From contig DASUHB010000038.1 of NCBI GenBank assembly GCA_036273715.1, forward strand, positions 1-64,000: a stretch of DNA of 64,000 nt, written 5' to 3'. The notes below the pieces were generated by a model that saw only the letters and a program-made list of their open reading frames with translations, was not told the DNA's origin and searched no databases. The DNA comes from Gemmatimonadaceae bacterium (GTDB lineage: Bacteria > Gemmatimonadota > Gemmatimonadetes > Gemmatimonadales > Gemmatimonadaceae). A program made the translations under genes and the position numbers. Below, in pieces: positions 1-64,000 of this stretch; within the stretch, counting starts at the first letter, position 1; each line of letters starts with the position of its first letter.

Positions 1-544
1 TCACGCCAGCGGCACGTAAGGCGGCGCTGTTGGCGAGACCCATGTGCCCGTCGAGACGCCCGACCCACACCGGATGATCCGGCGTCACGGAATCGATCCA
101 ATCGCGCCGCGGAAGCTCGCCTCCCCACAGCGTGTGATCCCAGTCGCCGCCCAATACCCAGGCACCTTTGGGCAGCGTGGCCGCGTATGCCTTGATCCGC
201 CTAACGAACTCCGCCGGCGTCTTCGCATCGCGCAGCTGCACCGACGCGAGCGCAAACCCGCCGTCCAGAAAATGCACGTGCGCATCGATGAATCCCGGCA
301 CCAGCATCGCGCCGTGCGCGTCGATGATGCGCGCGCTGCCGGCCATCTTCCGGATCTCGGCGCTCGAGCCCACCGCCGCGATCGTGTCCCCGCTCACCGC
401 GATCGCGTCGGCCCACGGACGCGCGGCATCGCCCGTCCACACGCGCGCGTTCACCACGGCCATCGTCATCGGCGACGATGTTGTGGGATGCGATGCGGTC
501 ACGAGCAGCGAGAGAAGAGCGAGTGCAACGAACGGCGCGCGCAC
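1..544 (-). CDS. Secreted amidohydrolase (YtcJ/AepA-like), 3' end cut by window edge
   Basis: This is the N-terminal part of a metal-dependent amidohydrolase; the reading frame is still open at the left edge. It starts at a GTG directly after the TGA of the upstream gene. The first ~20 residues (VRAPFVALALLSLLVTAS) look like a signal peptide, so the enzyme is probably exported. The family signature GFIDAHVHFLDGG supplies the first metal-binding HxH. WVLGGDWDHTLWGGELPRR and DGHMGLANSAALRAAGV follow and are typical of the YtcJ-like branch. The substrate cannot be deduced. The family call is firm, the start is good because of the stop/start junction, and the C-terminal metal ligands lie outside the window. 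Confidence 0.8.
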   Translation of the reverse strand, partial: MRAPFVALALLSLLVTASHPTTSSPMTMAVVNARVWTGDAARPWADAIAVSGDTIAAVGSSAEIRKMAGSARIIDAHGAMLVPGFIDAHVHFLDGGFALASVQLRDAKTPAEFVRRIKAYAATLPKGAWVLGGDWDHTLWGGELPRRDWIDSVTPDHPVWVGRLDGHMGLANSAALRAAGV

Positions 545-868
545 TCAGCGACGCTCCATGGCGTCGCGAATGTCCAACAGAATCTCGAAGTACAGCTGTT
601 CGCGCCGGTAGGCAAAATCCAGCGTCGACATCTGCGTTTGATCGGCGCTCGACTTCGCGCGTTCGAACGCCTCGCGGTACATCTCGTCGAGGTTGGACAG
701 GATGCGATCGCGCGAACGGGACATACGGATTGCCTCGAGGGCTCGAAGGATGAGACGGGGCGGCTCGATCTCGGCCGGCGGCTTGATGCTCGCTTCGGCT
801 CGTGCGAGAAGGAATCGCTTGGCCGCACCCATGAGAGCACGGCGTGGAGGAATGGGTTCGAACGACAC
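545..868 (-). CDS. Small hypothetical protein, 107 aa
   Basis: I do not recognise this protein. It is 107 residues, rich in Arg, Glu and Ala, with no signal peptide, membrane segment or Cys/His metal site. The C-terminal half (about residues 45-107) reads as a charged amphipathic helix with regularly spaced leucines. Its stop codon touches the GTG of the downstream amidohydrolase, so the two are probably cotranscribed and translationally coupled. The acetate kinase gene ends about 60 nt upstream on the same strand. Confidence 0.55.
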   Translation of the reverse strand: MSFEPIPPRRALMGAAKRFLLARAEASIKPPAEIEPPRLILRALEAIRMSRSRDRILSNLDEMYREAFERAKSSADQTQMSTLDFAYRREQLYFEILLDIRDAMERR

Positions 869-930
869 AGGAGTTCAGGTCTCACACACTATAGCCGATC
901 GCGAGGCTCTCGCCAATGCTCGAGCTCGCC

Positions 931-2136
931 TCACGCAGGCGTGTTCAGCAGCCGTACCGCGTCGCGCGCGATCACACCTTCTTCGTCGGTCGGGATGGAG
1001 TATACCGCCACGCGCGAATCGTCAGTGCTCAGGCGAGCCGGCGCGCCGACACACGAACTGTTGCACGCCGGATCCAGTCGGATGCCGAGCCATTCCATCC
1101 CATCGAGGATGCGCGTTCGCACCACCGGCGAGTTTTCGCCGATTCCACCGGTGAACACGACCGCCGCGGCGCCGCCCAACGCGGCGAGATACGCGCCCAC
1201 GTATTTGCGCGCACGATACGCGAACATCTCGATGGCCAACCGGGCGTGCTCGTCGTCGCGCTCGACCGCCAACAACTCGCGCATGTCCGCCGTCGAGCGC
1301 GACACGCCGAGCAGGCCCGACCGGGTATTGAGCCACTGCTCTACCGTCGTCGCGCTGACGTGGTCGTGTTGGGCGAGAAACGCCACGATGGCCGGATCGA
1401 GGTCGCCGCTGCGTGTGCTCATCATCAGGCCTTCGAGCGGCGTGAAGCCCATGCTCGTGTCCGCCGACCGACCGTCGCGGATGGCGGCCGCCGAGCATCC
1501 GCTGCCGAGGTGTAGTACGATGAGTGTCGCGTGCTCGGACGGCGTGTCGGTGAGGTGGCAGTACCGCGCGAGCACGCTCTGGTACGACAGGCCGTGAAAG
1601 CCGTAGCGACGAATGCCGCACCGCTCGGCCATGGCGCCGGGAATCGCGTACTGCGATGCGACCGGCGGCAGGTCGCGATGAAACGTCGTGTCGAACGACG
1701 CGGTCATCGGCACGGCGTCGCCTAACGCAGCGCGCGCGGCGCGCACCCCGGCGACGCACGGTCCGTTGTGCAGCGGCGCGAGCTCCTCGAGCTCGGTGAG
1801 CGAGTCGATGACGGCCCGGTCGATGACCGTCGCCTCGCGGTACCGCGCCCCGCCGTGCACGATGCGATGCCCAACGGCGTCGATCGCGCCGCCGTACGCG
1901 TCGCGGAACCGCGCCAGCAGCTCCCGCGCGGCGACGGAGTGATCGCGCAGGTGGAGCTCGCCTTCGACGCGCCGGTCGCCCGCATCCACCGACCAGGTCG
2001 CGTTAGGCGATGACACGTTGTGCAGCGCGCCCCGCGCCAGCACGGCGAGCGGCGCGTGGTCGCCCGCGCCGGGCTCGGCGTCCACGAGCTGCAGCTTGAC
2101 CGACGAGCTGCCGCAATTCAACGCCAGCACGTTCAC
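931..2136 (-). CDS. ackA: Acetate kinase
   Basis: Cytosolic acetate kinase interconverts acetate plus ATP with acetyl phosphate plus ADP. At 401 aa it has the usual length for the family. The N-terminus MNVLALNCGSSSVKLQL is the first acetokinase signature. Later come HRIVHGGARY, the TFHRDLP and RRYGFHGLSY segments, the LHLGSGCS phosphate-binding loop, and FTGGIGENSPVVR near the C-terminus. No phosphotransacetylase gene lies next to it, so the partner enzyme must be elsewhere. The 2Fe-2S ferredoxin gene lies 21 nt upstream in the same direction and may share its transcript. Confidence 0.95.
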   Translation of the reverse strand: MNVLALNCGSSSVKLQLVDAEPGAGDHAPLAVLARGALHNVSSPNATWSVDAGDRRVEGELHLRDHSVAARELLARFRDAYGGAIDAVGHRIVHGGARYREATVIDRAVIDSLTELEELAPLHNGPCVAGVRAARAALGDAVPMTASFDTTFHRDLPPVASQYAIPGAMAERCGIRRYGFHGLSYQSVLARYCHLTDTPSEHATLIVLHLGSGCSAAAIRDGRSADTSMGFTPLEGLMMSTRSGDLDPAIVAFLAQHDHVSATTVEQWLNTRSGLLGVSRSTADMRELLAVERDDEHARLAIEMFAYRARKYVGAYLAALGGAAAVVFTGGIGENSPVVRTRILDGMEWLGIRLDPACNSSCVGAPARLSTDDSRVAVYSIPTDEEGVIARDAVRLLNTPA

Positions 2137-2157
2137 GCCGAACGACGTCCCATCGCG

Positions 2158-2478
2158 TCAGTCCACGAGCTTGTTGTCGCCCGGCGGCGCACGATGCCGG
2201 TATGCTTCCACGACGCGGCCGCCCAGCAGGTGCTCGCGCACGATGCGTTCCGCGCCGTGCACATCCACGCCCGCGTACCACACGTCGTCGGGATACACGA
2301 CCACCATCGGGCCATGTCCGCATTGGTTCATGCATCCGGCATGATTCACCCTGACGATGCCCTTGAGCCCCGCCGCCGCGGCGCCGCGCTTGAGCGTCGC
2401 GTGCACGGCATCGGATCCTTGCGTGGGACACGTGTTGCCGGACGTGCATACGAAGACGTGATGTTTGTATTGACCCAT
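2158..2478 (-). CDS. Thioredoxin-like [2Fe-2S] ferredoxin
   Basis: This 106-aa protein belongs to the thioredoxin-fold 2Fe-2S ferredoxins. Cluster ligands are visible as VCTSGNTCP near residue 11 and HAGCMNQCGHGP near residue 70; Cys11 and the last two cysteines are the likely ligands, with Cys18 the fourth candidate. After these comes the family-typical stretch MVVVYPDDVWY. It probably carries single electrons in the cytosol; the redox partner is unknown. It precedes ackA by 21 nt, suggesting cotranscription, although no functional link is evident. Confidence 0.85.
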   Translation of the reverse strand: MGQYKHHVFVCTSGNTCPTQGSDAVHATLKRGAAAAGLKGIVRVNHAGCMNQCGHGPMVVVYPDDVWYAGVDVHGAERIVREHLLGGRVVEAYRHRAPPGDNKLVD

Positions 2479-2556
2479 GATTGAAGATAGACCGGCGTTG
2501 CACCCAGGGCATTCCCGGCCCTCGCCGTCGCCCTCGCACCATGACAGCTTTCGCGC

Positions 2557-3087
2557 ATGTCACCCACCCCAACACCGAAGACCACTGTCGAGCCCTGGCT
2601 TCGAGGCCCTGTGCCTGGCGTCGACCCGTACCTGCAGCCAGCGGCGCACGCGCTGCTCATGGCGTCCGAAGACCTCGAGCGCGCCGCAGGCGACCTGTCG
2701 CCCGACGAGCTGGCAACGCGCCCCGGCGGCGCCGCGTCGGTGGCCTTTCACCTGCGACACATCGCCGGCAGCATCGAGCGGCTGCTCACGTATGCGCGCG
2801 GCGCCGCGCTCTCGGATGCGCAGCGCCGCGCGCTCGTCACTGAATCGGCCGAGGGCAACGCGCCGGGAGACGCCGCAGCGCTCATCGCGCGCGCACGCGC
2901 GGCGATCGCGGGCGCCATCGAGCAGTTTCGGGCGACCGAGCGCGCCACGCTGCTCGACGCGCGCGGGGTCGGCAAGCAGCAGCTGCCGTCGACGGTGCTG
3001 GGCCTGCTGTTCCACGTGGCCGAGCACACGCAGCGGCATGTCGGCCAGGCGATCGCCACCGGCAAGGCCGTGCGTGGTTTGCGTTAG
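2557..3087 (+). CDS. DinB/YfiT-family protein
   Basis: This is a 176-aa four-helix-bundle protein of the DinB-like family. These proteins bind a divalent metal through three histidines, and several act as thiol-dependent transferases. Candidate ligands are in VAFHLRHIAGS (about residues 66-76) and LFHVAEHTQRHVGQ near the C-terminus. The substrate is unknown; bacillithiol- or mycothiol-type transfer is only a family possibility. Its TAG stop overlaps by 4 nt the TAA of the convergent sigma gene, and both stops lie inside one GTTAGGC heptamer. Confidence 0.8.
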   Translation: MSPTPTPKTTVEPWLRGPVPGVDPYLQPAAHALLMASEDLERAAGDLSPDELATRPGGAASVAFHLRHIAGSIERLLTYARGAALSDAQRRALVTESAEGNAPGDAAALIARARAAIAGAIEQFRATERATLLDARGVGKQQLPSTVLGLLFHVAEHTQRHVGQAIATGKAVRGLR

Positions 3088-4367
3088 GCAGCCGTTGGGC
3101 CGTCGTCGGGCGGCGCGCCTGACGTCTGCGCGCACGCGAGCAGCAGCTCGCGCTCGCGCGCGTTCTGCGTGAGCTTGGCCGCGCGCTCGAATTCCTCCCG
3201 CGCCTCGGCGTGACGGCCCAGCTTCGCAAGCAGGTCGCCCCGCACCGCCGGCAGGAGATGGTAGCTCGCGAGCGCTTTCTCATCGCGCAACTCATTCACG
3301 ATCTCGAGGCCCGCCGCTGGTCCAAACGCCATCGAGACCGCGACGGCGCGATTGAGCTCGACCACCGGCGACGGCGCCAGCTGCGCGAGCGCGTCGTACA
3401 ACGCCGCGATGCGCGGCCAATCCGTCTCCGCTCCCGTGCGCGCGCGGGCATGACACGCCGCGATCTCGGCCTGCAGCGCGTACGGGCCTAACGTTCCGCC
3501 CAACCCTTCGGCGTGCTCGAGACAGCCGAGCGCATGACGGATCAGCACGTGGTCCCAGAGCGCGCGGTTCTGGTCGAGCAGCAAGATGGGCTCGCCCGCC
3601 GGCCCTACGCGGGCGCGCAGCCGCGACGCCTGGATCTCCATCAGCGCGACGAGACCGAAGACTTCCGATTCCTCAGGCATGAGCCCGCCCACGATGCGGC
3701 CAAGCCGCATCGCTTCCTCGCACAGCGACGGGCGAATCCAGTCGTCGCCGGCCGTCGCCGTATAGCCTTCATTGAAGATCAGATAGATCACCTGCAGCAC
3801 CGATGCCAGCCGCGCCTTGAGATCGGGGCCGCGCGGCACGTCGAACGGCACGCACGCTTCCGACAACGTGCGCTTGGCGCGCACGATCCGCTGCGCCATC
3901 GTGGCGACGGGCACCAGGAATGCGCGCGCGATCTCCTCGGTCGCGAGCCCGCCTAACAGGCGCAGCGTGAGCGCCACCCGCGCCTCCATCGGCAGCACCG
4001 GATGGCAGGCGATGAACACCAGGCGCAGCAGCTCGTCTCCGATCTCGTCGTCCATCGATTCCACCAGGGCCGACTCGGGAGTGTCCTGTTCGTCGTCGCG
4101 CTCCGCGCCTAACTGCTGGTGCGTCCGGTCCAGCATCTTGCCGCGTCGCACGTGGTCGATCGCGCGGTGCTTGGCGGTCGCCATGAGCCACGCGCCCGGG
4201 TTGTCGGGGATTCCCGTCTCCGGCCACCGCTCCATCGCCGCCACCAGCGCGTCCTGCGCCAGGTCCTCGGCAAGGCCTACGTCGCGCGTGAGGCGGGTCA
4301 AGCTGGCAATGAGCTTCGCCGACTCGATCCGCCACACCGCATCGATAGTTCGGTTGATGTCCGCCAC
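3084..4367 (-). CDS. ECF42-type RNA polymerase sigma factor
   Basis: This is a 427-aa extracytoplasmic-function sigma factor with a long C-terminal extension, the hallmark of the ECF42 group. Region 2 contains LAEDLAQDALVAAMERWPET and AKHRAIDHVRR; region 4 contains LATEEIARAFLVPVATMAQ followed by AKRTL. From about residue 190 to the end runs the helical extension (IYLIFNEGYTA, then TPR-like helices). No anti-sigma gene is present. ECF42 factors are typically encoded beside DGPF/YCII proteins, and here a DGPF gene lies 33 nt upstream on the same strand, so the group assignment is well supported. The extension is thought to be needed for activity in studied members. Confidence 0.9.
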   Translation of the reverse strand: MADINRTIDAVWRIESAKLIASLTRLTRDVGLAEDLAQDALVAAMERWPETGIPDNPGAWLMATAKHRAIDHVRRGKMLDRTHQQLGAERDDEQDTPESALVESMDDEIGDELLRLVFIACHPVLPMEARVALTLRLLGGLATEEIARAFLVPVATMAQRIVRAKRTLSEACVPFDVPRGPDLKARLASVLQVIYLIFNEGYTATAGDDWIRPSLCEEAMRLGRIVGGLMPEESEVFGLVALMEIQASRLRARVGPAGEPILLLDQNRALWDHVLIRHALGCLEHAEGLGGTLGPYALQAEIAACHARARTGAETDWPRIAALYDALAQLAPSPVVELNRAVAVSMAFGPAAGLEIVNELRDEKALASYHLLPAVRGDLLAKLGRHAEAREEFERAAKLTQNARERELLLACAQTSGAPPDDGPTAA

Positions 4368-4400
4368 TAGCCTTCCGGAACCTCGTCTCGAATTCGGTGA

Positions 4401-4823
4401 TCAGCGTCCGTGCCGCTTCGATACTTCGGCGCGAATGCGCTCCTCACGTGCTTTCGTTTCCGGCGTGAGATTCGAGCCGAAGTCGTCGGCCTCGAAAACC
4501 TGCCGGATCTCGACCTCCCCTTCCTTGAACGGCGCGCGCTTGAGCCATTCGACCGCCTCTTCCTTGGACTTCACGTTCCAGATCCAGAAGCCGGCGATGA
4601 GCTCCTTGGTTTCCGTGAACGGACCATCGATGACTTTCGGCTTGCCCTCGCCAAAGCGAACCCGCACGCCCCTCGCACTGGAGTGAAGTCCTTCGCCGGC
4701 GAGCATGACGCCCGCCTTAGCCAACTCCTCGTTGAACTTCGTCATCTCGGCCAGATCTTGCGCGGTCGGCAGCTTGCCGGCCTCGCTCTCAGCGTTGGCC
4801 TTCACAAGGATCATGAACCGCAT
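4401..4823 (-). CDS. YCII/DGPF-domain protein, ECF42 partner
   Basis: This 140-aa protein has a YCII-type alpha/beta fold and begins MRFMILVKANAESE. It carries the diagnostic motif VIDGPFTETKELIAGFWIW (about residues 75-93), the DGPF signature. Its biochemical role is unknown. Genes of this family are the usual targets and neighbours of ECF42 sigma factors, and this one heads the two-gene operon with its sigma factor. The start is supported by a GGAG sequence in GGAGACACGCC just before the ATG; the same 14-nt leader including ATG precedes the DoxX-like gene upstream. Confidence 0.88.
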   Translation of the reverse strand: MRFMILVKANAESEAGKLPTAQDLAEMTKFNEELAKAGVMLAGEGLHSSARGVRVRFGEGKPKVIDGPFTETKELIAGFWIWNVKSKEEAVEWLKRAPFKEGEVEIRQVFEADDFGSNLTPETKAREERIRAEVSKRHGR

Positions 4824-4852
4824 GGCGTGTCTCCGTTTTCTCGAGTTCGAGA

Positions 4853-4868
4853 GTGTGTGTGTGTGTGT
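4853..4868. repeat. (GT)8 dinucleotide repeat in the leader of the DGPF gene
   Basis: Eight consecutive GT units lie 30 nt upstream of the DGPF start; on the coding strand they read as (AC)8. Simple dinucleotide tracts of this length are unusual in this GC-rich sequence. Because the tract sits in the promoter or 5' untranslated region, length changes could alter expression without shifting a reading frame. That role is inference. Confidence 0.9.
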
Positions 4869-4984
4869 CCGGCCGACAGTCTGGGCGGGAGTCCGCGCGC
4901 AACATCGGGACCGCCCGCGGCCATCGGGGAAGTGTTACCTACTGTGTAGGCAAAAACTCTCCGATGCGCCGTGAAACCACTCCG

Positions 4985-5452
4985 CTAGCGTGCCTCGGGC
5001 GATACCCGGGCCCTGAGCATCGAGCGGTACGCCGCGCGGTACGTGATCGCCAGGTGGAGCTCGAGCCCGAACACGATCGCCGCCATCACGAGGCCCGACG
5101 GCAGCAGGAACGTGTGGAAGGCGACAATGTTCACGATCACCGGCGCCAGCAGCGCCAGCGCGAGCGGAACGTACCGGTTCGCCAGGAGCAGCGCGCCGGA
5201 GAGCAACTGGGTTCCCGCGATCAACTGCATCATGTAGCCGCTCTGGAACAAGGCAAGCGCGAACGCCGCTGCGCCTTTCGGCAGTGACGTCGGCTGCGGC
5301 ATGAAATTCAGGAAGCCGTTCAAGCCCGCGAACACGAAGATCGAGCCGAGCAGGGAGCGGGAAACGAGCGAGAGCCGGCGACCGATCGCGCGCGTCACGG
5401 ACCGATGGCTCGAGCGAATTTCAGCGCGGGGCGAAAGCAAAATGGCAGTCAT
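4985..5452 (-). CDS. DoxX-like integral membrane protein
   Basis: This is a 155-aa predicted four-helix membrane protein resembling the DoxX/DoxD-like family. Hydrophobic segments are visible around LLGSIFVFAGLNGFLNFM, FALALFQSGYMMQLIAGTQLL, YVPLALALLAPVIVNIVAFH and GLVMAAIVFGLELHLAI. The frame extends 26 codons further upstream, but the internal ATG is preceded by GGAGACACGCC, the same leader as the DGPF gene downstream, so I place the start there. The function is unknown. DoxX-like proteins often accompany ECF/DGPF loci, and this gene may belong to the same regulon. Confidence 0.75.
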   Translation of the reverse strand: MTAILLSPRAEIRSSHRSVTRAIGRRLSLVSRSLLGSIFVFAGLNGFLNFMPQPTSLPKGAAAFALALFQSGYMMQLIAGTQLLSGALLLANRYVPLALALLAPVIVNIVAFHTFLLPSGLVMAAIVFGLELHLAITYRAAYRSMLRARVSPEAR

Positions 5453-5526
5453 GGCGTGTCTCCGGTTCGAGTCGTGGTGATTCGTGCCTTCATCATCACG
5501 TCGAACCAGCAGGCCGCATTTCGACA

Positions 5527-6681
5527 TCACCCGGAACCAGCGGCCACTCCGTCACTTACAGCGGGCTCGGCGGTGCGAAATGTCCACAGGTCGTACTGGA
5601 TCACGATCCAGACCAGCAGACACGGCGCTTCTCGCAAGCCAACGAGCGTGAGAAGCACGAGCAGGGTGCGCCACAGCGTGCGCGGCGACATCGCGTACCA
5701 GAGCGCCACGCCCGTCACGGCAATCACGTACGACGGTCGCTCCGCCTGATGGTTGAACAACACCACGTACACGAGCAGCGAGCAGAGATAGAGTCGCAGA
5801 AATCTCGCGTCGTTCCACTGGCCCGGGCGCAGGACGAGCGGCGCCAGCAGGACGAGGGTGCCCGCGAGCTGCACCGGCCAGTTAGGCCACGAGCCGGGCA
5901 CGACGCCGGCCAACAATCCCATCGCCGAGGCGCCCCGGGCCAGCGCATCCACCGCCTCAATGTTCGCCCACCACTGGTACTGCTGCCGCAGCAGCGGCCA
6001 GGAGATGACGCCTAACGGAAGCGCGGCCAGCACGGCGCCCGCCACCACGATCCGCCAGCCGAACTTCCAGCGCGTCGACCGCGGCAGCGCCAAGGTCACC
6101 GCAGCGAGCGGGAAAATCTTGATCGCCGTACCGACGGCGACGGCGATGGCCGCCGCCGTCAATCGCGAGCGCTCGAGCGCCACGAACGCACACACAATGA
6201 GCGCGGCCACGAGCCCGTTCGACTGCGATGCCTGCGCGGACACGAACACTTCCGGCAGCACCACGATCGCGGCAATCGCCGCCTGGCGCCGCGGCAACAC
6301 CATCGCCACCGCGGCGAGCACGGCCAGCGCATTCGCGACATCCCACACGAGCAGCCCAACCGACGACGGCAGCAGCGCGAACGGCGCGAACAGGAGCGCG
6401 AACGTCGGACTGTACTTGAAGAAATCGTATCCCTGCGCCGGATCGCTCGCGTACAGATTGCGATGCGCAAGCAAGTGATAGAACGATTGCCGGAAGACGG
6501 GATACGTCCAGTGATGGTGCAGCGTGAACGTCCGCGTGAACCACGCGAGCGTTGCCGCGAGGACGTACGCCGCGATGAGCCATGGCATCGCGCGATCCAA
6601 CCACGCGGCGAGGTCCGTCCCGCCAAGGAACGACTCGCTCGCCGCCAACGGTTTGTCGTTGGACATCATTACACGCCGCAT
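5527..6681 (-). CDS. Glycosyltransferase family 87 (DUF2029)-like membrane protein
   Basis: This 384-aa polytopic membrane protein has about nine to ten hydrophobic helices. It matches the GT87 pattern of polyprenyl-phosphate-sugar-dependent mannosyltransferases. A long extracytoplasmic loop after the first helix contains RQSFYHLLAHRNLYASDP followed by FKYSPTFALLFAPFALLP, the typical YxYxP-like segment. Later, GTAIKIFPLAAV matches the conserved K-x-x-P block. The acceptor is unknown, probably an envelope glycolipid. Start alternatives are the first ATG or the ATG-ATG pair 12-15 nt inside. Its end lies about 75 nt before the DoxX-like start. Confidence 0.78.
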   Translation of the reverse strand: MRRVMMSNDKPLAASESFLGGTDLAAWLDRAMPWLIAAYVLAATLAWFTRTFTLHHHWTYPVFRQSFYHLLAHRNLYASDPAQGYDFFKYSPTFALLFAPFALLPSSVGLLVWDVANALAVLAAVAMVLPRRQAAIAAIVVLPEVFVSAQASQSNGLVAALIVCAFVALERSRLTAAAIAVAVGTAIKIFPLAAVTLALPRSTRWKFGWRIVVAGAVLAALPLGVISWPLLRQQYQWWANIEAVDALARGASAMGLLAGVVPGSWPNWPVQLAGTLVLLAPLVLRPGQWNDARFLRLYLCSLLVYVVLFNHQAERPSYVIAVTGVALWYAMSPRTLWRTLLVLLTLVGLREAPCLLVWIVIQYDLWTFRTAEPAVSDGVAAGSG

Positions 6682-6732
6682 CCCGCGTGGCCGGGGTTGC
6701 CGCGAACGTCACGCGGCGCGAGGTTGTCCGCC

Positions 6733-7065
6733 ATGGCCACCGTCGATGACTTCCTCACGCTCGACATCCGCGTCGGCACCGTCGTCGCGGCCGAGCCGTT
6801 TCCCGAAGCGCGAAAACCCGCGATCAAACTGCGCATCGATTTCGGGCCTGCGTTGGGCGTGAAACGATCGAGCGCCCAACTCACGGTCCATTATACACCG
6901 GAGCAACTCGTGGGACGGCAGGTCGTGGCCGTCGTGAATTTTCCTTCTCGTCGCATCGCCGGCTTCGAAAGCGACGTGCTGGTGCTCGGCGCCATGCCGA
7001 CGGAACGCGAGGTCATTCTGCTCTGCGTCGATCGCGCCGTCGACGACGGCACGCGCATCGGCTAG
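6733..7065 (+). CDS. csaA: CsaA-like tRNA-binding protein
   Basis: This 110-aa single-domain protein has the tRNA-binding OB fold found at the C-terminus of bacterial methionyl-tRNA synthetase. It contains DFLTLDIRVGTVVAAEPFPEAR, then KLRIDFGPALGVKRSSAQLT and VVNFPSRRIAGFESDVLVLG, all typical of stand-alone CsaA. CsaA homodimers bind tRNA and have a reported chaperone-like effect in protein export. The ATG at 6733 gives exactly the family length, although the frame is open further upstream over the divergent glycosyltransferase start. Confidence 0.9.
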   Translation: MATVDDFLTLDIRVGTVVAAEPFPEARKPAIKLRIDFGPALGVKRSSAQLTVHYTPEQLVGRQVVAVVNFPSRRIAGFESDVLVLGAMPTEREVILLCVDRAVDDGTRIG

Positions 7066-7089
7066 CACCGTACTCGGACCCGAACATCC

Positions 7090-7118
7090 TTGACACGGAC
7101 GCGGCTGCCGGATACTTG
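7090..7118 (+). promoter_or_regulatory. Candidate sigma-70 promoter for the cysteine leader/sulfurtransferase operon
   Basis: A perfect TTGACA (7090-7095) stands upstream of the cysteine leader ORF. Possible -10 elements are GATACT (7111-7116, spacing 15) or TACTTG (7113-7118, spacing 17); neither is strong. Transcription from here would start around 7123 and give a leader of about 240 nt before the sulfurtransferase gene. The -35 element is clear and the -10 uncertain. Confidence 0.5.
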
Positions 7119-7158
7119 TTGATTCATGGTGATGATGCAGTCGCGTAAGGATCAATCC

Positions 7159-7221
7159 ATGTGCGCATGTTGCCGGGCCGCCCATCGGTGGCCGGGCGGA
7201 TCCGCGCGTCGTCGCTGCTGA
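7159..7221 (+). CDS. Cysteine-rich leader peptide, 20 aa (putative attenuator uORF)
   Basis: An ATG-to-TGA reading frame encodes MCACCRAAHRWPGGSARRRC. Cysteines occupy positions 2, 4, 5 and 20, and Cys is otherwise rare here. An AAGGA ribosome-binding site (7147-7151) lies 7 nt before the ATG, so translation is plausible. The stop codon is 25 nt before a strong intrinsic terminator, and the first gene after that is a thiosulfate-type sulfurtransferase in an operon with cysteine synthase. By analogy with leader peptides of amino-acid operons, and with polycysteine leader ORFs described upstream of sulfur genes in mycobacteria, ribosome behaviour at these Cys codons probably reports cysteine supply. 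The regulatory function is inference; the frame, RBS and context are visible. Confidence 0.75.
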   Translation: MCACCRAAHRWPGGSARRRC

Positions 7222-7246
7222 CATCATCGTCGCAACGCGCATTCCG

Positions 7247-7278
7247 GCCGGTCGCTGAACGCAGCGGCCGGCTTTTTT
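7247..7278 (+). terminator. Intrinsic terminator in the sulfurtransferase leader (attenuator)
   Basis: An 11-bp GC-rich stem pairs 7247-7257 with 7262-7272 and contains one G-U pair. It is closed by a 4-nt loop (AACG) and followed directly by six T residues (7273-7278). This is one of the strongest terminator-like hairpins in the window. It stands between the cysteine leader ORF and the sulfurtransferase start at 7363, so it would block the operon unless prevented from forming. An antiterminator would have to use the GC-rich segment inside the leader ORF (7172-7200); I could not settle the pairing by eye. Confidence 0.88.
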
Positions 7279-7362
7279 GTCTCCGTCGAGCCCAACGCGA
7301 ACCATTTCCTGCGCGTCGGCGTTCGTCACCTGCACCTCTCACTCGAGCACGAGGACCGACCC

Positions 7363-8268
7363 ATGGCAACCGCGACCACACCCGCCGCCGCGCCGGACAA
7401 GACGATTCTGGCCAAGGGATACACCCATCCGGAACTGCTCGTCTCCACCGAATGGTTGGCGGCCAATCTCGACAATCCATCCATCCGCATCATTGAGAGC
7501 GACGAAGATGTGCTGCTCTACGACATGGGCCACATTCCGAACGCACAGAAAGTCGATTGGCACGCCGACCTCAACGATCCGATCGTGCGCGACTACGTCG
7601 ACCGCGAGCACTTCCAGGAGCTGCTCCGCTCGCGCGGCATCGACGATTCGAAAACGGTCGTCTTCTACGGCGACAAGAACAACTGGTGGGCCTGCTACGC
7701 GCTCTGGGTGTTCCGTCTCTTCGGATTCGAGAACGCGCGCGTGTTGGATGGCGGACGCGTGAAGTGGGAGCAGGAGGGGCGCCGGTTGATCGCCGATGTG
7801 CCGCACTTTCAGCGCAGCAACTACACCGCGCCCGAACGCAAGGACGCGCCCATTCGCGCGTTTCGCGAGGAGACGCTCAGCCACGCGAAGGCGGAGCTGC
7901 CGCTGATCGACGTCCGCTCGCCGGACGAATTCAGCGGTAAGAAAACGCACATGCCCGAATATCCGCAGGAAGGCGTGCTGCGCGGCGGACACATTCCGGG
8001 CGCCAAGAACGTTCCGTGGGCGCGCGCCGCGAATCCCGACGGCACCTTCAAGAGCGCCGATGAGTTGCGCAGCATCTACGAGAAGGAAGCGGGCCTCAAG
8101 CCGAGCGACGATGTGATCGCGTATTGCCGCATCGGCGAGCGTTCGTCGCACACCTGGTTCGTGCTCACGTATCTGTTAGGCTACGACAAAGTGCGCAACT
8201 ACGACGGGAGTTGGACCGAGTGGGGCAATTCCGTGCGCCTCCCGATCGAGAAAGGGGCGACCGCGTGA
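7363..8268 (+). CDS. Thiosulfate sulfurtransferase (rhodanese), CysA2/SseA-like
   Basis: This is a 301-aa two-domain rhodanese. The catalytic loop in the second domain reads [13 protein letters not shown] with the active Cys near residue 255; CRxGER is the thiosulfate-type loop, unlike the CG(S/T)GVT loop of mercaptopyruvate sulfurtransferases. The first domain has [19 protein letters not shown] and the second [15 protein letters not shown]. It transfers sulfane sulfur to thiol or cyanide acceptors in the cytosol. A GAGG site precedes the ATG. It is the first gene after the cysteine leader and terminator, and its TGA overlaps the GTG of the OsmC gene, so the sulfur genes form one operon. Confidence 0.93.
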
Positions 8269-8714
8269 CCGATCCGACGAGCGGAGCCGCACCGGCGGCC
8301 GTCGTGAAGCACAAGCCTAACCGCGTCGAGCTCGTGTGGCACGCGGAGCATCGCTTCACGGCCGGCCGGCCGGGCGGCCCAACGCTGCCGATCGATGGTG
8401 ACGGCATCACGGCGCCCGGGCCGGTGGACACGATGCTTTCTTCGCTGGCCGGCTGCGCATCCGTGGATGTGATCGACATTCTCGCCAAGCGACGCACGCC
8501 CATCCAGGCGCTGCGCGTCGAAGTCGTGGGCAGGCGCGTCGAGACGATTCCGCGCCGTTTGTCCCACGTGCTCCTCCGTTTCCACATCACCGCCCAGGGC
8601 CTCGATCGCGAGAACGCCGAGCGCGCCGTGCAGTTGTCGGTGGAGAAATACTGCTCGGTGCGCTCGTCGCTCGACCGCGACATTCCGGTCGAGTGGGAGG
8701 TGGAGCTGCACTGA
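8265..8714 (+). CDS. OsmC-family protein
   Basis: This 149-aa OsmC/Ohr-superfamily protein starts at a GTG overlapping the sulfurtransferase stop (GTGA), a coupling signal. Family features are [22 protein letters not shown] with the first reactive Cys, and a second Cys in [12 protein letters not shown] near the C-terminus. Such pairs serve in thiol peroxidase chemistry in characterised relatives, detoxifying organic hydroperoxides. The YhfA-like form here, placed between a sulfurtransferase and a cysteine synthase, suggests persulfide or thiol handling. The exact substrate is unknown. Confidence 0.88.
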
Positions 8715-8728
8715 GCCGGTCCGCTGCC

Positions 8729-9670
8729 ATGTCGACGATCGTCCATCCCACGGTCTCCTCCGCCATCGGCCGCACGCCGATGATCCGCCTCGAGCGCGTC
8801 GTGGAGCCGGACATGGCCGAAGTGTGGGTCAAAATGGAGGGGATGAATCCCGGGGGCTCGATCAAGGACCGGACTGCGTTAGGCATGGTGGTCGACGCCG
8901 AGCAGCGCGGCCTCCTGCACCCGGGCGGCACGATCGTCGAACCGACATCGGGTAACACCGGCGTGGGGCTCGCGCAGGTGGCCGCGGCCCGCGGCTACCG
9001 GCTCATCCTCTGCCTTCCGGCGCAGATGAGCGAAGAGCGCAAACGCACGCTCCTCGCGTACGGCGCCGAGCTCGTGCTCACCGATCCCGAACGGCGCATG
9101 CTCGCCGCCATCGAGGAAGCCGAGCGCATCCGCGACACCACCGGCGCCTGGATGCCTAACCAGTTCTCCAACCCGGCCAATCCGCGCGTGCACTATGACA
9201 CCACGGGCCCGGAGATCTGGGAGCAGATGGCCGGCCGCGTCGACGCGTTCGTGTACGGATCGGGCACCGGCGGCACGATCAGCGGCGTCGGCCGTTTTCT
9301 CAAGGAGCGCGACTCCCGCATCCAGGTGATCACCGTCGAACCCGCACGCTCGGCCGTGCTCAGTGGAGGAGCGCGCGGCGAGCATCGTTTTCAGGGCATG
9401 GGACCTGGCTTCATCCCGGACAACCTCGATCGTTCCGTCATCGATCGCGTCGTCACGGCGTGGGAGGAAGACGCGTTCCCGTTGGCGCGCCGGCTCGCAC
9501 GCGAGGAAGGATTGTTCGTCGGCATGTCGAGCGGCGCCATCGCGTTCTGGGCGCTGCGCATCGCGCGGGAGCTGGGTCCGGGGAAACGCGTCGCGATGAT
9601 CGCGCCGGACTCCGGGGCGCGGTACCTGTCGACGGCGTTGTTTGCGGAACCGGATCGCGCCGCGTCCTGA
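8729..9670 (+). CDS. cysK: Cysteine synthase (PLP-dependent O-acetylserine sulfhydrylase type)
   Basis: This 313-aa fold-type II PLP enzyme makes cysteine from an activated serine and sulfide. The PLP lysine is in MNPGGSIKDRTALGM, followed by the substrate loop EPTSGNTGVGLA. The phosphate-binding loop is YGSGTGGTISGVGRF, and the late GMSSGAIAF contributes to the PLP pocket. The length fits CysK/CysM. The ATG at 8729 is chosen because the conserved start HPTVSSAIGRTPMIRLERV follows immediately. It closes the sulfur operon 14 nt after the OsmC gene. A CysM- or CBS-like variant cannot be excluded. Confidence 0.92.
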   Translation: MSTIVHPTVSSAIGRTPMIRLERVVEPDMAEVWVKMEGMNPGGSIKDRTALGMVVDAEQRGLLHPGGTIVEPTSGNTGVGLAQVAAARGYRLILCLPAQMSEERKRTLLAYGAELVLTDPERRMLAAIEEAERIRDTTGAWMPNQFSNPANPRVHYDTTGPEIWEQMAGRVDAFVYGSGTGGTISGVGRFLKERDSRIQVITVEPARSAVLSGGARGEHRFQGMGPGFIPDNLDRSVIDRVVTAWEEDAFPLARRLAREEGLFVGMSSGAIAFWALRIARELGPGKRVAMIAPDSGARYLSTALFAEPDRAAS

Positions 9671-9710
9671 TGCGCGCGACGCGCGAGCCCAGCGTTAGGC
9701 GCAGGCTCCG

Positions 9711-9947
9711 TTAGAACTCGAGGCCCGCCTTCCGCAGCTTGGCCAGCACCTTGCGCCGCACCATGTTGGGCGCCGGATGCTCGCGCCGCGTCGCTGCCAC
9801 CGCCTCGAGAAACGTGCGCTCGAAGTCGAACTGCGGATAGCACTGCCGGCACTCGGCGAGGTGCCCCCGAATGGCATCCATCGACTCGTCCGTGAGCTCG
9901 CCGTCCAGGTAATCCCAGAGTTGGCGAACGACGTCGGTACAGTCCAT
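9711..9947 (-). CDS. Zinc-binding anti-sigma factor (ZAS type)
   Basis: This is a 78-aa cytosolic anti-sigma factor. The zinc motif is HLAECRQC (HxxxCxxC), preceded by YLDGELTDESM, as in RsrA/ChrR-like zinc anti-sigma domains. It should sequester the ECF sigma factor encoded just upstream and release it on redox or metal stress. I place the start at the ATG of MDCTDVVRQLWDYLDGEL. A GTG at 9977, one nt after the sigma stop, would add ten residues and is the alternative. No membrane segment is present. Confidence 0.85.
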   Translation of the reverse strand: MDCTDVVRQLWDYLDGELTDESMDAIRGHLAECRQCYPQFDFERTFLEAVAATRREHPAPNMVRRKVLAKLRKAGLEF

Positions 9948-9978
9948 GGCGACGATCTCTGTCTCGGTGAGGAACACG

Positions 9979-10578
9979 TTAGACCTCGCATGCAGCGCGC
10001 GTGGGCAGTCCCGCGTCTCGCGCGAACATCACGAGCGACTCCTGCAACAACCGCCGTCCGCGAAACAGGCGCGATCGGATCGTTCCGACCGGGACGCCGA
10101 GCACGGACGCTGCTTCATTGTATGCCATCCCTTCGACGTCAACCAGCACGACGGCAGAGCGGAATACCTCCGGCAAGTCTCCAATCGCGCGCTCGAGCGC
10201 CGGCGCGAGATCCACGTGGCTGAGGATGTCGGCGTGCTCGCCGATCGACCCCACGATCTCCTGCCCCGATGCAAGCGCTTCGAGCTGCGCATCATCACCG
10301 CCGTAATCCACACGACGCCGTTCTCGTTCCCGAAGCCTGAGAAAAACGTTCCGGCAGATCGTGAAGAGCCACTTCCGACATTCGCTGCCGGGCTCGAAGG
10401 TGTGCCACGAGCGGTACGCGCGGAGAAAGGTCTCCTGGACGACGTCGTCGGCATCGGATTCATCGCGCGTCATCGAGAGCGCGAACCGGTACACATCGTC
10501 CAGCCAGGGCAACGCTTCAACCTCAAAGCGTCTCGAGTCGACGCGGTGCGACTCAGCGGCGGTCAGCGTTCCATCCAT
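9979..10578 (-). CDS. ECF RNA polymerase sigma factor
   Basis: This is a 199-aa sigma-70 family factor of the ECF type. Region 2 contains DADDVVQETFLRAYRSWHTF and the region 2.4-like CRKWLFTICRNVFLRLRER; region 4 contains GMAYNEAASVLGVPVGTIR, the DNA-binding helix-turn-helix. It lacks the ECF42 extension and is paired with a zinc anti-sigma factor immediately downstream, a SigH/SigR-like arrangement. It probably directs a redox or envelope stress regulon. The start is the ATG of MDGTLTAAESHRV. Confidence 0.92.
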   Translation of the reverse strand: MDGTLTAAESHRVDSRRFEVEALPWLDDVYRFALSMTRDESDADDVVQETFLRAYRSWHTFEPGSECRKWLFTICRNVFLRLRERERRRVDYGGDDAQLEALASGQEIVGSIGEHADILSHVDLAPALERAIGDLPEVFRSAVVLVDVEGMAYNEAASVLGVPVGTIRSRLFRGRRLLQESLVMFARDAGLPTRAACEV

Positions 10579-11001
10579 GAAGGGCCTCGTGTGTTTCCCA
10601 CCACCGTCGTGGGCTTGTTGACTCCGGCAGCGATACCAACTGATGACCGCGTATACACGAGCGGTTCCCGTCTGTGCCGTGGTTCGGCGTTACAATTTCG
10701 TCAAAAGACGAGAGTAGTCAAACGATTGCGCCCGAAAGAGTTAAGTGTCACCATCGCATCGCTGTCGTCCGCCTCGGAATCAGGGCCGCTGGCCTCGCGT
10801 GAGCAGTCGTTGACCATCTTTCTTTGAGGCAAACAAGGGATCGACCCTCACCCGCTTCCGATGGACCGGCACCGCGCAGCCGAGCGATCCGTGCTGTCAC
10901 CCGTTCAATCCGTTCTTCAACGCGCAGAAGCCCACCACCCACATCTGCTCCGGGACTGGCCGCGCGTCTGCCTTGATGCTGGACCCGTCTTTCGCCTTGG
11001 C
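10579..11001. other. Intergenic region between the sigma factor and pqqA, no gene supported
   Basis: This stretch separates the divergent sigma and pqq transcription units. It includes an AT-richer block around 10680-10760 (for example GTTACAATTTCGTCAAAAGA) that is a reasonable place for the sigma gene's promoter. No ORF here has recognisable content. I see no tRNA or riboswitch consensus. Confidence 0.5.
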
Positions 11002-11031
11002 TTGCGTGTCGCGTCCGCGGAGTGCTATAGT
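11002..11031 (+). promoter_or_regulatory. Candidate promoter of the pqq operon
   Basis: TATAGT (11026-11031) matches the -10 consensus at five of six positions. TTGCGT (11002-11007) lies 18 nt upstream and matches only the first half of the -35 box. Transcription would start about 85 nt before pqqA. The -10 is convincing, the -35 weak. Confidence 0.5.
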
Positions 11032-11123
11032 GACCATGAGAGGGTCAGGGATTCGTGGCTGACCTTCCCAAGTGGGACCGGTGCGGCCGCGCCGGACATT
11101 CACTTCTCTCGAGAGGCAATCGC

Positions 11124-11198
11124 ATGCGGTGGACGAAACCAGAGTTCGAGGTCGTCGAAGTGACGATGGAAGTCACGGCATACGTCGCGCGGCGCTAA
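11124..11198 (+). CDS. pqqA: PqqA precursor peptide, 24 aa
   Basis: PqqA is the ribosomal peptide from which pyrroloquinoline quinone is made by crosslinking a Glu to a Tyr. This ORF begins MRWTKPEFEVVEV and continues TMEVTAYVARR. The required E-x3-Y pair is Glu16 and Tyr20, and the WxKPxFEVxEV start is typical. GAGAGG lies 7 nt before the ATG. A hairpin with a T-rich tail follows within 15 nt, then pqqB, pqqC and pqqD. Confidence 0.95.
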   Translation: MRWTKPEFEVVEVTMEVTAYVARR

Positions 11199-11212
11199 CC
11201 AACGCGGCAGCA

Positions 11213-11238
11213 AGAGCCCGGTGACCCCGGGCTCTTTT
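11213..11238 (+). terminator. Hairpin with T-rich tail between pqqA and pqqB
   Basis: A 9-bp perfect stem (11213-11221 with 11227-11235, loop TGACC) is followed by TTTCTTTTC. It probably acts as a partial terminator or 3' stabiliser, giving more pqqA transcript than pqqBCD, since the precursor is needed in stoichiometric rather than catalytic amounts. pqqB begins 23 nt later at a GTG. Confidence 0.8.
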
Positions 11239-11260
11239 CTTTTCTCCGCTCCGGTGATTT

Positions 11261-12172
11261 GTGCACGTGACGCTGTTGGGGACCGCAGCCGGCGGCGGAT
11301 TCCCGCAATGGAATTGCTGGTGTCCGTCCTGCCGCACGGCTCGCGAGGCGCCTGAGCGAGCACGCGCTCGCACGCAATCCTCGATCGCGGTCAGCGCCGA
11401 CGGTGCACGCTGGTTCTTGCTGGACGCCTCGCCCGACGTGCGCGAGCAGATCGCGACGCTGCCCACCGCGCGGACCACCGAAACGCGCTATGTGCCGATC
11501 GATGGCATCGCCCTCACCGACGCCGAGCTCGACCACACGTTAGGCATCGAGCTGTTGCGCGAGGGGCGCGCGCTGCACCTCTACGCGACGGCTTCCGTGT
11601 TAGGCACGCTCGAGCGCGACTCCCGCATTCTCCCGGTCACGCGCGCCTTCGCCTGCGTCGATGTCACCGTCCTCGAGGCGAACGGGATGGCGGCGGCGCT
11701 CCGCTACCGCGACGGGACGGCGAGCGGCCTCTCGCTCGAGGCCGTCGAGGTGGCAGGCGACCCGCCGCGCTTCGCGTCCTCGAACGAGCCCGGTCACACG
11801 GTGGGCCTCCTCGTTCACGATGGCACCACCGGCGGGACCTGCGCGTTCGTCCCAGGGTCGGCAGCGCTCGACGACGCCCTCGCCGGCCGTCTCGCAGGCG
11901 CGGACGTTGCGCTCCTCGACGGCACCTTTTTCACCGACGACGAGCCGCAACGCGTTGGCCTGGGCGACCGCACCGCCGTGCAGATGGGTCACGCGCCCAT
12001 CAGCGGGACCGCGGGCACCCTGGGCCGCTTCTGGGGGCTCCCTTGCCGTCACAAGGTGTACACGCACATCAACAATACGAACCCGATCCTGATCGAAGAT
12101 TCTCCGGAACGCCGCACCGTGGAGCGCGCGGGCGTCGTCGTCGGAGCTGACGGGATGACATTTCAGATCTGA
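11261..12172 (+). CDS. pqqB: PqqB, PQQ biosynthesis metallo-hydrolase
   Basis: This 303-aa protein of the metallo-beta-lactamase superfamily is proposed to hydroxylate the crosslinked tyrosine in PQQ synthesis. It starts at a GTG giving MHVTLLGTAAGGGFPQWNCW, which includes the PqqB zinc-site CxCxxC region (NCWCPSC). The TDAELDHTLGIELLREG segment replaces the usual HxHxDH, and QMGHAPISGTAG and KVYTHINNTNPIL follow, all standard for PqqB. Two nt separate it from pqqC. Confidence 0.95.
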   Translation: MHVTLLGTAAGGGFPQWNCWCPSCRTAREAPERARARTQSSIAVSADGARWFLLDASPDVREQIATLPTARTTETRYVPIDGIALTDAELDHTLGIELLREGRALHLYATASVLGTLERDSRILPVTRAFACVDVTVLEANGMAAALRYRDGTASGLSLEAVEVAGDPPRFASSNEPGHTVGLLVHDGTTGGTCAFVPGSAALDDALAGRLAGADVALLDGTFFTDDEPQRVGLGDRTAVQMGHAPISGTAGTLGRFWGLPCRHKVYTHINNTNPILIEDSPERRTVERAGVVVGADGMTFQI

Positions 12173-12174
12173 CC

Positions 12175-12924
12175 ATGGCCGCTTCGTCATTCACCACCAT
12201 GTCGGCTCCGCCGCCGCCGCCGATCCCGCGGCTGGAGCGGCCGCTCGTGCCTAACGAGCTGGCCGACGCGCTGCGCGCCTTCCACTCGTCGTATTACGTC
12301 GAGCACCCGTTCCATCAGTTGATGCACGACGGCCAGCTGACGCAGCGGCAGCTGCAAGGGTGGGTCGCCAACCGCCTGTGCTATCAGCGGGCGGTGCCGC
12401 GCAAGGACGGGGCGATTCTCTCGAACTGCCCGGTCCCCGCGGTCCGCCGGCAGTGGATCCAGCGCCTCATCGACCACGACGGAACGCGCGAGGGCGAAGG
12501 CGGCATCGAGAAATGGATCCAGTTAGGCATCGGACTGGGCCTCTCGCGCGAGGAGATGGACGACGAGCGCTACGTCCTGCCGGGCGTCCGCTTCGCCACC
12601 GAGGCGTACGTCACGTTCTGCAAGACCAAGCCGTGGGTCGATGCGGTGGCCGCGTCGTTGACGGAGCTGTTCGCGCCGGACATCATGCGCCGCCGCCTCG
12701 CGTCGATGCCGAAGAACTATCCGTGGATCAAGCCCGAGGCGTACGCGTACTTCGAGAGCCGCCTGACGCAGGCGCCGCGGGACAGCGCCGAAGGGCTGGC
12801 GATCGTGACCCGGTACTGCACCACCGTCGAAACGCAGCAGCGCGCGTTCGAGGCGCTGCGGTTCAAGATCGAGATGCTGTGGGCCATGATCGACACGATC
12901 CACCACGCCTACCGCGAGGAATAG
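12175..12924 (+). CDS. pqqC: PqqC, pyrroloquinoline-quinone synthase
   Basis: PqqC is a cofactor-free oxidase that carries out the final ring closure and eight-electron oxidation to PQQ. The protein is 249 aa. It has FHSSYYVEHPFHQLMHDGQL near residue 40 and WVANRLCYQRAVPRKDGAIL near 65. IDHDGTREGEGGIEKWI follows near 100, and the C-terminal helix IEMLWAMIDTIHHAY completes the fold. The first ~18 residues are Pro-rich and dispensable; an internal ATG (MSAPPPPP) is another possible start. Confidence 0.95.
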   Translation: MAASSFTTMSAPPPPPIPRLERPLVPNELADALRAFHSSYYVEHPFHQLMHDGQLTQRQLQGWVANRLCYQRAVPRKDGAILSNCPVPAVRRQWIQRLIDHDGTREGEGGIEKWIQLGIGLGLSREEMDDERYVLPGVRFATEAYVTFCKTKPWVDAVAASLTELFAPDIMRRRLASMPKNYPWIKPEAYAYFESRLTQAPRDSAEGLAIVTRYCTTVETQQRAFEALRFKIEMLWAMIDTIHHAYREE

Positions 12925-12926
12925 CC

Positions 12927-13226
12927 GTGGGATTCGGCGGCGGCACGCGGCCCCGGCTCTGGCGGTTCGCCCGCGTCGACTTCGACCCGGTGCGCCAGCG
13001 TCGCGTGCTGCTGTATCCGGAGGGGGCGATCCTGCTCAACGACACCGCGGCCGAGATCCTTGCGCTGTGCGACGGCGAGCGGACGATCGACGCGATCGCC
13101 GCGGCGTTGGGCGAGCGCTACGGCGCCGACGTGCGGGCCGACGTGCTCGAGTACCTGGATAAGTTGGGCGAGCGCGAGCTCGTTCGCGACGCCGCCGCGC
13201 CACCCTCGGTCCCCACCTCCCCGTGA
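12927..13226 (+). CDS. pqqD: PqqD, PqqA chaperone
   Basis: This 99-aa PqqD protein is the winged-helix-like RiPP recognition element that presents PqqA to the radical-SAM enzyme PqqE. Visible family features are RVLLYPEGAILLNDTAAEIL, CDGERTIDAIAAAL and YGADVRADVLEYLDKL. Translation begins at a GTG two nt after the pqqC stop. Its own TGA overlaps the GTG of the M16 peptidase downstream (GTGA), tying the peptidase to the PQQ operon. Its normal partner PqqE is not encoded in the window. Confidence 0.93.
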   Translation: MGFGGGTRPRLWRFARVDFDPVRQRRVLLYPEGAILLNDTAAEILALCDGERTIDAIAAALGERYGADVRADVLEYLDKLGERELVRDAAAPPSVPTSP

Positions 13227-14704
13227 CGCATCTCCGATTTCGCGCGTGCCTCGCGGTCTGCGCATCGCTGGTGTTCGGCGCCGGAACCGCCGCTGCCCAA
13301 CGATCGCGTTCCGCGCCCACGGCGGCGGCGGGCGCGCCCGCGGCGCTGCCGGCGGCCGCGGCCGGTATGCGCGCGACGCTCGAAAAGGTGATCCACAAGA
13401 CCGTGCTGCCTAACGGTCTCGAGGTGATCGTCATCGAGAATCACGGGGTCCCGCTGGCGACGGTCGAGATCGATGTGCGGAACGGCGCGTTCACGCAGAC
13501 CCCCGAGTACGAGGGGCTGGCGCACATGTACGAGCACATGTTCTTCAAGGCCAACGCCTCCTATCCCGAGCCCGAGCAGTTCGTCCAACGCGCGGCCGAG
13601 CTCGGCGCGGTGTTCAACGGCAGCACGCGTGAAGAGGTGGTGAACTACTATATCACCCTGCCATCGGACAGCGTCGCGGCCGGCCTGTCGTTTCTCGCCG
13701 CCGCGTTTCGCGCGCCGCTCTTTCGCCCGGATGAGCTCGAGACCGAACGCCAGGTCGTGTTAGGCGAATACGACCGCCAGGAATCGAGCCCGTTCTTCAA
13801 GTTCACCGAGGACATGAACCATCTCTTGTGGCGCTCGCAGTACAGCCGCAAGAACATGATCGGCAATCGCGACGTCGTTCTGCACGTCACCCCGGCGCAG
13901 ATGCGCGAGATCGAGCACCGCTACTACATCCCCAACAACGCGGCGCTCATCGTGGCCGGCGACGTCCGGCCCGACAGCGTGTTCGCGCTCGCCCAACGCA
14001 CGTTCGGCAGCATTCCGCGCGGCCCCGATCCGTTCACGAAATATCCGATCCCCGACGTCCCGCCGCTCCCGCACGATGAAGCCGAAATCGTCGAGCAGCC
14101 GGTGAGCACGGTGTTCGTCCAGGAGCAGTGGTTAGGCCCGAGCGTCGGGAAAGATCCGCAATCGACGTATGCCGCCGACGTGTTCTCCGACGTGATGAAT
14201 CAGGACGGCTCGCGCTTCCAGCGCCGCCTCGTGGACAGCGGGCTGTGGCATTCGGTGGTGGTGAACTATTACACGCTCAACCACACCGGACCGATCACGA
14301 TCAGCGGAGAGACCACCGCCGACAAACTGCGTCCCGCGCTCGCCGCGCTCGATTCCGAAATCTCGAAGTTCGGCACGCCCGGCTACTTCAGCGCCGCCGA
14401 CGTCGCGCTGCAAAAGCAGCAGCGCGCCGTGGGCACGGCGCTCGGCCTCGAGCGCGCGTCGGGATTTGCCCACCAGCTCGGATTCTGGTGGGCGGTCGCC
14501 GGTCTCGACTACTATCTCGGCTACATCGACAACATGGCACGGCAGACGCCCGACGATTTGCGGCGCTACGTGCGCACGTACATCGCCGGCAAGCCGCGCG
14601 TCGTGGGCGTGCTCATCTCACCGGAGGACCGGCAGCTGATCGGCCTCACGGACGCCGATCTCCTTCGCCCGGAAAAGCCGGTGCGTACTTCGCCGCAGCC
14701 ATGA
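13223..14704 (+). CDS. M16 zinc peptidase, catalytic subunit (PqqF-like)
   Basis: This 493-aa secreted M16 peptidase has a signal peptide ending near AAAQ (residue 26). The inverted zinc motif HMYEHMFFKA (HxxEH) is intact near residue 107, with the distal Glu expected in the following helix (STREEVVNYY). It probably pairs with the next gene product to form a heterodimer, as in Methylorubrum PqqF/PqqG, where the complex trims PqqA. Its GTG start overlaps the pqqD stop, so it belongs to the operon. The predicted export is at odds with cytosolic PqqA processing, so another substrate is possible. Confidence 0.85.
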   Translation: MTHLRFRACLAVCASLVFGAGTAAAQRSRSAPTAAAGAPAALPAAAAGMRATLEKVIHKTVLPNGLEVIVIENHGVPLATVEIDVRNGAFTQTPEYEGLAHMYEHMFFKANASYPEPEQFVQRAAELGAVFNGSTREEVVNYYITLPSDSVAAGLSFLAAAFRAPLFRPDELETERQVVLGEYDRQESSPFFKFTEDMNHLLWRSQYSRKNMIGNRDVVLHVTPAQMREIEHRYYIPNNAALIVAGDVRPDSVFALAQRTFGSIPRGPDPFTKYPIPDVPPLPHDEAEIVEQPVSTVFVQEQWLGPSVGKDPQSTYAADVFSDVMNQDGSRFQRRLVDSGLWHSVVVNYYTLNHTGPITISGETTADKLRPALAALDSEISKFGTPGYFSAADVALQKQQRAVGTALGLERASGFAHQLGFWWAVAGLDYYLGYIDNMARQTPDDLRRYVRTYIAGKPRVVGVLISPEDRQLIGLTDADLLRPEKPVRTSPQP

Positions 14705-16071
14705 TGCCGCGTCTCGTTGCGATCGCACTCGCGGTCACGCTCACGGCCGGCGGCGCGTCCCATGCGGCCGCTGCCGCGCCGCGGCCGCACGTGCCGCCGC
14801 CCGACACGTTGACGACGAGCTTCGACGTCTCCGGCGTTCACGTCATCCTGCGCCGCAACGCCGCCAACGACGTCGTCGCCGTCAATCTGTATCTGCTCGG
14901 CGGCACCCGCGGCCTAACGGACTCCACCGTCGGCATCGCGCCCATGATGCTCTGGGTGTCGGAGCGCGGCACCGAGCACTATTCGCGCGAAGCGCTCCGC
15001 CTCAAAACCGCCGAGCTCGGCAGCAGCATCGTCGTCGAGCCGCAGCCCGACTGGACGATGTTCGGCTTCCGCGGCATTCGCTCCACGTTCGACAGCACCT
15101 GGATGTTGTTTGCCGACCGGCTCATGCATCCCACACTCGACTCGAGCGACGTCGAGCTCACACGCGCACAGGTCGCGAGCGGCGTGAGCGAGCGGCGCGA
15201 CTCGCCGGACGATTGGGTGGAGTATCTCGCCGACAGCGTCGCGTTTGCCGGTACCCCGTACGGGCTTGCGGCCTCGGGCACCGAGCGGTCCATCGCCTCG
15301 ATTTCCGCACAGGATCTGCGCCGGTTTCGCGACACCGCGCTCGTCACCTCGCGCATGCTCGTCGTCGTCGTGGGCAACGTCGACAGCGCGCAGGTCTCGC
15401 GCGACATCCAGCGCACGTTAGGCACGCTGCCGGCCGGCGCGTATCACTGGACGGCGATTCCATCGGGCATGAGCGCGGACACGTCGGGCGACCCGTCGCC
15501 CGCAAGATCCCCGGCGCCGGCGGTGCTCGAGCAGCGCTCGCTGCCCACGAACTACATCCTCGGCTATTACAACGGTCCGGCGGCGACGAGTAGCGACTAC
15601 CAGGCGCTGCGCGTTGCGACGGCCGTGCTCAGCGGCCGGCTGTTCGCCGAGGTGCGCTCGCGGCGCAATCTCACCTATGCGGTGGAAGCGCCGTTTCTGG
15701 AGCGAGCCGTCTCCGCGGGCGGCCTCTACGTCACCACCGTGTATCCGGATTCGGTCCTCGCCATCATGCGGGAGCAGGTGCAGGAGCTGCAGCACGGACT
15801 CGTCGACGTGGACAATTTGCACGTGATCGTCGCCCAGTTCCTCACCGAATACTTCCTGAACAACGAAACGAACGACCAGCAGGCCAACTTTCTCGCGCGC
15901 GCCCAACTGTACCGCGGCGATTGGCACGCGGCCGATGACTTCGCGGCCGAGCTCGAGCGCGTGACGCCCCAGGATGTGCAGCGCGCGGCACGGCGGTACA
16001 TGCACGACGTGAAGTTCGCGTATCTCGGCGACACGACCCGCGTGTCGCGCGCGCTGCTCACCGGCTTCTGA
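14701..16071 (+). CDS. M16 peptidase, inactive partner subunit (PqqG-like)
   Basis: This 456-aa M16 paralogue has a signal peptide (MMPRLVAIALAVTLTAGGAS). In place of HxxEH it has MMLWVSERGTEHYSREAL, so it should be catalytically inert. The C-terminal M16 arginine/tyrosine motif RSRRNLTYAVEAPF is present, as in substrate-binding beta subunits. It overlaps the active subunit by 4 nt (ATGA), which strongly suggests a heterodimer. The substrate is either a peptide in PQQ synthesis or a periplasmic peptide. Confidence 0.85.
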   Translation: MMPRLVAIALAVTLTAGGASHAAAAAPRPHVPPPDTLTTSFDVSGVHVILRRNAANDVVAVNLYLLGGTRGLTDSTVGIAPMMLWVSERGTEHYSREALRLKTAELGSSIVVEPQPDWTMFGFRGIRSTFDSTWMLFADRLMHPTLDSSDVELTRAQVASGVSERRDSPDDWVEYLADSVAFAGTPYGLAASGTERSIASISAQDLRRFRDTALVTSRMLVVVVGNVDSAQVSRDIQRTLGTLPAGAYHWTAIPSGMSADTSGDPSPARSPAPAVLEQRSLPTNYILGYYNGPAATSSDYQALRVATAVLSGRLFAEVRSRRNLTYAVEAPFLERAVSAGGLYVTTVYPDSVLAIMREQVQELQHGLVDVDNLHVIVAQFLTEYFLNNETNDQQANFLARAQLYRGDWHAADDFAAELERVTPQDVQRAARRYMHDVKFAYLGDTTRVSRALLTGF

Positions 16072-16116
16072 GGGCGTCCCGGCCGCCGGTGCGCCTCCTG
16101 CGTTAGGCAGCGCGCC

Positions 16117-17859
16117 ATGCCCACCGGCGCCGACTCCGTGGTCCGCGCGCTCGAGGACGAGGACGTCCCGTTCGCCTTCGGCATCCCCGGCACGCACACG
16201 ATCGAGCTGTACGACGCGCTGGCGAGGTCGTCGCGCGTCAAGCCGATTCTGGTCACCGATGAGCAGAGCGCGTCGTTCATGGCCGACGGCGTGTGGCGCG
16301 CGTCCGGGCGCCTCGGCTGCGCCGCGCTCGTCCCCGGTGCCGGCCTCACGCACGCGCTGAGCGGCATCGCCGAAGCGTTCCTCGATACCGTGCCCATGCT
16401 CGTGCTGGGCTGCGGCGTGCGGCGCGACATCGGCATGGCGTTTCAGCTGCACGACATCGATCAGGCGGCGCTGGTGCGGCCGGTGACCAAGAGCGTGCTG
16501 CGCCCGGAGCACGGCGCCGATCTCTATCGCACCGTGCGCGAGGCGTGTCGCATCGCGCGCGCGGGCGTGCCCGGGCCGGTGTTCGTCGAGGTGCCCGCCG
16601 AGCTCTACCTGCTCGCGCACGAGGGCGACGCCGCGCCGCCGTTGTCGTTAGGCGCCGCGCCGCCGCAGCCCGCGCTCGAGCTCGTGGAGCGCGCCGCCGC
16701 GATGCTCACCCGAGCGCGCCGGCCCCTGCTGTATCTCGGCTTCGGCGCGCGGGGCGCCAGGGTGGTCGCGCTCGCCGAGACGCTCGAGTCGCCCGTCGCG
16801 ACGACGCTGCACGGCAAGGGAGTGTTCCCCGAATCGCATCCCCTCTCATTGTGGCCGGGATTCGGCGACGCCGCGCCGCCGTTCGCGCGCTCCATCGCGC
16901 ACGAGTGCGATGCCACGCTGGCGATCGGCTGTCGCTTCGGCGAGGTCGCGACCGGCAGCTACGGCGCGGTCCCGCGGCGCCCGCTGATCCATGTCGACAT
17001 CGGCCAGTCGGCGCTCGAACGCAACATGGAGACCGACCTCGCCATCGTGTCGGATGCCGGCGCGTTTGTCGACGCGCTGCTCGCCCGCCTAACGCACCGC
17101 CCGATCGACGCCAGGATGCGTGCGGCGATCCGCGATGGACATGCCGCCGTCGAACGCGCGTGGCGCGAACAGGCGAGCGCCGCCGGCGTCACCCCGCACG
17201 CGCTGCTCGATGGCGTGCAGCGCCGATTCGGTCCGGCCACCACCTACACCACCGACAGCGGCAACGGAACCTTTCTCGCCATGGAGTGCCTGCGCCTCGA
17301 GCGCGCCGGACAGTTTCTGGCGCCGCTCGACTACTCGTGCATGGGCTACAGCGTGCCGGCGGCGATCGGTGCCAAGCTCGTGTGCCCGGAAACGCCCTGC
17401 GTGGCCCTGACCGGCGACGGCGCGTTCCTCATGACGGGGCTGGAGCTGCTCACGGCGGCCAGCCACGACGTGGGCATCGCCGTGATCGTGCTGCGGGACC
17501 ACGAGCTCGCACAGATCGCGCAGGTTCAGGCCATTGCGTTAGGCAGGAAGAGCGCCAGCCGCGTGCCCGACTACGACCTCGAGCAGCTGTGCGCCGGACT
17601 CGGCGTCCAGTACCTCCGCCTCGATCGCGATCTCGAAATCGCCGACGTGATCGATCAGGCAGCCGGGATCACGGAGCGCGGCGGTCCGGTTGTCGTCGAG
17701 GCCGCCATCGACTACGCGCACGCGACGTATTTCACGCGCGGCGTGGTGAAGACGAATTTCGGCCGGCTGCCGTGGAGCGACCGGCTCCGCTTCGTGCTGC
17801 GCGCACTCGGCCGCCGGATGACGGCCGGCGGCGGCAGCCGGCCACAGCCCGTTCGTTAG
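16117..17859 (+). CDS. Thiamine-diphosphate-dependent enzyme (acetolactate synthase-like)
   Basis: This 580-aa ThDP enzyme has the three-domain layout of acetolactate synthase/pyruvate oxidase relatives. The cofactor-activating Glu is in VTDEQSASFMADG near residue 50. The central Rossmann-like domain spans about 190-320. The metal/diphosphate motif starts at LTGDGAFLMTGLELLTAA, but the usual closing NN is replaced by RD in VLRDHELAQI. The substrate is unknown. It lies 45 nt after the M16 pair in the same direction and may be cotranscribed. Its TAG lies in a GTTAGGC that also carries the stop of the convergent peptidase gene. Confidence 0.85.
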   Translation: MPTGADSVVRALEDEDVPFAFGIPGTHTIELYDALARSSRVKPILVTDEQSASFMADGVWRASGRLGCAALVPGAGLTHALSGIAEAFLDTVPMLVLGCGVRRDIGMAFQLHDIDQAALVRPVTKSVLRPEHGADLYRTVREACRIARAGVPGPVFVEVPAELYLLAHEGDAAPPLSLGAAPPQPALELVERAAAMLTRARRPLLYLGFGARGARVVALAETLESPVATTLHGKGVFPESHPLSLWPGFGDAAPPFARSIAHECDATLAIGCRFGEVATGSYGAVPRRPLIHVDIGQSALERNMETDLAIVSDAGAFVDALLARLTHRPIDARMRAAIRDGHAAVERAWREQASAAGVTPHALLDGVQRRFGPATTYTTDSGNGTFLAMECLRLERAGQFLAPLDYSCMGYSVPAAIGAKLVCPETPCVALTGDGAFLMTGLELLTAASHDVGIAVIVLRDHELAQIAQVQAIALGRKSASRVPDYDLEQLCAGLGVQYLRLDRDLEIADVIDQAAGITERGGPVVVEAAIDYAHATYFTRGVVKTNFGRLPWSDRLRFVLRALGRRMTAGGGSRPQPVR

Positions 17860-19157
17860 GCGGCGGGGCCGAACGGCTGTTCGAGCGACGGGCTGCGCGG
17901 GGTCAGGAGCTCGGCGCCGTCGGCGGTGATGTGCATGTCGTCCTCGATGCGCACGCCGAACTTGCCCGGGATGTAAATCCCCGGCTCATCGCTGAACATC
18001 ATGTTCGGCTGCATGGCGAGCGTGTTGCCGCGGACGAGATAGGGCCACTCGTGTCCGTCCATGCCCATGCCGTGGCCTAACCGGTGGCCGAAGTACGTGT
18101 AGTCCGGACCGTATCCCGCATCGACGATCACCTTGCGCGCCGCGGCGTCGACGGCCTGACACTCGAGGCCGGGCCGCGCCGCGTGCAGCGCCGCCGTCTG
18201 TGCGCGATACACGATGTCGAACACGCGCTTCATGTCATCCGTCGGCGCGCCGAGCACGAACGTGCGCGTGATGTCCGACACGTAGCCCTCCACTTTGCAA
18301 CCGCCGTCGATCATGACGATGGTGCCGTCGCGGATCGTCTGCGGCGTTCGCGAGCCGTGCGGCAGCGCCGAATATTCGCCGACCTGCACCGACGCTTCGC
18401 CGTCGAAACCCTGCCGGCGATGCGCCGCGGCGATCATCGTGCTCACATCCTCCTGCGTCATGCCTTCCCGGATCGATTGCCACGCCGCGTGGTACGCGCG
18501 GAGCGTGACCGCCGCGGCGAGCCGCATCAGCGCGACCTCGTGATCGGTCTTCACCATGCGGCAGCCGGCCGTGACCGGCGTCGCGCTGGCGAGCGTCATG
18601 GCCGGCAGCGCGTGCGCCGCGCCGTCGCTGAAGACGTAGCGCACCGTCTCTTCGATGCCTAACCGACCGGTGGCGAGTCCGCGCGACTGCAGCCCCTGCG
18701 CGACGAGCGCGTACGGACTCTCGTGCTCCTGCCACGTCATCACGTCGGTCCCCGTATCGAGCGGACCGGCCGCCACTTGCTCCATGGCGCGCGCGTGCTC
18801 GAACGCCGGCGTCACGAGAAGCGGCTTGCCGCGCACGGGCAGCACGACCGCCAACAACCGCTCGCTCAGTCCCCATTGGATGCCCGTGAAGTAGTCGAGC
18901 GACGTGCCGCCCGTGAGCATCATCGCGTTCAGCTCGTTGTCCCGCATGAGGCCGCGCGCGTTCTCGATGCGAGCGCGACGCTCGTCCACCGTGATCGGTT
19001 GGGCGCGAGCCGTCATCGATGTGAGCGCGGCAATCGCCGGCGGCAGCGCGGCGTCGCCATCGGCAGGCGCGGGTTCCGTGCGCGCTGCGGCCGAATGACA
19101 CGCCGTACCGGCGACGGCTAACGCAGAGACACCGAGGAATTTCCGTCTCGACACCAT
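17856..19157 (-). CDS. Exported M24 (Xaa-Pro) aminopeptidase, Tat signal
   Basis: This 433-aa M24 metallopeptidase starts MVSRRKFLGVSALAVAGTAC, a twin-arginine signal followed by a Cys that could be lipidated. The C-terminal pita-bread domain carries all five dinuclear-metal ligands: MIDGGCKVEGYVSDITRTF (two Asp), GHRLGHGMGMDG (His), SDEPGIYIPG (Glu) and GVRIEDDMHI (Glu). It removes N-terminal residues before proline, presumably from peptides in the periplasm. It is monocistronic as far as visible, with convergent stops overlapping the ThDP enzyme gene. Confidence 0.92.
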   Translation of the reverse strand: MVSRRKFLGVSALAVAGTACHSAAARTEPAPADGDAALPPAIAALTSMTARAQPITVDERRARIENARGLMRDNELNAMMLTGGTSLDYFTGIQWGLSERLLAVVLPVRGKPLLVTPAFEHARAMEQVAAGPLDTGTDVMTWQEHESPYALVAQGLQSRGLATGRLGIEETVRYVFSDGAAHALPAMTLASATPVTAGCRMVKTDHEVALMRLAAAVTLRAYHAAWQSIREGMTQEDVSTMIAAAHRRQGFDGEASVQVGEYSALPHGSRTPQTIRDGTIVMIDGGCKVEGYVSDITRTFVLGAPTDDMKRVFDIVYRAQTAALHAARPGLECQAVDAAARKVIVDAGYGPDYTYFGHRLGHGMGMDGHEWPYLVRGNTLAMQPNMMFSDEPGIYIPGKFGVRIEDDMHITADGAELLTPRSPSLEQPFGPAA

Positions 19158-19277
19158 GACGTCCTCCGCAGAGAGGCGTCGCGGCGCGCACCCGGAGGAG
19201 AGGTCCGGCGCGCGCCGCGATTTCGCGACGCGGCCGGTAAGTTGATGTCGAGGACGCCCGCGCGGAAGACCGCCGAC

Positions 19278-20078
19278 CTACCGCTGCGCGCCGGCCAGGA
19301 TCTGGCTGAACAGGTCGATCGCCCGCGGATCCCCGCTCTGGCCGAGCCAGAAGAGCGCCTTGCCTCGGAGCATCGGATCGCGATTCGTGCGCGCGACCGA
19401 AATCAGAGCCGGCACACTCTCGTCGCGCGGTTGCTGTGACAGCGCGAAGATCGCCTCACCGCGCACTTCTTCGTCGTCCGATGGCGTCTCGTCGCCGCGA
19501 TCGCCGAACAAGGTGGTCCCCTTGATGCGCGCCGCGGCGGCTTGGCCTAACCAGAAGGCGGCGTCCTGCCGCGTCTCGTGCGAGTGCGCGTCGCGCGCGA
19601 CCTCGGCGAGGGCGGGCCAGGGCGCGGCGCTGTCGGCGAGGATGGCACCGACTACCGCACCATTGCCGACGGTGTGCGCCGCGTCGCGAGCGAGCGCGAG
19701 CAGATACGTTGCCGCTTCCGGCGCCGAGACGGTACCGAGGTCGTGGACGCCGGCACTGCTATCGTTGCCGCCGATGAAGCTGCTCACCCGTTCGATGGCG
19801 CCGTTCGTCTTTTTGAGCACCACACGCACCGGGCCCGGCTGACATCGGCGGCGCCAGCCGCCACTGCCGTCGGACCACCCGCCGTCGCCGAGCATCATGC
19901 GGTCGCCGCCGGCGATCATGCCGCGTCCGTCGCCGCACACGCCGGGTCGCGAGGCGAATCGAAGTTGGATGAGCCCGTCTCCGGCGCCGCTCACCCGCTG
20001 CGCGATCGATTGCGCCGGCGCGTGCCCGGCGCCTAACGCCACCGCGGCAGCCGCGGCCAGCATGTGTCGATACCGCAT
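19278..20078 (-). CDS. Secreted HEAT-repeat protein, shortest of three paralogues
   Basis: This 266-aa protein has a signal peptide (cleavage near PAQ, residue 23). Residues 25-120 share an uncharacterised domain with the next gene: RFASRPGVCGDGRG, a second Cys in RCQPGPVRVVL, then VHDLGTVSAPEAATYLLALA. Three HEAT-like units follow, with the repeat core AxFWLGQ alternating with AIFALSQ. It is probably a periplasmic scaffold or peptide-binding solenoid. It is the last gene of the sigma/anti-sigma/HEAT operon and begins 8 nt after its neighbour ends. The function is unknown. Confidence 0.82.
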   Translation of the reverse strand: MRYRHMLAAAAAVALGAGHAPAQSIAQRVSGAGDGLIQLRFASRPGVCGDGRGMIAGGDRMMLGDGGWSDGSGGWRRRCQPGPVRVVLKKTNGAIERVSSFIGGNDSSAGVHDLGTVSAPEAATYLLALARDAAHTVGNGAVVGAILADSAAPWPALAEVARDAHSHETRQDAAFWLGQAAAARIKGTTLFGDRGDETPSDDEEVRGEAIFALSQQPRDESVPALISVARTNRDPMLRGKALFWLGQSGDPRAIDLFSQILAGAQR

Positions 20079-20086
20079 GGGGCGCC

Positions 20087-21349
20087 TCAGTGCTCGAGGA
20101 TGTCGGTCAGGAACTTGGCCACGCGCGGATCGTTCTTCTGGCCTAACCAGAACATCGCCTGCTTGCGCAGGTCGTGATCGGGATCCGAGCGCGCGATGCG
20201 CATGAGCGCGTCGGTCGCCAGGGAATCGTCGCGCTGGGACAGCACGAAAATCACCTGGCGCCGCATGGCATCGCCCTGCAGCCGATCGTACAGGGCGCTG
20301 AGCTCGGAGGTCGTGAGCGCGTCGCTCTGTCCTGCCCAGAACAACGCGCGTTTGCGCAGGTCCACGGGCCGCGCGCTGTCCGTGACAATGCCGGACAACC
20401 AGGCCTTGGCGTCCGCGCCGCCGTGCTGCGCCACCCCCATGAGCACGCGGTCCTGCAGCTTGGTGCTGCCTAACGAATCGAACTGGCGTCGCAGAAAGGC
20501 CTGATCCTCCGGCGCGTCGTGCTGGCCGAGGACGAACACCGCCTGGCCTTTCACCTCGTCCGGGACGTCGCCGTTGGTCACCAGCTCGCGCAGCGTCTGG
20601 CTCGCCCGGGGATCGTCGCTCTGGCCTAACCAGAACGTCGCCTTGGCCGCCAGCCAGGGCTCGGCGCTCGACCGGGCGACCCGGATGAGGGCCGGGATGC
20701 CGGCGCCATCCGGCAGCTGCGACAGGACGAAGACCGCCTGCTCGCGCAGCCGCCGGTCGTCGGTGGAATCGCCGGCGATGCGCTGTACCGCGGCGCTCAC
20801 GTTGCCTTCGTCCACCTCGCCGGCCCAGAACAGCGCGCTTTTCCGCACTTCGATCGGCCGAGCGCGCTCGTTCGCCAACGCCAGCAGCTCGGGGGCGACC
20901 GTGCTCGAATCCGCGAGCGCCGCCGGCGTCACGGCTTCACGCGCCACGGGCACGTCGGCGGTGCGGGCGAGCGACAGAAAGTACTGGACCGCATCACGGT
21001 CGCCGACGGCGCCGAGGTCCGTTAGGCCCTGGATCGGCCGGTGCCGCGTCCCGACGAGCGTATGGATGGCCTGCACCGACCCATCGTGCACCGTGAGGCG
21101 CACACGCACCGGCCCCGGCTCGCAATTCCAGTCGGTGCGGTCATCGGATCGCTCCGGGCGGCGGAAGGACATCGACCCTTCCCCGTCGCCGCACACTCCC
21201 GGGCGGGATGCGAACCGGATCTCCACATCGCCCGATGCGCCACGGAGCCGGTCGGCGATGGACTGCGCACGCGCCGTCGGCACGCCGAGCAGCACGAGTG
21301 CGGCCGCCCCGACCCAGGCCGCGCGCGTCACCCGATCAAATGGAATCAT
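20087..21349 (-). CDS. Secreted HEAT-repeat protein, second paralogue
   Basis: This 420-aa protein has a signal peptide ending near ARAQ (residue 29). Residues 30-140 hold the conserved domain with RFASRPGVCGDGEGS and NCEPGPVRVRL, whose two cysteines could form a disulfide. About eight HEAT-like units of ~31 residues follow. Cores alternate FWAGQ/FWLGQ and FVLSQ, so the true period may be a two-unit pair. Its ATG lies inside the last codons of the upstream HEAT gene (14-nt overlap), which makes coupled expression likely. Its partner is unknown. Confidence 0.82.
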   Translation of the reverse strand: MIPFDRVTRAAWVGAAALVLLGVPTARAQSIADRLRGASGDVEIRFASRPGVCGDGEGSMSFRRPERSDDRTDWNCEPGPVRVRLTVHDGSVQAIHTLVGTRHRPIQGLTDLGAVGDRDAVQYFLSLARTADVPVAREAVTPAALADSSTVAPELLALANERARPIEVRKSALFWAGEVDEGNVSAAVQRIAGDSTDDRRLREQAVFVLSQLPDGAGIPALIRVARSSAEPWLAAKATFWLGQSDDPRASQTLRELVTNGDVPDEVKGQAVFVLGQHDAPEDQAFLRRQFDSLGSTKLQDRVLMGVAQHGGADAKAWLSGIVTDSARPVDLRKRALFWAGQSDALTTSELSALYDRLQGDAMRRQVIFVLSQRDDSLATDALMRIARSDPDHDLRKQAMFWLGQKNDPRVAKFLTDILEH

Positions 21350-22709
21350 TGTTGATCAGCTCCTCGAGAAGTTTGCGGACGCGCGGATCATCGCGTTGGC
21401 CTAACCAGAAGATGGCCTTCTTGCGCAGCTCGACGTTGCGGTCGTGGCGCGCGATGTCGATCAGCTTGTCGGTCGCTTCACGTTCATCGCGCTGCGACAG
21501 CACGAAAATCACCTGCTCCTTGAGCGGCTCGTCGGTCATGCGGTCGTACATCGCCGACAGATCGGCGATGGGCACGCCACCCTGTCCGGCCCAGAACAGC
21601 GCCTTCTTACGGACTTCGATGTCCTGGTGCGGATCATCCGCGACGTTGATCAGCCAGCGCCGGTTGTCCGGATCGTCGCTCTGCGCGATCGACTGAATGA
21701 CCTGTGCCTCGAGGTCCGCGCTGTGAAGCGTCGGGAAGACGTCGCGCAGGTAGGCGAAGTCGCTCGCGTTGGCGCGATAGTGGCCCAGAGCGAAAATCGC
21801 GCGCGACTTCACGTCTTCCGACGTGGATGGCGACGTGATGACATCGCGCAGAATCTTGCCCGCGCGCTCGCCGCTGTGCTGCGACAGCGCGAAGATCGCC
21901 TTGTCCTGCAGATCCTCGTCCTTGGTCGACGTGAGAATCGAGTCGAGCAGCGACACGGACCGGTCGCCCGACACCTGGCCGAGCCAGAACACGGCGCTCT
22001 GGCGCACGTCCGACGACGGATCGCCGCGCGCTACGCCTAACAGAATGTCCGCGCTCTGGTCGTCCTGCTTCTGCGCGACGATGAACACCGCCTTTTTCCG
22101 CAGCGCTTCCGAGCACGCGTCCCGCCGGGCGAGCACTTTGCGCAGCACGGGCAGCGCCTCCTGCGCATCCATCTGCATCAGCGCGTTGAGCGCCGCCACG
22201 CGCATGTCATCGTCTTCGTTCGGGCAGCCGTGCGCGGCGCTGTCCGCCTGCCGCGCCACTTCCTGGCCCGCGTTGGGATCGCCGTGCTGCGCCAGCACCC
22301 CATTGATCCGCGCCGTGAGCGCAGCCGCGTCGCCGTGTGTGGCGGCGGCGGGATACCTGGATCGTTGGGCAGCGAGCGCATCGAGTGCCGCGCGGAGATC
22401 GCCGGATCCGCCGCGGCGGTAGAGCGAGAACGCCTGCCAGTAGAGCGCGTCGCCCGCGTAGCGCGACGACGGATACGCCTCGGCGATCCGGCGGAAGACC
22501 GCGGCGGCCCGGCGATAGTCGCCGTCGTTCATGGCCTTCCGCGCGACCCGGTAGAGCGAGTCGGCGGAGTCGCCGGGGAACATCGCCGCCGGCGCCTGCG
22601 TCGCGAACCGTTCCGGCGCCGGCGCCGGTTTCGCGTTAGGCGCTGACGCCGGTTGGCGCGGCGCGCCCATCAGCAGGACGAACGACAACACCATCAAGAA
22701 GGTCGGCAT
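21336..22709 (-). CDS. Secreted TPR/HEAT-repeat protein, third paralogue
   Basis: This 457-aa protein has an N-terminal hydrophobic signal (MPTFLMVLSFVLLMGAP), a Pro/Ala linker and a TPR-like unit resembling the YbgF/CpoB repeat (SLYRVARKAMNDGDYRRAA, then YPSSRYAGDALYW). About nine HEAT units cover residues 165-457. Repeat cores such as RKKAIFWLGQRDDPRVRKL are closely related to the two downstream proteins, but it lacks their VCGDG domain. It starts 11 nt after the anti-sigma gene. A role in assembling an envelope complex or sensing its state for the sigma factor is inference. Confidence 0.82.
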   Translation of the reverse strand: MPTFLMVLSFVLLMGAPRQPASAPNAKPAPAPERFATQAPAAMFPGDSADSLYRVARKAMNDGDYRRAAAVFRRIAEAYPSSRYAGDALYWQAFSLYRRGGSGDLRAALDALAAQRSRYPAAATHGDAAALTARINGVLAQHGDPNAGQEVARQADSAAHGCPNEDDDMRVAALNALMQMDAQEALPVLRKVLARRDACSEALRKKAVFIVAQKQDDQSADILLGVARGDPSSDVRQSAVFWLGQVSGDRSVSLLDSILTSTKDEDLQDKAIFALSQHSGERAGKILRDVITSPSTSEDVKSRAIFALGHYRANASDFAYLRDVFPTLHSADLEAQVIQSIAQSDDPDNRRWLINVADDPHQDIEVRKKALFWAGQGGVPIADLSAMYDRMTDEPLKEQVIFVLSQRDEREATDKLIDIARHDRNVELRKKAIFWLGQRDDPRVRKLLEELINNDSI

Positions 22710-22720
22710 CGAGATTCTCC

Positions 22721-23449
22721 TCAGGAGCCAGTCGTGACGACGACATTCCCGGGGGGCGTCGCGTCGCGAAGTCGGGTCATCATGTTTTGGCTGCGGACCG
22801 CTTGTTCGATGATCTCGAGCTCATCGCGTTGCGAATCCGGTTGGGACGTGAGTTGGGCGATCTGTGCGAGCACCACTTCCAGATCGCTCAGCAGCGTGCG
22901 CGTGCGTGGATCGCGCGCCCGCGGGGAATCGAGCAGGAGCCGCGTCGTCGTGAGGAGATCGCCGGCCCATGCACCGATCTGCGGGTCGAGGTCGCCGTGC
23001 GCGGACTCCGTGTTGAACGTGGTGAGCAACGCTTCGGCGCGGCCGAGGTGATCGGCGGCCGCCGCGTCGAAGGTCACCGATGCGGGTCCGCCCGATGCCG
23101 GCGCCCTGCGGGCGTTCGCCGCGTGCGGCGCGGGCGCCGGTCCGAGCGGTGCGGCCGGCACCGGCGCCGCCGGCGACGCAGCCGGCCCCAGCGCGATGGC
23201 CGCCGGCGCGCCGCCCGGCGCGCCCCTCCGGCCCGCGATCCAGGTGCCCAACGCGATGCCTAACAGAAGCGTGGCGGCCAGCGCCGTGGCGCCGAGCCAC
23301 CACCGCCGCCGCGGCGACACCGGCGCCAGCCGGCGCACCCGGCGCTCGGCGTCGATGCGGGCCCACATCGCCTCGCGCGGCGCCGGCGGGGGCTCGTGAT
23401 ACGAGCGCGCCGCACGCTGCAGGAATTCGTCGAACTTGTCGTCGCTCAT
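22721..23449 (-). CDS. Membrane-anchored anti-sigma factor
   Basis: This 242-aa protein overlaps the sigma factor gene by 4 nt (ATGA), the classic sigma/anti-sigma arrangement. The cytosolic N-terminus (about 1-55) begins MSDDKFDEFLQRAARSYHEP and would bind the sigma factor. A single membrane helix WWLGATALAATLLLGIALGT spans about 55-75, followed by a Pro/Ala-rich linker. The periplasmic part has a helical region (about 135-235) with DLEVVLAQIAQLTSQPDSQR. There is no zinc motif. The periplasmic domain presumably senses an envelope signal; the three secreted HEAT proteins downstream are candidate partners. Confidence 0.8.
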   Translation of the reverse strand: MSDDKFDEFLQRAARSYHEPPPAPREAMWARIDAERRVRRLAPVSPRRRWWLGATALAATLLLGIALGTWIAGRRGAPGGAPAAIALGPAASPAAPVPAAPLGPAPAPHAANARRAPASGGPASVTFDAAAADHLGRAEALLTTFNTESAHGDLDPQIGAWAGDLLTTTRLLLDSPRARDPRTRTLLSDLEVVLAQIAQLTSQPDSQRDELEIIEQAVRSQNMMTRLRDATPPGNVVVTTGS

Positions 23450-24030
23450 GCGGTCCATTCTCCGGCAAAATCCGAGAGCATCTCGCGCAGCCTGGCGCGC
23501 GCCCGTGAAAGCTGCGCCTTGGACGTCCCCGGCTGTATGCCTAACGCAGTACCGATCTCCTCGTGCGTGTATCCTTCCACGTCGTGCATCACGAACACCG
23601 CGCGAAACCCCGGCGCCAGCGCATCGATCGCCGCCGCCAGCCGCTGCTTGAGGTCCGGCTCCGACCGCCTGGCCGTCCACCCGTGGTTCCGCGCTTCATC
23701 CAGATCGGCCTCGCGGGTCCGGAACCGCTTCACCTTCCGCAGTCCATTCATCGAGACGGACAGCGCGATCGTGTGCAGCCACGTCCCGAAACTGGAGTCG
23801 CCGCGAAAGTCGCCTAACCGGGCGAACGCGCGGATGAACGTCTCCTGCGTGAAGTCCTGCGCGAGATCGTCGCTCCCCGCCAACCGGTACGCGAGCCGAT
23901 AGACACGGTCGACGTGCGCGTCGTACAGCGCGCGCTCGGCCGCGGGATCGCCGGCTCGGGCTCTGGTTAGGAGATCCGCTTCGTCCACCGAACCTCGGTC
24001 GCAAACAGTCGTGGGCGAACGCGATCCCAC
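23446..24030 (-). CDS. ECF RNA polymerase sigma factor of the HEAT operon
   Basis: This is a 194-aa ECF sigma factor. Region 2 has DDLAQDFTQETFIRAFARLGDF and the promoter-melting stretch TWLHTIALSVSMNGLRK. Region 4 has GYTHEEIGTALGIQPGTSKA, the DNA-recognition helix. The ATG at 24030 is the annotated start; a GTG at 23988 (VDEADLLTRARAGD) would begin exactly at the conserved domain and is equally likely. It heads the five-gene operon with the anti-sigma and three HEAT proteins. Confidence 0.9.
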   Translation of the reverse strand: MGSRSPTTVCDRGSVDEADLLTRARAGDPAAERALYDAHVDRVYRLAYRLAGSDDLAQDFTQETFIRAFARLGDFRGDSSFGTWLHTIALSVSMNGLRKVKRFRTREADLDEARNHGWTARRSEPDLKQRLAAAIDALAPGFRAVFVMHDVEGYTHEEIGTALGIQPGTSKAQLSRARARLREMLSDFAGEWTA

Positions 24031-24159
24031 GCAGTGACTTGTCCTTGGGACACGACCCGCGCGAGAAGGGTTGCGTGGTGCGCCGGCCCGACCCGTACCC
24101 GGCGGCCGCCGCCCGACCGGCCCTGTATTAGCCGGCGATTGCGAACCTCGGCCGGGCGG

Positions 24160-25944
24160 TCAGACTTCGTGCATGAGCTGCCGTTCGTACGCGGCGAGCA
24201 CATCCGCCCGGCTCAAGATGCCGACGATCCGCGGATGCGATTCACTCATCACGACCGGAATGACCTCGATCGCGCGGGCATTCATCTTTCGCAGCGCGAC
24301 GGCGAGCGAATCGGATGGCAATACCACCTCGGTCGGAGCGGCGAGGTCGGCCGCGAGCACGACGCCGGCCAGCACGCCGCGATCCAGCATCGCCTGCCGC
24401 AGTCCATCGTACGTGATCACGCCGAGCAGCACATCATCGACGTCGACCACCGGCAGCGTCGGATACCGCGTGCGTCCGGCCGCGGCAATCACGTCGGCCA
24501 GCGTGTCCGATGGGCGCACGACAATCGGATGCGTATCCAGGGCCTCCGCCGTGCGAATGCGATCCATCAGCGCGCGGTCGGCGCCGTGTGCGAGATGCTC
24601 GCCGCGGCGCTCGAGCCATCCATCATATAGTCCGTAAGGCGCGGCCTTGCGGGCGACGGCGAACGCGATGACCGACACCAGCATCAACGGCGGCACGAGC
24701 TGGTAATCGTTCGTCATCTCGAACACCATGAAGATGGCGGTGATGGGCGCGCGGTTCGCGCCGGCCACCAATCCAGCCATCCCCACGAGCGCCCACGCCT
24801 GCGGATGGAGCCCGAAGTTGGGGAAGCTCAGATAGCCGATGCGTCCCATGGCGCCGCCCAACGCTGCGCCGATGAACAACGTGGGGGTGAAGACGCCGCC
24901 CGATCCGCCGGAGCCGAGCGTGACGGCGGTGGCCACCGATTTGGCGAGCGCGATGCCTAACAGGAAATACCACGCGATGCCGCCGAAAATGGGCGTCGGA
25001 ATCGCAAGGTGTCCGTTGCCGACGAGCAGTCCGCCGGAGGCATAGACGATGAGCCCGACGATCAGGCCGCCGACCACGGGCCGCAACCACCGCGGGCCCC
25101 GCGCCCTCGAGAATGCCGTCGCCGTCGCAAAAAAGGTCCGCGTATAGAACGCGGACCAGAGGCCGCACACGATGCCCAACAGCGGATAAAAGACGAAGAT
25201 TGCCGCCGGACGGATCGTGCCGTAAGCCGGAATGTGAAATGCCGGATGCGAGCCGAGGAACGGCCGCACGGTGAGCGCGCCGGCGACGCTCGCGATGACC
25301 ACGGGGCTGAATGCCCCGATGGAGAATGACCCGAGTACTTCCTCGAGCGCGAAAAACGCGCCGGCGAATGGCGCGTTGAATGCCGCCGCAATCCCGGCGC
25401 CGGCGCCGCAGCCGACGAGAATCTTCAGGCGCCGCTGCTCGAATCGCAGCCCCTGGCCGATGATCGAACCAATGCCGGCGCCTAACACAGCCGTCGGGCC
25501 TTCGCTTCCGGCCGAGCCGCCCGATCCCAACGTCACCGCCGACGCCAGCGTGCGGACCAGGATGTCCCGCCACCCCAGCACACCGCCGCGTTTCGCGACG
25601 GCCAGTTGTACGTCGGCGACGTTCTGTCCGTCCGGAATGCGGCGTACGAGCGCCCACGCCGCCCACAGCCCCAGCGCCGTGAGCGCCGGCCGATACGCCA
25701 CGTGCGTCGTGATGTGCAACCGCGTCCCGACCATGGTGATGAAGAGATCGTACGCGGCATCGATCAAATGGTAGAAGCCGACGACGCCTAACCCCGCGCC
25801 GACGCCGATGAGCAGCGCGAAGCCCATCAGCAAGGCGCCCTCGTCCCAATCGGCGCGCGCGAACAGCGTCACCACCCGTGCCCACGGCGTGCCCAAACGC
25901 GAGAGCAGCGCCTCACGGAAGTGGAGCGGACGGCTGCGATCCAT
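24160..25944 (-). CDS. ClC-family chloride channel/transporter with CBS domains
   Basis: This 594-aa inner-membrane anion channel or H+/Cl- exchanger has a ClC membrane domain (residues 35-440) and a C-terminal pair of CBS domains (about 465-590) for nucleotide sensing. The selectivity loops are GSGGSAGSEGPTAVLGA, with the gating Glu of GxEGP retained, and SGGSGGVFTPTLFIGAALGG. The retained Glu is compatible with either channel or exchanger activity. The CBS segments include HPIVVRPSDTLADVI and PTLPVVDVDDVLLGVIT. It is followed 129 nt later by the sigma gene on the same strand; a functional link is not evident. Confidence 0.93.
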   Translation of the reverse strand: MDRSRPLHFREALLSRLGTPWARVVTLFARADWDEGALLMGFALLIGVGAGLGVVGFYHLIDAAYDLFITMVGTRLHITTHVAYRPALTALGLWAAWALVRRIPDGQNVADVQLAVAKRGGVLGWRDILVRTLASAVTLGSGGSAGSEGPTAVLGAGIGSIIGQGLRFEQRRLKILVGCGAGAGIAAAFNAPFAGAFFALEEVLGSFSIGAFSPVVIASVAGALTVRPFLGSHPAFHIPAYGTIRPAAIFVFYPLLGIVCGLWSAFYTRTFFATATAFSRARGPRWLRPVVGGLIVGLIVYASGGLLVGNGHLAIPTPIFGGIAWYFLLGIALAKSVATAVTLGSGGSGGVFTPTLFIGAALGGAMGRIGYLSFPNFGLHPQAWALVGMAGLVAGANRAPITAIFMVFEMTNDYQLVPPLMLVSVIAFAVARKAAPYGLYDGWLERRGEHLAHGADRALMDRIRTAEALDTHPIVVRPSDTLADVIAAAGRTRYPTLPVVDVDDVLLGVITYDGLRQAMLDRGVLAGVVLAADLAAPTEVVLPSDSLAVALRKMNARAIEVIPVVMSESHPRIVGILSRADVLAAYERQLMHEV

Positions 25945-25957
25945 TATCGGAGAGCGA

Positions 25958-26902
25958 TCATCGGTTAGGCGGCGCCGCCTCGAGCTCGACCATCAATCGG
26001 CGAAAGCTGTCATAGCGCTGGATGGCGACGCCGCCCGCCTCCACCGCGGCGCGGACCGCGCACCCCGGCTCGTCGTGATGCCTGCAGTCGCGAAACCGGC
26101 ACTCGGCGATGAACCGCCGGAACTCGGGAAAGCACCGATCCAGCTCGTACGGCGCCACGTTCCATACGCCCACTTCGCGCAGCCCGGGCGTGTCCATGAC
26201 GTAGCCGCCGTCCGGCAGCGGATGCATCGTGACGCCGACCGTCGTGTGCCTCCCCTTGTCCACCGATCGGCTGATCTCGCCCACGCGGAGCGCCAGTCCC
26301 GGATACATCGCGTTGAGCAGCGACGATTTCCCCACGCCCGAAGGACCCGTGAGCGCAGACACCCGGCCGCTCAACACATCGCGGAGCGCTCCGAGGCCCT
26401 GCCCGGTGGACACGCTCGTCTCGTGCACCGGGTATCCCGCGGCGGCATACGGCGAGAAGACATCGCGCGCATCGTCCGGAGCGAGGTCGCGCTTGTTGAT
26501 CACGATCCGCGCCGGCACGTCGTTGGCCGCAGCGATGACGAGGAACCGGTCCAGCATCCGTGCGTTAGGCGTCGGATGCGCCGCCGCGAACACGACCACC
26601 ATCTGATCCACGTTGGCCGCGACCACGCGCTCCCCGTGCGCACCCCCCGGTGCGCGCCGCGCCAGCCGCGAGCGGCGCGGCAGAATCTCGGCGATGGCCC
26701 AGGTGCCGTCCCGCGCGTCGCGCTCGAGATCGACCTCGTCGCCCACCACGAGCTTTGACGAGGCCCGCTGCTTGACCCGGCCGCGGAGCGAGACCTCGTG
26801 CTCCGCACCCGCGGCGTCGCGCACCCGCCAGACGCCCCCCGATCCGCGGAGCACGACCGCCTTCACGCTGGTACCGGCGCGCTCACGCGCCGTCCTCATC
26901 AC
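25958..26902 (-). CDS. rsgA: Ribosome small-subunit biogenesis GTPase RsgA
   Basis: This 314-aa circularly permuted GTPase matures the 30S subunit by checking the decoding centre. It has an N-terminal OB fold (about 12-85) and then permuted G motifs: G4 INKRDL, G1 TGPSGVGKSSLLNAM, G2/G3 RHTTVGVTMHPLP and MDTPGLREVG. The C-terminal zinc finger is ECRFRDCRHHDEPGCAV (C-x5-C-x-H-x5-C-like). Start choice is between tandem ATGs. It overlaps the upstream hypothetical gene by 20 nt and precedes the ClC gene by 13 nt. Confidence 0.95.
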   Translation of the reverse strand: MMRTARERAGTSVKAVVLRGSGGVWRVRDAAGAEHEVSLRGRVKQRASSKLVVGDEVDLERDARDGTWAIAEILPRRSRLARRAPGGAHGERVVAANVDQMVVVFAAAHPTPNARMLDRFLVIAAANDVPARIVINKRDLAPDDARDVFSPYAAAGYPVHETSVSTGQGLGALRDVLSGRVSALTGPSGVGKSSLLNAMYPGLALRVGEISRSVDKGRHTTVGVTMHPLPDGGYVMDTPGLREVGVWNVAPYELDRCFPEFRRFIAECRFRDCRHHDEPGCAVRAAVEAGGVAIQRYDSFRRLMVELEAAPPNR

Positions 26903-27272
26903 GCATCACGTCCCACCAGGGGCGATCTGCGTTAGGCGCCCGTTCGGCGATCAACGCGTCGAGCATCTCGCGCACCCGCTCGAGCGGCAGCGCGCCGACG
27001 CGCTCGCGCGCCTCGTCCTCCGTCGCGGCCCGCTCCAGAAAGTCCGTTTCCAGATGGCCGCTCACCCGGGGCTCGCCCGGACTCCACTGCACAAACAAGA
27101 GATACGCACCAACGGGCGCCGCCGCATCGCCGGTCGCGTCCGTCTCGATCGACACACTGTACGAGCGGCCATCGCGTCCTTCGAATGCAGGCGGCCGCGC
27201 GTGCACCGCCGTGTAGCCGCCGAGCGTCCGCTCGTCGCCTTTCGAGTGATCGGGTGGAAGAAACCTACCCAC
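26883..27272 (-). CDS. Hypothetical protein, 129 aa, upstream of rsgA
   Basis: I do not recognise a family. The protein is 129 residues and acidic, with a beta-rich N-terminal half (GRDGRSYSVSIETD, then GAYLLFVQWSPGEPRVSGHL) and a helical C-terminal half (EDEARERVGALPLERVREML). It has no signal peptide or membrane helix. It overlaps rsgA by 20 nt and starts 24 nt after the proline dehydrogenase gene ends, so it belongs to the same transcript. The sequence looks like a folded cytosolic protein rather than a chance ORF. Confidence 0.65.
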   Translation of the reverse strand: MGRFLPPDHSKGDERTLGGYTAVHARPPAFEGRDGRSYSVSIETDATGDAAAPVGAYLLFVQWSPGEPRVSGHLETDFLERAATEDEARERVGALPLERVREMLDALIAERAPNADRPWWDVMRDEDGA

Positions 27273-27296
27273 GACGCATCCGCGCCGGCCAATGCA

Positions 27297-28232
27297 TCAG
27301 TGCCGGCCCGCGAGGAGCTCGCGAACCATGTTGCCCGTGATGAACGCGACATTCGCCGGACGCTCCGCGAGCCGGCGCATCAAATACGGATACCACTGTG
27401 TGCCGAACGGCACGTACACCCGCATATTGAACCCGTCGCGCACGATCTGATCCTGCAGGTCTCGCCTAACGCCGTACAGCATCTGGAATTCGAAGCGCTC
27501 CGGCGGGATGCTCTGCGCGCGCACGAATCGCTTGGCCTGCGCCAGGATCGCCGGATCATGCGTGGCAATGCCCGGATAGTTGCCGTTCAGCAGGAGCTGC
27601 TGCATGCACTTCACGTAATTCGCATCGACGTCGCGCTTCTCCGGAAACGCGACCGTCGCCGGCTCATTGTACGCGCCCTTGCACAACCGCACGCGGCACT
27701 TGAGCTGGATCGCCCGCTCCACGTCCGCCTGCGTGCGGTAGAGATAGCTCTGCAACACGATGCCGACGTTCTCCGCGAAGCTCGGATACAACCGGTCCTC
27801 GAACAATCGGAGCGTGCGATCGGTGTAGTCGCTGCCCTCCATGTCCAACCGCACGAACGTGCGGTAGCTGCGTGCACGCTCGAGAATCTGCTGCATGATG
27901 TCGACGCACAGCTCTTCGCTGATGTCGAGTCCCATCTGCGTGAGCTTCACCGACACGTTCGCATCGACTCCAGCCTGATTGATCCGGTCGAGCATCTGCA
28001 GGTACGACCGGCTCGCCGCGCGCGCCTCCGCTTCGTTGGTCACGCTCTCGCCTAACAAATCGAGCGACGCGCGAATCTTCCGGGCATTGAGCTGGCGCAC
28101 GGCTGCCAGCGCCGTGTCCAGCGTTTCCCCGGCAACGAACCGCGACGCGAATTTCTTCGCCATGCCGTTGTGACGCACGAAGTGGAACAGCCGAGGTTGG
28201 TTGGACAGATAGAGGAAAGTTCGACGCAGCAT
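27297..28232 (-). CDS. Proline dehydrogenase (monofunctional)
   Basis: This 311-aa FAD-dependent proline dehydrogenase oxidises proline to pyrroline-5-carboxylate and feeds electrons to quinone. Recognised blocks are SVKLTQMGLDISEELCV and FVRLDMEGSDYTDRTLRLF. VGIVLQSYLYRT, RLCKGAYNEPATVAFPEK and the late FEFQMLYGVRRDLQ follow. The length fits the short PutB-type enzyme without a P5C dehydrogenase domain; no partner P5CDH is in the window. It stands between the Fad genes and rsgA on the same strand. Confidence 0.93.
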   Translation of the reverse strand: MLRRTFLYLSNQPRLFHFVRHNGMAKKFASRFVAGETLDTALAAVRQLNARKIRASLDLLGESVTNEAEARAASRSYLQMLDRINQAGVDANVSVKLTQMGLDISEELCVDIMQQILERARSYRTFVRLDMEGSDYTDRTLRLFEDRLYPSFAENVGIVLQSYLYRTQADVERAIQLKCRVRLCKGAYNEPATVAFPEKRDVDANYVKCMQQLLLNGNYPGIATHDPAILAQAKRFVRAQSIPPERFEFQMLYGVRRDLQDQIVRDGFNMRVYVPFGTQWYPYLMRRLAERPANVAFITGNMVRELLAGRH

Positions 28233-28332
28233 GTCGTCTGATGATCGGGGACGGAGAATGCGACTCGGCCGATGAATGCCTTACAGACGCGCGGCGGCGC
28301 ATAAGCTAGCCCTCGCGTTCACCGCCATCCAG

Positions 28333-30501
28333 TCAATCGAGCCAGCGTCCGCCGCCTTGCGCCGCCCGGTCGTGCAGAATGCGAGCCGGCTCGAAGCGCG
28401 GCGCGAACCGGCCATGATACACCTCCAGCTGACGCACGATGTGCGCGAGCCCGACCGAATCCACGTATCGGAAGGGCCCGCCGCGGAACGGCGGGAAGCC
28501 GATGCCGAACACGGCGCCGACATCGCCATCCCGCGCCGAGCGAAGAATTCCCTCCTCGAGGCACCGCGCCGCTTCGTTCACCATGGCGAGCACGCATCGC
28601 TGTTGCATCTCGAGCACAGGAATCTCCGTTCGATTCGCTCCCGTGGGCAGCAGCGTGTAGATGGTGTCATCCACACCGGTCTTCTTGCCGCCCGGCGCGT
28701 CGTAGCGATAGAACCCGCTTCCGCCTTTTCTGCCCAACCGCCCCGATGCGACGACGCGCGACAACGACTGCGATGGCGTGAGCCGGTCGCCGAACGCATC
28801 GCGCAGCACCGTGGCCACCTTGGCGCCCACGTCGAGGCCGACCTCGTCCATGAGCGTGATCGGCCCAACGGGAAAGCCGAAGTCGATCAGCGCGCGATCC
28901 AGTGCTTCGATCGACACACCCTCGTCCAACAGGTAGCCCGCTTCGTTGAGAAACGCCGCCAACGTGCGCGTGGTGTAGAAGCCCGGCCCGTCGTTCACCA
29001 CGATCACGTGCTTGCCGAGCTTCTTGCCGAACGCGACGGCGGTGGATGTTGCCACGGCCGTCGTACGAGGCGTCACGATCACCTCGAGGAGCGGCATCTT
29101 GTGCACCGGCGAGAAGAAGTGCATGCCGAGCACTTGCTCGGGCCGCTTCGACACTTCCGCGATGCGCGAAATCGGGATCGTGCTCGTGTTGGATGCGTAA
29201 ATCGCGTCGCTCGGCATCACCTGCTCGGCTTCCTGCAATACGCGCTGCTTGAGATCGATGTCCTCGAACACGGCTTCGATCACCAGGTCGCAGCTCGAGA
29301 ATCCGGCGTAGTCGGTGGTCCCGCCGACGAGCGACATCTGGTCCTCGAACTGACGCCGCGTGATCTGTTTTTTCTGCACGCGCTCGCCGATCACGGCGCT
29401 CACCGCCGCGAGGCCTTTGGCGACGCGCCCGTATTCCGCGTCCTTGAGCCGGACGATCACGCCCTGCATGGCGGCCACCGAGGCGATGCCCGCGCCCATG
29501 AACCCCGCGCCCAAGATGCCTAACTTGCGCACGGGCAGCGGCGCCGCGGCCACCGCGGTCCCCGAATCCTTCTTGAGCGCCGTGGTCGCGAAGAACAGAT
29601 ACACCAGCTGGCGCGAGACCTCGGACACCGCCATCTCGCCGAACAGGCGCGCTTCCTCGGCGTACCCGCCGTCGCGGCCCAGTTCGTAGCCGGCGCGCAC
29701 GGCGTCGATGGCGGCGATCGGCGCCGGATAGTTGCCCATCGTCTTGGCGAGCGCGCCGGCGCGCGCCCGCGAAAAGATGAGACGCCTGCCTAACGGGTTG
29801 TCCTCGAGCAGCACGCCCGCCACCCCGCGCGACGCCCGGCCGCGCGACCGCGCCAGCGTGCCGTCGGCCAGCTGCCGCGCCCGATCCACCGCGATCTCGC
29901 GCAGGATGGACGGGTGCACCATCTCGTCCACCAAGCCTAACTGCAGCGCCTTGCGCGCCCGCACGTTGCGCCCGGTGAGCATCAGGTCCAGCGCCGCGCG
30001 CAAGCCGATCAAACGCGGCAGGCGCTGCGTGCCGCCCGCGCCCGGGAAGATGCCGAGCTGCACCTCCGGCGCCGCGAGCACGCTCTTCGGATGGTCCGTC
30101 ACGATGCGATACGAGCAGGCGATCGCCGCTTCCAGTCCGCCGCCCAGGCAGGCGCCGTGAATCGCCGCCACCACCGGCACGCGCAAGTGCTCCAGCCGGC
30201 TCATCAGTGCTTGCCCGCGACGACTCAGCTCTTCCCCGTCGTGCGCGGTGCGCAAGGCGTTGAACTGCTCGATGTCGGCGCCGGCGATGAAATTCTCGGG
30301 CTTCCCGGACATCAACACCACCGCGCGAACCGCAGCGTCGCGGTCGACACGGTCGAGGAACGACGCAAACTCCGCCACCACCTGCGCGTCGAGCACGTTC
30401 ACCGACGCGTCGGGCACGTCGAGCGTTGCGACCGCGATACCGTTCTGGATGTCGACCGCGAGCGCGGACGCCGCTTGCACCGGGTCCGTCGCGGCGCTCA
30501 C
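28333..30501 (-). CDS. fadJ: Fatty acid oxidation complex alpha subunit (enoyl-CoA hydratase/3-hydroxyacyl-CoA dehydrogenase)
   Basis: This is a 722-aa bifunctional beta-oxidation enzyme. The N-terminal crotonase domain (about 15-200) has FIAGADIEQFNAL and AIHGACLGGGLEAAIACSYR, including the oxyanion region and catalytic Glu. The NAD-binding dehydrogenase domain begins LGILGAGFMGAGIASVAAM near residue 330. The catalytic HFFSPVHKMPLLEVI and the C-terminal dimer domain (GFPVGPITLMDEVGLDVG) follow. Translation starts at a GTG overlapping the thiolase stop (GTGA). With FadI it degrades acyl-CoA. Confidence 0.93.
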   Translation of the reverse strand: MSAATDPVQAASALAVDIQNGIAVATLDVPDASVNVLDAQVVAEFASFLDRVDRDAAVRAVVLMSGKPENFIAGADIEQFNALRTAHDGEELSRRGQALMSRLEHLRVPVVAAIHGACLGGGLEAAIACSYRIVTDHPKSVLAAPEVQLGIFPGAGGTQRLPRLIGLRAALDLMLTGRNVRARKALQLGLVDEMVHPSILREIAVDRARQLADGTLARSRGRASRGVAGVLLEDNPLGRRLIFSRARAGALAKTMGNYPAPIAAIDAVRAGYELGRDGGYAEEARLFGEMAVSEVSRQLVYLFFATTALKKDSGTAVAAAPLPVRKLGILGAGFMGAGIASVAAMQGVIVRLKDAEYGRVAKGLAAVSAVIGERVQKKQITRRQFEDQMSLVGGTTDYAGFSSCDLVIEAVFEDIDLKQRVLQEAEQVMPSDAIYASNTSTIPISRIAEVSKRPEQVLGMHFFSPVHKMPLLEVIVTPRTTAVATSTAVAFGKKLGKHVIVVNDGPGFYTTRTLAAFLNEAGYLLDEGVSIEALDRALIDFGFPVGPITLMDEVGLDVGAKVATVLRDAFGDRLTPSQSLSRVVASGRLGRKGGSGFYRYDAPGGKKTGVDDTIYTLLPTGANRTEIPVLEMQQRCVLAMVNEAARCLEEGILRSARDGDVGAVFGIGFPPFRGGPFRYVDSVGLAHIVRQLEVYHGRFAPRFEPARILHDRAAQGGGRWLD

Positions 30502-31799
30502 GCGGCGTTCTCCAACACCATCGCGAAGCCCATTCCGCCAGCCGCGCACACGGTCATGAGGCCGAACTGGCCGCCGCGCCGCTTGAGCTCGTGCGCCAGC
30601 GTCGTCGTGATGCGCGCCCCGGTGGCGCCGAAGGGGTGGCCGATGGCGATCGAGCCGCCCATGACGTTGAGACGCGACCGGTCCACTTCACCCATCGGCT
30701 GCGACAGGCCCGCGCGCGCCGCCCACGCCCTGCTCTCGAATCCTTGCAGGTTGGACAACACCTGGGCCGCGAACGCCTCGTGCATCTCGACCAGGTCGAT
30801 GTTGGCCAGCGTGAGGCCGGCGCGCTCGAGCGCTTTCGGAGCCGCAAACACCGGCGCCTGCAACAACTGCTCGCCCGGGTCCAGCGCCGCGTACGCGTAC
30901 GATCGAAGGTACGCGATCGGCTGCATGCCTAACGAACGAGCCTTCTCCTCGCTCATGAGAATCACGGCCGCGCCGCCGTCGGTGAGCGGCGACGAATTGC
31001 CGGCCGTCACCGAGCCGTAGCGCCGGTCGAACACCGGTTTGAGCGCCGCCAACTGCTCCAGACTCGTGTCCGTCCGCACGCCGTTGTCGGTCGTCGCCCA
31101 CGCCTCGTACGATGGCGACACGAACAACGGCATGATCTCCGACGTTAGGCGACCGTCCTGCGTCCCCGCCGCCGCCAGCCGGTGCGACCGCAGCGCGAAC
31201 TGGTCCTGTTCCTCGCGAGGAATGTGGTTGAGCTTGGCCATCTTCTCCGCCGACTGCCCCATCGTCTCGCCCGTCGATGGCTCGGCGATCGCCGGGGTCA
31301 CCGGCACCAGGTCCCGCGGACGCACGTGCGAGAACGCGCTCACCCGCGCGCCCAACGACTTCGCCTTACTCGCGCGCACGAGCACATCCGCAAACCGGCG
31401 CGAATGCAGTATCGGCACGTTCGACAACGACTCGGCACCCCCCGCAATCGCTACGTCGGCGTGGCCGAGCACGATCTGGTCCGCCGCGTCGGTGATCGCC
31501 TGGTTCGCCGAAGCACACGCCCGACTCACCGTAAACGCCGGGATGTCTTTGGGCATCATGGGCAGCAGCGCCACCTCGCGCGCGATGTTCGGCGCGAGCA
31601 CCGATGGCACGACGGTGCCGAACACAATGATGTCGATTTCGCCCGGATCGAGCGTCGTGCGCTCGAGTAGCTCTGCGACCACGGCGCGGCCGAGGTCCTG
31701 CGCGCTCATCGGCTTGAGAATCGTTCCCGCCTTGGCGAACGGGGTACGCAAACCGGCCACGAGCGCCACCCGCCGGCCGTTGCGTCCATAGCTTTCCAT
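30498..31799 (-). CDS. fadI: 3-ketoacyl-CoA thiolase, beta subunit
   Basis: This 433-aa thiolase cleaves 3-ketoacyl-CoA in the last beta-oxidation step. The nucleophilic Cys is in FTVSRACASANQAITDA near residue 100. The second half has MHEAFAAQVLSN and GGSIAIGHPFGATGARI, and the C-terminal acid/base Cys lies in TVCAAGGMGFAM. The length and sequence are closer to FadI than FadA. It heads the two-gene operon with the alpha subunit overlapping by 4 nt. Confidence 0.93.
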   Translation of the reverse strand: MESYGRNGRRVALVAGLRTPFAKAGTILKPMSAQDLGRAVVAELLERTTLDPGEIDIIVFGTVVPSVLAPNIAREVALLPMMPKDIPAFTVSRACASANQAITDAADQIVLGHADVAIAGGAESLSNVPILHSRRFADVLVRASKAKSLGARVSAFSHVRPRDLVPVTPAIAEPSTGETMGQSAEKMAKLNHIPREEQDQFALRSHRLAAAGTQDGRLTSEIMPLFVSPSYEAWATTDNGVRTDTSLEQLAALKPVFDRRYGSVTAGNSSPLTDGGAAVILMSEEKARSLGMQPIAYLRSYAYAALDPGEQLLQAPVFAAPKALERAGLTLANIDLVEMHEAFAAQVLSNLQGFESRAWAARAGLSQPMGEVDRSRLNVMGGSIAIGHPFGATGARITTTLAHELKRRGGQFGLMTVCAAGGMGFAMVLENAA

Positions 31800-31894
31800 G
31801 GCGGAAACTTAGACCTGCGAGTTGCCGGACGCCATTCGGCATGACGTCCCGAGCCCTCGCGCCCCCCGCGCGCGGACCCGTATCGTTCTTGCAC

Positions 31895-32467
31895 TCATCG
31901 CCGCGACACACCCTCCTTCATCGCCATGACCTGCGCCACGTATCGCTCACCCGCGGCATCGCGCACCAGGCCCTCACGATTTTCCAAAATCACCAACGGC
32001 GCCAGAAGCGCCGGCAGCTCGTCGCTCTGCAAGAGGAACGCGTCGCTGCTCGGTCCCCTGCCCAACGCCCGTTGCGCAACGGTGAACGTCTCGACGATCG
32101 CGGCGCCGCCGGGTCGCAACAGCGATGCCAGCGAGGGAAACAGGGTGCGATCCAGAAAATTGACGCACACGATCGCATCGATGCTGCCGCTTCGAAGCGG
32201 CAGTCGCGATGCGTCGGCGGCAATCGCGTCCATCGGTGCCGCCGCGCGCGCATCGGCGAGTGCGGCCGCGACGATGTCGATGGCCACCACGCGATGCCCG
32301 GCGCGCGCCAGCGGCACGGCATGACGGCCTCGTCCGGCAGCCAGATCGACGATCGTGTCATGTGCGCTCAGCGACAGCGCACGCGACATCACCCATGCCG
32401 ATGGAGCACCGAGCGGCGTCCCGAGAGCCGCACGATGGCGCGCGTCCCACGTCTCGCGATCGCTCAT
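31895..32467 (-). CDS. Class I SAM-dependent methyltransferase
   Basis: This is a 190-aa Rossmann-fold methyltransferase. Motif I is TIVDLAAGRGRHAVPLARAG and motif II VVAIDIVAAAL. Motif IV is IDAIVCVNFLDRTLFP and the later LLRPGGAAIVETF is motif V/VI. It resembles small TehB-like enzymes of unknown substrate. It is transcribed divergently from the GlpD-like gene with only 23 nt between starts, so the two promoters must overlap or lie within the coding regions. Confidence 0.85.
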   Translation of the reverse strand: MSDRETWDARHRAALGTPLGAPSAWVMSRALSLSAHDTIVDLAAGRGRHAVPLARAGHRVVAIDIVAAALADARAAAPMDAIAADASRLPLRSGSIDAIVCVNFLDRTLFPSLASLLRPGGAAIVETFTVAQRALGRGPSSDAFLLQSDELPALLAPLVILENREGLVRDAAGERYVAQVMAMKEGVSRR

Positions 32468-32490
32468 GCTGCCATGACGCGGCGCGCCCG

Positions 32491-34137
32491 GTGACGACAG
32501 CAGCGCGACCCGAATTCGGCGCCGCCAACCGGCCCGCGTTCATCGAGGCACTGGCGCGGGAGGCGTTCGACGTGCTCGTGATCGGCGGCGGCATCGTCGG
32601 CGCCGGGGTCGCCCGCGACGCCGCCATGCGGGGGCTGCGCGTGGCGCTCGTCGAGCAATCCGATTTCGCGAGCGGAACGTCGAGCCGTTCGTCGCGGCTC
32701 GTGCACGGCGGCCTCCGCTATCTCGAGAATGGACAGTTGCATCTCGTGTTCGAGGCGAGCCAGGAGCGGCGCACGCTCATGCGGATCGCGCCGCACATCG
32801 TGCGGCCGCTGCAGTTCTTGTGGCCGGTGTTCGACGGCGCACGCATTCCAACGTGGAAGCTGCGCGCGGCGCTCACGCTCTACGATGCGCTCGCGCTGTT
32901 TCGCAACGTGGCGCCGCACCATGCGCTCGACGCGGCGGCGGTCTCGACGCTCGAGCCTGCGCTCCGCCGCCCCGGGCTGCGCGGCGGCGCTACCTACTTC
33001 GATGCGGCCACGGACGATGCTCGTCTCACCCTCCTCAATGCGCGCGCCGCCCACGATGCCGGCGCCGTCGTCGTTACTCGCGTCCGCGCCGACGGCCTCC
33101 TCCTCGAGGCCCACGCCGTGCGCGGTGCGCGTGCGCACGACATCATCGGAAACCAATCGTTCGACATCGCCGCACGCTGCGTCGTGAACGCCACGGGCCC
33201 CTGGAGCGACACCATCCGCCGATTCGCGCAGCCTAACGCAACGGCGTCGGTGCGCGGCACCAAAGGCGTGCACCTGGCGCTTCCGGCCGAGCGCGTCGGC
33301 AATGCCGGCGCGCTCACGCTGCTGTCGCCGATCGACGGACGCGTGTTCTTCGTGCTCCCGTCCGGTGCGACGACCATCGTCGGCACCACCGACACCGATT
33401 ACGATGGCGACCCGGAGGCAGTGTGCGCCACTCCGACGGATGTCGCGTATCTCCTTCGGTCGGTAGATGCGTACTTCCCCGCTGCGTGCCTGACGCCAGA
33501 CGACGTCATCGCCGCCTGGGCCGGCATCAGACCGCTCGTCGGCGGAGACGCGCGTCAGCCCGACGCGCTGTCTCGCGAGCATGCGGTCACGACGACGGCG
33601 CCCGGTCTCATCACCGTGTCCGGCGGAAAGTTGACCACGTATCGCGTGATGGCCCGCGACACGGTCAATGCCGTCCAACGGTCGCTCGGCCAGCGCGTGA
33701 GCGAGGCGCCCACCGGATCCGTCGCCTTGCCGGGCGGCGCCGCGACCATCGACGCGCAGCTCGAGCAGGCCGCTAAGCGGACGGGATCTCGCGCGCTCGC
33801 CGCGCATCTCGTACACCGCTACGGCGGCGAGTGGGCCGGCGTCTGGTCGCTCGCCGAAGCGGATGGCGCGCTCGCCGTTCCGCTCGTTCCGCCGCTGCCG
33901 TACATCCGTGCCGAGGTGTCCTGGGCCGTCGCGCGCGAGATGGCGCTTTCGTTAGGCGATGTGCTGATGCGACGCGCACCGCTCGCGTGGCAGCTGGCCG
34001 ATCACGGCGCCGCGCTGGCGGACACCATCGCCCCGGCATACGGCTGGTCGGCCGCCGATGTCGCGGAGTATGTGCGCGATGCGGCGCTCGTGCTCGGGCC
34101 GCCCGCGGGCGCGGCTACGCCTGCGCGTGAATCGTGA
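32491..34137 (+). CDS. glpD: Glycerol-3-phosphate dehydrogenase, FAD-dependent
   Basis: This 548-aa flavoprotein oxidises glycerol 3-phosphate to dihydroxyacetone phosphate and passes electrons to quinone at the inner membrane. The FAD site is FDVLVIGGGIVGAGVARDAAM near residue 25. TSSRSSRLVHGGLRYLENG, the substrate-side VRGTKGVHLALP and VGTTDTDYDGDP follow, then SGGKLTTYRVMARD. It begins at a GTG; an upstream ATG is in another frame. The C-terminus overlaps the convergent greA gene by 23 nt. Confidence 0.92.
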   Translation: MTTAARPEFGAANRPAFIEALAREAFDVLVIGGGIVGAGVARDAAMRGLRVALVEQSDFASGTSSRSSRLVHGGLRYLENGQLHLVFEASQERRTLMRIAPHIVRPLQFLWPVFDGARIPTWKLRAALTLYDALALFRNVAPHHALDAAAVSTLEPALRRPGLRGGATYFDAATDDARLTLLNARAAHDAGAVVVTRVRADGLLLEAHAVRGARAHDIIGNQSFDIAARCVVNATGPWSDTIRRFAQPNATASVRGTKGVHLALPAERVGNAGALTLLSPIDGRVFFVLPSGATTIVGTTDTDYDGDPEAVCATPTDVAYLLRSVDAYFPAACLTPDDVIAAWAGIRPLVGGDARQPDALSREHAVTTTAPGLITVSGGKLTTYRVMARDTVNAVQRSLGQRVSEAPTGSVALPGGAATIDAQLEQAAKRTGSRALAAHLVHRYGGEWAGVWSLAEADGALAVPLVPPLPYIRAEVSWAVAREMALSLGDVLMRRAPLAWQLADHGAALADTIAPAYGWSAADVAEYVRDAALVLGPPAGAATPARES

Positions 34138-34585
34138 GCAGCTCGATGATCTCCAGTTGACGCGTCATGGCCGGCAGCCTGAGCATCGCCACCTCGCCGA
34201 CGGCCTTGCCGACTAACGCGCGACCGATCGGCGACGCCATTGTCACGTGACCGTCCTCGAACTCGACCGCGTCGCCGAAGACCAGATAGTACACCTCGAG
34301 CGTCCCGCTCTTCACGTCCTTCACGGTGACGCGCGAGCCGAGGCCCACGCGATCCGTCGGGATCTGCGCGATGTCGATCTGCGACAACTTGCTGAGCCGT
34401 TGACGCAAGTGGCCTAACCGAGCCTGCACGAACTGCTGCCGCTCCAGCGCCGCCTTGTACTCGCTGTTCTCGCGCAGGTCGCCCAGCTCCACGGCTTTGC
34501 GGATTTCCTGCGGCAGCACGACGTTCAGCTCGTGCTGCAGCCGGTCGACCTCGCCTTGCAGCTTCTGCTTCAGTTCCTCGATCAT
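34115..34585 (-). CDS. greA: Transcription elongation factor GreA
   Basis: This 156-aa GreA/GreB-family factor rescues backtracked RNA polymerase by stimulating transcript cleavage. The N-terminal coiled coil carries the acidic tip ELGDLRENSEYKAALERQ. The C-terminal FKBP-like domain includes VTMASPIGRALVGKAVGEVA. The second ATG (MIEELKQKLQ) gives the standard start; the first would add six residues. A hairpin lies in its 5' leader, recalling the leader attenuation known for E. coli greA. It ends inside the convergent glpD gene. Confidence 0.94.
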   Translation of the reverse strand: MIEELKQKLQGEVDRLQHELNVVLPQEIRKAVELGDLRENSEYKAALERQQFVQARLGHLRQRLSKLSQIDIAQIPTDRVGLGSRVTVKDVKSGTLEVYYLVFGDAVEFEDGHVTMASPIGRALVGKAVGEVAMLRLPAMTRQLEIIELLTIHAQA

Positions 34586-34601
34586 CGATTCATCACGGCG
34601 C

Positions 34602-34641
34602 AAAAAGTGGAGCGCCCGGCCTCCGGAAAGGGGGCCGGGCG
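34602..34641 (-). terminator. Hairpin and T tract in the greA leader
   Basis: On the minus strand a 9-bp perfect GC stem (34641-34633 with 34621-34613, 11-nt loop) is followed after 6 nt by TTTTT (34606-34602), ending about 17 nt before the greA ATG. It could be a weak attenuator of greA. The gap between stem and T tract makes termination uncertain. Confidence 0.55.
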
Positions 34642-34862
34642 ATTGCGGGCGAGCGTGCCAGGGTCCCTCTCTCTACGAAACGGTCCGCGCCGGTCCACGC
34701 CGCACGCGCGACCGCGCCGCCGCCGCGAATCCACGCGCTGGTGCTCCAGAGAGAAGGCTCATGTCTCATAGTAGACGACAAACGGGGCGGTGTCTACCCT
34801 GAAGCGAGGCACGAACTCCGCACAAATTGGCCCATGAAATCTTCGACGCGAATCACGTTCCA

Positions 34863-35651
34863 GTGACGCTCCGAATCGAGTCACACGCCGACGTGACGCA
34901 GGTGTGCATGTCGAGCTTGCCAGGCCGGTCCATCGGCTACGACGTCAGCGCCTACCTGGTGCGCGGCGTGATGATCGACCTCGGCTTTCCGTTGGTCGCT
35001 CGAGCGGTCGCGCAGTATCTGGCGCGTGCGCGTCCGGACGCCATTCTCATTACCCATCACCACGAGGATCACGGCGGAAACGTCGAATTGGCCGCGCGTA
35101 TGCGGATACCGATCGGCGCATCCGATGGCACGCTGGCACTGCTCCGGAATCCAGAGCACCTCGGACTGCACCGCCGCATCATCTGGGGCAATCCGCCGGC
35201 GTTGCGCACCCCGATCGTGCGATTTGCGAGTGATGCCCTGCGTCTCGTGCCGACGCCCGGGCATGCGGCAGACCATCACGTCGTCTGGGACGCCGAGCGC
35301 GAAACCATGTTCGGCGGCGATCTCTTCCTCGGCGTCAAAGTGCGTGCCGCTCATTCGGACGAACGCCCGCGCGAGCTCGTGCGCAGCCTGCGCCACGCCG
35401 CATCGCTCCGTCCGCGCCGCTACTTCGATGCGCACCGCGGCCTCGTGCGCGATCCCGTATCGGCCTTGCTCGCCAAAGCGGACTGGCTCGAGCAGATGAT
35501 CGACGCGATCGAGCGACGTATCGAACAAGGCTGGTCCAACCGGGCCATCGCGCGTGCAGTCCTCGGGCGCGAGGACCTCGCCTACTATGTCTCTCGTGGC
35601 GCGATGTCGCGGATCATGTTCGTCTCACGCGTGCGCGACGAAATTGCCTAA
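34863..35651 (+). CDS. Metallo-beta-lactamase-fold hydrolase
   Basis: This is a 262-aa MBL-fold protein. The zinc motif is ILITHHHEDHGGN (HxHxDH), followed by TPGHAADHHVVW and MFGGDLFLGVKV, supplying the third His and bridging Asp. The C-terminal His is in YFDAHRGL. It is probably a thioesterase- or glyoxalase-II-like hydrolase; the substrate is unknown. The start is uncertain: GTG 34863 fits the conserved region, while TTG 34827 would add 12 residues. Neither has a good ribosome-binding site. The stop TAA lies inside a GCCTAAC heptamer. Confidence 0.82.
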   Translation: MTLRIESHADVTQVCMSSLPGRSIGYDVSAYLVRGVMIDLGFPLVARAVAQYLARARPDAILITHHHEDHGGNVELAARMRIPIGASDGTLALLRNPEHLGLHRRIIWGNPPALRTPIVRFASDALRLVPTPGHAADHHVVWDAERETMFGGDLFLGVKVRAAHSDERPRELVRSLRHAASLRPRRYFDAHRGLVRDPVSALLAKADWLEQMIDAIERRIEQGWSNRAIARAVLGREDLAYYVSRGAMSRIMFVSRVRDEIA

Positions 35652-35710
35652 CGCTTGCGGCTGGACACCCGGTCCGGCTCCTGACGCCGGGGCGGCCGCG
35701 CCGACGTTGC

Positions 35711-36937
35711 CTAACGGCGCGTCGCCGCGGGCCTCGAGGCGGCGTTCGCCTCCCGCACCAGCGCCTCCATCATGGCGCCGCGCCGCTCATACAATCGCTT
35801 GAGCCGGCGCGGCTTTCGCTTGGCCAGCGCGTACGCGGTGAGCAAGGGCAGCGCGATCGTCGAATCCGTGTAGCAAACGACCGCGTCCGGCAGCCGGTCG
35901 GGGTCGATCTTGCCCCAGCTCACCGCCTCGGCCGGCGTCGCGCCCGACAAGCCGCCGGTATCCGGGCGCGCGTCGGTCACCTGCAGGAAGTAGTCGTGGC
36001 CCTTCTCGTCGATGCCTAACACTTCCTGGATCTGCGGCTCCGTCTGCAACATGAAGTTCTTGGGACTGCCGCCGCCCATGATCATCACCGCGCTCTTGCC
36101 GCCGCCACGCTTGGCGGCCAGGACGATCGACGCCGTCTCGTTCACGTCGAGGTTCGGGTCGATCACCAGCGCGTTGCCCTCGAGCGCGAGCGCGGCGATG
36201 TTCATGCCGATCGAGGAGTCGCCGGGAGACGACGTGAAGATGGGTACGGCCGCCGCATGCGCCGCCGAAATGAGTGACCGCTGGCCAATGCCTAACGCAT
36301 CTTCGCGCTCCCGGACGTACCGCCCGCACAGCCAGTGGAACTCGGCGCTGGACATCGGCCGCTGGAACTCCGGGCTCCGCATGATCTGGCGGAAGAACGC
36401 GTCCGTCGAGAGCAGCACGTCGTAGTCGAAGAAGATGTCGTAAATCCGCACGACGCCTTCCTCGCGCAGCACCACGTCGCTCTCCTGCGCGTTTCCGCGG
36501 TGCATCGACAGACCCAACCCGTAGTGCGTGTCGTGATACAGATTGGCGCCGGTCGAGATGATCCAATCCACGAAGCCGGCTTCGATGAGCGGAATCAGCG
36601 CCGCCAGGCCCAGGCCCGCCGGCGTGAGCGCGCCGGTGAGCGTCAGCCCAACGGTCACGTCGCGCTCCAGCATCTTCTCGACGAAGAGCTGCGCCGCCTC
36701 GCGCAACCGTCCCGCGTTGTAGGCGAGAAACGTCTCGTCGATCAGCTGCGCGACGCTCTCGGTGCCGTCGATCCGCCGCGGATTGATCCGCTGTCCGCGC
36801 AGGAACCGGCTCGTCTCGCGGGCCACGTGCGCGGTATGCGTGCGTTCGCGCTCTTCGGCCTCGCGCTTCTGCGCCGCTTTGGGCGCGGCCGCCGTCGGGC
36901 CGCGGCGCGCCGCGCCGCCCTTCTTGGATTTCGCCAT
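35711..36937 (-). CDS. Deoxyhypusine-synthase-like enzyme (probable homospermidine synthase type)
   Basis: This is a 408-aa member of the deoxyhypusine synthase superfamily. After a basic 35-residue N-terminus come [52 protein letters not shown] and [15 protein letters not shown]. The C-terminal active-site block is [15 protein letters not shown], in which the lysine that carries the butyl intermediate in the eukaryotic enzyme is kept. Bacteria lack eIF5A, and bacterial relatives with this Lys have been linked to homospermidine formation from putrescine or spermidine, so a polyamine role is likely. The exact product is inference. Confidence 0.88.
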
Positions 36938-36982
36938 TGCCGCCGCCTAACGATTACGTGGATCGCGCCACCCCTGCAGCGC

Positions 36983-37939
36983 TCACGGCCGCAGCGCGGC
37001 CGATCGCGCCTCGTACGCGTCGATCACCGCCTTCGCTGCTTCCGCCGGATCATCCGTGATCAGCATCAGTTCCAAATCGCCGGGCGAAATCTTCCGTTCC
37101 TGCAAAACGCGCGCGTGCAGCCAGCGAATCAATCCCGCCCAGTAGTGCCGCCCGAACATCACCACCGGAAAGTGATAGATCTTGCCCGTCTGGATCAGCG
37201 TCAACGCCTCGAACAACTCGTCTAACGTGCCGAACCCACCGGGGAAGATGATGAATGCCGATGAATACTTGATGAACATCGTCTTCCGCACGAAGAAGTA
37301 GCGGAAGTTGATCAGCGTGTCGACGTACGGATTCGCACCCTGCTCGAACGGCAACTCGATGTTGCAACCGATCGAGCGCCCGTGGCCGAGTCGCGCGCCC
37401 TTGTTCCCTGCTTCCATGATGCCCGGACCCGCACCGGTCATGATCGTGAAACCCGCCTCGGCCAAGAGTCGCGACGTCTCCTGCGCAGCCGCGTACTGCG
37501 GATCATCCGGACCCACACGCGCCGACCCGAACACGGTGACCGCTTTGTCCACCGCCGCGAGCGTGTCGAACCCTTCGATGAACTCGGACATGATTCGCAG
37601 CAAGCGCCACGGATCCGTCCGCGTGAAGTCGCGCGACTGCTCGCGCGCGCCTTGCACGCGCAGCAGCTTTTCATCTTCGGTGATGAGCGGCGGGATGTAA
37701 TCGCGAATGGACTGGTCGATCGGACGCTCGTCGACGATCTTGACCGCGCCCGCCTGTCTACCCCGCTCCATCTGCGATGGTGGTATCCTGCCCGCCTTGA
37801 GATGACCTTCTTCCGTGCGCTCGCGAAATCCCTCGCGCGATCCCTGCTCGGCCACGGCCATCTTGTTCACATCGGCTTTCTTTCCCGATGCCGTTGTTAC
37901 CGCGGCGCGTTTCTTTCGAGGTTTGGGGCGTGAGGCCAT
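36983..37939 (-). CDS. LOG-family Rossmann-fold protein
   Basis: This is a 318-aa protein of the LOG/TIGR00730 family. The nucleotide-binding core (about residues 135-310) has VTVFGSARVGPDDPQYAAA and IMTGAGPGIMEAGNKGA. The diagnostic IIFPGGFGTLDELFEALTL (PGGxGTxxE) follows. Family members hydrolyse nucleoside 5'-monophosphates, and some make cytokinins. The N-terminal ~60 residues are basic (MASRPKPRKKRAAV) and low in complexity. The start is the ATG at 37939, since upstream sequence belongs to the divergent gene's promoter region. Confidence 0.9.
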   Translation of the reverse strand: MASRPKPRKKRAAVTTASGKKADVNKMAVAEQGSREGFRERTEEGHLKAGRIPPSQMERGRQAGAVKIVDERPIDQSIRDYIPPLITEDEKLLRVQGAREQSRDFTRTDPWRLLRIMSEFIEGFDTLAAVDKAVTVFGSARVGPDDPQYAAAQETSRLLAEAGFTIMTGAGPGIMEAGNKGARLGHGRSIGCNIELPFEQGANPYVDTLINFRYFFVRKTMFIKYSSAFIIFPGGFGTLDELFEALTLIQTGKIYHFPVVMFGRHYWAGLIRWLHARVLQERKISPGDLELMLITDDPAEAAKAVIDAYEARSAALRP

Positions 37940-38033
37940 GTGTGCGCGGAAAGAGAAACTCAAAGCTAGCCCGACGATCCACGCGTCGGGAGGGACGCTG
38001 TGCGCCCGTTGAACCGACACACCGCGCCTCCAG

Positions 38034-39434
38034 TTGTCGCTCGTTCTGATTCTGCTCGACGGCGCTCGCGCCGATGTCTTCGACGCGCCCTTCGCGCGCG
38101 GCGAGCTCGGCCATCTGGCACGGCTGCGCGCAGAAGGAGGACTGCACACGGTCACCACCGTGTTCCCGTCCGTCACGGGCCCCGCGTACGCGCCGTTCCT
38201 CACCGGCCGATTTCCAGGAGCGGTTGGACTGCCGGGCTTGCGTTGGTACGACCGGGCGCGGACGCGATGCCGCGTGCCGCCGTATTGTCGCAGCTATCTG
38301 GGCGCGGAAATGCGTCACATGGATGCCGATCTCGATCGGGATGCGCGCACGCTGTTCGAGCTCTCCCCGTCGTGCTTCACCGCAATGAGCATGATTTCGC
38401 GCGGCGCGCGCGGTCGCTCGCAGATGGGACGCAACGCGGGCTTGCTGTGGAATCTCGCGCGCACGCACTGGCGCGGCGACGCGCGCGCGTGGTTCACCAT
38501 CGACGAGCTGGCGGCGCGGGTCACGCGCCGGCGCATCGAGGAAGAGAATCCGGCCGTCACCTTCCTCGCGCTGCTCGCGTTGGACAAATGCTCGCATGCA
38601 TCGGGGCATGACTCGCCTGACGCGCACCGCGCCGTGGTCGCGTTGGACGACCTCGTGGGCGCGCTGCGCACGGATCTGGAGCGCGCCGGGCGCTGGGACC
38701 GCACGCACCTCTGGATCGCGAGCGATCACGGGCACTCGCCGGTATCATCGCACGACGATCTTGCGGACGCCATTCGCGCTGCCGGCCACCGCGTGCTCGC
38801 GCATCCGTGGATCGTTGCGCCGCGCGCCGACGCGGCGGTGATGGTGAGCGGGAACGCGATGGCGCACGTCTATCTCGACATCGCCCAACGTGACCGCCCG
38901 TGGTGGCCCGCGCTGCGCGATCGTTGGGCATCGCTCGCCGAGGCGTTGCTCGAGCGAGAGTCGATCGATGTGCTCGTCCTGCCGCACTCGCCGCGGCGTT
39001 TCGAGATTCGCGCGCGACATCGCGGTGCGGCGCTCCTCGAGCGCGACCGGAATCGATTCACCTATCGCCCGTTGAGCGGAGACCCGCTGGGACTCGGCGA
39101 CCTGCCGCCGCTCGACACCATCGAATCCCATGAGGCGACGTTTGCCGGCGCCTACCCGGATGCGTTGGTGCAGATCGCATCGCTGGCCGCCGCCCCCCGC
39201 TCCGGCGACATGATCGTGTCGGCGTCGCGCGGCTGGGATCTGCGAGCCCGCTACGAGCCGATCCCGCACGTGAGCACGCACGGGGCACTGCTGCGCGAGC
39301 ACATGCTGGTCCCGCTGCTCACGAACCGCCCGTTAGGCATCCCGCCCCGTCGGACCGCGGACGTGATGCCCTCCGCCTTGCGAGTGCTGGGGCTGTCCGC
39401 GCCCGGCGCGCTCGACGGACGAAGCGACGTATGA
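38034..39434 (+). CDS. Alkaline-phosphatase-superfamily phosphodiesterase
   Basis: This 466-aa enzyme is of the type I phosphodiesterase/nucleotide pyrophosphatase group. The first metal Asp is in LVLILLDGARADVFD at the very N-terminus and the nucleophile is the Thr/Ser of VFPSVTGPAYAPFLTG. The second metal site follows in WIASDHGHSPVSSHDDL and HVSTHGALLREHM. The only in-frame start after an upstream stop is a TTG at 38034, without a near ribosome-binding site. There is no signal peptide from this start. The substrate is unknown, possibly a nucleotide or phosphodiester. Confidence 0.82.
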   Translation: MSLVLILLDGARADVFDAPFARGELGHLARLRAEGGLHTVTTVFPSVTGPAYAPFLTGRFPGAVGLPGLRWYDRARTRCRVPPYCRSYLGAEMRHMDADLDRDARTLFELSPSCFTAMSMISRGARGRSQMGRNAGLLWNLARTHWRGDARAWFTIDELAARVTRRRIEEENPAVTFLALLALDKCSHASGHDSPDAHRAVVALDDLVGALRTDLERAGRWDRTHLWIASDHGHSPVSSHDDLADAIRAAGHRVLAHPWIVAPRADAAVMVSGNAMAHVYLDIAQRDRPWWPALRDRWASLAEALLERESIDVLVLPHSPRRFEIRARHRGAALLERDRNRFTYRPLSGDPLGLGDLPPLDTIESHEATFAGAYPDALVQIASLAAAPRSGDMIVSASRGWDLRARYEPIPHVSTHGALLREHMLVPLLTNRPLGIPPRRTADVMPSALRVLGLSAPGALDGRSDV

Positions 39435-39436
39435 GG

Positions 39437-39727
39437 TCAGGTAGGACGTCGATTCGGCCGGCGAAGCAGCGGCGGCACCGACAACAGCGCCCACGCCACC
39501 TCCAGTAAAATGAATCCCCAGCGGCGATCGAGAATCGCGATCCACGCCAGCAGCGCCGAGCCGACGAAGTTGAGGAGATTGAACCAGCGATCCTCGCGGT
39601 GGAGCATTCCGCGCTGCAGCGCGGCATATCCGATCAGGACCAGGACGGCCCCGCTCAGCGACACGACTTGATACCCCAGTTGAGAGAGCACGGGCTCCTC
39701 GTGAAATTGAACGTGAGTTGTCGACAC
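39437..39727 (-). CDS. CBU_0592-like small membrane protein
   Basis: This ~96-aa membrane protein has three hydrophobic helices: QLGYQVVSLSGAVLVLIGYA, LLNFVGSALLAWIAIL and WGFILLEVAWALLSVPPLL. The pattern matches the CBU_0592 domain, whose function is unknown. There is no ATG near the N-terminus; I use a GTG at 39727, while a GTG at 39691 preceded by GAGGAG is also possible. Its stop is 2 nt after the convergent phosphodiesterase stop. Its 5' end overlaps the 5' end of the plus-strand hypothetical gene. Confidence 0.68.
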   Translation of the reverse strand: MSTTHVQFHEEPVLSQLGYQVVSLSGAVLVLIGYAALQRGMLHREDRWFNLLNFVGSALLAWIAILDRRWGFILLEVAWALLSVPPLLRRPNRRPT

Positions 39728-40029
39728 CACTCGCTGCGCCGGAGACACACCTGACCACAAACGATAGTCGATCCGCTCGCCGTTCGTGGTCTCGTCTTGC
39801 GATCACACTGGCAGCGCGCGCGATCGTGCGACCGCCCTTGGCAATCGATCTTCTGCGCGTCGCGTGGCGTTTCAGGCGTCGCGACTGGTATCGCCGTCCG
39901 CCGTTTCTCCCGCTGCCGGCGCGCGACTACGTGCGGTGGCGCATGTACACGGCGTACGGCGATTACGACGCCATTCCGCCCGTCGAGGATGTCATCCGAT
40001 ACGCGCGCTGGGCAGGGACGCCGCCGTGA
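39718..40029 (+). CDS. Small hypothetical protein upstream of queG
   Basis: I do not recognise a family. The 103-aa basic protein has an aromatic- and arginine-rich second half (LLRVAWRFRRRDWYRRPPF, then RDYVRWRMYTAYGDYDAIP), which looks strongly constrained and therefore real. The start is uncertain: the TTG at 39718 gives 103 residues, but translation may begin later. Its TGA overlaps the GTG of queG (GTGA), so the two are coupled. A role linked to tRNA modification is only a contextual guess. Confidence 0.6.
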   Translation: MSTPLAAPETHLTTNDSRSARRSWSRLAITLAARAIVRPPLAIDLLRVAWRFRRRDWYRRPPFLPLPARDYVRWRMYTAYGDYDAIPPVEDVIRYARWAGTPP

Positions 40030-41162
40030 CCACGCCGCGCGCGCCGCGGCTGGAGCACCGCATCAAGGCCCAGGCCTACGGACTGGGGTTCGACCTGGCC
40101 GGCATCGCTCCGTTAGGCATCGCGGATTCCGCCGCCGCGTTCGACGACTGGATCGCGAACGGCTACGCCGGCGACATGGCCTACCTCGAGCGGCGCGCCG
40201 AGGTGCGACGCGACTCGCGGCTGCCCGTCCCCGGCGCTACCAGCGCCGTGGTTGTTGGGCTCGGCTACGGCGGGCGCGAGCCGTCGGGACCCGTCGCACG
40301 GTACGCGCGCGGCGACGACTACCACGACGTGATGCTCGACAAGCTCCGCGCGCTCCACGCGTCGATCGAATCGGAACTCGGACGCCGCATCCCGGGGAAG
40401 GCCTACGTCGACACCGGGCCCGTCCTCGAGCGCGACCTTGCGCGCCGCGCCGGGCTCGGCTGGTTAGGCAAGAACACGATGCTGCTCAATCCCCGGATCG
40501 GGTCGTACTTCTTCATCGGCTCGCTCCTGCTCGACCTCGACCTGGCGCCGGACGCACCGTTCGCGACGGATCATTGCGGCCGCTGCACCCGCTGCCTCGA
40601 TGCCTGCCCAACGCAGGCCTTCACCGCACCTCACGTGCTCGACTCGCGGCGTTGCATCTCGTACCTCACGATCGAGTATCGCGGCGAGATCCCCGTCGAG
40701 CTGCGCCCGCTGATCGGCGAGCTGCTCTACGGATGCGATGTGTGCCAGGAAGTCTGCCCGTTTTCCAGCAAGTTCTCGCGACCGCTGCTCGAACCCGCGT
40801 TCGCGCCCCGACCAGCCATAGCGGGCAAGGATGCGCGGATGCTGGCCCGGGAGTTCCTGTCGATGTCGCCATCGGAGTACTCGACCGTGCTCCAGGGCTC
40901 ACCGATGAAGCGAGCCAAATTGGGGGGATTGAAGCGCAACGCCGCCATCGTGCTCGGCAATGTCGGAACGTCCGAGGATGTGCCGTCGCTCGTCGGCGCA
41001 CTATCCGATTCCGAGCCTGCGGTGCGCTCACATGCGGCGTGGGCGCTGGCGCGAATTGGCTCTCCGGACGCTCTCGCCGCCCTGCGCGCGCGACTCTCCC
41101 ACGAATGCGATGATCGCGTGCTCCAAGAAGTGCGCGCGGGTCTCTCCCGCAGCGGCGCCTGA
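40026..41162 (+). CDS. queG: Epoxyqueuosine reductase QueG
   Basis: This 378-aa cobalamin- and iron-sulfur-dependent enzyme performs the last step of queuosine synthesis in tRNA. Visible blocks are LERRAEVRRDSRLPVPGA, AYVDTGPVLERDLARRAGL and WLGKNTMLLNPRIGSYFFI. Two 4Fe-4S motifs follow: DHCGRCTRCLDACPT and GCDVCQEVCPF. The C-terminal ~70 residues are HEAT-like (SEPAVRSHAAWALARIG), as in other QueG proteins. The GTG start overlaps the upstream hypothetical gene. Confidence 0.95.
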   Translation: MTTPRAPRLEHRIKAQAYGLGFDLAGIAPLGIADSAAAFDDWIANGYAGDMAYLERRAEVRRDSRLPVPGATSAVVVGLGYGGREPSGPVARYARGDDYHDVMLDKLRALHASIESELGRRIPGKAYVDTGPVLERDLARRAGLGWLGKNTMLLNPRIGSYFFIGSLLLDLDLAPDAPFATDHCGRCTRCLDACPTQAFTAPHVLDSRRCISYLTIEYRGEIPVELRPLIGELLYGCDVCQEVCPFSSKFSRPLLEPAFAPRPAIAGKDARMLAREFLSMSPSEYSTVLQGSPMKRAKLGGLKRNAAIVLGNVGTSEDVPSLVGALSDSEPAVRSHAAWALARIGSPDALAALRARLSHECDDRVLQEVRAGLSRSGA

Positions 41163-41188
41163 TCGCCCATCAAGGCGCTGCCAGCCGT

Positions 41189-43147
41189 CTACTCGGCTGG
41201 AAGGCCCAGCCGCTGCCTAACGCGCTTGAATTCGGGCCGGGCATGCACGTCATCGAACAGCGGCCCCATGATCATCGGATGCAGTGAGTGATCATCGAAC
41301 GACCGGTCCAGCCACACGAAGGCGCTGTCGTATCGTTCCAGCCCGACGTACACCTCCGCGATCGCCCCCGCAGCGGTGGACCTCGCCGCGAGCATCCGTA
41401 CCAGCAAACGCCTCGCGTCCGGTCGATGCCCGGACCGCGCCAACGCATAACCGACGAGGCCCCGGCTGTCGCGGTCCGAGGTATCCGGCTGCATCACTTC
41501 GATCGCCTCTTTCCATCGGTGTTTGACCAGATACACCTCGGCGAGATAGAACGCCGTACGTCGAAGCGGCGGCCGAAGCGCCACCACCTTCATCAGCTGC
41601 GCGAGCGCGTCGTCGTAACGCCGCGCGTAGTACAACGCGTCGCCTAACTCCGCGGCGGCAGCGGCGGACATCGAGTCGGTGGCGACGGCGCGCTTTGCGG
41701 CAACGATCGCATCATCCGGGCGATCGGCCAATTCGTACGACTTGGCCAGCATCTCATAGACGCCGCTGACAGTCGAGTCGAGAGCGATCGAACGCTCGAG
41801 CTCGGCGATCGCGGCCAGTGGATCGCCCCCGAGTCCCAAGAGATACCCGAGTTCCGCGTGCGCGTCAGCCAGCGAGTTGTCGAGCGCGATCGCGCGACTC
41901 GCCGCAGCCACGGCGCGCGAATGCATGTTTTCGCGGTCGGTGGGTGAGAGTGAGAACGTGAACGTCGATGCGGTTCCGTACGCTCGGGCGAGCGCCGCGT
42001 ACGCTTCGGCATAATTCGGATCGAGGGCGACCGCCTGTTCCAACTCCGCGATCGCACGCATGAAGCCGGAATCGCTGCGCTGGTGCAGCCGGTCGTTCCC
42101 ATGCACGTACAGATCGTATGCGGCGAGGTTCTTCGTCCCCCGCGATGCGTGACGTCGCCCTGGAGCCGCGTTGTCCTGCACGCTGTCGTGCCGTGCGTTA
42201 GGCACGTCGCCCTGGCGCCCATCCGCCGCGTCGCGATGCCGGATCGCCACGAGCATGAGCGCGAGCATGGGCGCGAGCACGAGCCCAGCGGCGCCGGCAC
42301 GAAACCGCATCCAGCTTCGTCTCGGCTGGCCTGGCTGTGTCGACAGCGGCACGGCTGACGATGTGGAGGCCTCCGGTCCCGGCGCCGCGGCGGTCGACGC
42401 AGGCACCGGCAACGCATGCTCGGCGAGCGACACGGCCGCTGCTTGCGGCGGCGACACCCGCAACGACTCAACGTACGTCGTGACGACAGGATCCGGTGGC
42501 GACTCCAGTTCTGCCCGTACGATTTGCTCGTGCACCCGCGCGAAATCGAGCGCTCCGGCCCGATCGCCGGCATCGACCATCGCGCGCATCAACCCGAGCG
42601 CGGTGCGCGACCCGAACCGGTCTTCCGCGGCAAGTCGTCGCCACCATTCCACCGCGTCAGTGAACCTGCCTTCACGAGACGCGCGTCCGGCCAAGGTCTC
42701 GAGAGCGCGGCGGTGTTGTGTGGCGAACTCCGTCCGCCTCGACTCGACCCAGCGTTCGAAACCCTGCGCTCCCTGAAGATAGAACCCCTGGAGAAACGGT
42801 CCCCGATACACTGCGACGGCTCGCTCGAGATTCTTATCGGCGAGAGCCGAAGCCCATTCGGCAAGGTCGCAGGCAATCACATCCGGGTCGAGGCGCAGCG
42901 CCGTGGTGCCGCTCGTGAATGCCGCGCCAACGGTCCGCCGTGCTTCGTAGAGCAGTTGGTCGAGCGAGTGGCGCGCCCCGTCGCCGTCGCTCTCCGGCCA
43001 GAACATCGCGAGGAGCTCGTCGCGGCTCACCGCTCGATCAGTCGCGGCGGCGAGTCGCGCGAGCAAGGCGAGCTGACGCCGGCGCAGCGATCGCTCGTGC
43101 TGGTCACACGTGAGCCTCAGGCCGCCGAATGTATCGAGACGAAACAC
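41189..43147 (-). CDS. BTAD-family transcriptional regulator with membrane helix and TPRs
   Basis: This is a 652-aa protein. An N-terminal OmpR-like winged helix (about 1-90, with RQLALLARLAAATDRAVSR and LLAMFWPESDGDGARHSL) is followed by a bacterial transcriptional activator (BTAD) domain to about 250. A single hydrophobic segment GLVLAPMLALMLVAI lies near 281-301, then six or more TPR units continue to the end. This is the SARP-like plan with DNA binding at the N-terminus and a TPR sensor probably outside the membrane. I use the GTG at 43147, where the conserved VFRLDTFGGLRL begins; the frame is open for 29 more codons. It is divergent from a HAF-repeat lipoprotein gene, its likely target. 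Confidence 0.82.
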   Translation of the reverse strand: MFRLDTFGGLRLTCDQHERSLRRRQLALLARLAAATDRAVSRDELLAMFWPESDGDGARHSLDQLLYEARRTVGAAFTSGTTALRLDPDVIACDLAEWASALADKNLERAVAVYRGPFLQGFYLQGAQGFERWVESRRTEFATQHRRALETLAGRASREGRFTDAVEWWRRLAAEDRFGSRTALGLMRAMVDAGDRAGALDFARVHEQIVRAELESPPDPVVTTYVESLRVSPPQAAAVSLAEHALPVPASTAAAPGPEASTSSAVPLSTQPGQPRRSWMRFRAGAAGLVLAPMLALMLVAIRHRDAADGRQGDVPNARHDSVQDNAAPGRRHASRGTKNLAAYDLYVHGNDRLHQRSDSGFMRAIAELEQAVALDPNYAEAYAALARAYGTASTFTFSLSPTDRENMHSRAVAAASRAIALDNSLADAHAELGYLLGLGGDPLAAIAELERSIALDSTVSGVYEMLAKSYELADRPDDAIVAAKRAVATDSMSAAAAAELGDALYYARRYDDALAQLMKVVALRPPLRRTAFYLAEVYLVKHRWKEAIEVMQPDTSDRDSRGLVGYALARSGHRPDARRLLVRMLAARSTAAGAIAEVYVGLERYDSAFVWLDRSFDDHSLHPMIMGPLFDDVHARPEFKRVRQRLGLPAE

Positions 43148-43270
43148 AATGAGCCGCCGCCTCTGATCTGACGAGAATCTGAGCGAAAAATGAGCGCCGG
43201 TGCCGAGTCTACGGCGCGCCGTCGCAGCCAGCAAGGCCGCGACATTCCATCCCCTTACCGGAGACTCACA

Positions 43271-44239
43271 ATGCGTTCGATTCCCGCCTTGTTCACCATG
43301 GCTGCAGTTGCAGCGGCACTGAGCAGTTGCGCCGATGGCGCCGGTGTTTCCGCTCCCGAACGGGCCGAACCCGTAGGCCAGGCCGGCCGCGGCGTCGGTA
43401 CAATCTTTGTCTCCTTCGACCCGCCCGGCTCGGCCCTAACGCTGGCAACCGACATCAATACGCGCGGCGAAATTGTCGGCCGATATATGAGCGCCGGCAA
43501 AACCCACGGATTTCTGCGCGAGCCCGATGGCACGATTAGCACCATCGACTATCCCGGTTCGGGGTTCACGGTCGCTGCATCGATCAACGACGCGGGAGCC
43601 ATCTCGGGCTGGTACACGCTCCCGGCGGCACCGGCCGTTCGCCACGGCTTCGTGCTGCAGGGGAGCGTGTTCACGTCACTCGATCCCGCGGGCGCCACGT
43701 TCACGAATGCGTTGGGCATTAGCGAGAGCGGTGATGTCGTCGGTCGGTTCTGCACCGCCGTCACATGCCGGCCGGTCGGTAGCGGAGACTTCCATGGCTT
43801 CCTCTACCAGGATGGCGGGTTCGTCGTCCTCGACGTGCCCGGTGCGACGGAGACGGATGCGTTCAAGGAGCAGGCAAACGGCGCCGTCGTCGGCGGCTTC
43901 ATGGAAAGCGGCGTGGGAGGACTGTTTGTCTACCGCAGCGGCACGTTCACGACGTTCACGCTTCCAAACGGGAAGAACGTCTCGTTGGATGACGGCGGAA
44001 CGAACTCGCGAGGCGATATCGTCGGCACCTACTGCGATCTTCCAGGCGCGTGTTTCGTCGGGCCTTTCCAGGAGCATGGGTTCTTGTGGAGCGGCGGCGA
44101 GCTCACGACGATCGATTACCCGGGAGCCCAGGCCACATCGGCTGTTGGCATCAACGAGCAGGGGGACATCGTGGGCGGCTACATCGACGCGAACGGGCAC
44201 CCGAGCGGATACCTGGTGACCCGGAACGCAACGGACTAA
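43271..44239 (+). CDS. HAF-repeat extracellular lipoprotein
   Basis: This 322-aa secreted protein has a lipoprotein signal (MRSIPALFTMAAVAAALSSC) and, after it, about seven HAF-type repeats of ~40 residues. Each pairs an HGFL-type unit with a D-[IV]-VG strand, such as INTRGEIVGRY, THGFLREPDGTISTIDYPG and INEQGDIVGGYID. Such repeats form beta-propeller-like extracellular proteins of unknown function. A GGAG sequence precedes the ATG. It is divergent from the BTAD regulator, with 123 nt between starts. Confidence 0.82.
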   Translation: MRSIPALFTMAAVAAALSSCADGAGVSAPERAEPVGQAGRGVGTIFVSFDPPGSALTLATDINTRGEIVGRYMSAGKTHGFLREPDGTISTIDYPGSGFTVAASINDAGAISGWYTLPAAPAVRHGFVLQGSVFTSLDPAGATFTNALGISESGDVVGRFCTAVTCRPVGSGDFHGFLYQDGGFVVLDVPGATETDAFKEQANGAVVGGFMESGVGGLFVYRSGTFTTFTLPNGKNVSLDDGGTNSRGDIVGTYCDLPGACFVGPFQEHGFLWSGGELTTIDYPGAQATSAVGINEQGDIVGGYIDANGHPSGYLVTRNATD

Positions 44240-44365
44240 CGGCGAGATGTGGGATCGGTCGCAGTGCCGGGCGTCTCGCCCGGCACTGCCGGTGCACGTG
44301 CCATGGCGTGTCGCCTGGCGATCAGCGCCAAAAGCGGTAGCTTATCGCGAGCGAGGCCACCCACC

Positions 44366-47305
44366 ATGGCGCAAGCCCGAAAAGCACGGCGTCCCCCCGA
44401 AGGCAACACCGCCGGACTGGCACACCGCCAGTCCGCGCTGCTGCGTCTTAGCGCGGCCATCGCGTCCGCGCAAACCGAGCCGGACGTCTGCCGAGCAGTG
44501 GTCGATGGCCTGCACGATGAAGCCATCGGCTATGACTTCATCGGTGTGTTTCTCCTCGATGCCGCCTCCAGCGAGCGTGTGTTAGGCGCATCGGTCGGCT
44601 GGGACGACATTCCACCCGGCATGCGCCTGCCCGCCGATCAAGGGCTGAGCGCGCGGCCGCTCCGCGACGGCAAGGTGCAGTACACACCGGATGTCACGCT
44701 CGAGCCGGAATACGTGCCCGGACTGGGCAGCGGCTCCGAAATCGACGTCCCCCTCCGCGCCGGCGACGATGTGCTCGGCGTGCTGGTCGTCGAGAGCCGC
44801 GAGCCCGACGCGTTCGGGGCCGCCGATCGCGAAATCCTCACCGCCGCGGCGCAGCACGCGGGCATCGCGCTCGCGCGCCTCCGCCTCGTCGAGGAGCAGC
44901 GACGTCTCGTCGCCGCCGAGCGACGCCGCGCCGATGAGCGCCAAGCGCTGCTCGACACGATCACCGATCTCTCCGGCAGCCTCGAGCTGTCTCGCCTGCT
45001 CGATGCCGTGCTCACGCGCGCCGTGAGGCTGCTCGGCGCCGCCGGCGGCGAGCTCGCGACGTACGATGATCGAACCGGAGAGCTCGTGATCGCGGCGAAT
45101 CACAACATGGTCGAAGATTCGCGCGGAACGCACCTCAAAGTGAACGAGGGCGCGATGGGGCTCGTCGTGAAGACCGGCGAGCAGATGATGATTCCCGACT
45201 ATCAAACGTGGTCGGGGCGTTCGCCGCAGTACGCGCGCATCGACGCGCGCGCGGTCGTCGTCTCGCCGCTGCTCATGGGACGTCGCGCCGTCGGCGCGAT
45301 CAACGTATGGCACGAGGACCCGTCCCTCACGTTCGCCGAGGCCGATTGCCGCTTGCTCTCCTTGTTCGGCCAGCAGGCCGCGATCGCGCTCGAAAACGCG
45401 CGCTTGTTCGCCGCCGCCCAACGGGAGCGCGAGTACTTCGAGGTGCTGGTGCGCAACTGTCCGGTCGCCATCGTCGTGCTCGACGTCAATCACCACGTGC
45501 TCTCGTGCAATCCGGCGTTCGAGCAGATGTACGGCTATGCCCAACGGGAAGTCGTGGGCGCAAACCTCGATGATCTCATCACGACGGCGGAGACGCGCAG
45601 CCAGGCGGTGTCGTATACGGTGCAAGCGGCGCAGTCGCGCACCGTGCAGGGCATCGGCCAGCGGCGACGGAAAGACGGCACCATGGTGGACGTCGAAGTG
45701 CTCGCCGTTCCGGTGATCGTCGACGGCGTTCGCACGGGCATGATGGGGTTGTATCACGACGTGAGCGAACTGCTCGCCGCGCGTCAGGTAGCCGAGGCGG
45801 CCAACACCGCGAAGAGTCAGTTCCTCGCCAACATGAGCCACGAGTTGCGCACGCCGCTCAACGCGATCATCGGCTACAGCGAAATGCTGGAAGAGGACGC
45901 GACCGACCGTGGACACCCGGACTACGTGCCCGACCTGCAGAAAATCCGCGCTGCCGGCCGACACTTGCTCGCGTTGATCAACGACGTGCTCGATTTGTCG
46001 AAAATCGAGGCGGGCAAACTGGAGCTCTACCTCGAGACGTTCGATCTGGCCACTGCGATCAAGGACGTGGCAACGACGGTCGAGCCGTTAGTCGCGCGCC
46101 GCGGCAACACGTTGACCGTCCAGTGCGCACCCAGCCTCGGCGCGATCCGATCGGATCTGACGCGCGTGCGCCAGGTGCTGCTCAATCTTCTCTCGAACGC
46201 ATCCAAATTCACGGAGCATGGCCGCATCACGTTGGCCGCCGAGCGGCGCGGTGACGCCGTGGTCGTGCGCGTGAGCGACACCGGCATCGGGATGACGCCC
46301 GAGCAGATGGGGAGGCTGTTCGAGCCCTTCTCCCAAGCCGACACGTCGACGAGCCGCAAATACGGCGGCACAGGACTCGGCCTCGCGATCACACGACGCT
46401 TCTGCGAGCTCATGGGCGGCGATGTGAGCGTCGAAAGCGACTCGGGACGCGGCTCGACGTTCACCGTGCGGCTGCCCGTGGACGCATCGGCGCCGTTAGG
46501 CGAACAACCTGCCGCGCCGGCCGGCGACGCGCCTGCGACGGCCGCGCCCGAAGCGCGCGGCACGGCGGTGCTGATCATCGACGATGACCCGGCCGCACGC
46601 GCCATCACGCACCGCGTGCTCGTCCGCGATGGCTACCAGGTGATCGAAGCCGCCGACGGCGAAACCGGACTGCGGCTGGCGCGTGAACGCCGCCCCGCGC
46701 TCATCATGCTCGACGTGCTCATGCCGGGCATGGACGGATGGGCAGTGCTCGCGGCGCTCAAGGCGGACCCCGACATCGCCGCCATTCCGGTGATTCTCCA
46801 GACGATCGTCGAAGACCGCAACATGGGCTTCGCGTTAGGCGCCGCGGAATACCTCACCAAGCCGATCGAGCGCAAACGGCTCGCGGCGCTCGTCCGGCGC
46901 CACGTGCCGAACAAGTCCGCCGGTCCGATTCTCGTCGTCGAGGACGACGAGCACACGCGCACCTTGTACGCGCGGACCCTCGAGAAAGCAGGATGGTCCG
47001 TGGTGCAGGCCGAGAACGGGCGCATCGCGTTGGATCGCATCGCCGCATCGCGCCCGGCGCTCGTGCTCCTCGACCTCATGATGCCCGAAATGGACGGATT
47101 CGAGTTCCTCGATGCACTGCACCAGGATCCGTCCAGTCGCGCGATTCCCGTCGTCGTCATCACCGCCCGCACGCTCTCCGCCGAAGATCGCAATCGCTTG
47201 AACGGCGGCGTCGAGCGCGTGCTGCAGAAGCGCGCGCTGCAAACCGACGCGCTCCTCGCCGAAGTTCGCCAGCTGGCCGGCACCGTGCCGCAACCCGCGA
47301 GATAG
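44366..47305 (+). CDS. Hybrid histidine kinase: GAF-GAF-PAS-HisKA-HATPase-REC-REC
   Basis: This is a 979-aa cytosolic sensor kinase with no membrane segments. Two GAF domains (about 25-170 and 195-345) precede a PAS domain (about 355-470). The phosphoacceptor His is in [20 protein letters not shown] near residue 491. ATPase motifs are [15 protein letters not shown] (N box), [13 protein letters not shown] and [15 protein letters not shown]. Two receiver domains follow: [10 protein letters not shown] (from ~732) and [12 protein letters not shown] (from ~853), the latter with phospho-Asp in [13 protein letters not shown]. The ligand is unknown. It is 3 nt upstream of the response regulator gene, forming a three-gene signalling operon. 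Confidence 0.92.
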
Positions 47306-47308
47306 CAC

Positions 47309-47683
47309 ATGCCCACCATTCTCCTCGTCGAGGACAACGAGCTGAACCGCGACATGCTGTCGCGCCGGTTGAAGCGCAAAGGATACGACGTCGCGATCGC
47401 CGTCGACGGGCTCGAAGGTGTCCGCATGGCGCTCTCGGGCAGCCACGATCTCATTCTCATGGACATGAGCCTCCCCGAGCTTGATGGATGGGAGGCGACG
47501 CGCCGCGTGCGCGAGGCCGAGGCCGATGGCCACCACGTGCCGATCATCGGCCTCACGGCGCACGCCATGTCGGGCGACCGCGAGAAAGCGCTGGCCGCCG
47601 GCTGCGACGACTACGATACCAAGCCGGTCGAGCTCGATCGTCTGTTAGGCAAGATCGAAGCCCTGCTCGCGAGACCCGTGTGA
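47309..47683 (+). CDS. Single-domain response regulator (CheY/DivK-like)
   Basis: This is a 124-aa stand-alone receiver. The acidic pocket is LVEDNELNRD, the phospho-Asp is in DLILMDMSLPELDGWE near residue 53, the switch Thr is in IIGLTAHAM and the Lys in YDTKPVEL near 106. It has no output domain, so it acts by protein contact or as a phosphorelay intermediate. It lies between the hybrid kinase and the Ser/Thr kinase fusion, with a GTGA overlap to the latter, and probably connects the two. Confidence 0.93.
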   Translation: MPTILLVEDNELNRDMLSRRLKRKGYDVAIAVDGLEGVRMALSGSHDLILMDMSLPELDGWEATRRVREAEADGHHVPIIGLTAHAMSGDREKALAAGCDDYDTKPVELDRLLGKIEALLARPV

Positions 47684-49605
47684 GCGGACTCACCACGCAG
47701 GAGTCGGTGGCCGAGCTGCGGCACGAGCTGCGCACTCCGCTCAATCTGATCATCGGCTACTGCGAGATGCTGGTCGAAGACGCCACGGACCCGGCGCGCC
47801 GCGACGCGCTCGACCGCACGCTGACGGCCGGCCGCGACATCCTCGACCGCATCAACACCGCGGTCCCGCCGTCGCGCGGCGAAATCACGGACGAAGAGTT
47901 TGCGGCGTTGCGGCGCGCCCTGCGCGAGCCGCAGCAGCGCATCGTCACTGCGACGGGCGAGCTGCTCGCGTCCCTCACCAGCGCCGATGCGGATCCGCAG
48001 TTCGAGCGCGACGTGCGCCGGATCCGCAGCTCCGCCGAACGCTTGCTGACCGTCGAGCTGCCGCAGCAAGTCGGCCGCACGCGCCTAACGAACACGGGCG
48101 ACCACCCGGCGCTCGATGCCGCGGTCCCGTCGCCGGCCATCGACTCGGCGCGCATCCTCGTCGTCGACGACCTCGAGGACAACCGCGCGGTGCTCGAGCG
48201 CCGCCTCAGACGGCAGGGGCACGACGTCACATGCGCAGCCGGCGGCCACGCCGCGCTCGCGATGCTGGCGCACGAGCGATTCGACCTCGTGCTGCTCGAC
48301 GTCATGATGCCGGACCTCGATGGCCTGACCGTGTTGGAGCGCCTCAAGTCCGGGCCGTCGACACGCGACATTCCCGTCATCATGATTTCCGCGCTCGACG
48401 ATGTGTCGAGCGTGGTCCGCTGCATCGAGAACGGCGCCGAGGATTTTCTCTCGAAGCCGTTCGACCCCGTGCTCCTGCGCGCGCGCGTCGGCGCGTGCCT
48501 CGAGAAGAAGCGGCTCCGCGACACGGAGCTCGAGTATCTGCGGGAAGTCGGACGGGTGATCGAGGCCGCGACGGCGGTCGAAGCCGGCCGCTACGAGGCC
48601 GGCGCACTCGCGCAGGTGTCGCGCCGCGATGACGAGCTGGGCCGGCTCGCCCGGGTCTTCGATGGCATGGCCAACCAGGTGAAAGTGCGCGAGGCGCGCC
48701 TGCGCGAGCAGCTGGAGGCGCTGAAGCGCGAGATCGGCGTCGTGCGCGAAACGGCGCGCGACACTGCCCAACGGGAGGCGCCTGTGCTGGCCGCGGGCGA
48801 ACTGTTCGCCAACCGCTTCGAGATCGCCGAGGAGATCGGCGCCGGCGGCATGGGCGCGGTGTACCGCGCGCTCGACCGCGAGCTCGGGGAGCAGGTCGCG
48901 CTCAAGATCCTGCGCTCGGAGCTGGTGAGCGACGCGGCGAGCGTCGAGCGATTCAAGCGGGAGATCAGGCTCGCGCGCCGCATCTCGAGCAAGCACGTGG
49001 TGCGGACGCACGACATCGGCGAGCAGGACGGCGTGTACTTCCTGACCATGGAGTACGTGCACGGTATCACCGTCCGCGAGCTGCTGCACACGCGCGGCCG
49101 GTTAGGCATCGCGCCGACGATGGCCATCGCGTGCCAGCTCGCGTACTCGCTGGCCGCCGCCCACGAACAAGGCGTGGTACACCGCGACATCAAGCCCGAA
49201 AACCTGCTGCTCGACGCCGCGGGCGTGCTCAAGGTGATGGACTTCGGCGTCGCGCGGCCGGCAGCCGCGGCGAGCGGCCTAACGGAAGTGGGACTCCTCG
49301 TGGGCACGCCGTCGTACATGGCGCCGGAGCAGCTCTTCGGCGAAGCGTTCGACCAGCGGGCCGATCTCTACGCCGCCGGCGTGGTGCTCTTCGAGTGCCT
49401 CACCGGCCGGCTGCCCTTCGAGGCGAGCTCGCCCGTCGCGCTGATCGCCAAGGTGCTGCGCGACACCGCGCCCAACCCCACGTCGTTGGACGCCGAGATC
49501 CCCGCCGGAGTCTCCGCCGTCGTGCAGCGGCTGCTCGCCAAAGACCCTGCCGACCGCTTCGCCAGCGCTGCCGACCTGGCGCGCGTCCTGACGGAGCTGG
49601 CCTGA
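47680..49605 (+). CDS. HisKA-REC-HAMP-Ser/Thr protein kinase fusion
   Basis: This is a 641-aa signalling protein of unusual build. Residues 1-60 form a HisKA-like dimerisation/phosphoacceptor helix with [20 protein letters not shown] (His15), but no HATPase domain follows. A receiver domain spans about 156-275 (ILVVDDLEDNRA, phospho-Asp in LVLLDVMMPD near 206). A HAMP-like and coiled-coil linker spans about 290-370. A Hanks-type kinase fills 377-641: GAGGMGAVYRA, catalytic Lys in VALKIL, VVHRDIKPENLL, DFGVA and GTPSYMAPEQ. It should turn phosphorelay input into Ser/Thr phosphorylation. It is coupled to the response regulator gene by a GTGA overlap. Confidence 0.9.
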   Translation: MSGLTTQESVAELRHELRTPLNLIIGYCEMLVEDATDPARRDALDRTLTAGRDILDRINTAVPPSRGEITDEEFAALRRALREPQQRIVTATGELLASLTSADADPQFERDVRRIRSSAERLLTVELPQQVGRTRLTNTGDHPALDAAVPSPAIDSARILVVDDLEDNRAVLERRLRRQGHDVTCAAGGHAALAMLAHERFDLVLLDVMMPDLDGLTVLERLKSGPSTRDIPVIMISALDDVSSVVRCIENGAEDFLSKPFDPVLLRARVGACLEKKRLRDTELEYLREVGRVIEAATAVEAGRYEAGALAQVSRRDDELGRLARVFDGMANQVKVREARLREQLEALKREIGVVRETARDTAQREAPVLAAGELFANRFEIAEEIGAGGMGAVYRALDRELGEQVALKILRSELVSDAASVERFKREIRLARRISSKHVVRTHDIGEQDGVYFLTMEYVHGITVRELLHTRGRLGIAPTMAIACQLAYSLAAAHEQGVVHRDIKPENLLLDAAGVLKVMDFGVARPAAAASGLTEVGLLVGTPSYMAPEQLFGEAFDQRADLYAAGVVLFECLTGRLPFEASSPVALIAKVLRDTAPNPTSLDAEIPAGVSAVVQRLLAKDPADRFASAADLARVLTELA

Positions 49606-49615
49606 CGGAGCTGGC
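49588..49615. repeat. 14-bp tandem duplication at the 3' end of the kinase fusion gene
   Basis: CTGACGGAGCTGGC occurs twice in direct succession (49588-49601 and 49602-49615). The gene's TGA (49603-49605) is inside the second copy. It looks like a recent slippage duplication and is probably neutral because the extra copy falls after the stop. Confidence 0.85.
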
Positions 49616-49629
49616 CTGACGCCGCGCGC

Positions 49630-51303
49630 CTAACGGAGGCCCGGCGGCGCGCCGGCCGCCGCCGCCGGACGGCCGGCGTGCTGGATGGCGCGCAGCTCAG
49701 CGCGGGCGCGCGTCGCGGCCGCCGAATCGCCGGCACCCACGGCCGCCGCGGCGAGGCCGCGCAGCGAGAGCACCCGCCGCGGCTGATGCGCGAGCGATGC
49801 CTGAAACTGGCGCTCGGCATCGCCGAAGCGCCGGAGACCGAGCAGCAACTCGCCTAACAGCTCGTGCGATGGTTTGAGCACCGGCGGCGGTCCGAACGCG
49901 TAGGCCAGCGAGTCTTCGGCAGCGGCCGCCGACGCCAGCGCCGAAACCGCAGCCGCCGAATCGAGTGACTGGTCGCGCAGCGCGAGCCTCGTCACCACGT
50001 CGAGCTCGGTACCGAGGACCGACAAGCCTTTCGTGTATTCCACATCGGACGGATCAGGAGTCTGCTCCGCTCCGATGAGCGCCACCACACGCGCACGTTC
50101 GCGCTCGAATGCCGCGCGCGCATCCGAGGCCGTCCGGCCGTCGCCGCGCCGCGCCGCTGCGAACCCGCGCGCGAACTGATACGACAGGCGCGGCGACGCC
50201 GCGCTGTCGAAATCGGGCGTCCACTGGATCATGCCGCCCGACCACGCTTCGGCGTCGATCACGTAGTGGGCCCACATCATCGCGGCGCTGCCGAGCGCCG
50301 AGAGATCGGGATCGAGATCGCGCATGTCCGGCTTGTACTTCGCCCGCGCCGCTTGCTGCTCGCAGCCCACGACCATCCGCCGTGCGTCGGCGAGCCGTCC
50401 CTGCTCGACGTAGCCGTACGCCAGCCACGACTGGCCATGGCCGCAGTAGAAGTGCGCCACGCCGCGCTTCGCCGCCATCGCGTCCATCATCCGCATCATG
50501 TTCTCGTTGGCGCGTACGACGTCGTCCCACATGCCTAACGCCATGAAGATGTGCGACGTCATGTGCTGCGCATGCGCCGCGTCGGGGGCGACGCGCGACA
50601 ACGCGCGCGCGGCCGGCAGCGCCTCGGCCGCGTGGTCGGGATCATCCATGCCGTGGATCCAGTAGTGCGCCGCCGCCGGCTCGTTCGGATGTCGTGCGTA
50701 CACACTCTCGGCGATGGACGCCGCCCGGACGTACGTCGGCACGTTGCGCACGCCCTGGCTCAATCCCATGAGCGACAGCGCGTAGAAGAGCCGCGCCTCG
50801 TCATCGCCTGGATTCGCGCGCACCACGGCGGCCATGCGCTCGGAGAACAACGTGTCCCGCGCCGCCTTGGCGCCCTCGCCGTACAACGCATCCACGGCGC
50901 GCATGTACGCCCGTTCGCGCGCGGTTGGAGCGGCGCGCTCGCGCGCATCGGCGGTGGGCGCGAACTTGCCTAACGCCTTGCGGCCGGCCGCGGTGTCCTG
51001 CTCATCCCACACGGCGTGCGTGTAGGTCATCGCTTCGCCCCAGTACGCCATGGCGAAGTTCGTGTCGGCGTGCTCGGCGCGCTGGAAGGCGTCGGCCGCT
51101 TCGTCGTAGTGAAAGAGATGCAGCAGCAGCACACCACGGGAGAATTCGCGTTGGGCGGCGGCTGATGTCGTCGACGTCGGGAAATCCACCGACCCATATC
51201 CGGCGAGCGTCAGGGCGCTCGACGACTGCGACTGTACCGACATGGCGGCCACACACGCCGCTGCCGATGCCAGGACCGTCGCTCGCTTCCACGCTGCGCG
51301 CAT
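49630..51303 (-). CDS. Secreted TPR-repeat protein
   Basis: This 557-aa protein has a signal peptide (MRAAWKRATVLASAAACVAA) and TPR-like helices over most of its length. Examples are LLLHLFHYDEAADAFQRAEH, ANPGDDEARLFYALSLMGL and SLAHQPRRVLSLRGLAAAA. A conserved central block has AAHYWIHGMDDPDHAAEAL, MTSHIFMALGMWDDVVRAN and FYCGHGQSWLAYGYVEQGR. That block, rich in His, is typical of a family of exported bacterial TPR proteins of unknown function, and a metal site is conceivable. The stop TAG lies in a GCCTAAC heptamer, and the gene ends 24 nt from the convergent kinase fusion. Confidence 0.8.
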   Translation of the reverse strand: MRAAWKRATVLASAAACVAAMSVQSQSSSALTLAGYGSVDFPTSTTSAAAQREFSRGVLLLHLFHYDEAADAFQRAEHADTNFAMAYWGEAMTYTHAVWDEQDTAAGRKALGKFAPTADARERAAPTARERAYMRAVDALYGEGAKAARDTLFSERMAAVVRANPGDDEARLFYALSLMGLSQGVRNVPTYVRAASIAESVYARHPNEPAAAHYWIHGMDDPDHAAEALPAARALSRVAPDAAHAQHMTSHIFMALGMWDDVVRANENMMRMMDAMAAKRGVAHFYCGHGQSWLAYGYVEQGRLADARRMVVGCEQQAARAKYKPDMRDLDPDLSALGSAAMMWAHYVIDAEAWSGGMIQWTPDFDSAASPRLSYQFARGFAAARRGDGRTASDARAAFERERARVVALIGAEQTPDPSDVEYTKGLSVLGTELDVVTRLALRDQSLDSAAAVSALASAAAAEDSLAYAFGPPPVLKPSHELLGELLLGLRRFGDAERQFQASLAHQPRRVLSLRGLAAAAVGAGDSAAATRARAELRAIQHAGRPAAAAGAPPGLR

Positions 51304-51483
51304 GCGATGCCTCCCGCGCGAATGTTCATGTCTCGGACGCCGGCGGTGCGTGAAACCGAATATCCGCCTCCTCCTCGCGGATCGCCAGCGCGACCGACGC
51401 CGCGACGCGTCTATTCCTTGCTCTCGCGGACGGGGCGCGCGACATTGGCGGTGAGCGCCTCGCGTCACCGTTGGACGTCTTCC

Positions 51484-52215
51484 ATGCACGACTACACCGC
51501 CGAGACATACGGCGAGCGCATCGCCGACATCTACGACTCGTGGTACGCCGCGTACGACGAGCGCTCGATCGACGCGCTCGCCGACCTCGCGCAGGCTGGA
51601 CCCGTCTTGGAACTCGGCATCGGCACAGGCCGCATTGCGCTTCCATTGCGGCGCCGGGGCGTCCAGGTGCACGGCGTTGATGCGTCGGCGGCAATGGTCG
51701 CGAAGCTTCGCGCCAAACCCGGCGGCGCGGCGATTCCCGTCACCCTGTCGTCGTTCGACGATTTTGCGCTGGACGAGCGCTTCTCGCTCGCCTTCATCGC
51801 GTTCAATACGTTCTTCGCCTTCCTCACGCAGGCGCAGCAAGTCCGGTGTATGGAGACGGTCGCGCGTCACCTTGCTCCCGGAGGCCGTTTCGTGATCGAG
51901 GCGTTCGTGCCGGACCTCACGCGCTTCGTGTCGGGGCAGACGATGCGCGTGATCGGTGTCGACACGGGAGAAGTGCGGATCGATGCGTCGCTGCTGGATC
52001 TGGCGCAGCAACGGGTGACCAGCCAGCACATTGTCCTAACGGAGGGCGGCGTCCGCCTCTATCCGGTCACGCTCCGCTATGTCTGGCCGTCGGAACTGGA
52101 TCTCATGGCGCGCATCGCGGGCCTGCGTCTCGAGCATCGATGGGCGGATTGGGGGCAAGAAACGTTCGGGCGCGAGAGCACCAAGCACATTTCCATCTAT
52201 CAGCGCGTGTCCTGA
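51484..52215 (+). CDS. Class I SAM-dependent methyltransferase
   Basis: This is a 243-aa methyltransferase. It starts MHDYTAETYGERIADIYDSW; motif I is VLELGIGTGRIALPLRRRG and the acidic loop VHGVDASAAMV. FSLAFIAFNTFFAFLTQAQQ and LAPGGRFVIEAFVPDL follow. The layout, with a C-terminal beta-rich insertion, matches small-molecule methyltransferases of unknown substrate. The ATG at 51484 is chosen because the domain begins there. It is divergent from the TPR gene. Confidence 0.85.
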   Translation: MHDYTAETYGERIADIYDSWYAAYDERSIDALADLAQAGPVLELGIGTGRIALPLRRRGVQVHGVDASAAMVAKLRAKPGGAAIPVTLSSFDDFALDERFSLAFIAFNTFFAFLTQAQQVRCMETVARHLAPGGRFVIEAFVPDLTRFVSGQTMRVIGVDTGEVRIDASLLDLAQQRVTSQHIVLTEGGVRLYPVTLRYVWPSELDLMARIAGLRLEHRWADWGQETFGRESTKHISIYQRVS

Positions 52216-52230
52216 GGCGCGAAGGCCGAC

Positions 52231-52647
52231 TCAGGTGCGGAAGGGCGCCGTCGGCACCACGCGCAACCCCGGCACGCGCGCCAACTCGCGCTCGCTCATC
52301 GTCGCTACGCCGTAGCCATGGGCCATCGCCGTGGCGGCGACGAGCATCGCGTGCGGCCCGATGAGCTCGCCCGCCGCCAGCAGGTCAGCCCACAGCTGCG
52401 CATGGCGCCGTGCTTCAGTTAGGCCAAAGGGCAGCACCGGCAGGAGGTCGAGCACCGACTCGGCAAACGCCGCCCGTCGCGCGCGCAGGCCGGCATCCGC
52501 CCCCCGATTCGCGCCATGCAGCAGCTCGGAGGCGGTGATGGCGGCGATCGCGACCGGCTCCTCGCCGAGCGACGCGAGCATGGCTTCGAGTCTGAGCGTG
52601 CCGCGCTCACCGGCGACGATGATCGAGGTGTCCAGCACTACTCCCAC
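52231..52647 (-). CDS. VapC-like PIN-domain toxin
   Basis: This is a 138-aa PIN-domain ribonuclease. Acidic metal ligands are visible in VVLDTSIIVAGERG (first Asp), ITASELLHGANRG (Glu) and the late LIGPHAMLVAATAMAHGYGV, where the usual Asp of the third position appears replaced by His/Met. VATMSERELARVPGL follows. Active VapC toxins cut tRNA or rRNA. The start is a GTG inside the end of the antitoxin gene; a second GTG at 52638 is also possible. It forms a toxin-antitoxin pair with the upstream ribbon-helix-helix gene. Confidence 0.85.
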   Translation of the reverse strand: MGVVLDTSIIVAGERGTLRLEAMLASLGEEPVAIAAITASELLHGANRGADAGLRARRAAFAESVLDLLPVLPFGLTEARRHAQLWADLLAAGELIGPHAMLVAATAMAHGYGVATMSERELARVPGLRVVPTAPFRT

Positions 52648-52937
52648 GGCGACTCGACCGACGGCAGACCCGTCCGACTCGCCGCAATCCCTCCGGCCAG
52701 CCCGCCCGCTTCCTGTGACGTCAGGTGCGGCAACGACGCCCATCGGGCAGCCGCGGAGCGCGCGGGAGTGATGCGGGCGGTATCGATGGCCGCGCCGCCA
52801 GCGCCCGCGACGCCCACGTGCGCCGCGACCGCGTCGCGCACGACCTGCGACTTGGGCACGCCGTGCGCCCGGGCCCACCGGGCCACGGCCCGGGCGAGCT
52901 CGCGCGAGAGCCGAAGCGTCAGGTGCATGTCCCTCAT
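52638..52937 (-). CDS. Ribbon-helix-helix antitoxin (VapB/CopG-like)
   Basis: This is a 99-aa protein. Residues 1-45 form a ribbon-helix-helix DNA-binding unit (MHLTLRLSRELARAVARWAR, then GVPKSQVVRDAVAAHVG). The C-terminal tail would wrap the toxin and ends SVESPWE. It overlaps the vapC start by 10 nt. The frame could also start at a TTG (52946) or the ATG at 52928. It should repress its own promoter; a GTAC-containing repeat overlaps the start. Confidence 0.85.
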   Translation of the reverse strand: MRDMHLTLRLSRELARAVARWARAHGVPKSQVVRDAVAAHVGVAGAGGAAIDTARITPARSAAARWASLPHLTSQEAGGLAGGIAASRTGLPSVESPWE

Positions 52938-52951
52938 GTACCACAATGTAC
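52936..52951. promoter_or_regulatory. Candidate antitoxin operator with two ATGTAC elements
   Basis: ATGTAC-CACA-ATGTAC lies directly over the antitoxin start. Each element contains the palindrome GTAC and the two are ten nt apart, about one helical turn. This spacing suits cooperative binding of ribbon-helix-helix dimers. Autoregulation is inferred from family behaviour. Confidence 0.5.
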
Positions 52952-53087
52952 TGCATTTGTGCTACGCGCGCCACGCGAGGCCGTCCGGCCGCCGCGTCCA
53001 CGCCGGCGGCCCGGCTGCTTGCCTCGGCGCGTGTCATCCGTACATACTCGCTCCTACTCCTTTCCTTTCGCGTCTCGGACCTCACCC

Positions 53088-56000
53088 ATGACACCGCTTC
53101 GCCCGCATCAGTGGCTGCCGGCCGTCTCCGTCGCGCTGCTCGGCCTCTTCGTTCCGCATACCACGCCGGTGCCCGCACCGGCCGGACCCATCGATCCTGC
53201 CTTCTATCACGGTCTCGTCTGGCGCAACGTCGGCCCATTCCGCGCCGGCCGCATCGCGTCCGTCACGGGCGCGATCGGCCAACCGGGCGTGTTCTACGTC
53301 GGCTTGCCGGAGGGCGGCGTCTGGAAAACCACCAGCGCCGGCACCACCTGGTTCCCCGTCTTCGACTCCGTCACCAGCGTCGCCGCGGTCGGCGCCATCA
53401 TGGTCGCCCCGTCGGATCCCAACATCGTCTACGCCGGCACCGGCGACATGCCGACCGGCGGATCGATCAACCAGGGCGATGGCGTGTATCGGTCGAGCGA
53501 CGCCGGCCTGACGTGGCGCCACGTCGGACTCGACGACTCGCGCCAGATCCCGTCGATCATCGTCGACCCGCACGACCCCAACCTCGTCGTCGCCGCGGCG
53601 CAGGGCGACCTGCACCACAAGAGCGACGCGCGCGGCGTCTTTCGCACCACGGATGGCGGTGCGACCTGGACGCGGACCCTCTCCATCGATGACGAGACGG
53701 GTGTGGAGAAGCTGGCCAGCGCGTTCGACCAACCGCAGGTGATGTTCGCGACCACCGACCGCCACTACAACGCGCCCGGCGCGCCCCCGCGCCGCGGCGC
53801 CGAGCCGGCGTCCGGACCCACGGGCACGGCGCTCTACAAGTCGACCGACGAAGGCCTAACGTGGCACGCCGTGGACGGCCGCGGACTGCCGCGTCTCTAC
53901 GGACGGACATCGGTCGCGGTCGCCGCACATACCAATGCGGAGCGCGTCTTTCTGATCGGCAACTTCGGACTCTATCGGTCGGACGATGGCGGCGACACGT
54001 GGCGTCAGATGGATTCGACCGACCACCGCGTCGGCAACGGCCAGGGTGGCTACAATTGCGGCGTCTACGTCGACCCGCAAAACCCCGACATCGTCTACAC
54101 CATCAACACGTCGAGCTACATCTCGACCGATGGCGGCAACACGTTCACGGGCTTCAAGGGCGCTCCGGGCGGCGACGACCCGCAGCAGATGTGGATCGAC
54201 CCGACTAACGGAAAACGCATCCTGCTCGGGCTCGACCAGGGCGCGACGGTCACGCTGGACGGCGGCGCGAACTGGAGCAAGTGGTACAATCAATCGACCG
54301 AGCAGGTCTATCACATCTCGATCGACAACTCGTATCCGTTCTGGATCTATGCGACGCAGCAGGATGCCGGCGCCGTGCGGACGCGGAACCGCGGCAACCT
54401 GGGCGAGATCACGCCGCTCGACTGGAGTCCGGTGCCGACGTGGGAATGGGGCACGATCGTGCCGGATCCGCTGCACCCCGACACCGTCTACGCGAGCGGC
54501 AACGGCATCGTGAAGGTCACGTACCCGAGCGAACAGTGGATCAATGTGAGCCCGCAGCAGGATCCCAAGCTGGAGCTGCGGACGGGCTCTACACAGCCGC
54601 TGGTCTGGGCGCCGTGGAATCAGCGCGAGCTGCTGGCGGGCTTCCAGTATCTGATGGAGACGACCGATGGCGGCGTGCACTGGGCGAAAATCAGTCCGGA
54701 TTTAGGCGTGCCGCACGGCAGCGAACCGGCGGCGCCGCAGCCGCCATCGCGCGGCGGCCGCGGCGGCCCGCCTAACGGCGGCATCATCGAAACCATCGCG
54801 CCGTCCACGGTCGCGGCGGGCACGATCTGGGTCGGCACCAACAACGGCCTCATTCGCGTCACGCGCGACAACGGAAAAACCTGGTCCGACGTGTCGGTGG
54901 CCGGTCTCCCGAACGCGGCGCACGCGGACATCCAGACCATCGACGCCTCCCATGCCAGCGCCGGCGGAGCGTACGTCGCGATCGATGAGCACAACTCGGG
55001 CGACGACACTCCGTACTTCTATCGCACGCGCGACTACGGGAAAACCTGGACCAAGATCATCACCGGCCTCCCGACCGATCAGCCGAGCGGCAGCTTCGCG
55101 CACACGATCCGCAACGACCCCAAGCGCGCGGGCCTGCTGTTCGCGGGCACCGAGAGCGGCATGTACGTCTCGTTCGACGATGGCGACCACTGGCAGTCGC
55201 TGCAGCTCAACCTGCCTAACACATCGTATCGGGACATCGCGTTCCACGGGTCCGATCTCATCGTCGGCACGTACGGGCGCGGGATCTGGGTCCTGGACGA
55301 CTACGCCGTGTTGCGGCAGATCACGCCCGCGATCGTCACGGCGAGCGCACATCTGTTCAAGCCCGACGACGCGATTCGCGTTCGCCGCAACGACGGCGCC
55401 GACACACCGTTTCCGCCCGAAGTGCCGCACGCGCTCAATCCGCCGGACGGCGTGATCATCTATTACACGCTCGCGGCGCCGCCTCGCGGCGACATCACGC
55501 TCGATGTGCTCGATGCGAGCGGCGCGGTGGTGCGGCACCTGTCGAGCGCGCCGATCCCGCCGCTCAAGGAAGCGTCCGATCCGCCGGAGCCTAACTTCTG
55601 GCTCGCCAAGCCGGCGCCGATGCCGACCGCCGTGGGACTCAACCGCATCAACTGGGACCTGCGCTTCGACCCGCCGCCCGCGTTCGAGCACACGTACGAG
55701 ATCAACGCCAACCCCGGCCTAACGCCGGCGTCGCCCGAAGGGCCGCTCGCGCTGCCCGGCGTCTACACGCTCAAGCTGACCGTCGACGGCGCCACCTATA
55801 GCCAGACGGCGACGGTCCGGAACGATCCGCGCTCGCCCGCGACGATGGCCGCGTTGCGCGCGCAGAACGATCTCATGATGCGCGTCTATCACGGCCTCGC
55901 GAGCGCGTGGGCCGGCTACCACGCACTCGCGGGATTGCGGGCCGATGTCGAGAAAGCAGCTGGCTCGTCTCCGCCGTCCGACGTATCGGACGCCGTCAAG

Positions 56001-56330
56001 ACGTTCGATGCGAAGCTCGACAGCGTGGCCGGCAATCCGTCGGGGGGTCGTGGATTTCGCTTCGGCCGCGGCCCGACGCCGCCGCCCGACTACGTGCGCG
56101 TGAGCGGCACGCTCGTGCAACTGCTCGAGGGCCAGGACAACGGCGACATGGCGCCGACGCCGTCGTCGCTCGCGGCGGTCGCGTCCGCCTGCACGGACCT
56201 GGCGAAGGTCGCGACGGCCGCCAAGCGCCTAACGACCACCGACCTTCCGGCGGTCGACGCTGCGCTCGGCCGTCATTCGCTCACCGACGTCGCGGCGCCG
56301 GCGCGCGGCAAGGGCGGGAGCGGGTGTTGA
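53088..56330 (+). CDS. Large secreted BNR/sortilin-like beta-propeller protein
   Basis: This 1080-aa exported protein has a short signal (MTPLRPHQWLPAVSVALLGL). About ten BNR/Asp-box-like units follow, such as VYRSSDAGLTWRHVGLDD, VFRTTDGGATWTRTL, LYRSDDGGDTWRQMD and YRTRDYGKTWTKI, which form two propellers (about 40-740). The C-terminal third has a beta-sandwich (DITLDVLDASGAVVRHLSS) and a helical tail. It matches a widespread family annotated as glycosyl hydrolase, VPS10 or sortilin-like; catalytic residues of sialidases are not evident, so binding rather than hydrolysis is plausible. Confidence 0.88.
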   Translation: MTPLRPHQWLPAVSVALLGLFVPHTTPVPAPAGPIDPAFYHGLVWRNVGPFRAGRIASVTGAIGQPGVFYVGLPEGGVWKTTSAGTTWFPVFDSVTSVAAVGAIMVAPSDPNIVYAGTGDMPTGGSINQGDGVYRSSDAGLTWRHVGLDDSRQIPSIIVDPHDPNLVVAAAQGDLHHKSDARGVFRTTDGGATWTRTLSIDDETGVEKLASAFDQPQVMFATTDRHYNAPGAPPRRGAEPASGPTGTALYKSTDEGLTWHAVDGRGLPRLYGRTSVAVAAHTNAERVFLIGNFGLYRSDDGGDTWRQMDSTDHRVGNGQGGYNCGVYVDPQNPDIVYTINTSSYISTDGGNTFTGFKGAPGGDDPQQMWIDPTNGKRILLGLDQGATVTLDGGANWSKWYNQSTEQVYHISIDNSYPFWIYATQQDAGAVRTRNRGNLGEITPLDWSPVPTWEWGTIVPDPLHPDTVYASGNGIVKVTYPSEQWINVSPQQDPKLELRTGSTQPLVWAPWNQRELLAGFQYLMETTDGGVHWAKISPDLGVPHGSEPAAPQPPSRGGRGGPPNGGIIETIAPSTVAAGTIWVGTNNGLIRVTRDNGKTWSDVSVAGLPNAAHADIQTIDASHASAGGAYVAIDEHNSGDDTPYFYRTRDYGKTWTKIITGLPTDQPSGSFAHTIRNDPKRAGLLFAGTESGMYVSFDDGDHWQSLQLNLPNTSYRDIAFHGSDLIVGTYGRGIWVLDDYAVLRQITPAIVTASAHLFKPDDAIRVRRNDGADTPFPPEVPHALNPPDGVIIYYTLAAPPRGDITLDVLDASGAVVRHLSSAPIPPLKEASDPPEPNFWLAKPAPMPTAVGLNRINWDLRFDPPPAFEHTYEINANPGLTPASPEGPLALPGVYTLKLTVDGATYSQTATVRNDPRSPATMAALRAQNDLMMRVYHGLASAWAGYHALAGLRADVEKAAGSSPPSDVSDAVKTFDAKLDSVAGNPSGGRGFRFGRGPTPPPDYVRVSGTLVQLLEGQDNGDMAPTPSSLAAVASACTDLAKVATAAKRLTTTDLPAVDAALGRHSLTDVAAPARGKGGSGC

Positions 56331-56349
56331 GCTCTCCCTGTGGCGCGCC

Positions 56350-57819
56350 TCACCGGCCGGCGGAGCTCTGCCACAGGTGCAGCAGCGCGTAGCTGCGCCA
56401 CGGCCGCCACGCGTGCGACGCGACGTCGGCGGCGGCCGGCGTCGCGCCGCCTAACGCTTTGCGGGCGGCGAGGTCTTCCTTCGGGAAGGCGTCGGGCCAG
56501 CGCAGCGCCCGCATCGCGATGTACTGTGCGGTCCAGGGCCCGACGCCGGGCAGCGCCTCGAGGCGCGAGATCACCTCGTCGGGACGCGCGCCGGCTGCGA
56601 GCACGAGCCGTCCGGAGGCCGCCTCGCGCGCCAGCGCCAGAATGCTCCCGGCGCGCGCCCGGATGATGCCGAGCGCCGCCAGGTCCTCGACGCGGGCCTG
56701 GGCCACGCGGTCGGCGGTCGGCGCGGCGCGGTCGAGACCGGCATGGGGCGTGCGCACCGGCTCGCCTAACGCCGCCACGAAGCGCCCCGCGATCGTTGTC
56801 GCCGCCCTGACCGTGATCTGCTGTCCAAGGATGGCGCGCACCGCCAGCTCGAAGCCGTCGAAGGCGCCCGGCACCCGCAGTCCGGGGTGGCGCGCGACGG
56901 ACAAGGCGAGCGCCGGATCGCGCGACAGATGCGCGGCGATCACATCGGGCCGGGCGCTCAGATCGAAGAGATGGCGCAGCCTGCCTAACACGGCCGGCAG
57001 CACGGGCGTCAGCGTGTGCGTGAGCTCGACCATCAGCGCGCGCCGGACCGGGGCGTGTGTCACGCGCAGCCATCCCCGGTGCGTCCCCAGACGCACGGTG
57101 CGCAGATACGCGCCTCCCTCCACGCATTCCACGCCGCGCATCGCGCGCGCGCCCAGAAACGACAGCAGCGCGTCCCACTCGAATGGCTCGCGATAGACGA
57201 GCTGCAAGGAACACGTGCCCGACGACGTCGCCGTGCTCCGCGCGTCGGGCGTCGCCCGACGAAACTGGGCCGGCGGGATGCCATAGCGGCCGTTGAACGC
57301 ATCGTTGAAGCGGCGGACGCTGGCGAATCCGCTGGCGAACGCGACTTCGGACATCGGCAGTGTCGTCTCGGTGAGCAGCTGCTTCGCCAGCAGCAACCGT
57401 CGCGTGAGCACCAACTCCATCGGCGAGACGCCCAGCTCGCGCTGCATCATGCGGCGAATCTGTCTCGAGCTCCAGCCGAAGCGCCGGGCAATCGACTCGA
57501 GCCCCGCGCCGTCGTCGAGCATCCCTTCGTCGATCCGTTGGGCAATGAGACTCGCAATGCGATGCGCATCGTCGACCGGTGCGTTGCCGGGCGCCAGCTC
57601 GGGCCGGCATCGGAGACACGGACGAAAATTCGCCTTCTCCGCCGCTGCGGCGCTGTCGAAGAAGCGGCAATTCGCCGCCTTCGGCGTCCTAGCCGTGCAC
57701 ACGGGACGACAATAGATGCCGGTGGATGTCACGCCGACGTAGAACACGCCGTCGAACCGCGGGTCATGCGCCGCCAGTGCCTGATAGAGCGCTGTCGTGT
57801 CATGGGTCATGGGGTGCAA
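56350..57819 (-). CDS. AdaA-AlkA fusion: methyl-phosphotriester sensor, AraC regulator and 3-methyladenine glycosylase
   Basis: This 489-aa protein combines regulation and repair of alkylated DNA. Residues 15-85 are the Ada zinc domain with GVTSTGIYCRPVCTAR and FRPCLRCRPEL, whose first Cys accepts methyl groups from phosphotriesters. Residues 95-190 are an AraC-type helix-turn-helix (RFGWSSRQIRRMMQRELG). Residues 200-300 match AlkA_N, and 300-489 is the HhH-GPD glycosylase with LPGVGPWTAQYIAMRA and catalytic Asp in PKEDLAARKAL. The methyltransferase half of classical Ada is supplied by the divergent ogt-like gene. A 20-nt site shared by both promoters lies 26 nt upstream of the start. Confidence 0.93.
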   Translation of the reverse strand: MHPMTHDTTALYQALAAHDPRFDGVFYVGVTSTGIYCRPVCTARTPKAANCRFFDSAAAAEKANFRPCLRCRPELAPGNAPVDDAHRIASLIAQRIDEGMLDDGAGLESIARRFGWSSRQIRRMMQRELGVSPMELVLTRRLLLAKQLLTETTLPMSEVAFASGFASVRRFNDAFNGRYGIPPAQFRRATPDARSTATSSGTCSLQLVYREPFEWDALLSFLGARAMRGVECVEGGAYLRTVRLGTHRGWLRVTHAPVRRALMVELTHTLTPVLPAVLGRLRHLFDLSARPDVIAAHLSRDPALALSVARHPGLRVPGAFDGFELAVRAILGQQITVRAATTIAGRFVAALGEPVRTPHAGLDRAAPTADRVAQARVEDLAALGIIRARAGSILALAREAASGRLVLAAGARPDEVISRLEALPGVGPWTAQYIAMRALRWPDAFPKEDLAARKALGGATPAAADVASHAWRPWRSYALLHLWQSSAGR

Positions 57820-57844
57820 CGTACCCGGACAAGGCGCGCTCGAC

Positions 57845-57864
57845 TAGCCATTTTCGGACACCTG
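57845..57864 (+). promoter_or_regulatory. Putative Ada operator, copy next to adaA-alkA
   Basis: TAGCCATTTTCGGACACCTG begins 26 nt from the adaA-alkA start. The other copy stands in the opposite orientation 60 nt away, next to the methyltransferase gene, with 18 of 20 bases identical. Divergent genes of one stress response each having one copy suggests binding of the same regulator, most likely AdaA itself. Binding is inference. Confidence 0.65.
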
Positions 57865-57923
57865 GACTCTCGGCGCCCGCGTCGCCGGCCGCCAATGTCG
57901 CGTCGGTCCACCGGCCGGGAAGG

Positions 57924-57943
57924 CAGGTGTCCGAATATGGCCA
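57924..57943 (-). promoter_or_regulatory. Putative Ada operator, copy next to ogt/adaB
   Basis: On the minus strand this reads TGGCCATATTCGGACACCTG, differing from the partner site at two positions only. It ends 72 nt before the methyltransferase start. The two sites form an inverted pair whose inner halves share a perfect 12-bp arm (TTCGGACACCTG/CAGGTGTCCGAA). Confidence 0.65.
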
Positions 57944-58015
57944 GAATGGCTACGAATCCCACCGCACATTGCGGTCGTGCATCGTGACCACCGACATTAG
58001 CTTCGAGAGGATTCC

Positions 58016-58585
58016 ATGCCCGCTACTCTTCGCACTCGCTCGCGCCGTACCGGCGCACCGATTGCGCGCCGCGACGGCGGCGACGTGATCCGGATCGCGT
58101 TCGCCAGCTCCCCGATCGGGCTCCTGCTCGTCGCCCGCAGCGATGCCGGCGTCGTGGCCGTGCTCATCGGCGACGACCGGGACGCGCTGCGGCGCGAGCT
58201 GCAACGCCGCATTCCGTTAGGCACCATCGCGGACGCCGACGGGTCGCTCGACGCGCTCGCCGCGGAGGTCGCTGCGCTCGTCGACACGCCGGATCGATCG
58301 CTCGGTGTGCCGCTCGACATGCGCGGCACGCCCTTCCAACAGGAAGTCTGGCGCGCGCTGCGCGCCATTCCGCCCGGCACCACCATCACGTACGGCGAGC
58401 TCGCGGCGCGCCTCGGCCGTCCGCAATCCGCGCGCGCGGTCGGTGCCGCGTGCGGCGCCAATCCGCTGGCGATCCTCGTCCCGTGTCATCGCGTCGTCGC
58501 GCAGACCGGTGCGCTGACCGGGTACCGATGGGGTGTCGCTCGCAAGCAAGCTCTCCTGCGGCGCGAATCCTCCGCGCGTCGCTGA
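58016..58585 (+). CDS. ogt: Methylated-DNA-[protein]-cysteine S-methyltransferase
   Basis: This 189-aa suicide enzyme removes methyl groups from O6-methylguanine. The acceptor Cys is in NPLAILVPCHRVVAQTG near residue 161. The DNA-binding helix-turn-helix is GTPFQQEVWRALRAIPPG then TITYGELAARLGRPQSARA, and the Asn hinge lies in AACGANPLAI. It corresponds to the C-terminal half of Ada (AdaB), encoded divergently from the AdaA-AlkA fusion. The first ~22 residues are basic and may not belong to the core. Confidence 0.94.
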   Translation: MPATLRTRSRRTGAPIARRDGGDVIRIAFASSPIGLLLVARSDAGVVAVLIGDDRDALRRELQRRIPLGTIADADGSLDALAAEVAALVDTPDRSLGVPLDMRGTPFQQEVWRALRAIPPGTTITYGELAARLGRPQSARAVGAACGANPLAILVPCHRVVAQTGALTGYRWGVARKQALLRRESSARR

Positions 58586-58682
58586 GCACGCTTTTCGCCG
58601 AACGACGACGGCGTTTCGCGACGGTCGCGGCCGGTGTACCGTTCACGGCGTGTGACCGTCGCCCTTTCGCCGCCGAGGACAT

Positions 58683-59264
58683 GTGGACTCCGAGCTCGAT
58701 GCGCTGATTCAGCGCGCCGATCAAGCCGATCCCGTCGCATCGGACAAGCTGTTCCGGATGCTGTATCACGAGCTGCACCGGCTGGCCGAAATCCAGCTGC
58801 GGCGCGCGAACGCCTCGGTCACGTTAGGCACGACGACGCTCCTCCACGAGGCGTACCTCAACATGACGGGGCGTCCGCAGCTCGCGTTCCCGGACCGGCT
58901 GCGGTTTCTCTCGTACGCGTCGCGCGCGATGCGCGGCCTCATCATCGATTACGCGCGCCGGCGCCGCGCGCGGAGGCGCGGCAGCCGCTTCGAAGTGACG
59001 CTCGAGGGCACGGACCTCCCGCCGGAGACCGGCGCGATCGATGGCGTGGAGATCGCGAACCTCGGCGATGCGCTCGACGAGTTGGCGGCGATCGAGCCGC
59101 GCTTGGCGCAGTTGGTGGACCTGCATTTCTTTTGCGGATTCTCGTTCATCGAGATTGCCGCACTGCGCGGCGTGTCCGATCGCACGATCCAGCGCGATTG
59201 GCGCAAAGCGCGCGCCTTGCTCCACCGCTCGGTCCTCGGCGACGGCGAGCCGACGTCCAGTTAG
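58683..59264 (+). CDS. ECF sigma factor, Ser/Thr-kinase-associated type (ECF43/TIGR02999-like)
   Basis: This is a 193-aa sigma factor. Conserved blocks are LHRLAEIQLRRANASVTLG, TLLHEAYLNMTG, FLSYASRAMRGLIIDYARRR and LVDLHFFCGFSFIEIAALRG; the last is the region 4 helix-turn-helix together with RTIQRDWRKARALL. The HEAYL and RGLIIDYARR signatures mark the group usually encoded with Ser/Thr kinases, and a kinase gene lies convergently 28 nt downstream. GAGG precedes the GTG start. No anti-sigma gene is present, so phosphorylation may control it. Confidence 0.92.
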   Translation: MDSELDALIQRADQADPVASDKLFRMLYHELHRLAEIQLRRANASVTLGTTTLLHEAYLNMTGRPQLAFPDRLRFLSYASRAMRGLIIDYARRRRARRRGSRFEVTLEGTDLPPETGAIDGVEIANLGDALDELAAIEPRLAQLVDLHFFCGFSFIEIAALRGVSDRTIQRDWRKARALLHRSVLGDGEPTSS

Positions 59265-59292
59265 GCGTGCGCCGCCGGCTGCGGCGCCCGCG

Positions 59293-61917
59293 CTACGGCA
59301 AGGACGCGCGCAACCGCGCTGCTTCCACGGTGCGCGGGTGCGAGTCGCCGGCGGCGGCACGGAGCGCGGCAACCGCGCTGTCCAGCACGCCGCGCGCGGC
59401 CGTGGTATCGCCCGTCTCCAGCAGCGCCCTCGCTTCGACGAGCTGCGCCTCGCCGACGAACGCGCTGCGCGACACCGTCGCAGAATCGAGGGCTGACACA
59501 TCGCGCGCATCGCGTGCGTAGCGCAGTGCCGCCGCCGGCTGGTGCGCGCCGAGCGCCGCCTCGGCGGCCAGCACCAGCGCGGCGTGGTACACGCGCCGGC
59601 GCTTGCCGTCGAAATACCCGTACTCTCGCAGCACGTCGTCAACCAAGGTGCGCGCCGCCGACGCATCGTGGCGCAGCATGGCCAGCCGTGCATCGATAAT
59701 TCTCGAATCGGTCAGCTGGTCATCCACGCTGCGGATGGTCAGGTGCACCTCGATCGCCTTGAGCGCGGCGTCGCTGCGCTCGGCGTCGGCCACCTTGCCT
59801 AACTGTAGTTGCGCCAGCGCAAGTCCGAACAGCGCGCGGCCCTGCCAATACGTGTTGTGATCGGCTTTGGCCTGGCTTGCGAGGACGGCAAAATACTTGG
59901 CGGCCGAATCGGCGTCGCCCTCCGCCAGCGCGGCGTGTCCATAGTGAATGAGGGGCTGCTCTGGAATGCGCCCCGACGGATCGCTCCGCGCCACCTGCTC
60001 GAGCACGTCGTGCAGGATGTGCTCCGCCTGCGCGGTCTGGCCCAGCTCGAGCAGGATGTCCGCCATGTTGTGCCGCATCGACGCCTGCGAGAGCGTCTCC
60101 CCGCGGCCCGTGCTGTCCATGATGGCAATGCTGCGACGGAGCGCAGCGAGCGCGTCGGCATACTGGTGGTTCGCGTAGAGGAAGTCCGCCGATGCCGACA
60201 GCATGCCGACGTACACGAGGTCATTCGTTAGGCCGAGGCTGTCGCGGATGGCGAGCGCGCGCCTGATTTCGGGGCCGGCCAGGTCGTGCGGCCCGGATTC
60301 ATCATTGAGTGCGGCGGCTCGCTCGAGGCAGAGCGACGCGGCACGCGGATCGGCGTGCGCGAACGATGGCTCGAGCCGGTGCAGCAGCGTGTGTGCGACG
60401 TCGTACTTGCCCTGGCTGCGCAAATTGTCGAATTCATCGCAGCGCGCCTCGAGCAGCGCCGAGCTGTCGGGAATGGCGGCGGCGAGCGACTCGGCCCGCG
60501 CGATCAGATCGCCGCGGATCTTGCTGTCGTTCAGGTCCGCGTACTGATCCGAGAGCTGCAGCAAGATCGGCGTGAGCAATCGCGGCTGTCTCGCGTACTC
60601 CCGCTCGATGGCGATGCGTCCGCGATCGAGAATCTCCTTCATCGTGATCGGCCCGGTTCCCACCTGGCTGACGAGCACGTTCTGGAGTTCCGCCTGCGCG
60701 TTCGCGCGCCGCGTGGCGTCGAGGGCCGCGTCGCGCTCGCGTTGGGCTTCCCGCATCTTCGACACCGAGAACGCCGTCGCCACGACCAGCACCCCGGCCA
60801 CCGCACACGCGCTGGCGACGGCACCGCGATGCCGGCGGACGAACATGCGCGCGCGATACGCGATCGAGTCGCGGCGGGCGCTCACCGGCTCGTGCCGCAG
60901 CAGGCGCTCGAGATCGTCGCCTAACGCGGCCACCGTCTGGTAGCGCTCGTGCGGGTTCTTGCGCAGCGCTTTCGCCAGGACGTTGTCGAGATCGCCGACG
61001 CCGAGCCGCGCCGGCTCGACCTCGAACAGCGCGCGCAGCTCGTCCATGGCCGATGCACATCCCTCGCCAGTCGGATGCCGGCCGGCCACGAGCACGTAGA
61101 GCAGCACGCCTAACGCGTAGACGTCCGTGGCCGTGGTGATGGCCCCATCGCGCACCTGCTCCGGCGACGCATAGTCCGGCGTGAACGCACGACTGCCCTC
61201 GGCGGTGAGCGCCGTGTTGGCGCCCGCCAGCCCATCGTCGAGCAGCTTCGCGATGCCGAAGTCGAGCAGCTTCACGGCGCCGTCGCGCGTCACGAGAATG
61301 TTGGACGGCTTGAGATCGCGATGGACGATCAGGTTCGCGTGCGCGTGGCCGACGGCCGCGATGACGTCGAGCACCAGCCGGATGCGCGCATCGATGCCGA
61401 GTCCATGCTCCCGGGCGTACACGTCCATCGGCTGGCCGTCGACGTACTCGAGGACGAGATACGGCTGGCCGCTCGCGCTGAGGCCCGCATCGAGCAGCCG
61501 CGCGATGCCGGGATGCGTTAGGCGGGCGAGCACCGAGCCCTCCCGCCGGAACCGCTCCCTGCCGGTATGGCTCAGGCGCGCAAGGCTGAGCAGCTTGACC
61601 GCCGCGAAGCCGTCGTACCGGCCGTCCGTCCGGCGTGCACGCCACACCGAGCCCATGCCGCCATGTCCGATGGGTTCGACGAGCGTGTACGCGCCCAGCT
61701 CGAGACCTTCGAGCGAGAGCGCGACAGGCTCGGACATGAACCCGGTGCGCTCCGCCTGCGCGTCGCCGGAGAGGAGCGACGTCAATTCATTGGCGATCTC
61801 GGGAGCGCTGATGCTGAGCTCGGTCAGCCACTTGTCACGGTCGGCGTCGGAGAGATCGAGCGCATGGTCGAGCAACGGCTCGAGCTCCTTCCATCGCTCG
61901 CGGTCCATCGCGGGCAT
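59293..61917 (-). CDS. Membrane Ser/Thr protein kinase with TPR sensor domain
   Basis: This is an 874-aa kinase. A short helical N-terminus (MDRERWKELEPLLDHALDL) typical of ECF43-linked kinases precedes the Hanks kinase domain (about 75-345): GHGGMGSVWRARR, Lys in FAAVKLLSL, IVHRDLKPSNILV, LDFGIAKLL and PDYASPEQVR. One membrane helix near residue 375 (GAVASACAVAGVLVVATAF) leads to an extracytoplasmic TPR-like region up to the end. The likely target is the convergently encoded sigma factor. ATG 61917 is used; an ATG 9 nt inside is possible. Confidence 0.93.
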   Translation of the reverse strand: MPAMDRERWKELEPLLDHALDLSDADRDKWLTELSISAPEIANELTSLLSGDAQAERTGFMSEPVALSLEGLELGAYTLVEPIGHGGMGSVWRARRTDGRYDGFAAVKLLSLARLSHTGRERFRREGSVLARLTHPGIARLLDAGLSASGQPYLVLEYVDGQPMDVYAREHGLGIDARIRLVLDVIAAVGHAHANLIVHRDLKPSNILVTRDGAVKLLDFGIAKLLDDGLAGANTALTAEGSRAFTPDYASPEQVRDGAITTATDVYALGVLLYVLVAGRHPTGEGCASAMDELRALFEVEPARLGVGDLDNVLAKALRKNPHERYQTVAALGDDLERLLRHEPVSARRDSIAYRARMFVRRHRGAVASACAVAGVLVVATAFSVSKMREAQRERDAALDATRRANAQAELQNVLVSQVGTGPITMKEILDRGRIAIEREYARQPRLLTPILLQLSDQYADLNDSKIRGDLIARAESLAAAIPDSSALLEARCDEFDNLRSQGKYDVAHTLLHRLEPSFAHADPRAASLCLERAAALNDESGPHDLAGPEIRRALAIRDSLGLTNDLVYVGMLSASADFLYANHQYADALAALRRSIAIMDSTGRGETLSQASMRHNMADILLELGQTAQAEHILHDVLEQVARSDPSGRIPEQPLIHYGHAALAEGDADSAAKYFAVLASQAKADHNTYWQGRALFGLALAQLQLGKVADAERSDAALKAIEVHLTIRSVDDQLTDSRIIDARLAMLRHDASAARTLVDDVLREYGYFDGKRRRVYHAALVLAAEAALGAHQPAAALRYARDARDVSALDSATVSRSAFVGEAQLVEARALLETGDTTAARGVLDSAVAALRAAAGDSHPRTVEAARLRASLP

Positions 61918-62231
61918 ACTGGTGGTCCTGCCACTGAAAGGCCGCTGCAGCTTACCGGAGTCCGGCCAATTCTGCCAGACGGCGATGCGTGACACGGGCC
62001 CGCAACCAGTTGTCTGTACGACGCATCCTCGCCATGTTTGGGATGCGTCTAGCTGCTGCCACGAAATGTTGCTCCCACCGTTGTCGCCCATTCGCTCTCA
62101 ATAGACTCCTCACGCTGCTCTGCGCGCGTGCTGCACGCTCGTGCCCCGGCGTGCTGCTCGTTCGTCAAGCTGGATGAGCGGAGCCAATGTCGGCTCCTCC
62201 TTCCCGGCCCCGCATTCGGTACCCGACCGCG
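61918..62231. other. Intergenic region between kinase and matrixin genes
   Basis: About 310 nt separate these divergent genes and must hold both promoters. I see no gene, hairpin terminator or convincing sigma-70 promoter pair. The sequence CAATAGACTCC near 62100 is one of few AT-rich points. A translated stretch upstream of the protease ATG lacks conserved content. Confidence 0.4.
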
Positions 62232-63035
62232 ATGAAGCGTACGGACCTCATTCCACTCGTCATTCTTCTCCCGTTGCTCGGCTTTGTGGCTGCGCAGGTG
62301 ACCGAGACCTCGCACCCGACGCCCGAGCCGCGCGTGAGTCTGGTTCCCGTCGAAGCGCACACTGAAGCGGGACGGTTGGGCATCGCCCGTCACATCGCCG
62401 AGGTCGCGCACGTTGCCTCTGCGCCCGCTCGGGCTTCCAGCGACGAGGCGATCCACGACCTCGGCGACGTGCGCCAACGGTTGGCGCTCGGCGCCTCCGG
62501 CACGTACATCGATGAGATTCTGCTGGAGCGCGACTCGGCGCTGGCGCGTTGGCCGGATCGCACCTCGCAGCCCATCCGCGTGTGGATCGGCAGCGGCGCG
62601 GGCATCCCGGGCTGGAGCGACTCCTTCCCGGCACGCGTGCGCGATGCGTTCGAGGAGTGGAGCGATCTCGGCATCCCGGTTCGCTTCCAGTTCGTGACCG
62701 ATTCGCTCGACGCGGACGTCCACGTGGCCTGGATCGACCATTTCGACTCACCGATCAGCGGCAAGACGCTCTGGGCACGCGACCGCAGCTGGTGGATCGT
62801 CAATGCGAACATCACGCTCGCGTTGCACCACAACGCCGGCGAGGCGCTGGACGATTCGAGTGTCAAGGCCATCGCGCTCCACGAGGTCGGCCACCTGCTC
62901 GGTCTCGACCACACGAGCGACACGACCGACATCATGACGGCGCGGGTCCGTGTGCGCGATCTGTCGAACGCCGATCGTGCGACGATGAAGCTGCTCTACT
63001 CTCTGCCGCCGGGCAGCATTCGCCAGGGCAAGTAG
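62232..63035 (+). CDS. Secreted matrixin-type (M10) zinc metalloprotease
   Basis: This 267-aa exported protease begins MKRTDLIPLVILLPLLGFVAAQ, a signal peptide. The zinc site is ALHEVGHLLGLDHTSD (HExxHxxGxxH), and the Met-turn follows in TTDIMTARVRVRDL. The upstream part includes a TYIDEILLERDSALARWPDR segment and the beta-sheet of the catalytic domain (PIRVWIGSGAGIPGW). There is no hemopexin domain. It is probably secreted to the periplasm or medium and degrades proteins. An intrinsic terminator follows the stop by 25 nt. Confidence 0.9.
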   Translation: MKRTDLIPLVILLPLLGFVAAQVTETSHPTPEPRVSLVPVEAHTEAGRLGIARHIAEVAHVASAPARASSDEAIHDLGDVRQRLALGASGTYIDEILLERDSALARWPDRTSQPIRVWIGSGAGIPGWSDSFPARVRDAFEEWSDLGIPVRFQFVTDSLDADVHVAWIDHFDSPISGKTLWARDRSWWIVNANITLALHHNAGEALDDSSVKAIALHEVGHLLGLDHTSDTTDIMTARVRVRDLSNADRATMKLLYSLPPGSIRQGK

Positions 63036-63059
63036 GCAGCGGCCATCTGCCTAACGCAA

Positions 63060-63094
63060 CGCGCGCCGGCGATCCACGCCGGCGCGCGCTTTTT
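63060..63094 (+). terminator. Intrinsic terminator of the matrixin gene
   Basis: An 11-bp GC stem (63060-63070 with 63078-63088, 7-nt loop GATCCAC) is followed by CTTTTT (T5 at 63090-63094). It lies between two convergent genes. On the minus strand the tail is not T-rich, so it serves the plus strand. A GCCTAAC heptamer lies 7 nt before it. Confidence 0.88.
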
Positions 63095-64000
63095 CATCGG
63101 TCCCACTTGAGCACGATCGTTCGTTTCTTTTTGAGGCGGACGATGTCGAGCTTGAGTTGCGAATCGGATGCGCGGTACATGGCGCGGCTCAACCCGGCCG
63201 GCGAGTCCACTGGATTGCCATCGGCGCGAACGATCACGTCGCCGTCCTCGAGTCCGGAGCGAGCGGCAACGGTCCCCGACGCGACGCGCAGCACCAGCAC
63301 GCCTTGTCTCACGCCGAAATAGTCGGCGAGGTTGCCCACCGGCCTCACTTCGGCGCCGGCGACGACGAGCAGCGCTCCCCCGAACCGGGTGACGGTCGTC
63401 GAGATCTCGGGCATCGGCGACACCGCCGGGAACGGCGCGACGGCGATCTGGATCTGGGTCGAGTCGTTGTCCGATTCGCGCGCCGGTGGCGCGGGCGGCG
63501 CCGGCGTCGCTTGCGGCTGAGGAGCGTTTGGAACGACGAAGAAGCGCGCGCCGGACGGCGCGGTCCAGACCTGGGTCCACCAGGACGCCGGCCGTTTGCC
63601 GACGAGCGCGCTCAGTTGCTTGGTGTAAGCGCCGCGCTTGACGCGGAGGAGCACGTGTGTGCCCGGCTTGAGCAGTGTGGAAAACGGTTCGCAGCCGGCT
63701 GTCACATCCTTGCCGTTCAGCGCGAGCAGCTTGTCGCCCGACTCCAGACCAGCGCGCTCGGCGGGAGAGTCGGGATCCACGGATTCGATGGTGGGATACT
63801 CCTCGAATCGCATGAGCGTCTTGCCGCCTTCATTCTGGATTTCGGGCGTGCTGGTGGACAGCGTAACGCCCAGGTATCCAGTGCTGGTTTGATTGCGGAA
63901 TTGGCCGACGCTGATCTTGATGTCTTCGTGCGCCATGCGGCGGAGGAGGAGCTTACTGGTCAGCTGCTCGTAGCGCTCCTGGGCGCGCCGCAGCGCTCCG
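63094..64000 (-). CDS. Two-PDZ-domain protein, 5' end beyond the right edge
   Basis: The visible part has two PDZ domains: one around TGYLGVTLSTSTPEI, SPAERAGLESGDKLLALNGKD, and one at the C-terminus around GVLVLRVASGTVAARSG then DGDVIVRADGNPVD. A Pro/Ala-rich linker separates them. No protease domain is present in the visible part, so it may be a scaffold or the C-terminal part of a larger protein. An ATG occurs at 63936, but the frame stays open to the edge and encodes ALRRAQERYEQLTSKLLLRR, a plausible helix, so the real start probably lies outside the window. Confidence 0.8.
   Translation of the reverse strand, partial: GALRRAQERYEQLTSKLLLRRMAHEDIKISVGQFRNQTSTGYLGVTLSTSTPEIQNEGGKTLMRFEEYPTIESVDPDSPAERAGLESGDKLLALNGKDVTAGCEPFSTLLKPGTHVLLRVKRGAYTKQLSALVGKRPASWWTQVWTAPSGARFFVVPNAPQPQATPAPPAPPARESDNDSTQIQIAVAPFPAVSPMPEISTTVTRFGGALLVVAGAEVRPVGNLADYFGVRQGVLVLRVASGTVAARSGLEDGDVIVRADGNPVDSPAGLSRAMYRASDSQLKLDIVRLKKKRTIVLKWDR

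Follow-up and report, generated by a model that had tools for sequence, protein, structure and literature searches.

In mycobacteria, leaderless Cys-rich open reading frames (ORFs) lie before cysA2 and other sulfur genes (Shell 2015, PMC4633059), and mycobacterial Cys leaders have been reported as cysteine-responsive attenuators (Canestrari 2020, as cited in PMC13236596 and PMC9094748). The cys leaders of mycobacteria have their run of Cys codons near the stop codon, with no conserved terminator hairpin detected (PMC1262725). A different arrangement is seen in uORFC-8-2, where tandem Cys codons in an upstream ORF are followed by an intrinsic terminator; it occurs exclusively before cysS in Rhodobacterales, and transcription attenuation was proposed for it (PMC8632094). 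In trp/his-type attenuators and in that of ilvB1 in M. tuberculosis (PMC13236596), the position of the ribosome picks the terminator or the antiterminator.

Here we describe a leader in a 64,000-nucleotide stretch of DNA from a Gemmatimonadaceae bacterium (the window) that, judging from sequence comparison and RNA folding, is probably (roughly 0.85) a cysteine-responsive, ribosome-mediated transcription attenuator of a sulfurtransferase–OsmC–cysK operon (Table 1). Like the mycobacterial polycysteine short ORFs, one of which precedes the thiosulfate sulfurtransferase gene cysA2, it is a Cys-rich and probably leaderless ORF 5′ of a sulfur operon. Unlike them, it comes with an intrinsic terminator and a predicted antiterminator, belongs to another phylum and precedes a gene nearer to sseA, whereas the mycobacterial mechanism is cited as translational (PMC13236596); 45 nt separate its Cys cluster from the stop codon, and one more Cys stands at the end of the ORF. 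It shares tandem Cys codons and a terminator with uORFC-8-2, although the likeness is one of logic only: the sequence is different, the downstream genes are sulfurtransferase, OsmC and cysK in Gemmatimonadota instead of cysS in Rhodobacterales, and uORFC-8-2 is not described as leaderless. The predicted choice between terminator and antiterminator by ribosome position is that of the trp/his-type and ilvB1 attenuators, from which the window leader would differ in sensing cysteine and in its probable leaderless start.

Table 1 Features of the leader and of the operon behind it, in window coordinates.
Feature	Position	Strand	Details and basis
Predicted promoter	7090–7118	+	−35 TTGACA (7090–7095), 17-nt spacer, weak −10 TACTTG (7113–7118); from sequence
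Leader ORF, probable true extent	7126–7221	+	MVMMQSRKDQSMCACCRAAHRWPGGSARRRC, then stop; probably leaderless
Shorter in-frame version of leader ORF (earlier note)	7159–7221	+	MCACCRAAHRWPGGSARRRC, then stop
1:2 hairpin (anti-antiterminator)	7159–7209	+	7159–7182 with 7187–7209, 21 bp; in MFE structure of full leader
Tandem Cys codons, proposed sensor	7168–7173	+	TGT TGC; from folds computed for a ribosome at each of the Cys codons
2:3 antiterminator	7185–7258	+	7185–7200/7243–7258, 15 bp, plus inner helix 7204–7209/7235–7240; MFE structure with ribosome at 7168 or 7171
3:4 intrinsic terminator	7246–7278	+	Stem 7246–7257/7262–7273, loop AACG, U-tract 7273–7278
Probable Shine–Dalgarno site of sulfurtransferase gene	7351–7355	+	GAGGA; from sequence, region conserved in congeners
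Sulfurtransferase, thiosulfate-type, first operon gene	7363–8268	+	Two rhodanese domains, PF00581
OsmC-family protein	8265–8714	+	PF02566; overlaps preceding stop
Cysteine synthase A (cysK)	8729–9670	+	TIGR01139, 428.9 bits (cut-off 351)

The three operon genes are as an earlier note, made from the sequence alone, had named them, with profile matches to each and that of the cysteine synthase over its cut-off. With cysK and a sulfurtransferase, the operon makes the amino acid that the leader would sense. The same note pointed to polycysteine leaders before similar sulfurtransferase genes in mycobacteria; such leaders are known before cysA2 (PMC4633059), but the window gene lies closer to another mycobacterial sulfurtransferase. 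The solved chains nearest to its product are sulfurtransferases and rhodaneses, and in sequence it is nearer to mycobacterial SseA (3hzu) than to 3hwi or 3aax, chains annotated as thiosulfate sulfurtransferase.

The leader ORF is probably longer than first described. The Cys-rich ORF from ATG 7159 is present as the earlier note reported it, with AAGGA 5–10 nt 5′ of its start, but it is probably the 3′ part of an ORF beginning 33 nt further upstream, as the frame stays open up to ATG 7126. Sequence comparison suggests that translation starts there without a leader rather than at a Shine–Dalgarno-led ATG 7159, because ATG 7126 sits where the transcript start is expected, 36 nt past the start of TTGACA (7090), and is kept in four congeners, whereas of these only L002 shares the AAGGA of the window's own leader (L001). 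The distance of 36 nt from −35 to ATG is the commonest value among relatives and is found in most of them. Although a strict promoter scan did not call the predicted promoter at 7090–7118, its TTGAC and TACTT are invariant across the five species of the genus. Besides the tandem pair, the ORF has Cys codons at 7162–7164 (TGC) and, last, at 7216–7218, directly before the stop codon at 7219; the leader thus has at least two codons for the amino acid concerned in a short ORF, and an intrinsic terminator stands between this ORF and the first gene. The GC hairpin with six Ts noted earlier is confirmed, beginning 24 nt past the ORF stop with a stem of 12 bp counting the outer G–U pair and 11 bp without it.

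Folding yields two mutually exclusive arrangements. The MFE structure of the full leader combines the 1:2 hairpin with the 3:4 terminator. When the A site holds either tandem Cys codon (7168 or 7171), the ribosome covers segment 1 and the best fold is the antiterminator, which the earlier note had proposed to look for and which consumes the terminator arm (−46.0 kcal/mol for the free RNA). Across Cys codons placed in the A site the predicted terminator probability of the window leader averages 0.37, with a lowest value of 0.24, and it is at least 0.98 with no ribosome or with one that has reached the stop codon. The exclusive pairing of antiterminator and terminator thus depends on the position of the ribosome, in a manner that is itself model-dependent and sensitive to the assumed footprint: with 13–14 nt covered past the start of the A-site codon, the antiterminator is favoured at both tandem Cys codons, and with 15–17 nt it is still favoured by a stall at 7168, whereas one at 7171 is undecided or gives the terminator. 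Of the Cys codons in the ORF, the tandem pair at 7168–7173 fits this role best in the model; the last one, at 7216, is an unlikely sensor because a ribosome stalled there is still predicted to leave the terminator formed.

Dinucleotide shuffles give a weaker duplex than the one predicted between the terminator's 5′ arm and the part of the ORF behind the Cys codons, with z = −4.0 in the window and a mean z of −1.35 over 38 leaders (P = 6 × 10−5, related loci included). The fraction of the terminator arm sequestered was discarded as a criterion, as it also reached about 0.7 in GC-rich shuffles and did not discriminate. Equilibrium folding keeps the terminator despite a stall in several relatives (for example, L030, L222, L231 and L273), and the predicted mechanism does not appear equally supported by folding across all leaders. 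A T-box or riboswitch was also considered and rejected for lack of a match to a curated RNA family, as an Rfam scan of 6600–7700 matched no family up to an E value of 1.

On this basis, we propose a transcript that begins at ATG 7126 or next to it, with a ribosome that would start at its very 5′ end. Given ample Cys-tRNA, the ribosome would get to the stop codon, the terminator would form and RNA polymerase would halt before the operon. With Cys-tRNA in short supply, it would stall at the tandem Cys codons and cover segment 1, so that segment 2 (7185–7200), freed, could pair with segment 3 (7243–7258); the 5′ arm of the terminator would then be taken up and the operon transcribed.

Comparison within the genus and beyond supports the attenuation reading of the earlier note, in that congeners conserve the Cys codons together with the terminator and the antiterminator, and Cys leaders with terminators recur in other families and in Chloroflexota. 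All five species of the genus retain the promoter, the ATG, the Cys cluster, the stop codon and the terminator. Averaged over pairs of species, identity rises from 55% in the 5′ part of the ORF to 73% in the Cys core and 95% across segment 2 (16 nt), and is 82% for the terminator. In the terminator stem, two pairs show compensatory changes in congeners, with both sides altered. The antiterminator has 98.5% of its alignment cells paired with hardly any variation, and we saw no covariation for it in the genus, where the almost invariant alignment speaks for conservation only.

Outside the genus, about 24 further Gemmatimonadota loci from other genera and families have a Cys leader before a sulfurtransferase gene, nearly always with a terminator. 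We also selected 24 Gemmatimonadota leaders by −35 element, first ATG or GTG, ORF and terminator, with cysteine not a criterion, and each has at least two Cys; cysteine accounts for 76 of their 641 residues (11.9%) compared to 3.6% in the two other frames. Eight terminators of this set were entered by hand, at loci first spotted by their Cys, and automatic terminator detection gives the same picture. A strict rule (a terminator no more than 95 nt away and at least three Cys in eight codons) is passed by 13 of 140 Gemmatimonadota loci and by none in three shuffles of each, and in Chloroflexota by 13 of 31 loci compared to about 2% of shuffles; this control is lenient, as shuffling destroys terminators too, yet no other rare residue came near such numbers. 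Most sulfurtransferase loci of Gemmatimonadota have no detectable leader, and the actinobacterial relatives of the sulfurtransferase that we examined have none with at least three clustered Cys. One genome with two sulfurtransferase copies has, before one of them, a leader of 60 codons of which 12 encode Cys (MTMHSSATSIRRLGTLRTLCGAARCRACCCVCGCACRFERCACCCARLRRSMRPESKLAP; L189, G019:C26).

Among other explanations, the one that fares best places the control in translation or in Rho-dependent polarity, with stalling altering the delivery of ribosomes or exposing RNA to Rho and the hairpin being incidental. Mycobacteria have sulfur genes preceded by leaderless ORFs rich in Cys (PMC4633059), the case of M. 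smegmatis is called translation attenuation (PMC13236596), and at one locus, L274, a Cys ORF before a sulfate-binding ABC protein has no U-tract terminator. We nevertheless consider this explanation unlikely, as a terminator with a U-tract 21–53 nt past the stop is common to the leaders, the 141 nt from the ORF stop of the window leader to the sulfurtransferase gene are far for coupling, and the Shine–Dalgarno site of that gene lies outside the predicted leader structures.

That the ORF encodes a functional Cys-rich micropeptide of the operon, for example one that binds metal or responds to redox state, with a terminator that only tunes expression, would explain why the stop codon is retained and why indels in the ORF of the five species come in multiples of three, which those past the stop do not. 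Against it, the peptides of relatives share little beyond their Cys codons, whose number and spacing vary (CxCC, CCxxxC, CCC and CxC), and the stretch kept best, which pairs with the terminator arm, hardly varies as DNA, making a micropeptide very improbable. Least probable of all is that a Cys-rich ORF lies by coincidence beside a hairpin that arose by chance or is just an ordinary terminator; the features are conserved among congeners and turn up again in other families and in Chloroflexota, which already disfavours this reading, even though both parts are common in the window sequence (ten ORFs of 8–45 codons with three Cys in five codons on the two strands of the 64 kb, and terminator-like sites in the region at chance level, with two found and 4.1 expected). 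Short ORFs rich in Cys are no rarity by themselves; it is the combination that goes beyond chance, together with its conservation.

The attenuator that we favour may not stand alone. Searches by pattern (TTGACA with a leaderless ATG and two or three Cys codons in a row), blind to the downstream gene, gave matches with a terminator behind them before sulfur-linked genes only, and in-frame Cys matches before non-sulfur genes, among those with a readable locus, had no terminator behind. An exact TTGACA search of the window's own genome, inspected by eye, found no other in-frame Cys leader. Elsewhere, the pattern searches found the L274 leader, a Cys leader before a NirA/sulfite-reductase-type gene (L273), and the leader MTRAQLPAMMCCCMCCMCQPAHGGAGA with a terminator before a RimK-like ATP-grasp gene followed by an SfnG/SsuD-like monooxygenase (L275), an uncharacterized pair with a probable link to sulfur metabolism. 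They also found, upstream of TauE/SafE permeases (PF01925) in five genomes (L284, L285, L287, L288 and L289), a conserved Cys leader (of the MHAAPLCRPVCCC... type) and a terminator, which suggests a role of these permeases in sulfur supply. Neither a sulfate-binding protein (TIGR00971) nor a homologue of the L273 NirA/Sir-type protein was found in the window's own genome, so this organism may take its sulfur from thiosulfate or sulfide instead of sulfate.

In Chloroflexota, sulfurtransferase genes in the order around L045 are preceded by Cys leaders with terminators, and one order of the phylum often has such leaders before its sulfurtransferases (L339–L346, L354–L357 and L369). Separately, several Gemmatimonadota have short ORFs rich in Leu, Val and Ile (for example, MNSLALLLLVVVLLLSLTLFRTGFAARAELTI) upstream of leuA (2-isopropylmalate synthase), most with a terminator after them (among loci L282, L324, L325, L327, L328 and L332); these probably act as attenuators for branched-chain amino acids, and some may have a leaderless start. 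We give even odds to a broader reading, in which leaderless ORFs with intrinsic terminators serve Gemmatimonadota and Chloroflexota generally for amino acid sensing: a phylum-wide Cys regulon (sulfurtransferase, sulfite-reductase-like, sulfate-binding, TauE/SafE and SfnG-like genes) would then stand beside a branched-chain regulon upstream of leuA, and the Cys leaders of Chloroflexota sulfurtransferases would belong to the same scheme.

The earlier suggestion of an undescribed variant holds for part of this. Cys leaders followed by a terminator are already known as such from uORFC-8-2 (PMC8632094), and attenuation of this kind is known; for a leaderless ORF with an intrinsic terminator, for its presence in Gemmatimonadota and Chloroflexota and for such a regulon, we found no description in the openly accessible literature that we searched. 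If our reading is true, cysteine attenuation extends to two poorly studied phyla, and the leaderless Cys ORFs of mycobacteria are linked with classical terminator-based attenuation. It would raise the question of how a ribosome that starts on leaderless RNA keeps pace with RNA polymerase for attenuation, and would provide a DNA signature by which cysteine- or sulfur-linked genes of unknown role, such as the RimK-like/SfnG-like pair and the TauE/SafE permeases, can be found.
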